Shown here: in pieces, positions 1-25,301 of the stretch | Position numbering within the stretch: position 1 is the stretch's first letter | Layout of the letters: every line of letters begins with the position of its first letter | Source of the DNA: a virus | Virus record (IMG/VR): IMGVR_UViG_3300020056_000149 | Span: 1-25,301 of that record | Length of the DNA: 25,301 nt | Strand: one strand, 5' to 3' | Made by a program: the position numbers and the translations under genes | Notes under the pieces: model-generated | What the model saw: the letters and a program-made list of their open reading frames with translations, nothing else | Told to the model about the DNA's origin: nothing | Database searches by the model: none

Positions 1-2421
1 ACAAGAAGATCATTTATTGCTCAATACTCTTCTTCATTTGACTCATCAGGTAATCTTACTGATGCAGGTAGGCAGGGAACGCTAAACGCACTTGGCGACA
101 CTTCCTCATACAGAGGCAGCATGGGTAATCTTAGTGATGTTACCGTCAACCTATTGGAGCGAGAGGCCGACGCACAGGCAGCAGCAGAAGCGCAAGAGGA
201 TCTTAATAAGCAACTAGACGACCTTGACAATTCAGGCGGTAGCGGTGGAAAGGCAGAGCGTTCCTGGCTCACAAAGGTTATTGATGACATGAAGGCCAAT
301 AAGATTATGTACATTGCAGCAGACAAGGAGGCAGAGAAGTACAAGAAGGCTAGGAAGAAGTTCTTTGGTGGTGCGCTACAAAGGGTTAGGCAGATGGGTG
401 CTACAAGCGAAATGATTGCGATGTTTGGCGAAGGGGAGGCTGGATTAGCACAGATTCAGGAGTTCTTGGGCAAGAGCAAGAAGCAACAAGAAAAGATTAT
501 CAAGATGTTTAAGAACCAGTCCCTTGGTCAGCAGATTGAAGACTTGCGAACTCAGGTATCAAACAAGAAGACTCAGAACAGAGCATATGCAGAACTATCT
601 CTAGCAGGGTTTAGTCCAGAAATGGCTAAGGAAATTGCAAGTAATTCAGAACTAGCAGCAGACATTGTATTTGCGGCAGGCAAGAAGAATGCTAAGCAAT
701 GGGAGAGAATGCAAAAACTATTGCGTCAGGCATACAAGGAAACCGCCTCACCAGAAGATGCAGCAAGGAAGCAGGCAGACGAGGTTACCGCATACTTTGA
801 CAAGGCATACGCTGAGATTGAAAAGAAACTAAGAGATGGGTTTAAGAACAAGTATGGCGTTTCTACAGATATGATGGAAGCAGAAATCCTCCAAAGAGAG
901 CAAGCAATCCTCTTGGCAGAGAAAGAAATTGATGCAATTGAGGAACAGATTAGACTTATTGAGCAGCGCGAAGGTACTGGTCTAGATGCTCTACAGAAGC
1001 GCAAGGACTCACTAAATGAGAACATCTCACAACTAGAAAGACTCAATGAACTTGATCGTCGTAGAATTGAAGAGTTGCGTCGTGAAGATGAGTTGCGTAA
1101 TCGTGAGTCTGACGCATTGTCTCGTGATCTTGATATTATGTCAAGAGCAGAGCAAAAGATTAGAGATGCTTATGCAGAGCGTCAAGAGGCTCTAGAGCAA
1201 GTTGCTAAGGTAAATCAGCACATCCTTGATCTACAGAGGCAGCAACTAAATGTTTCCGATGCCTTGTCAAGAGGTGATATTGCCGCAGCCGCAGCAGCAC
1301 AGGCAGAGATGCAGGCAACAGCCGCAGCAGCAGCCGCTGACCAAAACTCAGGGGGCAACAATGTTGATGCAGCAATCGCAGCACTAACTAATGAGCAGGG
1401 CATGAACAGGGCACAGATTGAAGAGCGTCAATACCAACTTAAGGAACAATCTTATCAAACATCATTGCTCATTCGTGACATTGAGGATGAGATTTACAAC
1501 AGAGAACAGAATCAGATTCTACCTCTCAAGGAGCAAATCTTCCAGATTGAGCAGCAGGAGAAGCAAGTCCTTGCTGAGATCGCTGCCAAGGAGGCAGAGA
1601 TCCTTGTCATTCAGCAGACCAGAATTGAGCCACTACAGAATGAGATTGAGGCAAAGAGGTACGCACTTGAGAATCTATCTAATCAGATTGAGATGGAGAA
1701 GTTGCAGACAACCTACCTTGGCCTATCAAAGAGCGAGTGGGATAGCATTAACCAACTAGCAGAGGCATCAGCAAACTGGGCACAGCAAATGGCAGACCAG
1801 ACAGGTGTAGCCGCTGAAAACGCAGCAGAACTAGCAGGCATGTGGAAGCAAGTTGGTGAGGCAGTTGACGCAGCCAGAGAGGCACGCGATAGCAAGTTGC
1901 GTAGATTGCGTCAGCGCAAGGCTAGAATCAAGAGCAAGAAGATGACTAAGGGCCGCAGGGCTAAGATTAAGGATATCAATGCTGAGATTAGGCAGGCAGA
2001 CAAGGACTACCAGAAGGCACTAGAGAGTGCTTACGCAATCGTACCTCCCACATTCGCAGCAGGAGGAAAGATCCCAGGCTACAAGGTTGGGGGCAAGGTG
2101 GCAGGATCAGGCGGTGGCGATAGCAGAATCATTCGTGCAACACCTGGCGAGTTTGTAATCCGCAAGCCAATGGTTGACAAGTATGGTGTAAACAATCTTA
2201 TGAAGATTAATCAGGGTGCTGCCCCAGCATTCAATAGCCCAGACGCAGCAAACAAGGCTGTGGCAGTCGGTGCATCAAGTACGTCTAACGTGTATAATAA
2301 TACCTACAACGTCAATGTTCCTGTTAACAACGCGAACGCAAGTGCAGATGAGATTGCAACAGTTGTTGTTAAGAAGATCAAGCAAATTGACTCATCAAAC
2401 GTAAGGAGTTATCGTGGTTAG
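1..2421 (+). CDS. Tail tape-measure protein, C-terminal part (5' end outside window)
   Basis: The frame is open from base 1, so the ATG at 121 is probably internal and about 806 residues of a longer protein are visible. The tape measure sets tail length, sits inside the tail tube and takes part in DNA ejection. Most of the visible part is long, charged, heptad-like coiled coil rich in Glu, Gln, Arg and Leu, with an Ala-rich patch around 1285-1345 and a Lys/Arg-rich stretch around 1890-1960. The C-terminus carries the motif PGEFVIRKPMVDKYG near 2143-2187, common at the ends of actinophage tape measures, then an Asn-rich segment ending in SYRG. The tail genes that follow support the call. The downstream gene starts inside its last 8 bases, with an AAGGAG ribosome site at 2403-2408. 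What is seen: length, coiled coil and motif. The name is inferred from family resemblance. Confidence 0.9.
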   Translation, partial: TRRSFIAQYSSSFDSSGNLTDAGRQGTLNALGDTSSYRGSMGNLSDVTVNLLEREADAQAAAEAQEDLNKQLDDLDNSGGSGGKAERSWLTKVIDDMKANKIMYIAADKEAEKYKKARKKFFGGALQRVRQMGATSEMIAMFGEGEAGLAQIQEFLGKSKKQQEKIIKMFKNQSLGQQIEDLRTQVSNKKTQNRAYAELSLAGFSPEMAKEIASNSELAADIVFAAGKKNAKQWERMQKLLRQAYKETASPEDAARKQADEVTAYFDKAYAEIEKKLRDGFKNKYGVSTDMMEAEILQREQAILLAEKEIDAIEEQIRLIEQREGTGLDALQKRKDSLNENISQLERLNELDRRRIEELRREDELRNRESDALSRDLDIMSRAEQKIRDAYAERQEALEQVAKVNQHILDLQRQQLNVSDALSRGDIAAAAAAQAEMQATAAAAAADQNSGGNNVDAAIAALTNEQGMNRAQIEERQYQLKEQSYQTSLLIRDIEDEIYNREQNQILPLKEQIFQIEQQEKQVLAEIAAKEAEILVIQQTRIEPLQNEIEAKRYALENLSNQIEMEKLQTTYLGLSKSEWDSINQLAEASANWAQQMADQTGVAAENAAELAGMWKQVGEAVDAAREARDSKLRRLRQRKARIKSKKMTKGRRAKIKDINAEIRQADKDYQKALESAYAIVPPTFAAGGKIPGYKVGGKVAGSGGGDSRIIRATPGEFVIRKPMVDKYGVNNLMKINQGAAPAFNSPDAANKAVAVGASSTSNVYNNTYNVNVPVNNANASADEIATVVVKKIKQIDSSNVRSYRG

Positions 2422-3010
2422 TACACAGTACATGCAAGGTAGAAAGAAGTATGATCGTCCACAGGCGATGATCTTTTCTGATAGCGAAAACTTGCTCAAT
2501 GGCGATATCTACGGCGTAGAGGATGAGAACTTTATTATCCTGACTGATGACAATAGGTCTGAAATCTCTTTTGGTTTGAACAGAATTGAGAACAGAAACA
2601 GAATGATTAACGGAACAATGAGGTCTTATCACACAGTAGACAAGTTGACAATTAGTACTGGATGGTCTATGATCCCATCACGCAGAGCGTCAAACTTCTA
2701 CCAGTATACTGAGACAGGCAAGGGGCAGGTGTTTGGTGATCAAGAGGGAAACCCAGGAGAGATGTATACAACTGATGGTGGTGCAGGCGGGTTAGATATG
2801 TTTAACTGGTATCAGAGCCACCCTGGACCCTTCTGGCTATTCCTATGCTATGACAGGTTCGATAACTTTGCTGGTGACCCATTGCAATTTTTTAGGTTGG
2901 CACAGTACAGTCAGATTGTTCATGTATACTTTGCCTCCTTTGATTATACTGTTGTGAAGAGGGGCATTTACGATTTCTGGAACGTAAACATTGGTTTGGA
3001 TGAGGTCTAA
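2414..3010 (+). CDS. Minor tail protein, probable distal tail (Dit-like) protein
   Basis: A 198-residue protein with a GTG start. AAGGAG at 2403-2408 is well spaced and the start overlaps the tape-measure stop by 8 bases (GTGGTTAG), so I prefer GTG 2414 to later ATGs. The chain is beta-rich with many aromatic residues (for example NWYQSHPGPFWLFLCYD), without signal peptide or membrane segment. Position directly after the tape measure and before a large hub-like protein is the usual place of the distal tail protein that joins tube to tip in siphoviruses. The sequence itself shows no catalytic motif. Function is inferred from synteny; minor tail protein is the safe name. Confidence 0.7.
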   Translation: MVSTQYMQGRKKYDRPQAMIFSDSENLLNGDIYGVEDENFIILTDDNRSEISFGLNRIENRNRMINGTMRSYHTVDKLTISTGWSMIPSRRASNFYQYTETGKGQVFGDQEGNPGEMYTTDGGAGGLDMFNWYQSHPGPFWLFLCYDRFDNFAGDPLQFFRLAQYSQIVHVYFASFDYTVVKRGIYDFWNVNIGLDEV

Positions 3011-6000
3011 TGTTTGAAAATGAAGAAGTAAAGGATGCTCTAGAGACTCAACACACTATCGAATTGCGTCGTCAAGTTTACGCTGAATGGAACATGAATG
3101 ACCCAGAGAACATTGAGAGAATTGGCAATCATCGTTTTAGACCACGAGATCCTGATGACATTCTGAGATCAACGCTACCCACCTACTGGCCCATGGACGA
3201 GGTTCAGGAAGATATTTTTATTAACGGCGCAACAGACTCTGACGTTACGATTGACGGAGGGGTGACCGATGACGGAGACCCAGAGATTTTTGTGGAGCCA
3301 AAAAGACTACTAGGACTATTATACTCTTTAGAAGATTGTTTTAAACCATTCAGGCCACGCTCAGGAATTAACAAGATTCTTTTGCTTGCTAACCAAGAAA
3401 CAAACTCTCCTCAGTTCCTTGACGGCGAACCAACAAGCGATAGAAGTTACGAGATAATTGAGAATCGTCCATACCTTGCAAAGCGTCCAAGATACTACGC
3501 ATCACACAGAGACGATCCATTTAAGTATTGGACTTCTTACAGAACAGAGGGCGGTACAGAGTATGGTGTTTCAGATCAAGAACCATCAGAGGGTGGTCAG
3601 TATTTCATTGACGATGTTGCACCATTTGTTGTATACAAGGAAGGCGTAGCAGCAAACAGGCTAGTTGTCAAGATGCAAACCAATGTTGGCGACGTTGAGT
3701 TAAATGACATTGTTGATGTTTATACAGGCAATGTAATAGATGATCCGTTCTACGGTCGTGAGAACATGACTATCCCATCGTTTTGGAGGGTAGAAGTTTT
3801 AGATAGAAACGGTGGATGGAGAGAGGCATACAGTTTTACCGCCAACTCTACTAGAGCAAATGGCGATCCAATTATTGGTGAGGACGGATATGTAGAACTA
3901 TCCTTTGCCTTGCAGATTCCAGAGATTTACAGAGACATATTTGTAGATGCAGGAGAGGTTTATTCTGTTGACATGCTTCCAGACGCAGCACCATCAGGAT
4001 ATGCCTACTTAGTAAAAGAGAACCAAGATGACATTGGAACCTACCACATCTACTACATTGATGGATGGGAAACGTTTACCCCACAATACAATTGGGATGT
4101 TGAGCCATACTCAGTAACAAACTCAACAGGATTTGTCAAGGATCTTGATGACACAAGGTCATACATTGCTGGCGATGGTGCGAGGGCATATCGTGAATTT
4201 GACTTTATTAGAGGCATTAGGATTGTCGTTGACTCAATGAATAAGGGAAACTGCACCTTTGATCTTATTGAAATGTCTCCTAGGCTTGCTGTAGATATGA
4301 CCAAGTTTGCTATCTCATTTAATCTAACTAAGACAATGGCTGATCTTGGAAACACACCGCTACCAATCGGTGGCCTGCTAAGTTCTACTGGCTCTATGGA
4401 ATTGGCTAATTATCAACTAGAATTCTCAGAGCAAAATGTGTTTGACCCAGACGCGGGAACGGGTAGTATTGTTGCCAATGCATTAGACAAGGCAATCAAA
4501 TTTGACTTCTATGATGTGCTTAGAAACATTGGGGAGTATAACTATTGGGTGCCACTCAAGACCATGTACACAGATAAACTGCCAGAATCAATCAATGGGG
4601 CACAAAATGTCAGTATTGAACTCAGAGATGCCTACGGAATTCTAGAGGCTCAGAAGGCTCCTGAGACCTTCTTGAGAAATATTTCACTAAGTAATGCAGT
4701 CATGGTTTTGCTTGACTCTATAGGCTTTACAAACTTTACATTTAGGAGAAAGCCTGGTCAGCCAGACCCAATCATTCCCTACTTCTTTGTTCCACCAGAT
4801 CAAAGCGTAGCGGAGATTCTAAACGAACTTGCTAAGGCAACTCAGTCTGCAATGTATTTTGATGAGTATAATAATTTAGTTATTGTTCTTAAAGAAAGAT
4901 TGCTGCCAGCAGAAGATGAAGAATTCTATGATCCAACGTTTGCCCTACAGAGCGAGACGCTTGGATTTAAGTTGCCTAACATTATTGAGATATCATCAGC
5001 AGACAAGAAGGTTCTCAACGATGGTGTAATCAACTACACAAAGAGAAGCCTACAGAGAAACTACGCCACCTTGCAGCAGGCACAGTTCAACGATGCATCA
5101 AAGACATGGGTGTACGCTCCAACGTTGTTGTGGGAGGTATCTGGATCTGAAAACACGAAGTCTATCAATGAGCAGGTACAGAATCAGTCATCCTATGCCC
5201 TGGCAGCCATGGCTCTTGACTCTGACCTTTCAGCAACAGTTCCAACAGTTGATCTCAATGGAAGAATTATAGACAATGTAATTGACGTTGGATCGGGAGT
5301 GTACTTTATTGCAAGATACAATGGATACTTCTATGCAGCGGGAGAGATTATCAGGTACGATGCAGTAGAATACAATGTCTCTGGTCAAGAAGATCCTGTT
5401 TGGATTACAAGCACACAAGAGTATCAGAAGTACATTCTAGAACTACCATTCAACGGAAAGATGTATCCAACAGGAAACATTAGAATCTATGCAGAGCCTA
5501 AGTTTAATGCTGAGGGTCAGGCAATCCCAGGTGAATGTGAGAAGCATGGCAGAGGGCAGTTTGGCACAGATGTTGTTTACCACAATGCTGGCATTGCAAG
5601 TGAGTGGACTTCAGATCAGAACCTTTACGGGGTTGAGCATCAGGTAGACTACCTATTCAATACGCAGCAGGTCATTCAGTACCCAGACACTTTGCAGCAG
5701 GGATCAGAGGGTGGCAATACCCTTGAGGCATATGCAGTAGGCAGAAGCGCAACCAAGGAAGGCTTTATTAAGAATACCTTGTCCCAGGTATATTGGAGCG
5801 ATGAAGACAATGATTGGGTTACAACCCAGGGTGGTACTGTTCAGTCCTCTGCGCTTACCTATGAGGGCAACGCAAGGAAAGACGGAACTAAGCCATATTC
5901 TAAGTTTATCTCTTACACAATGAAAGAGTTTGACAGAAAGTATGTTCACTACGGAACAAGAATGAGGATCATTGGTGAGATTGCAGGATCTTCTGCGTCA

Positions 6001-7644
6001 AATCAAGATGCCCTAGGTGCTTCACCTTATTACTACATCCCCACCTCTAACTCAGAAGACGACATTGCAATTCAGGGTGGATCAGGTGGTATGGGTATTA
6101 TGGTCAACAACCAGACCAACGAGGGATACTTTATGGAACTGATTGCTCTAAACAAGAATGCCCCCATCAACCTTGGAGACAAGCAAATTGTTGGCTACAA
6201 TATTGATAAGCAAAATGCTAACGTAATCAATGACGTTGCTTATCTAACTACAAATGTTGATCATGAGTTTGAGGTAGGAGATACCATTGCGGTTGCAGGA
6301 TTTAACATCAACAACATGAACGGCAATCAGGTAATTACATCAATCAATGGTAGGACTATTTCTTATGGAGTCTCAGGAGTGGGTACTGCATCTCCAGATT
6401 CAGGAGGTATTGTTGAGGCATACATTCCAACAGGCGTTACTGTTCACAACGTAGTCTTCTACAAGGTTGTAGGGTCATCAGACGGCAAGGCATACCCAAT
6501 CAAACTATGGACAGGCCTAGCACCAATTATTACAGACACAGGAATGTTTGCAGGAGAGTATCGTGTGGTAGGAGACGAAAACCCAACAGTATACGATATT
6601 GATATTGAATACAAGCCAATAGCAGAAACCTTTGGCAACCCACAGCAAGAGGGCTTAGAGTTTTATCTGTATCTAAATGGTAAGCAGTTGGCAGTTGTTC
6701 GTGACACAAGTCCACTACCCGTCAAGAATAATATGGCATTGTTTGTTAGAGGAAACAGCAAGTGCATGTTTGAGAATGTTTATGCGGTCAACATGAACTA
6801 CGGCAAGAATGGATCAGACTACATGCCTGTAGACATTCCCAAGGTATTTGGAACCACAGAAGATTCTGTAAACGAGGCATTGAGAAAGTATTCTGTAAGC
6901 GGTATGATACAAGGCTCATTCCTTTCTGGTATTAGTGCAGACTCTGATCCAGAATACATCATGTATTACGATGAGTTTGGCACAATCATGAGGGAAATGG
7001 CTTACTTTGATGTTAAGTTTGATAGAGCCTATCCAGCACTAACCGCACAACTTGCGCCCACATTTAGCAATCTAAAAACTTATGCTGTCTCAGGATTTAG
7101 AGCAAACGCATACGGAGCGAAGTTCATGGTGTTTAATGCGACAGATAAGATTATTACTCTTGACTCAAGTTCTGGTAACTATCTAAGAATTCTGGGAGTT
7201 ACCTTTACACAAAGCACATCAAATAAACTTACTGTAGACGACTACTACAAAGAAATGTCTGACTTCTCTAAGAGTTATGTAGGACTAGATCCAGTAACCT
7301 ACAGCGCAAGAGACTACCAGAAGATCCAGGACAAACTAAAGATTAGCAGAATGAAGAATGGAATCACTCAGTTTGACATTAACAGCCTGTATATTCAGGA
7401 CGAAGACACCGCTAGTGAGATGATGGGGTGGATAACTGATAGGGTCATGAAGCCTAAGAGAGTTATTGGTGCATCAATATTCCCAACCCCCACAATTCAA
7501 CTTGGAGACATGCTTTCTGTTGACTATCAGATAGACGGTGTGGACACGCTTACAAGTGCAGACAAGAGTTTTGTAGTGTATAATATTGAGTATAGTCATT
7601 CTTTAGGAGAAAATTCTATGACAGTATACTTGGCAGAGGTGTGA
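3010..7644 (+). CDS. Large minor tail protein / tail hub with probable lectin-like insert
   Basis: A 1544-residue structural protein starting at the ATG of a TAATG junction. A segment around residues 590-630, including VAEILNELAKATQSAMYFDE, resembles the hub or tail-associated proteins of siphoviruses (a helical segment followed by YFDExxxLVI). The last 50 residues (QLGDMLSVDY, then NIEYSHSLGENSMTVYL) resemble the beta-barrel end typical of hub and minor tail proteins. Residues about 1140-1265 look like an all-beta, lectin or LamG-type insert (WTGLAPI, GLEFYLYLNGKQLAVV), which would suit binding to a cell-surface sugar. The rest is beta-rich and unassigned. No peptidase or lysozyme motif was noticed. 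It probably forms the tail tip and may contact the receptor. Domain limits are by eye, so the sub-domain claims are tentative. Confidence 0.8.
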   Translation: MFENEEVKDALETQHTIELRRQVYAEWNMNDPENIERIGNHRFRPRDPDDILRSTLPTYWPMDEVQEDIFINGATDSDVTIDGGVTDDGDPEIFVEPKRLLGLLYSLEDCFKPFRPRSGINKILLLANQETNSPQFLDGEPTSDRSYEIIENRPYLAKRPRYYASHRDDPFKYWTSYRTEGGTEYGVSDQEPSEGGQYFIDDVAPFVVYKEGVAANRLVVKMQTNVGDVELNDIVDVYTGNVIDDPFYGRENMTIPSFWRVEVLDRNGGWREAYSFTANSTRANGDPIIGEDGYVELSFALQIPEIYRDIFVDAGEVYSVDMLPDAAPSGYAYLVKENQDDIGTYHIYYIDGWETFTPQYNWDVEPYSVTNSTGFVKDLDDTRSYIAGDGARAYREFDFIRGIRIVVDSMNKGNCTFDLIEMSPRLAVDMTKFAISFNLTKTMADLGNTPLPIGGLLSSTGSMELANYQLEFSEQNVFDPDAGTGSIVANALDKAIKFDFYDVLRNIGEYNYWVPLKTMYTDKLPESINGAQNVSIELRDAYGILEAQKAPETFLRNISLSNAVMVLLDSIGFTNFTFRRKPGQPDPIIPYFFVPPDQSVAEILNELAKATQSAMYFDEYNNLVIVLKERLLPAEDEEFYDPTFALQSETLGFKLPNIIEISSADKKVLNDGVINYTKRSLQRNYATLQQAQFNDASKTWVYAPTLLWEVSGSENTKSINEQVQNQSSYALAAMALDSDLSATVPTVDLNGRIIDNVIDVGSGVYFIARYNGYFYAAGEIIRYDAVEYNVSGQEDPVWITSTQEYQKYILELPFNGKMYPTGNIRIYAEPKFNAEGQAIPGECEKHGRGQFGTDVVYHNAGIASEWTSDQNLYGVEHQVDYLFNTQQVIQYPDTLQQGSEGGNTLEAYAVGRSATKEGFIKNTLSQVYWSDEDNDWVTTQGGTVQSSALTYEGNARKDGTKPYSKFISYTMKEFDRKYVHYGTRMRIIGEIAGSSASNQDALGASPYYYIPTSNSEDDIAIQGGSGGMGIMVNNQTNEGYFMELIALNKNAPINLGDKQIVGYNIDKQNANVINDVAYLTTNVDHEFEVGDTIAVAGFNINNMNGNQVITSINGRTISYGVSGVGTASPDSGGIVEAYIPTGVTVHNVVFYKVVGSSDGKAYPIKLWTGLAPIITDTGMFAGEYRVVGDENPTVYDIDIEYKPIAETFGNPQQEGLEFYLYLNGKQLAVVRDTSPLPVKNNMALFVRGNSKCMFENVYAVNMNYGKNGSDYMPVDIPKVFGTTEDSVNEALRKYSVSGMIQGSFLSGISADSDPEYIMYYDEFGTIMREMAYFDVKFDRAYPALTAQLAPTFSNLKTYAVSGFRANAYGAKFMVFNATDKIITLDSSSGNYLRILGVTFTQSTSNKLTVDDYYKEMSDFSKSYVGLDPVTYSARDYQKIQDKLKISRMKNGITQFDINSLYIQDEDTASEMMGWITDRVMKPKRVIGASIFPTPTIQLGDMLSVDYQIDGVDTLTSADKSFVVYNIEYSHSLGENSMTVYLAEV

Positions 7645-7645
7645 T

Positions 7646-8122
7646 ATGGTAAACCCCGTACCGTTGCTACCAGGCTATCTCGTATTTGATGGTGGTTCAG
7701 GCTTGATTGCTGACCAGAGAACCATCAGGCAAGCCGACCCAGATGTTGTTCAATACGACAACACTACAGTTCCAGCAGAGATTATGACCGACCTAATCTA
7801 CACAGCAGTAGGCGGCATTGAGTTCTCTAATGTAGCACGCCACGACACGGTAGATGGTAAGGATGTTTCCTACAGCCTTGTTAAGAAATTGTCATTGCTA
7901 GATGAAATCTATGATCCCAACAGAGTTCTAACATCAAACAGAACAATTCTTGAGGGACAGCCAAGGTATGCAATTTCGCTTGCAGACAAGATCATTGATG
8001 AAGAATTAATGTTTACTATGGATGAGAATGGCAACCTAGTTATTACACTACAGAATCTATCAGAAGAAGAATATGTAGAAGTTGAGATAGCATCGTCAGG
8101 AGAGGTACAGGACTTACTATGA
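7646..8122 (+). CDS. Small tail protein, function unknown
   Basis: A 158-residue acidic protein starting one base after the stop of the hub gene and ending in an ATGA overlap with the next tail gene. It begins MVNPVPLLPGYLVFDGGSG and has no membrane segment, signal peptide or catalytic motif. The C-terminal half (LMFTMDENGNLVITLQNLSEEEYVEVEI) reads as alternating beta strands. Tight packing between two tail genes suggests a tail-tip or baseplate component expressed with them. I do not recognise a named family. Confidence 0.65.
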   Translation: MVNPVPLLPGYLVFDGGSGLIADQRTIRQADPDVVQYDNTTVPAEIMTDLIYTAVGGIEFSNVARHDTVDGKDVSYSLVKKLSLLDEIYDPNRVLTSNRTILEGQPRYAISLADKIIDEELMFTMDENGNLVITLQNLSEEEYVEVEIASSGEVQDLL

Positions 8123-9249
8123 TTACTAACGCAGGAAAAGAAATTATTGCAAAGTATTTGCTAGGACAAGCACCAGCATACGGCACACATATCGCACTTG
8201 GATGTGGCCCAAAGCCTGGTTCACAAGGGGACTTTAGCGAGAAGAAGGCACTAGATTTTGAGATGGTTCGCATACCCGTTATCTCTAATGGTTTTGTTAA
8301 TGATATAGATGACGAGGGAAACGTAGTAACCAAAATGGCATACGTTGCTGAGATGCCACAATCAGATCGTTTGCAGATTACTGAGATTGGCCTATGGTCT
8401 GCTGGCAGCAATGCAAATGCACAGTCAGATAGCAGAATGCTTTATGCCTTTGACATTGAAGAGCCTTGGGCGGTACACAACGCAGATAGCGTAATTGAGT
8501 TTGGCGATCCCGACTCTGGTCTCCAATACTTTGAGCCCATTGACCTTGGCGATGGTACAGGAAACATCAACATTACAGACCCCATCTTTTCCTTGGTTAG
8601 TGACAACGCCATTTTTGCTAATGAGCAAAGAGAGGAAAGACAAGAGGGCGCACGATACCTAGACAACACTATTGTTGCACGAGGGGATGCTGCCACAATC
8701 AATGATGATTGGACTGTGACACCAGACAGCAGCCACATTCACCTCAATCAGTTTGTTGATCTATCAGCCAACAACCTAGCAGACGAAATTAGTTTTGCTC
8801 TATGCCTGTCCCCTCAGTCCAGTTCTGGTGCGACCGCTACTGCTGAGAAGGTTAGGGTTCTTGTTGAGTGGACGGCAGATGAGAACACACCAGAGACTAA
8901 CTTTGCACGCATGGAGGTAGAGTTAACAGATGCTGATTTTGCTGATAGCGCATACATCGTTGTAAAGAGAAGGCTTGACGAGTTGGTTTACAGCCCCAAC
9001 TTCTCTTGGTCACAGGTAAGAGTTGTCAGAATTTGGAGTTCTGTATACCAGAATTCAGCAGACCTAACCCCATCATCAGATCAGTATTTGCTTTATGATG
9101 CTATTCGTTTTGACAATATCTCCACACCAAATCCGCTATACGTCCTTACAGGATATGCCGTGGCAAACACAGCAGACGGGCAGCCCGTGGACAAGGTAGC
9201 AAATACCTCAAACTATGTAGAGTTTAGAGTAACCTTGGGGATTCAATGA
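8119..9249 (+). CDS. Minor tail protein, fibre/baseplate type
   Basis: A 376-residue protein with a 4-base ATGA overlap to the previous gene and another to the next. The N-terminus (MITNAGKEIIAKYLLGQAPA, then HIALGCGPKP) and the later EIGLWS motif near residue 95 are typical of a tail protein common in actinophages, in which an N-terminal domain attaches a fibre-like protein to the tail tip. The C-terminal half is beta-rich, with a segment around residues 295-335 (VRVVRIWSSVY, YDAIRFDN) that looks like a jelly-roll or carbohydrate-binding fold. Receptor binding is plausible but inferred. Confidence 0.7.
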   Translation: MITNAGKEIIAKYLLGQAPAYGTHIALGCGPKPGSQGDFSEKKALDFEMVRIPVISNGFVNDIDDEGNVVTKMAYVAEMPQSDRLQITEIGLWSAGSNANAQSDSRMLYAFDIEEPWAVHNADSVIEFGDPDSGLQYFEPIDLGDGTGNINITDPIFSLVSDNAIFANEQREERQEGARYLDNTIVARGDAATINDDWTVTPDSSHIHLNQFVDLSANNLADEISFALCLSPQSSSGATATAEKVRVLVEWTADENTPETNFARMEVELTDADFADSAYIVVKRRLDELVYSPNFSWSQVRVVRIWSSVYQNSADLTPSSDQYLLYDAIRFDNISTPNPLYVLTGYAVANTADGQPVDKVANTSNYVEFRVTLGIQ

Positions 9250-9401
9250 GAAGAGTAATCATTCCAGCAGAGGACTTGCCAACAACTACTGACGGCGTTT
9301 ACACTATTAGATTTAGAATTGTTAGTGAGGACAGGAACAGGTTTTCTGAGTGGTCACCCTTCTACAGTTACGACTCTACTGAGTTGCCCCCAACCTCCTG
9401 A
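9246..9401 (+). CDS. Small tail-associated protein (51 aa)
   Basis: A short frame beginning at the ATG of an ATGA overlap with the preceding tail gene and ending at TGA 9399-9401. It encodes 51 residues: MRRVIIPAEDLPTTTDGVYT, then a strand-rich section with RFRIVSEDRNRFSEWSPFY, ending in a Pro/Thr-rich tail. The RIVSEDxNRFSEWSP pattern is similar to small fibronectin-like tail proteins of actinophages as I remember them. The tight overlap, absence of any other frame here and a promoter right after it support a real gene. It is probably a minor virion component. Confidence 0.7.
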   Translation: MRRVIIPAEDLPTTTDGVYTIRFRIVSEDRNRFSEWSPFYSYDSTELPPTS

Positions 9402-9419
9402 TCTGGTATAATATAGATA
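9384..9419 (+). promoter_or_regulatory. Sigma70-type promoter for the fibre-like gene, predicted leaderless
   Basis: TTGCCC at 9384-9389 and TATAAT at 9407-9412 are separated by 17 bases, and TG at 9404-9405 makes an extended -10 element. The ATG at 9419 begins 7 bases after the last base of the -10 box, which is where transcription should start. No Shine-Dalgarno sequence lies between them. A leaderless transcript is predicted. Confidence 0.75.
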
Positions 9420-9877
9420 TGGCATCAAGCAGACTACCACTACCAGCAAGGGGACAACCTATTGACGTTCCCTTTATCTACGACATTGTAGATACGGTAA
9501 ACTCATTAGCAGGAGAAATTGCTGATAGCAATACCAATACTTTTTCATCAGTTCTCACTCCTGAGGGCGGGGTAAACAATCTTAAGACTGCAAACGTTCG
9601 CATAGCAGCAAAGTATTACCTTATCCCATCAGCGACTGTGGCTTCTGATAGCGTTTCAACTTTTACTGTATCTTTTGATAGCCCATTCTTGCAGACTCCA
9701 GTTGTCACAATGACCCTACAGAATACTGGCGGTCAAAACTTTGCATCAGGGGCAGTCGTAAGTATGACAAACATTACTCCATCACTAGTCAACGGTCAGA
9801 TCTACTTCCCCAAGGGTGGCACACATCAGGGGATGTACGTTCAGATGACTGCAATAGGTGTAGGCATTTCTCAATAG
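9419..9877 (+). CDS. Small tail fibre / tip protein
   Basis: A 152-residue protein. The N-terminal 40 residues (MASSRLPLPARGQPIDVPFI followed by a helical DTVNSLAGEI stretch) look like a trimerisation or attachment segment. The rest is beta-rich, with SFDSPFLQTPVVTMTLQNTGG and a C-terminal YVQMTAIGVG, resembling the H-type-lectin-like knobs that end many phage tail proteins. It directly follows the tail genes but has its own promoter, with the -10 box so close that the ATG is the likely first base of the mRNA. There is no ribosome site. It could be a receptor-binding tip. Structural role fairly likely, exact role uncertain. Confidence 0.7.
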   Translation: MASSRLPLPARGQPIDVPFIYDIVDTVNSLAGEIADSNTNTFSSVLTPEGGVNNLKTANVRIAAKYYLIPSATVASDSVSTFTVSFDSPFLQTPVVTMTLQNTGGQNFASGAVVSMTNITPSLVNGQIYFPKGGTHQGMYVQMTAIGVGISQ

Positions 9878-9879
9878 TC

Positions 9880-9896
9880 TGGTACAATTGTAGGCA
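9880..9896 (+). promoter_or_regulatory. Extended -10 promoter for the zinc-ribbon gene, predicted leaderless
   Basis: TGGTACAAT spans 9880-9888 (extended TG plus TACAAT) and shares TCTGGTAYAAT with the promoter at 9404. The ATG at 9896 follows after 7 bases. No convincing -35 box lies at the expected distance, which extended -10 promoters often do without. No Shine-Dalgarno sequence separates it from the ATG. Confidence 0.65.
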
Positions 9897-10093
9897 TGTT
9901 AAAATGCCAGAGGTGTTCAACAGGAAGGATGTTTGTAGATCGTGCTTATACATCAGATAATCACATCGAAATATTTTGCCTTACCTGTGGCAGTAGGGAG
10001 ATCTACCACAACTTTACCCAAGAAGATAGAAGGCCGACATGCCTCGCCCTAATAGAGAAGAAGAGGGCGCATACCATGATCGTCCCATTCTAG
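9896..10093 (+). CDS. Zinc-ribbon protein (65 aa)
   Basis: A 65-residue protein with two CxxC pairs: C4-x2-C7 (CQRC) near the start and CLTC about residues 28-31, the layout of a rubredoxin-like zinc ribbon that binds one Zn. Such small ribbons are frequent at the start of early regions in actinophages and are thought to bind nucleic acid or a transcription partner, but no function is proven here. It is predicted to be translated from a leaderless message. Its last 55 bases overlap the next gene in another frame. The C-terminal tail after about residue 45 is not obviously structured and may be constrained by that overlap. Confidence 0.7.
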   Translation: MLKCQRCSTGRMFVDRAYTSDNHIEIFCLTCGSREIYHNFTQEDRRPTCLALIEKKRAHTMIVPF

Positions 10094-10584
10094 CCAAGAC
10101 CTGGAAGAACAAGATCTGGTTTATCAACGGTGATCTGGTACGAGTAAAGCACATCCATAGATCAGCAAACATGGTCTATTGGTGGAATATTAATAAAGAT
10201 ATGAAGGGTTCTATGCTGTATTCTGAGTTTAAAAAGAAGCGTAAGAAGGCTTACACCGTAAGAGAAGCAGCAAAACTATTAAACATTCATTCAAAATCAT
10301 TGCCAAGACTTGTAAAGCAAGGCAAGTTTCCCAAGGCAATTGGGTCAGCACCAGGCGGGGAGACGGGCTGGCAGATCAGATCTTACTATAGTGAAGACCA
10401 CATCTATGCGATGAGGGAGGTTCTATCAGAGACTCACCATGGCCCACCTAGAAGGGACGGACTCATAACAAACAATAGTTGTCCTACTCTTGAGGAGTTG
10501 CGCTATCGCATGGGAGATGGTATGCTGTTATACACAAAGGCCGACGATGGTCGGTTCATACCGATATTCAATGAAACCATTTAG
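10039..10584 (+). CDS. Helix-turn-helix DNA-binding protein (MerR/excisionase-like)
   Basis: A 181-residue protein. Residues about 72-115 form a winged helix-turn-helix of the MerR/excisionase type: YTVREAAKLLNIHSKSLPRL, then VKQGKFPKAIG and a Trp/Arg wing. A following helix (EDHIYAMREVL) fits the same family. A basic stretch KKKRKK precedes it. The N-terminal 55 residues are rich in Trp and Tyr (IWFINGDLVRV, MVYWWNINKD) and may be a small beta domain. AAGG at 10030-10033 supports the start at 10039, although this gives a 55-base overlap with the zinc-ribbon gene. It probably regulates early transcription or acts in replication initiation; no integrase is in view, so an excisionase role is unlikely. 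Confidence 0.75.
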   Translation: MPRPNREEEGAYHDRPILAKTWKNKIWFINGDLVRVKHIHRSANMVYWWNINKDMKGSMLYSEFKKKRKKAYTVREAAKLLNIHSKSLPRLVKQGKFPKAIGSAPGGETGWQIRSYYSEDHIYAMREVLSETHHGPPRRDGLITNNSCPTLEELRYRMGDGMLLYTKADDGRFIPIFNETI

Positions 10585-10593
10585 GAGGTACTA

Positions 10594-10800
10594 ATGTCGG
10601 ATCAGACAAATGTAAGTTGGACCCTGGGCTACACGCTCAACACGGGTAATTTCCAGAACCTGCGACTTGACTTCAAGGTTGACGACTATGTTCGTGAGGG
10701 AGAGACCACTAAGGATGCATCCAATCGCGTCTACAAGTTGGTTGAGACCGAACTAATTGAGAAGTTGAATGAGGCCAAGGAGGAACTTGGTCATGGATGA
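10594..10800 (+). CDS. Conserved-looking small protein, function unknown (68 aa)
   Basis: A 68-residue protein preceded by a strong AGGAGG ribosome site at 10582-10587. It begins MSDQTNVSWTLGYTLNTGNF and ends in a charged helix (VETELIEKLNEAKEELGHG). No signal peptide, membrane span or metal motif is visible. Its last 8 bases contain the start of the next gene, and the AAGGAGG for that gene lies within its coding sequence, so the two are probably translationally coupled. Function not recognised. Confidence 0.65.
   Translation: MSDQTNVSWTLGYTLNTGNFQNLRLDFKVDDYVREGETTKDASNRVYKLVETELIEKLNEAKEELGHG
10777..10783 (+). promoter_or_regulatory. Ribosome-binding site deciding start 10793
   Basis: AAGGAGG ends 9 bases before ATG 10793. 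It lies downstream of the alternative ATG at 10769 and so could not serve it, which supports the shorter protein. Confidence 0.75.
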
Positions 10801-11032
10801 GGTCTGGGCACTATTCAATGAGACAGACGGCAAGGCATATGTTGCTCGCGCTGAGGAACCAACAGTTCTATGTTCCTTTGCACCATCAGCAACTGCTGCA
10901 CTAAACAAGATGGGTGGCTTGATTTCACAATACAAGAACCCATACCCCATTGGAAGTAGCGTTACCTATGACTTTGACAGTCAGAACTGGAACGTTACGC
11001 TAATCATTAACCACGAAGAGGACGATGAATAA
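10793..11032 (+). CDS. Small protein, function unknown (79 aa)
   Basis: The frame is open from an ATG at 10769, but AAGGAGG at 10777-10783 and the 8-base ATGGATGA overlap point to 10793, giving 79 residues starting MDEVWALFNETDGKAYVARA. It is a small alpha/beta protein without motifs and with an acidic C-terminus (HEEDDE). The gene ends in a TAATG junction with the next one. Placement ahead of the helicase suggests an early function; nothing more can be said. Confidence 0.65.
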   Translation: MDEVWALFNETDGKAYVARAEEPTVLCSFAPSATAALNKMGGLISQYKNPYPIGSSVTYDFDSQNWNVTLIINHEEDDE

Positions 11033-11343
11033 TGGCAGACCGCAAGGACAGGTTTGGAATGCTTGGCAAGTACAAGAAACTGTCTATTGATCGTGGCTAT
11101 GGCGATCCTGGTCTAAACTTCAACAAGGAGCAATGGGCTGCTGATGCTCTTCTAGAGTCATATGAGATACAAGAGATTAGTGCTGCGCTTGATTATTACT
11201 TTAAGGTTAGTGACTCTCCATCGTGGAAGTTCTTTTCCTTTAACTGTGATAGAATCATAGCGTCTATGAAAGCACAAGAGTTAGATAAGAAGCAAAGAGA
11301 AGAGAGACGAGCGTTGGCGAAGGAGTGGTTGAATAATGGCTAA
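11032..11343 (+). CDS. Small protein upstream of helicase, possible helicase-loader-like role
   Basis: A 103-residue, mainly helical protein with a charged C-terminus (KKQREERRALAKEWL). It begins at a TAATG junction and overlaps the helicase gene by 8 bases (ATGGCTAA), so the two are probably co-translated. The segment ISAALDYYFKVSDSPSWKFF around residues 49-68 is its most distinctive part. Phage helicase loaders are often small helical proteins encoded next to the helicase; position alone suggests this and no loader motif is visible. Replication accessory protein of unknown function is the safe reading. Confidence 0.6.
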   Translation: MADRKDRFGMLGKYKKLSIDRGYGDPGLNFNKEQWAADALLESYEIQEISAALDYYFKVSDSPSWKFFSFNCDRIIASMKAQELDKKQREERRALAKEWLNNG

Positions 11344-12562
11344 TTTAGAATCTACAACACTATCTGCACTACTAAATGATAAGCAAGTTCACATCATGTT
11401 TCAGGGTGGCGCAGATTCAGTAATCAGGACTCATTCAGATGTTTGGGGTTTTATTAGGGAGTACGCTGAGAAAAATCAGTCAGTTCCTCCTGTCAATATT
11501 GTTAAGCAAAACTTTCCAGACTTTGATTACGTTGTAGATACAGGCAGCACTAAGCATCACCTAGAAGAACTAAAGGCGCAATGCCTCAAGGACAATCTAA
11601 AGATTGCTTTGCGAAATGCTGCCAACGATGTTCAGGCTGACAAGTCTAACGAGGCACTTGATTATCTTATTACTGAAACTGCAAACCTAAAGCGCATGAC
11701 CTCAAATGTCCGTGACGTTGACGCTACAGATATTGATAGTGCGTTGGCGCATTATGAGCATGTCAAAGAGATGCAGGAGTTGGGTATTCACGGTATCTTT
11801 ACAGGCCTAGAGGGCTTTGACAACTACCTACCTGCTGGTATTACCCCAGGACAGTTAGGTGTTCTGCTGGCCTATCCTGCCATTGGTAAGTCATGGATGA
11901 GCCTTTACCTTGCTGTTCAGGCCTGGAAGATGGGCAAGTCTCCGTTGGTTGTGTCTCTAGAAATGACAGAAGAAGAGGTACGAAACAGGGTATACACAAT
12001 CATGGGCGAGGGCAGATGGAGTCACAGGAAGTTGTCTGCTGGTGAGGTAGAGCCTGATCAGTTTAAGGATTGGGCAGAGAAAACCTTTGAGGACAAGCCT
12101 CAGTTCAATATCATTTCTAATGATGGTATAGGCGAGGTAACCCCATCTATCTTGCGAGGCAAGATTGATCAGTATGGGCCGTCCATTGTCTTTGTTGACT
12201 ACCTAAACCTCATGAGTTCTAACGTTAGGACTGACAACGAGGTAGTTAAGATGAAGAACTTGAGCCGTGAGTTGAAGTTGCTTGCTATCTCTGAGCAGAT
12301 CCCCGTGGTTGCTATCTCGTCTGCCACCCCTGACGACGTTACAGATATGAATAGCGTCCCAACACTAGGTCAAACATCGTGGTCACGACAGATCGCTTAC
12401 GATGCTGACTGGCTACTAGCGTTGGGCAGGGCAGCCAACAGCGATGTTATTGAGTTCTGCTTCAGAAAGAACCGTAACGGATTCCTTGGAGAGTTCCTTG
12501 TGCAGGCTGACTTTGACTCAGGAAGATTCCTGTACAGAGACTTTGAGGACGTACAAATGTAA
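11336..12562 (+). CDS. DnaB-like replicative DNA helicase
   Basis: A 408-residue RecA-fold helicase of the DnaB family, which unwinds DNA 5' to 3' as a hexamer ahead of the phage polymerase. The N-terminal 150 residues are helical; TGLEGFDNYLPAGITPGQLG leads into Walker A AYPAIGKS at 179-186 (K185, S186). Residues 206-212 (VSLEMTE) match motif H1a. Walker B is IVFVDYLNL with D288, and QTSWSRQIAYDADW near 346-359 with FRKNRNG near 376-382 matches motif H4 and the arginine-finger region. The usual first Gly of Walker A is Ala here. It starts inside the preceding small gene (8-base overlap). The primase lies two genes downstream, a common pairing. Confidence 0.92.
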   Translation: MANLESTTLSALLNDKQVHIMFQGGADSVIRTHSDVWGFIREYAEKNQSVPPVNIVKQNFPDFDYVVDTGSTKHHLEELKAQCLKDNLKIALRNAANDVQADKSNEALDYLITETANLKRMTSNVRDVDATDIDSALAHYEHVKEMQELGIHGIFTGLEGFDNYLPAGITPGQLGVLLAYPAIGKSWMSLYLAVQAWKMGKSPLVVSLEMTEEEVRNRVYTIMGEGRWSHRKLSAGEVEPDQFKDWAEKTFEDKPQFNIISNDGIGEVTPSILRGKIDQYGPSIVFVDYLNLMSSNVRTDNEVVKMKNLSRELKLLAISEQIPVVAISSATPDDVTDMNSVPTLGQTSWSRQIAYDADWLLALGRAANSDVIEFCFRKNRNGFLGEFLVQADFDSGRFLYRDFEDVQM

Positions 12563-12574
12563 TAAAAGATACGG

Positions 12575-12587
12575 TATAATTAGTGCA
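12575..12587 (+). promoter_or_regulatory. -10 promoter element, predicted leaderless start
   Basis: TATAAT at 12575-12580, within CGGTATAATT, ends 6 bases before ATG 12587. No Shine-Dalgarno sequence occurs between them. The -35 region is weak (TACAAA at 12552-12557, 17-base spacing). It lies just after the helicase stop and would start a message for the next unknown gene and primase. Confidence 0.65.
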
Positions 12588-12907
12588 TGGAAAACTTCAT
12601 ACATAAGCCTATCAAGAGGTTCAGCATAGACGGGTCAATCTATGATGACTCTTATGTTCCACGCCTCAGAGATCAGTACGAGATGATTCTCAGATCCAAG
12701 ATGAGGAACAAAGGCTTTTGTAGAAGAATGGATATTGACGCAGAATTTACATTAGAATATACTGGAAATGGATATGAATTTGAGTTATCATTATATGGAG
12801 TATACGTTGGAAAAAGGAAGGCACAATGGATAGAGGGACTGCTAGGTACAAGGCCGATATATATACAGGAGAGCAAGTTAGAGAAATCCTTACTCTCGCA
12901 GGAGTAG
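12587..12907 (+). CDS. Phage protein of unknown function (106 aa)
   Basis: A 106-residue protein starting MENFIHKPIKRFSIDGSIYD, with a helical charged segment (RLRDQYEMILRSKMRNKG) then a beta-rich half (YEFELSLYGVYVGKRKAQWI). The layout resembles small proteins found next to primase genes in other actinophages, as far as I can recall. The ATG is placed where transcription from the adjacent TATAAT should begin and lacks a ribosome site. The last 82 bases overlap the primase gene in another frame, unusually long for this genome, so the C-terminal 27 residues are dual-coded. Real gene likely; function unknown. Confidence 0.65.
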   Translation: MENFIHKPIKRFSIDGSIYDDSYVPRLRDQYEMILRSKMRNKGFCRRMDIDAEFTLEYTGNGYEFELSLYGVYVGKRKAQWIEGLLGTRPIYIQESKLEKSLLSQE

Positions 12908-13767
12908 ATATTGCTAACGAGTTAGACGCTGACTACCTCGTCTTCTGCCCCTACCACAACAATTATCGGACACCAGCAGGTGAGGTTTCTAAGACCACAG
13001 GCAGGTTCTACTGCTTCTCTTGTGGCGAAACACAACCGTTAGAAGCGTTGCTTACAAAGTCTGGCCTGACCTATTTCCAGGCACTAAGAACCATTGACTC
13101 TCTAAAGTCTGACGAAGATATCTCAGCATCTCTTGATAATATTATTAATGATGAGCCAGAGTTCGTTGCCTACGATGAAGGCCAGATTGCAATGCTACAC
13201 AAGCAAGCGTTAGAATCAGAGCGAGCAATCAACTACTACAAGAGCAGAAACATCACCAAGGCTAGTGTAGAAAAGTTTATGTTGGGGTATAGTAGTAAGC
13301 AGGACATGGTTATCATTCCAGTAAAAGATCCCTCTGGATCAATAACTCTAGGGTTTGTTGGCAGGTCTATTGAGGGCAAGGTATTCAAGAATTCTACTGG
13401 ACTTCCCAAGAGCAAGACCTTTTTCAATCTATGCAATGCAAAAAGGCATGAAGAGGTTTATGTTGTAGAGTCTTCTTTTGATGCTATTAGGCTAGACCAG
13501 AACGGTATTCCAGCGATAGCAACACTAGGGGCAAACATATCAAAGGCTCAACTAGGCTTGTTGACAAAGTACTTCAACAATGCTATAGTTGTGGGAGATA
13601 ACGATGAGGCAGGTAAAGAGATGCAAAATAAGGTTTTGAAACATCTGGGAGGCCGTGCTACACTTGTTAATATTCCGTCACGCTTCAAGGACATTGGAGA
13701 CATGACAGATGAAGATATAACAAAACTAAACAATAAGATATCAGATCCATTATTGTCAATATTATAG
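12826..13767 (+). CDS. DnaG-like DNA primase
   Basis: A 313-residue primase that would make RNA primers for the phage polymerase. The N-terminal zinc-binding domain has C41-P-Y-H44 and C63-F-S-C66, a CHC2-type site. The central TOPRIM fold shows E215 in YVVESSFDAI and the acidic pair D258-N-D260 in VVGDNDEAGKEM, the metal-binding residues. It is shorter than bacterial DnaG (about 600 residues) and has no obvious C-terminal helicase-binding domain, as is common in phage primases. AAGGAAGG just before ATG 12826 supports the start despite the 82-base overlap with the preceding gene. The helicase upstream and SSB downstream complete a replisome cluster. Confidence 0.9.
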   Translation: MDRGTARYKADIYTGEQVREILTLAGVDIANELDADYLVFCPYHNNYRTPAGEVSKTTGRFYCFSCGETQPLEALLTKSGLTYFQALRTIDSLKSDEDISASLDNIINDEPEFVAYDEGQIAMLHKQALESERAINYYKSRNITKASVEKFMLGYSSKQDMVIIPVKDPSGSITLGFVGRSIEGKVFKNSTGLPKSKTFFNLCNAKRHEEVYVVESSFDAIRLDQNGIPAIATLGANISKAQLGLLTKYFNNAIVVGDNDEAGKEMQNKVLKHLGGRATLVNIPSRFKDIGDMTDEDITKLNNKISDPLLSIL

Positions 13768-13778
13768 AGAGGTGAAAT

Positions 13779-14444
13779 ATGGGTATCGTAAAAGGACTAA
13801 AGGCCATGGAACAGGTCATTGATAAGCCGCGAGCAGCGGCAGCAGACGGGCCAAAGGTTCGTTGGTTGAAGTTAGAAGATGGGCAGAGCGTAAAGGTTCG
13901 CTTTGTCAATGAGTTGGATGAGGATTCCCCCAACTACAGCCCAGAGCGCGATCTTGCTATCGTAGTATCTGAGCATACAAACCCCAAGGACTACCGCCGC
14001 AAGGCAGTTTGCACTATGGAGGAAGAGGGTCGTTGCTTTGGTTGCGAGATGTACTCCAAAGACCCCAAGTCAGGCTGGAAGGCGCGACTGCGCTTCTACA
14101 TCAACCTCCTTGTTGATGACTCTATTGATGAGCCATACGTCGCCGTATGGTCACAGGGCGTAGGCAAGCAGTCTGCGTTCAATTCAATCCGTGAGTATGT
14201 CATTGAGACGGGAAGCGTTTCCAACCTTAGTTGGAAGTTGAAGCGTCAAGGCACAGGTACTGACACTACCTACGTTCTTCTTCCTACTGCACCTGATGCA
14301 GAGCCATTTGATTGGACACCTGTTACCCCTTACCCACTAGAGCGTGCAGTTCTAGAGGTTACCTATGCAGACCAGGAGGCTTTCTATCTTGGTCATGATA
14401 CGGGCGTTGAGGTTGGCGCATCTGCAACAAACATTGAATGGTAA
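13779..14444 (+). CDS. Single-stranded DNA-binding protein, T4 gp32-like
   Basis: A 221-residue protein preceded by AGAGGTG. An OB-like core carries a probable zinc subdomain: H66, C78, C86, C89 (CTMEEEGRCFGCE). Their order and spacing are close to the H64-C77-C87-C90 site known from T4 gp32, the protein that coats single-stranded DNA during replication and recombination. Basic/aromatic strands (SGWKARLRFYINLL) follow and could contact DNA. The first 30 residues are Ala/Lys-rich and could mediate cooperativity. Unlike gp32, the end (ATNIEW) is not strongly acidic. It lies between primase and polymerase and is followed by a GC-rich hairpin, which could raise its output relative to the polymerase. 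Function inferred from the zinc motif and context. Confidence 0.8.
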   Translation: MGIVKGLKAMEQVIDKPRAAAADGPKVRWLKLEDGQSVKVRFVNELDEDSPNYSPERDLAIVVSEHTNPKDYRRKAVCTMEEEGRCFGCEMYSKDPKSGWKARLRFYINLLVDDSIDEPYVAVWSQGVGKQSAFNSIREYVIETGSVSNLSWKLKRQGTGTDTTYVLLPTAPDAEPFDWTPVTPYPLERAVLEVTYADQEAFYLGHDTGVEVGASATNIEW

Positions 14445-14457
14445 GACACACAACGAC

Positions 14458-14483
14458 GGTGGGGCGGGGCAACTCGCCCCACC
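14458..14483 (+). terminator. GC-rich hairpin between SSB and polymerase genes
   Basis: GGTGGGGCG (14458-14466) pairs perfectly with CGCCCCACC (14475-14483) across an 8-base loop. This is strikingly GC-rich for the genome. No U-tract follows; the sequence goes on to GAAAGGA and the ATG at 14498. It may be a partial terminator of the U-less kind proposed in actinobacteria, or an mRNA 3'-end stabiliser or processing site. Confidence 0.6.
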
Positions 14484-14497
14484 AAGAAAGGATATAA

Positions 14498-17400
14498 ATG
14501 TACGCACCGCTTCACGTTCACACACACTTTAGCCCCATGGATGGAGTTGCTACTCCACTAGAGTATATCGAAAGGGCGGCATCTCTAGGTATGCCAGCCG
14601 TTGCAATCACAGATCATGGCACCCTGTCTGGTCATCGTGAGTTCTATCGTGTTGCAAAGGAACACTCTGTAAAGCCCATCCTTGGAATGGAAGGTTATAT
14701 CACATCTGATATCTCTGACAAGAGAGACAAGAGCGAGAGAACCACTCCGCTTGATATGATCTACAACCACATCGTCATCCTTGCAAAGAATGATGAGGGC
14801 TTGGAGAACCTTAGTAGGCTGAATGAGATAGCGTGGAATGATGGTTTCTACAAGAAGCCACGAATTGATTTTAATCTTTTAGAGCAATACAAAGATGGTC
14901 TTGTCATTACCTCTGCCTGTATGTCAGGCTTGATTAACAAGGCAATTGAGGAAAATGAGTTCGCTGTTGCCAAGAAGCACCTAAAATGGTTTGGTGACCG
15001 CTTTGGCGATGACTTCTACGTTGAGGTAATGCCACACAATCAGCCTGGTATTAATGAAGAACTTGTTTCTCTTGCAGATGCAGGAGGCTACAAGATTGTT
15101 GTAACGCCTGACTGCCACCACTCAACACTAGATCAAAAGGTTATTCAGGAGATGATGCTTATTCTCAACACCCATGCCAAGTTGGAGAAGGGTGTTACCT
15201 ATAGCAAGTCTACTGAGAAAGAGGACATGATGGAGCGTCTTGACTATCTTTATGGTCATGACCGCATGATGAGTTTTAATAAGTTTGACATTCACCTTCT
15301 GTCTCCAGACGAGATGATTGAGTCAATGAATGGCAATGGTGGCTTCAGAGAAGATATGTTTGCGAACAGTCTAGAGATTGCTGACAAGATTGAGGACTAC
15401 ACAATCAGTCGTAATCTTAATCTTCTTCCAGCAGAGTATCGCAATCCTGACAAGGAGATCCGCGATCAGGCAGAGAAGTTCTTGAAGGATAAGGGGCTAG
15501 ACACACCAGAATACATGGACAGACTCAATGAAGAGTTGAATGTTATCAAGGACAAGGACTTTGCTTCCTACTTTATCGTTGTCCGTAACATGCTCAATTG
15601 GGCAAAGAAGCAGGGCATCATGATTGGCCCAGGCCGTGGTAGCGCAGCAGGATCTCTCGTATGCTATGCACTAGAGATTACAGACATTGATCCCTTGGAG
15701 CATGGACTTCTGTTCTTTAGATTCATTAACCCAGATAGAAATGACTTCCCTGACATTGACTCAGACATTCAAGATAGCCGTCGTGAAGAGGTCAAGGACT
15801 ATCTAGAGAAGCAGTATCGTCACGTTGCATCTATTGCAACCTTCCTAAAGTTCAAGGACAAGGGAGTTGTGCGAGATGTTTCTAGAGTTCTTAACGTTCC
15901 CCTGCCTGACGTAAACAAGGCACTAAAGTCTATTGACACCTTTGAAGAATACCAAATGTCTAGGCAACTTGCTTGGTTTAGAGATAAGTATCCAGAGGTT
16001 GAGTTGTATGCAGACGAGTTGCGTGGTCGCATTCGTGGTACAGGTATGCACGCAGCAGGCGTAGTAACCTCTAAGGTTCCTCTAGCAACTGTTGCACCCA
16101 TGGAGACGCGAGCATCTACAGGCTCTGACACGAGGCTTCCTGTGGTGGCAGTTGATATGGAAGAGGCTGCTGACATTGGTCTAATCAAGATTGACGCACT
16201 AGGCCTAAAGACTTTGACGGTAATCAATGACTGTCTTGCAACAATCAAGAAGCGTCAGAAGATAGATGTTAATCTATCAGAGATACCAATGAATGATCCT
16301 CTTGTCTATGGATCTCTGTCCAATGGTCACACAAAGGGAGTGTTCCAATGTGAAGCAGCACCATACACAAATCTGCTAGTTCGCATGGGAGTAAACAACT
16401 TCAACGAACTTGTTGCTTCTAACGCCTTGGTTCGCCCAGGTGCTATGAACACAATCGGTAAAGACTACATCGCTCGCAAGAAGGGCAAGCAGGATATTGT
16501 TTACTCAAGCCCATTGATGAAGGACTTCACAGAAGAAACTTATGGATGTATTCTCTATCAGGAGCAAGTCATGCAGGCCTGCGTAACGCTTGGCGGTATG
16601 ACTATGGTAGAGGCAGACAAGGTTCGTAAGATTATTGGTAAGAAGAAGGACGCTAAAGAGTTTGATCAGTTCAGAGATCAATTTGTAAATAATGCTGGTC
16701 AGATTATTGGTGGACCTACTGCTGAGAAGATGTGGAATGACTTTGAGGCACACTCAGGATACTCATTCAATAAGTCTCACGCTGTTGCATATTCTAAACT
16801 ATCTTATTGGACAGCATGGCTAAAGTACTACTATCCAGTTGAGTTCATGTATTGTGTTCTCAAGAATGAGAAAGACAAGGATGCTCGCACAGAGTATCTG
16901 ATTGAAGCAAAGCGTATGGGAATCAAGATGCGCTTGCCACACATCAACGATAGTGGTACAGACTTCCAGATTGAGGGCAATGCAATCCGATTTGGCTTGT
17001 CAAGCATTAAGTTTATTAGTGATAAGATTGCTAATAGATACATTGAGGCTCGCCCATTCAAGTCCTACAAGGAAGTGGAAGAGTTTACTTTCACTAAGGG
17101 CAACGGTGTAAACAGCAGGGCGTTGGCATCTCTAGACGCTATTGGTGCAGTTGCCTTCAAGGACAATCCAGCCGACCCAAAGAAGATCAAGGACAACCTT
17201 TACGAGTACCTAAACCTTCCAGAGTTTAAGGAAGATGTTCCACCATACATTAGGGCCGCAGCAACAAACGCTGAGGACTATGAAGAGAAAGGTGTCTACG
17301 TTATGATTGGTCTTATCAGGTCAATCAAGCGAGGCAAGGGGTGGAGCAGAGTTGAGTTGCTAGATTCAACAGGTACTGCTGGCATCTTTGACACAGAAGA

Positions 17401-17764
17401 ACCATCCGTAGAGTCTGGCAAGACATACGTTCTTCTTGTTGCAGACAACAGAGTGGTTGAGGCTCTTACAGTAAAAGATTTCCTAGAAAATGAGTCGCCA
17501 CTAAAGAGGTTCCTAAACTATCGTGACATTCCATTTAATGAGGACCAGCATTTTGTGGTATCATTTAAGCCTCGCGTAACTAAGGCAGGTAAGAAAATGG
17601 CATCAATGGTTGTTGCTAACAGCGACAAGCAGATGTTCTCTGTCGTTGTGTTCCCCACAAAGTTCGCTATGGCATACACCAGAATCAGGCCTGGTGAAGT
17701 TGCAGAGTTAAGTTTTTCACAAACGAAAGAAGGAGATATGACATTTCAGGAGGTAGTAGTTTAA
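14498..17764 (+). CDS. dnaE: DNA polymerase III alpha subunit, DnaE type
   Basis: A 1088-residue family C polymerase, slightly shorter than E. coli DnaE (1160). The N-terminal PHP domain has HVHTHFSPMDG (H6, H8, H10, D15), ITDHG (D39, H40) and TPDCHHS, so its metal ligands look intact. The polymerase core has PGRGSAAGS near 376-384, the catalytic pair D419/D421 in PDIDSD (equivalent to E. coli D401/D403) and a third Asp, D566, in LIKIDALGLKTL. GTGMHAAGVV, LYQEQVMQ and GYSFNKSHAVAYS are further family motifs. The last 150 residues contain an OB-like segment (VYVMIGLIRSIKRG). No epsilon-like exonuclease is inserted and none is seen nearby; intact PHP domains act as proofreaders in some actinobacterial DnaE proteins, so the same may hold here. 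GAAAGGA precedes the start. Confidence 0.95.
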   Translation: MYAPLHVHTHFSPMDGVATPLEYIERAASLGMPAVAITDHGTLSGHREFYRVAKEHSVKPILGMEGYITSDISDKRDKSERTTPLDMIYNHIVILAKNDEGLENLSRLNEIAWNDGFYKKPRIDFNLLEQYKDGLVITSACMSGLINKAIEENEFAVAKKHLKWFGDRFGDDFYVEVMPHNQPGINEELVSLADAGGYKIVVTPDCHHSTLDQKVIQEMMLILNTHAKLEKGVTYSKSTEKEDMMERLDYLYGHDRMMSFNKFDIHLLSPDEMIESMNGNGGFREDMFANSLEIADKIEDYTISRNLNLLPAEYRNPDKEIRDQAEKFLKDKGLDTPEYMDRLNEELNVIKDKDFASYFIVVRNMLNWAKKQGIMIGPGRGSAAGSLVCYALEITDIDPLEHGLLFFRFINPDRNDFPDIDSDIQDSRREEVKDYLEKQYRHVASIATFLKFKDKGVVRDVSRVLNVPLPDVNKALKSIDTFEEYQMSRQLAWFRDKYPEVELYADELRGRIRGTGMHAAGVVTSKVPLATVAPMETRASTGSDTRLPVVAVDMEEAADIGLIKIDALGLKTLTVINDCLATIKKRQKIDVNLSEIPMNDPLVYGSLSNGHTKGVFQCEAAPYTNLLVRMGVNNFNELVASNALVRPGAMNTIGKDYIARKKGKQDIVYSSPLMKDFTEETYGCILYQEQVMQACVTLGGMTMVEADKVRKIIGKKKDAKEFDQFRDQFVNNAGQIIGGPTAEKMWNDFEAHSGYSFNKSHAVAYSKLSYWTAWLKYYYPVEFMYCVLKNEKDKDARTEYLIEAKRMGIKMRLPHINDSGTDFQIEGNAIRFGLSSIKFISDKIANRYIEARPFKSYKEVEEFTFTKGNGVNSRALASLDAIGAVAFKDNPADPKKIKDNLYEYLNLPEFKEDVPPYIRAAATNAEDYEEKGVYVMIGLIRSIKRGKGWSRVELLDSTGTAGIFDTEEPSVESGKTYVLLVADNRVVEALTVKDFLENESPLKRFLNYRDIPFNEDQHFVVSFKPRVTKAGKKMASMVVANSDKQMFSVVVFPTKFAMAYTRIRPGEVAELSFSQTKEGDMTFQEVVV

Positions 17765-18114
17765 TGAAGAGACTGGCAGACATTGACGACCTAGCACATA
17801 CGCTTCACGCTAATGCTAAGGCCAAGGGCTTTTATGAGCCTTACGAAAACATGGATGAGGCAGATCATGTTGTATTTTATTTAAAGCAACTTGCTATGGT
17901 TCATAGCGAGGTCACAGAGGTACTAGAGGCAATCCGCAAAGACAAGGGAAGCGATCTAGTTGTAGAAGAACTAGCAGATATTCTTATCCGTGTTCTTGAC
18001 TTCTGGGCATTCTTAAACGAGACTGGTTATACGAAGACCAAGTTGTCCGATGCTCTCAATAATAAAATAGAAATTAATAGAGGACGCGACCATATGCATG
18101 GGACTCTGGCATGA
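17764..18114 (+). CDS. MazG-like nucleoside triphosphate pyrophosphohydrolase
   Basis: A 116-residue all-alpha protein of the MazG/dUTPase-like superfamily. The paired acidic motifs are EVTEVLEAI (E49, E52, E55) and EELADILIRVLD (E68, E69, D72), which bind Mg in this fold, and NKIEINRGRDHMHG near residues 100-113 matches the usual C-terminal Lys/Arg motif. Such enzymes cleave NTPs or dNTPs to the monophosphate and pyrophosphate; phages use them to clean or shift nucleotide pools, and some are thought to lower host alarmone signals. The gene starts at a TAATG junction with the polymerase gene and ends in an ATGA overlap with the RecA gene, so all three are probably co-expressed. Substrate cannot be read from sequence. 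Confidence 0.8.
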   Translation: MKRLADIDDLAHTLHANAKAKGFYEPYENMDEADHVVFYLKQLAMVHSEVTEVLEAIRKDKGSDLVVEELADILIRVLDFWAFLNETGYTKTKLSDALNNKIEINRGRDHMHGTLA

Positions 18115-19115
18115 CAGTACAAGAAGTACTATCCCAACTAAACCCTAATCTACGCAAGGCTATCTCTATGGGTTCAGAAGTTGCTCCTATTGAGTATGCC
18201 AAGACCCCCTCAGAAGCCCTTAATTCGTCCCTAGGAGGCGGTTTCCCATATGGTAGGCAGGTATTGATATGGGGAAATAAAAGTTCCGCTAAGTCCTCCC
18301 TGTGCCTTCAAACGATTGGTCTCGCTCAGGAAGAGGGCAAGGTGTGTGCGTGGATCGACGCAGAAATGTCCTACTCAAAGGAATGGGCAGAGAGCCTGGG
18401 CGTAGACACAGACAACCTAATTGTTTCTCAGGCTCGCACAATCAACGACATGGTTGACGTTGGCACAGATCTTATGGCAGCAGGCGTGGATATCATTGTG
18501 ATTGACTCCATCTCTGCATTGCTTCCAGCCGTCTACTTTGAGAAGGGTGGAGATGAACTAAAGCAACTAGAGAACACAAAGCAGATTGGTGCAGAGTCAA
18601 GAGACTTCTCTAACGCATGGAAGATGCTGAACTACGCTAACAACAGAACCAAGCCTACGCTTCTGCTAATTATCTCTCAGGCTCGCAACGCTATCTCAGC
18701 GATGTACACACAACCTGCGCCACAGGGCGGTAACGCTACAAAGTTCTACTCTTCAACCATCCTAAAGGTGTTTAGTTCTGAGTCAGACAATCAGGCTATC
18801 AAGGGCAAGAAGTATGTTGGAGACAAGATCATTGAGACTAAGGTAGGAAGAAAGGTGCGTTGGGATTTGCAGTTTAGCAAGACAAGCCCAGCATTCCAGA
18901 GTGGTGAGTACGACTTCTACTTTGATGGTGACCACATTGGCATTGACTCCATCGCAGACCTAGTTGACACAGCAGAGATGCAAGGAATCATTGAGCGATC
19001 TGGCGCGTGGTATACGCTAAAGGATGATCGTCATCAAGGCAGAGATAATTTAGTGGCAGCAGTCAGGGAAGATCTTGACTTGCAGGACTATCTGAGGGAG
19101 GCCCTAAATGGGTAA
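18111..19115 (+). CDS. RecA-like recombinase
   Basis: A 334-residue RecA/UvsX-like strand-exchange ATPase for recombination and repair of phage DNA. The Walker A loop is G55-NKSSA-K61-S62-S63, with Ala in place of the usual Gly before Lys. E85 in IDAE corresponds to the catalytic Glu region, and Walker B is DIIVIDSIS with D132. The segment LLLIISQARNAISAMY near residues 183-199, followed by a Gly-rich part, fits the L2 DNA-binding region. The C-terminal 100 residues are not closely bacterial RecA-like. The neighbours, a PD-(D/E)XK resolvase-like gene, an iron-sulphur nuclease and a RuvC-like gene, form a recombination cluster. It begins at an ATGA overlap and ends in an 8-base overlap with a small zinc protein. 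Confidence 0.88.
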   Translation: MTVQEVLSQLNPNLRKAISMGSEVAPIEYAKTPSEALNSSLGGGFPYGRQVLIWGNKSSAKSSLCLQTIGLAQEEGKVCAWIDAEMSYSKEWAESLGVDTDNLIVSQARTINDMVDVGTDLMAAGVDIIVIDSISALLPAVYFEKGGDELKQLENTKQIGAESRDFSNAWKMLNYANNRTKPTLLLIISQARNAISAMYTQPAPQGGNATKFYSSTILKVFSSESDNQAIKGKKYVGDKIIETKVGRKVRWDLQFSKTSPAFQSGEYDFYFDGDHIGIDSIADLVDTAEMQGIIERSGAWYTLKDDRHQGRDNLVAAVREDLDLQDYLREALNG

Positions 19116-19272
19116 AAAGCCCCAGTTCAGCACTTACGAAGGAACGTTCAAATGTTCTGAATGCGAGGCTGAAGTTTCGTCTGCACGCTTTTACTATTCC
19201 AGTTATGACTTTACCTGGCGATGTGAATGTGGTCATATCTCTATTGTAAACCTTTATGTGAGAGGATACTAA
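19108..19272 (+). CDS. Zinc-ribbon protein (54 aa)
   Basis: A 54-residue frame starting at the ATG in the 8-base ATGGGTAA overlap with the recombinase and ending in a TAATG junction with the next gene. CSEC (C15, C18) and CECG (C38, C40) plus H42 form a possible metal site: the second pair is C-x-C rather than the usual C-x2-C. AGGGAGG about ten bases upstream serves as ribosome site. It probably binds nucleic acid or a protein partner. The exact overlaps on both sides argue strongly for a real gene. Confidence 0.7.
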   Translation: MGKKPQFSTYEGTFKCSECEAEVSSARFYYSSYDFTWRCECGHISIVNLYVRGY

Positions 19273-19574
19273 TGTCAGAGGCCAGCGAGGCAAAGCGTAT
19301 GGGTGCAAGGCTACACAAAAACTCAGGCAGAGGAACCAAGAAGGGCGATGCGTCATGGGAAGACTATGTTGTAGACTACAAAGAATTCTCAAAGAGTTTT
19401 AGTCTAAGCAAAGATGTTTGGGCCAAGGTAGTCACAGATGCACTAAAGGCAGACAAGTCTAAGTCGCCACTTATTGTTTTAGTTCTTGGCGAGGGGGCTA
19501 ATAAAGTTAGGTTGGCTATCCATGAACTTGCCGACCTTGAGATGCTTGTAGAAGAAAGAAACGATGGTGTATAA
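19272..19574 (+). CDS. PD-(D/E)XK nuclease, Holliday-junction-resolvase-like
   Basis: A 100-residue protein. The frame is open to 19227, but AGAGGA at 19261-19266 and the TAATG junction indicate start 19272. E6 with basic residues (AKRMGARLHKNSGRGTKKGD), then D26, and a VVDYKE motif (D35, K37) form the E...GD...DxK pattern of PD-(D/E)XK nucleases related to small archaeal-type Holliday junction resolvases. A helix and strand (SPLIVLVLG) follow, as in that fold. It would cut branched DNA made by the RecA-like protein encoded just upstream. The alternative is a restriction-like nuclease with another substrate. Assigned from motif order and context, not from close similarity. Confidence 0.65.
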   Translation: MSEASEAKRMGARLHKNSGRGTKKGDASWEDYVVDYKEFSKSFSLSKDVWAKVVTDALKADKSKSPLIVLVLGEGANKVRLAIHELADLEMLVEERNDGV

Positions 19575-19575
19575 T
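19546..19575 (+). promoter_or_regulatory. Possible promoter for the 109-aa gene
   Basis: TTGTAG at 19546-19551 and TATAAT at 19570-19575 have an 18-base spacing. The predicted start near 19582 leaves a leader of about 20 bases, holding AGAAAGG before ATG 19602. It overlaps the 3' end of the resolvase-like gene. Confidence 0.55.
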
Positions 19576-19601
19576 GTTACGAATAAGAGAAAGGCAAAAC
19601 A

Positions 19602-19931
19602 ATGAGCGCAAGCACGATTGATCTAATCAATGAAGTGTATGAGTTTACAGAGATCTCTGACATTATGGATGACCCAGAGATCACTAAGACTCTTGAGGTA
19701 ATCGTCAAGTTGATTGCCAACCCTGACGTACCACCACAGAAAGCGGTGAGTCTAGTGGTACAGTTGGAGGCATACGCGGCTAAGTTCAAGATGCTTGCAA
19801 GTTATTATACAAATGTTAAAAAGGATCAAAGAGAGAAGAAAAACCTATACTACTCTGCCAACGATGCTGTACAGCGTCTTGTGGACTCACTCAAGTATAG
19901 TGCCAAATTAGGGAGTAGTTATCATGGCTAA
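19602..19931 (+). CDS. Helical protein of unknown function (109 aa)
   Basis: A 109-residue, largely helical protein (MSASTIDLINEVYEFTEISD, later KAVSLVVQLEAYAAKFKMLA and a charged YYTNVKKDQREKKNLYY segment). No metal site, membrane span or catalytic motif is visible. GAGAAAGG precedes the start and its last 8 bases (ATGGCTAA) hold the start of the iron-sulphur nuclease gene, so it may be a partner or regulator of that nuclease. The family is not recognised. Confidence 0.65.
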   Translation: MSASTIDLINEVYEFTEISDIMDDPEITKTLEVIVKLIANPDVPPQKAVSLVVQLEAYAAKFKMLASYYTNVKKDQREKKNLYYSANDAVQRLVDSLKYSAKLGSSYHG

Positions 19932-20685
19932 AAATTTATTGCAACAAGTTCTAAATGTTCCAGATCAGTCATTGAACTTGAAGAAGTTTATGTCTGATAT
20001 TGATCGCGGCTACACCGCTGACAGAGAGACTAAGTTTCTAACAAAGAAGTCCTTTAGTCCTTCTAAGTTGGTGTATGGTGAGGGTGCATGTCCTCGCTAT
20101 TGGTATCTTGCATTTAGCGGCGCAGACTTTGAAGACAACGCTACTGCATATGATGCTGCCAACATGCGAAGCGGTATTGATGGTCACGAGCGTATCCAGA
20201 CTGCAATTGAGAACGCAGGCATTATGGTGGAGAAAGAGAAGCGCATTGTTTCAGAAGACCCACCCATCTTTGGATTCGCAGATGCTATTGTGCAGATTGA
20301 AGAAGAGCAGCCAGTAGTTGAAATCAAGACCATGCGAGATGAGTCATTCTCGTATCGCAAGAATGCTAAGCCACCTTCATACCATCTCATGCAGTTGGTT
20401 ATCTACATGAAGGTACTTGGCAAGCGTTTTGGCGTGTTGCTTTATGAGAACAAGAACTCTCATGAGTTGCACTCAATTACTGTTGAGGCACAGCCAGAGT
20501 ACGTTGAGTGGGTTGACTACGCATTCAATTGGATGAGGCAGGTGTATCGCTCATTCAAGGAAGGCATTCTTCCTCAGAAGGCATACCGATCAAACTCAAA
20601 GATCTGTAAGAACTGTGTTCTTGCTAAGACCTGTGCCGCAAGCCCTAAGGGTGATATCAAGATTGAGAGACTAAATTACCTATGA
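19924..20685 (+). CDS. Cas4/AddB-type PD-(D/E)XK exonuclease with iron-sulphur site
   Basis: A 253-residue nuclease of the RecB/Cas4 superfamily. The catalytic core is H88, D120 in GFADAI, E133 and K135 in VVEIKT, with Q157 in the YHLMQLVIYM helix. Four cysteines, C56 (GACPRYW) near the start and C228, C231, C237 (CKNCVLAKTC) near the end, form the 4Fe-4S clamp seen in Cas4 and AddB. Such enzymes resect or trim DNA ends. Here it sits between a RecA-like and a RuvC-like gene and would supply single-stranded tails for phage recombination. There is no CRISPR array or cas1 nearby, so a CRISPR role is unlikely. The start overlaps the preceding gene by 8 bases and the end overlaps the next by 4 (ATGA). 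Confidence 0.85.
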   Translation: MAKNLLQQVLNVPDQSLNLKKFMSDIDRGYTADRETKFLTKKSFSPSKLVYGEGACPRYWYLAFSGADFEDNATAYDAANMRSGIDGHERIQTAIENAGIMVEKEKRIVSEDPPIFGFADAIVQIEEEQPVVEIKTMRDESFSYRKNAKPPSYHLMQLVIYMKVLGKRFGVLLYENKNSHELHSITVEAQPEYVEWVDYAFNWMRQVYRSFKEGILPQKAYRSNSKICKNCVLAKTCAASPKGDIKIERLNYL

Positions 20686-20969
20686 TAAAGTTATGCGATT
20701 GGTGTGGTAAAGACTTTGAGCCTAACGTTTCCTATCAGATTTATTGCAGCAAAGAATGCCGTGAGGAATCTACTAAGGAAAAGGTTAGCGAAAGATACCT
20801 TGCTACTCGTGTAAAGAATAGAATAGGTAAAGATAGAAGATGTAAGGGGCAATGCGGAACATTGTTGTCCATCTATAACAACACAAACTATTGCGTCTCC
20901 TGTGCTGCTAAGCAAGATGCAGCAGATAAAGCATTGAGGCAAATGAAAGGGATGATTGACTTTGGCTAG
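20682..20969 (+). CDS. Double zinc-finger protein (95 aa)
   Basis: A 95-residue protein with two metal sites: CDWC (C5, C8) with CSKEC (C22, C26), then CKGQC (C54, C58) with CVSC (C71, C74). The first resembles the zinc-finger motif of small endonuclease-linked and treble-clef proteins (CDWCGKxFxP). A basic linker (RVKNRIGKDRR) joins them. It begins in an ATGA overlap with the nuclease gene and the RuvC-like gene starts within its last bases. It may bind DNA or join the recombination proteins; no catalytic residues are visible. Confidence 0.7.
   Translation: MIKLCDWCGKDFEPNVSYQIYCSKECREESTKEKVSERYLATRVKNRIGKDRRCKGQCGTLLSIYNNTNYCVSCAAKQDAADKALRQMKGMIDFG
20946..20951 (+). promoter_or_regulatory. 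Ribosome-binding site that decides a TTG start
   Basis: AAAGGG ends 4 bases before TTG 20956 and 10 bases before TTG 20962. The second spacing is the more usual, and 20962 also gives the 8-base overlap (TTGGCTAG) repeated in this genome, so 20962 is preferred. Confidence 0.5.
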
Positions 20970-21549
20970 TAACACGGTCAGAACAACTAGTTCTCCGAAA
21001 AAGTTTATGACTGTTGACGCAAGCCTTAACAGTTTTGCCTTCTCATTGTTTGAAGACAGGGAGTTGTCAAAGTTTGGTAAGATGAAGTTTGAGGGCAACA
21101 ATATTTATGAAAAGACAATAGATGCAGGGAAGAAGGTAAACGCTTTAATGCAGACAAGCAATCCAGGTGTCATGGTTATTGAGCGTCCCATCTTTGTTAA
21201 GAGTCCTGCTGTCGCCTCTGGGCTATCAATGAGTCAGGGTGCTATTGTTTCCGCTGCTGCGTTGGCGGGTATTGATAAAATCTTTTCAGTACCGCCACTT
21301 ACATGGCAATCATACATTGGAACCAAGTTGCTAACAGCCGCAGAGAAAAAGAAGATTAGAACTGATAATCCAAAGAGGACAACCTCGTGGTACAAGAAGG
21401 CAGAAAGAGATGCTAGAAAGCAAAAGACTATCAGGACTGTTTGCAAAAAGTTTGACGTTGACATTGGCGACAATGACATTGCCGATTCAATGGGCATAGG
21501 AATTTACTGCATTGATAATTGGGCTAGGGTAGAGTATAATGACCAGTAA
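20962..21549 (+). CDS. RuvC-like Holliday junction resolvase
   Basis: A protein of 195 residues if started at TTG 20962 (197 from TTG 20956). It has the RNase H-like RuvC arrangement: D19 in TVDASLN on the first strand, E74 in VMVIERPIF, and D172/D175 in DNDIADSMGIG at the end. This fold resolves four-way DNA junctions, and phage versions also help clear branches before packaging. A positively charged helical region around residues 125-165 (KKKIR, KKAERDARKQK) may hold DNA. It is the second resolvase-like gene in the window and uses a different fold from the one at 19272. No ATG start exists at the expected place. The small helix-turn-helix gene starts within its last 11 bases. Confidence 0.82.
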   Translation: MASNTVRTTSSPKKFMTVDASLNSFAFSLFEDRELSKFGKMKFEGNNIYEKTIDAGKKVNALMQTSNPGVMVIERPIFVKSPAVASGLSMSQGAIVSAAALAGIDKIFSVPPLTWQSYIGTKLLTAAEKKKIRTDNPKRTTSWYKKAERDARKQKTIRTVCKKFDVDIGDNDIADSMGIGIYCIDNWARVEYNDQ

Positions 21550-21685
21550 ACTACATCACTCTGCTGCCTACCTAAAGAAGCGATACGTCATGGAGAAGAA
21601 GTCCGTTGATGATATTGCTAAGGAGTGCGGAGTAAGCATTCAAATTATATACAGACAACTTAAGAAATTTGGACTAAGGAGATAA
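21539..21685 (+). CDS. Very small helix-turn-helix protein (48 aa)
   Basis: A 48-residue frame, ATG 21539 to TAA 21683-21685. It is nearly all one helix-turn-helix: SVDDIAKECGVSIQIIYRQL with a C-terminal KKFGLRR. The pattern A-x3-C-G-V-S-x2-I-Y-x2-L is the classic DNA-recognition unit. It overlaps the RuvC-like gene by 11 bases and ends 2 bases before the next gene, with AAGGAGA for the next gene at its own end. The basic N-terminus (KLHHSAAYLKKRY) may also bind DNA. It could be a mini-regulator. The start codon is weakly supported (only AGGG upstream); ATG 21590 is a shorter alternative. Confidence 0.65.
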   Translation: MTSKLHHSAAYLKKRYVMEKKSVDDIAKECGVSIQIIYRQLKKFGLRR

Positions 21686-21687
21686 TA

Positions 21688-22080
21688 ATGGAAGAAGACA
21701 ACGTAGTAGAATTTCCAGTTGAAGAAGAGCATAGCAAGACAGACATTGATGACATTTGGAATGATTGGGAAAAGGATTGGGATGCATTCGACTCAGACAT
21801 GGTTGATTGGGACATGCTGATCCACCGCGCACCCAGCGGTCATGAAATTGATAAGGCTTGTGATGAGATCAAACTACTTCTTCTTGACAAGAACATTGCT
21901 TACGGCAACTCAGCACTAGAGCCAATCTCTATCTTTGCCAAGGCAGGGTCACAAGAGGGAATCGCTAATCGTATTGACGATAAGTTAAATAGGATTAAGA
22001 ATGACCAGGCCTATGTCGGTGACAATGATCTTGATGACTTGATCGGATACCTGATCCTATACAGAATTTCAAAGTCTTGA
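21688..22080 (+). CDS. Nmad1/DUF1599-like protein with acidic N-terminus
   Basis: A 130-residue protein. Residues about 53-128 form an all-alpha domain: ACDEIKLLLLDKNIAYGNSA, then IANRIDDKLNRIKN, and DNDLDDLIGYLILYRI. The order (K-N-x-A-Y-G-N-S, R-x-x-D-K-L-x-R, then an acidic D-L-x-x-L-x-G-Y helix) resembles the DUF1599 or nucleotide-modification-associated domain 1 family, a relative of MazG-like folds. Some members are linked to modified-base pathways, but no modifying enzyme is visible in this window. Residues 2-44 are very acidic and Trp-rich (DDIWNDWEKDWDAFDSDMVD). AAGGAGA precedes the start. Family assignment is from memory of the motif and is moderate. Confidence 0.65.
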   Translation: MEEDNVVEFPVEEEHSKTDIDDIWNDWEKDWDAFDSDMVDWDMLIHRAPSGHEIDKACDEIKLLLLDKNIAYGNSALEPISIFAKAGSQEGIANRIDDKLNRIKNDQAYVGDNDLDDLIGYLILYRISKS

Positions 22081-22105
22081 CAATAGATTTAGACCCTGGT
22101 ATAAT
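22077..22105 (+). promoter_or_regulatory. Full-consensus sigma70 promoter
   Basis: TTGACA (22077-22082) and TATAAT (22100-22105) are exact consensus boxes with a 17-base spacer, and TG at 22097-22098 adds an extended -10. It overlaps the stop of the preceding gene. Start is expected near 22112, giving a leader of about 35 bases before ATG 22147 with AGAAAGG as ribosome site. Confidence 0.88.
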
Positions 22106-22117
22106 ATTCTTGTAAGG

Positions 22118-22141
22118 ATGTTTGGGACTAAGAAAGGTTAA
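22118..22141 (+). other. Seven-codon open frame in the leader
   Basis: ATG 22118 to TAA 22139-22141 encodes MFGTKKG in the leader of the 95-aa gene. AAGG abuts the ATG and is too close to be a good ribosome site. It may be chance or a short leader peptide. Confidence 0.25.
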
Positions 22142-22146
22142 CTATC

Positions 22147-22434
22147 ATGGCACGCAGAAAGAAAGTTGTTAGTGACTTTGATCACCTATACCAACGTGTT
22201 CCCTACTACGATGTGGACGAGAAGCGTCGCATTGAGTCGGGTGAGATTGTTAAGGTAAAGGGCGTATGGGGAACTAAGTTTCGCTTCATGCAGCACACAA
22301 AACGCCTTGACAATGGCAATGAATGGATAGACCTCGTTGCACTTGAGAAGGGCGTAGGTTGCGGTCAGAGGTCTTTCTACCCAGAAAGAATCAAGCCGCT
22401 TCCCAAGAAGCGTCGCAAGAAAAAGGCAAAATAA
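22147..22434 (+). CDS. Basic protein of unknown function (95 aa)
   Basis: A 95-residue, strongly basic protein: MARRKK at the start and KPLPKKRRKKKAK at the end, with an intervening beta-like segment (IVKVKGVWGTKFRFMQHT, WIDLVAL). The middle could be a small SH3-like barrel; the basic ends suggest nucleic-acid or membrane-phosphate binding. It is driven by the strongest promoter in the window, so it is probably made in quantity. Family not recognised. Confidence 0.65.
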   Translation: MARRKKVVSDFDHLYQRVPYYDVDEKRRIESGEIVKVKGVWGTKFRFMQHTKRLDNGNEWIDLVALEKGVGCGQRSFYPERIKPLPKKRRKKKAK

Positions 22435-22444
22435 GACGAAATAA

Positions 22445-22453
22445 TGATATAAT
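22445..22453 (+). promoter_or_regulatory. Possible extended -10 promoter for the lipoprotein gene
   Basis: TGATATAAT (TG 22445-22446, TATAAT 22448-22453) follows the preceding stop by about ten bases. No -35 box is convincing. A start near 22460 gives a leader of about 25 bases. Confidence 0.5.
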
Positions 22454-22470
22454 TGATAAGTTGCCGCTAT

Positions 22471-22475
22471 GGAGG
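22471..22475 (+). promoter_or_regulatory. Ribosome-binding site of the lipoprotein gene
   Basis: GGAGG lies 9 bases before ATG 22485 and fixes that start, leaving a complete signal peptide with a correctly placed lipobox. Confidence 0.75.
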
Positions 22476-22484
22476 TAACAGAGT

Positions 22485-23087
22485 ATGACGAAAATAACTT
22501 TAGCCATAGTGACTGCACTACTGTTGGTCAGTTGCTCCCCGACTAAAGCAGATGCTAAGTCAAACGAAGGAAGTAACATAGCGACACCTACCCAAGAGGT
22601 AGTTGTTGAGGTGACGCTAGAGCCACAAGCAACTAGCACACCTCTTGACAAAAGAATAGTAAGATCCAATCAGGTCCACCCTGAATTTCAGGCGGCTGTT
22701 ACAAAGCAAGCCAAGGACTTGAAAGGTTACGAGAAGAGTCTCTATCGTGGTAAGTACTACTATAAGGGGCAGGAATCTTGGCGCAAATGTGTGATGGACA
22801 GAGAAAGCAACTTCCGTTACAAGGCTAAGAATCGTTCTTCAAGTGCAAGCGGAGCCTACCAGTTCCTTGATAATAATTGGAGGGACGGCTTAGTTTGGAT
22901 GATGATCAAGGAGTCTAAGAAAACAGACGACGGTCTTGATCCATACCTAAGGGATCTGTTTGATGTTCACATTACTAAATGGAACAGGTACTTTCAGGAC
23001 AGGGCATTCTTCACAGCCCTAAACTTTGAAGGTAAGTGGGCAGGAAAGAAACATTGGAACGCAACCGTTCCAGGCACTTCCTGCTAG
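22485..23087 (+). CDS. Lipoprotein with lysozyme / lytic transglycosylase-like domain
   Basis: A 200-residue protein. The first 17 residues form a lipoprotein signal: K3, a hydrophobic stretch (ITLAIVTALLL) and a lipobox LVSC with C17, so the mature protein should be lipid-anchored outside the membrane. A Ser/Thr/Pro-rich linker follows to about residue 60. The C-terminal 100 residues resemble soluble lytic transglycosylase, lysozyme or Rpf-like domains: CVMDRESNFRYKA with a candidate catalytic Glu near 106, then SSSASGAYQFLDNNW. Cysteines near 101 and at the C-terminus could pair. It may serve cell lysis (a secreted endolysin that needs no holin) or modify the envelope. It stands just before a terminator-like hairpin and the terminase genes. 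Confidence 0.75.
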   Translation: MTKITLAIVTALLLVSCSPTKADAKSNEGSNIATPTQEVVVEVTLEPQATSTPLDKRIVRSNQVHPEFQAAVTKQAKDLKGYEKSLYRGKYYYKGQESWRKCVMDRESNFRYKAKNRSSSASGAYQFLDNNWRDGLVWMMIKESKKTDDGLDPYLRDLFDVHITKWNRYFQDRAFFTALNFEGKWAGKKHWNATVPGTSC

Positions 23088-23097
23088 ATGTTTGGGT

Positions 23098-23149
23098 GGG
23101 GAGTGGAACCACATAATCGCGGCAACAACCACTCCCCCTCACTCATTTT
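23098..23149 (+). terminator. Terminator-like hairpin before the terminase genes
   Basis: GGGGAGTGG (23098-23106) pairs with CCACTCCCC (23129-23137) around a 22-base loop, and TTTT follows at 23146-23149. It lies 11 bases after the lysis-gene stop. The large loop and short U-tract make it a moderate candidate. Confidence 0.55.
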
Positions 23150-23150
23150 A

Positions 23151-23159
23151 TGGTATAAT
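23151..23159 (+). promoter_or_regulatory. Extended -10 promoter of the terminase operon
   Basis: TGGTATAAT is the same element as at 9404 and 22097. No -35 box is seen; the expected -35 zone coincides with the right arm of the terminator hairpin. Start near 23166 gives a leader of about 17 bases that holds AGGAGA (23173-23178) before ATG 23183. Confidence 0.7.
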
Positions 23160-23182
23160 TTTCCCTTAGGACAGGAGATCTA

Positions 23183-23710
23183 ATGGAAACAGGGCAAGAA
23201 CTAGTTGAGCATATCGACATGGTAAACAAGGTTGCCTCCGAATACATCAAAGGGAATGATCCAAGTGCAATTGCAAAATCTCTTGGCATTACACGAAACA
23301 GAGTTGTTGGCCTACTAGATGAGTGGAGATACGCAGCAGCAAACAATGAGGCTATTAGAGCAAGGGCTAGAGAGGCTTTGGCGGGTGCTGACAAGCATTA
23401 CAATCATCTAATCAGCAAGGCATACGAGGTCATTGAGGACGCAGAGAATCAGGGTAGTCTAAACAGTAAGACTACCGCAATCAAACTTATTCTAGACATT
23501 GAATCAAAACGTCTTGACATGCTACAAAAGGCGGGGCTTCTTGAGAACAAGGAAATTGCAGAAGAACTTTTAGAAATGGAAAGACGACAAGAAATCCTAA
23601 CTAAGATTATTAAAGAAGTCTCTGGTAAGTGCAATAGTTGTAAGCCTGAGGTGGCTCGCAGACTTACTGAGATCAACCCACATCAGGCCGTGACTTTCAA
23701 TGAGTCTTGA
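23183..23710 (+). CDS. Terminase small subunit
   Basis: A 175-residue, mainly helical protein. Residues about 18-50 form a helix-turn-helix: VASEYIKGNDPSAIAKSLGI then TRNRVVGLLDEWR, the DNA-recognition part expected of a terminase small subunit that selects packaging sites and activates the large subunit. Helical regions (AIKLILDIESKRLDMLQKAG, EELLEMERRQEIL) would form the oligomer. A CNSC pair (GKCNSCKP) near residues 149-153 is unusual. The next gene, encoding the large subunit, overlaps it by 11 bases, which supports the identity. Start fixed by AGGAGA and promoter at 23151. Confidence 0.8.
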   Translation: METGQELVEHIDMVNKVASEYIKGNDPSAIAKSLGITRNRVVGLLDEWRYAAANNEAIRARAREALAGADKHYNHLISKAYEVIEDAENQGSLNSKTTAIKLILDIESKRLDMLQKAGLLENKEIAEELLEMERRQEILTKIIKEVSGKCNSCKPEVARRLTEINPHQAVTFNES

Positions 23711-25301
23711 TTTTGGAGATTTGGTAGATCTTCTTAGTGACAATCCCTTTGAAGAAACTCCAGTAGACCTAGACACATTCCTGCATGATGAGAACTATCT
23801 CAATCAGCCACCCCTGTCAGACATTCAGCGTGACTTAGTAGAGGCTATGAGTCAGATCTACAAGGAGGAAGATGTTTGTAGATACCTTGGAGACGAGAAG
23901 GGAAGGATGCATTACAAGAAGTACACAAAGTCAGAAATCATCCTGCAACTTGGGAAGGGCAGCGGCAAGGACCATACATCAACCATTGGTTGTGCCTACC
24001 TAGTGTATAAACTTCTTTGCTTAAAAGATCCAGCAGCATACTTTGGCAAGCCACCAGGCGACTCTATTGACATTATTAACATTGCTATCAACGCACAGCA
24101 GGCAAAGAACGTGTTCTTCAAAAACTTTAGAACAAAGATCGAAAGGTCACCTTGGTTTGCAGGTAGGTTTGAGGCGAAGATGGACAACGTTGAGTTTGAT
24201 AAGACTATTACTGTTTACTCAGGTCACTCAGAGCGAGAGAGTCATGAGGGACTAAACCTTATCCTTGCCATTCTTGATGAGATCTCAGGCTTCTCTGAGA
24301 CGGCAAACTCAGAAAGTTCTAAGACACCAGACGCTATCTACAAGGCCTTCCGCGCATCTGTAGACTCTCGCTTCCCAGACTACGGCAAGGTAATTCTACT
24401 GTCCTTCCCTCGTCATCCCAACGACTTTATCACTCGCAGGTACAACGATGTTATTGCAGAGAAAGAGATTGAGCAAAAGGAATACACCTTTGTTGTCAAC
24501 CCAGACCTACCAGCAGACATGCCAGAGAATGAGTTTAAGATTGAATGGGAAGAGGATCACATCCTTGGATATAAATACCCAGGTGTGTTTGCAATTAGGA
24601 GACCTACTTGGGAAGCAAACCCAACAAGAAGCATTGAGAACTTTAAGATTTCTTTTATGACTGACTATGCAGATGCCATGCAGAGATTTGCATGTATGCC
24701 TTCATACTCTAGCGACGCATTCTTTAAGCAAGTAGAAAAACTAGAAGAGGCAATGATCAAGGTAAATCCCATTGATAATTTCAAAAGAATCGAACCATCG
24801 TGGCAACCAAAAGAGGACTCAGTTTATTACTTACACGCTGACCTTGCACAGAAGCACGACAAGTGTGCCGTTGCAATCTCTCACGTTGACCGCTGGGTAA
24901 CGATGCAGTCATTCAATGAATACACACAGACAGTTCCCTTTGTTATTGTCGATGCTGTCGTGTGGTGGGAGCCTAAGAGAGAGGGTCCTGTAGATCTGTC
25001 TGAGGTTAAGAAATGGATTCAGTCATTCAGAAGAGAAGGATTCAAGATTGGCATGGTCACCTTTGACCGCTGGCAGTCTTTCGATATCCAGAATGAATTA
25101 AAGGCTCAGGGCATCAAGACAGATACCTTGTCTGTTGCAAAGAAACATTACGAAGACTTTGCCATGCTACTTTATGAGCAGAGAGTTGTCATGCCACACA
25201 TTCAGTTGCTGCTAGAGGAAATGAGCGAACTAAAGATCGTTTCAGATAAGAAGGTAGACCACCCTAGGAAAGGGTCTAAAGACCTCTCAGATGCCGTTGT
25301 A
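23700..25301 (+). CDS. Terminase large subunit, 3' end outside window
   Basis: The frame is open from ATG 23700 to the right edge, giving 534 residues without a stop. The protein is the ATP-driven DNA-packaging motor and nuclease. The ATPase domain has Walker A LGKGSGKD (K90), with Asp91 instead of Ser/Thr, and Walker B LAILDE (D193, E194). The nuclease domain begins near residue 378 with HADLAQ (D381) and shows the acidic DLSDAV motif (D528, D531) at the window end, so most of the protein is present. The overlap of 11 bases with the small subunit gene and the poor ribosome site before ATG 23700 suggest translational coupling. GKGSGKD occurs in terminases of many actinophages, which bears on the host guess. 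Confidence 0.92.
   Translation, partial: MSLDFGDLVDLLSDNPFEETPVDLDTFLHDENYLNQPPLSDIQRDLVEAMSQIYKEEDVCRYLGDEKGRMHYKKYTKSEIILQLGKGSGKDHTSTIGCAYLVYKLLCLKDPAAYFGKPPGDSIDIINIAINAQQAKNVFFKNFRTKIERSPWFAGRFEAKMDNVEFDKTITVYSGHSERESHEGLNLILAILDEISGFSETANSESSKTPDAIYKAFRASVDSRFPDYGKVILLSFPRHPNDFITRRYNDVIAEKEIEQKEYTFVVNPDLPADMPENEFKIEWEEDHILGYKYPGVFAIRRPTWEANPTRSIENFKISFMTDYADAMQRFACMPSYSSDAFFKQVEKLEEAMIKVNPIDNFKRIEPSWQPKEDSVYYLHADLAQKHDKCAVAISHVDRWVTMQSFNEYTQTVPFVIVDAVVWWEPKREGPVDLSEVKKWIQSFRREGFKIGMVTFDRWQSFDIQNELKAQGIKTDTLSVAKKHYEDFAMLLYEQRVVMPHIQLLLEEMSELKIVSDKKVDHPRKGSKDLSDAVV

Follow-up and report, generated by a model that had tools for sequence, protein, structure and literature searches.

A conserved extended -10 promoter against the start codon of a phage fibre-like gene and its predicted leaderless transcript

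Leaderless starts in actinobacteria and their phages

In Actinobacteria, more than 20% of genes are leaderless and are marked by a TANNNT element about 12 bases before the start codon, and changes between Shine–Dalgarno (SD)-led and leaderless starts have been inferred between related genomes (PMC3160421). In mycobacteria, about 14% of genes are leaderless, and the cost and benefit of leaderless translation are still argued (PMC7148126). Among phages, Cluster O mycobacteriophages are predicted to have leaderless promoters, including one within their structural operon (PMC4351075), and gene 90 of mycobacteriophage Adephagia has a predicted leaderless transcript (PMC11373665); these were the only two cases found when we searched the literature for leaderless promoters within the structural regions of phages or in Stanwilliamsviridae. 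Given the actinobacterial, mycobacterial and Cluster O reports, the kind of object studied here is already known. In the same literature, we found no description of conservation on the scale reported below at one phage junction, nor of alternation of the start mode there.

The locus lies in a 25.3-kb virus fragment from IMG/VR, referred to as the window. With the TA-led genes of Actinobacteria, it shares a TATAAT-like box some 12 bases 5' of the start codon, the lack of a ribosome site and switching between SD-led and leaderless starts among related genomes; it differs in that the genomes are uncultured low-GC phages, the box is a near-consensus extended -10 and the switching takes place at one fixed phage promoter in dozens of lineages. 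Of the Cluster O promoters PL1, PR2 and PL2 (Corndog and relatives), PL2 serves a gene located in the structural operon, but that gene is leftward and against the operon, whereas the gene studied here runs with it; moreover, the Cluster O phages are unrelated to the window, and the cases come from five closely related genomes. Adephagia gene 90 is likewise a predicted leaderless phage transcript in an actinobacterium, but it belongs to a toxin–antitoxin region and is a single case.

Cultured relatives are found among the Streptomyces phages of the Stanwilliamsviridae. The DnaE of the window is 53% identical to theirs over 100% of the query, and the gene order (tape measure, tail genes, HTH, helicase, primase, DnaE) is that of BillNye, making the window, a 25-kb fragment, Stanwilliamsviridae-like, although its tail protein reaches only ~33% identity, across a third of the length. 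TATAAT is found 6–7 bases before an annotated tail-region ATG in each of the 11 cultured Stanwilliamsviridae Streptomyces phages checked, among them Gilson, Faust and BillNye (e.g., L019:8531-8569); in phages such as Gilson and Faust, the tail-gene ATG stands behind AGATATAAT, and most of the Loccivirinae among the 11 have TTGACT 17 bases 5' of TATAAT. This site, which carries no promoter annotation in the records examined, is probably a leaderless promoter too. It differs from that of the window in preceding another tail gene (at the position of window 7646) and in having AGA rather than TGN before TATAAT. With Cluster O and these 11 phages, the view of the initial annotation that leaderless mRNAs are rarely described inside phage structural regions is too strong.

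WhiB, an actinobacterial mark, was detected in 12 of 16 long relatives at E <= 0.001 (10 of 16 over the cut-off), and none of the 16, which may be fragments, contained a sigma-70 region-2 protein (PF04542). Together these make an actinobacterial host and the use of host RNA polymerase likely. A promoter for a phage-encoded sigma factor was considered and set aside, as no PF04542 protein was seen in these possibly fragmentary relatives.

The promoter site and the fibre-like gene

The site at 9384-9421 marks the point where the tail module meets the replication module. The -35-like hexamer, 17-base spacer, -10 box and ATG 9419 described in the initial annotation are found in the sequence at exactly those coordinates (Table 1), TTGCCC-17-TGGTATAAT covering 9384-9412 with the ATG of the fibre-like gene 6 bases downstream. 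The first T of TATAAT is 12 bases 5' of ATG 9419, giving the TANNNT spacing of TA-led genes, and the TGG directly 5' of the box is the TGN of a SigA/sigma-70 extended -10 promoter. No SD motif is present between the -10 box and ATG 9419, in agreement with the earlier claim that this interval holds no ribosome site. The stop codon of the upstream open reading frame (ORF), TGA 9400-9402, is 1 base 5' of the extended -10 and 16 bases 5' of the ATG. As the upstream ORF encodes 51 amino acids in the window and its homologs in relatives ~146, the window copy is shortened at the 3' end, up to the promoter.

A generic scan found 36 sigma-70-like sites in the window against 36.3 expected from shuffled DNA, and a consensus match alone thus proves nothing. 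Tying the box to a start codon gave a different picture: TGGTANAAT-N3-12-ATG occurs three times in the window against 0.15 expected, a count reached in 0 of 100 shuffles, and the coding strand has a single TGNTATAAT-N5-9-ATG against a mean of 0.00 in 20 shuffles.

Table 1. Coordinates of the promoter elements and genes discussed in the text
Feature	Position	Strand	Basis or remark
Upstream ORF, 51 aa	9246-9402	+	Homolog of the first part of a ~146-aa gene in relatives
-35-like hexamer TTGCCC	9384-9389	+	Sequence; inside 3' end of upstream ORF
Spacer, 17 bases, ending in TGG	9390-9406	+	Sequence
Extended -10, TGG-TATAAT	9404-9412	+	Sequence; kept in homologous junctions
-10 box TATAAT	9407-9412	+	Sequence
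6-base discriminator ATAGAT	9413-9418	+	Predicted +1 is A9419
Start codon ATG, fibre-like gene	9419-9421	+	Sequence
Fibre-like gene, 152 aa	9419-9877	+	ORF; predicted leaderless start
Second extended -10, TGG-TACAAT	9880-9888	+	7 bases 5' of ATG 9896
Zn-ribbon-like protein gene, 65 aa	9896-10093	+	phrog_12850; predicted leaderless
HTH gene after Zn-ribbon gene	10039-10584		HTH_17
Third site, CGG-TATAAT	12572-12580	+	6 bases 5' of ATG 12587
106-aa gene before primase	12587-12907	+	ORF; predicted leaderless
Consensus promoter TTGACA-17-TATAAT, TGG at spacer end	22077-22105	+	Leadered; next gene ATG 22147
TGATATAAT	22445-22453	+	Leadered; gene 22485, GGAGG
TGGTATAAT	23151-23159	+	Leadered with ribosome site; gene 23183

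ATG 9419 is the sole ATG, GTG or TTG within the first 60 codons, and none of the three occurs in the interval back to the in-frame stop upstream. The window gene and its relatives, which start with M-x(2)-PLPERGQP, have the N-terminal motif PLPxxGQPxD in common. On both grounds, ATG 9419 is taken as the true start.

The description of the product as fibre-like is well supported, the prediction being a receptor-binding fibre-like protein. Its C-terminal part matches the H-type lectin family PF09458 with an E value of 4.6e-4, below the cut-off, and an AlphaFold model built with 62 sequences (mean pLDDT 82.9, pTM 0.64) retrieved with Foldseek the R1 pyocin fibre, the phi297 and LKA1 tailspikes, Helix agglutinin and many phage tail fibres, with modest scores (TM 0.4–0.5 in PDB). 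By these matches, the C-terminal part resembles H-type lectins and tail-fibre tips. Plant-virus coats and MHC proteins were also retrieved and were set aside as general beta-sandwich likeness. Neither the protein nor a consensus-like version from relatives had a relative in 50,697 cultured phage records, the protein had none in genome contigs searched for a host or provirus, and a DNA search of cultured phages with window 3010-9877 gave no match.

Conservation, spacing and recurrence of the site

Relatives were collected by protein motif and not by promoter, scanning with the fibre-like protein and its neighbours, and the 201 loci in which a fibre-like gene was preceded by 60 bases or more of sequence were grouped into 78 clusters (80% identity over the 60 bases upstream). 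An extended -10 (TGN-TAYAMT) was present within 30 bases of the ATG in 69 of the 78 clusters but in 0 of 311 control stretches of equal length taken 60–300 bases further upstream (Fisher P = 4e-67 with relatedness ignored, the junctions being drawn from related phages and hence not independent). In an earlier set of 55 groups, TG preceded the box in 50 although it was no part of that selection. The observation of a promoter against ATG 9419 is thereby confirmed as correct and not due to chance, and hundreds of related freshwater viruses keep the promoter.

Conservation of a -35 box was also sought across the junctions of the relatives and gave no signal: at spacings of 16–18, the mean best match was 2.90 of 6, compared with 2.20–2.86 at control spacings. 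The TTGCCC of the window, with 4 of 6 matches to the -35 consensus, is across relatives no better than chance and is therefore probably not needed. Where the initial annotation had counted the -35 box as part of the signal, the comparison of junctions indicates that the signal is an extended -10 rather than a -35/-10 pair. The upstream gene's stop codon abuts TGN, forms it (TGA-TATAAT) or is the TAA within TATAAT in the majority of the 55 groups; the TAA case is partly automatic, because TATAAT always has TAA in one frame. An extended -10 may be used because the -35 region is coding.

The -10 box is thus conserved, but its exact 6-base gap to the ATG, on which the annotation had also placed weight, is found in only 20 of the 78 clusters. 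The gap is 5–9 bases in 46 clusters and 14–20 in 29, and three have no box; within the short class, a gap of 6 is seen in 20 clusters, 9 in 17, and 7 and 8 in three each. A ribosome site is absent in 40 of the 46 short-gap clusters and present in all 29 long-gap and all three boxless ones (Fisher P = 3e-15, relatedness not corrected). Overall, a short leader with a ribosome site replaces the leaderless start in about 40% of the distinct versions. In 17 of 17 gap-9 clusters, A occupies the seventh position after the box without being dictated by the ATG; in 20 of 20 gap-6 clusters, this position is the A of the ATG itself. As expected of a purine start, A stands here in 39 of 46 short-class clusters, and in 28 of 29 long-class clusters the base is G or A, the ribosome site of that class beginning at or near it. 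The invariant A of the gap-9 clusters makes the RNA start look fixed, and the simplest reading of the alignments would be a fixed +1 with the start codon 0, 3 or ~9 bases downstream, a gap of 9 giving a 3-base leader if +1 is the seventh base after the box.

In a quick tree of the neighbouring tail protein, in which the window sits on a very long branch and its own place is unsure, the start mode changed at least six times, three of the changes being forced by well-supported branches. Two further patterns were seen among the junctions. Gaps of 6 and 9 far exceed those of 7 and 8, as though a 3-base leader beginning with A were preferred, and in six clusters GGAG lies directly 3' of the -10 box upstream of the fibre-like gene, where it would be absent from promoter-made RNA and present in read-through RNA.

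Two further leaderless starts are predicted in the window, at ATG 9896 and ATG 12587. Equivalents of the former are found at gaps of 6–9 in six closer relatives and in 10 of 55 clusters overall, and elsewhere among the relatives the Zn-ribbon gene mostly lies directly against the fibre gene, with no promoter of its own. At the equivalents of the latter, TATAAT has a gap of 6 in 3 of 3 distinct junctions found, the window included. In four long relatives, TGNTATAAT-N5-9-ATG occurs 6, 10, 8 and 7 times (31 in total) on the main coding strand and 0 times on the opposite strand, with 0.05–0.45 expected per record. Such starts thus number 6–10 per relative of 73–95 kb, all on the coding strand; this strand-specific motif count is independent of the automatic gene calls on four relatives, which are crude and served for a rough count only.

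Elsewhere in the relatives, a leadered extended -10 of the TGATACAAT type, in most cases accompanied by a ribosome site, precedes the tail gene equivalent to that at 8119 in 33 of 35 clusters; the window lacks this promoter. A gene of ~1250 amino acids with no PHROG match starts 8–9 bases after TGATAAAAT in three relatives (near 29388 in G005, L185:10388-14137, with equivalents in G003 and G006), and would be another conserved leaderless-type start.

Proposed mechanism, alternatives and meaning

We propose that a SigA-type extended -10 promoter, read by the host RNA polymerase, is squeezed between two genes and that transcription starts at the seventh base after TATAAT, the A of ATG 9419, giving an mRNA without leader that would be translated by the leaderless route widely used in actinobacteria and a transcript continuing into later genes. 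We put the probability of this reading as a whole at roughly 0.78. The promoter with its start at A9419, as the initial annotation had predicted, agrees with the -10 box kept in relatives and with the fixed A, and the predicted leaderless mRNA at ATG 9419 is well supported by these comparisons. The new transcript would begin at the last tail gene, that of the receptor-binding fibre-like protein, at the tail/replication border. As no terminator was predicted on the + strand between 2473 and 12632, and thus none behind the fibre gene, it would probably run on into the Zn-ribbon and HTH genes, the former having in the window and its closer relatives a second putative leaderless promoter of its own. 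Transcripts from the upstream tail genes may read through the site as well. The earlier suggestion that one tail-tip gene is expressed apart from the tail operon fits poorly with the missing terminator and with the relatives, in most of which the next genes follow without their own promoter; separation is possible in the window itself, where the next gene has one.

Three other explanations were weighed. Translation of the fibre gene could depend wholly on the long tail-operon mRNA, ribosomes terminating at the upstream stop and re-initiating, with the TATAAT-like stretch serving as an unstructured A/T-rich landing site for the ribosome. The upstream stop codon is close to ATG 9419, as it is in most relatives, and the surrounding tail genes are tightly packed, but a landing site would need neither the TGN before TATAAT (69 of 78 clusters), the fixed A at the seventh base, nor a box that holds its position while the ATG moves; the same motif also recurs at other starts, on the coding strand only. 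We regard this explanation as improbable. Somewhat less probable still is a real promoter whose +1 lies downstream of or away from the ATG and which serves only the later genes, the fibre gene being read from upstream RNA. The choice of transcription start site can vary by a few bases, and the site is at the tail/replication border; in the long-gap relatives, however, the predicted +1 is invariably followed at once by a ribosome site placed for the fibre gene, which argues that the promoter serves that gene. As for a chance or compositional match without function, the lack of enrichment of generic sigma-70 matches would allow it, but the contrast between relatives and control stretches and the strand-specific enrichment have already refuted it, and we give it hardly any weight.

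Under the proposed promoter model, the promoter would stay fixed across the family and the start codon would move: it would stand at +1 or 3 bases after it, giving leaderless mRNA, or alternatively lie another ~9 bases downstream, in which case a minimal leader would begin directly with a ribosome site. More tentatively, and with the odds against it, the fixed promoter at the tail/replication border could act, throughout a large family of uncultured actinophages, as an evolutionary switch point at which indels of a few bases convert leaderless into SD-led starts and back. Some lineages would then hold a dual form, TATAATGGAGAGATAATG, in which promoter-made RNA is leaderless and read-through RNA SD-led.

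From actinobacterial phages, the junctions provide 78 distinct natural variants of a single gene start, which mostly retain the promoter and differ in start mode, and the cultured Streptomyces phages identified here are those in which leaderless tail-gene RNA could be tested immediately. For gene callers relying on ribosome sites, the roughly 6–10 such starts per phage are a warning. If the switch is real, it would let the phage balance its receptor-binding protein against the phase of infection or the state of the ribosomes.
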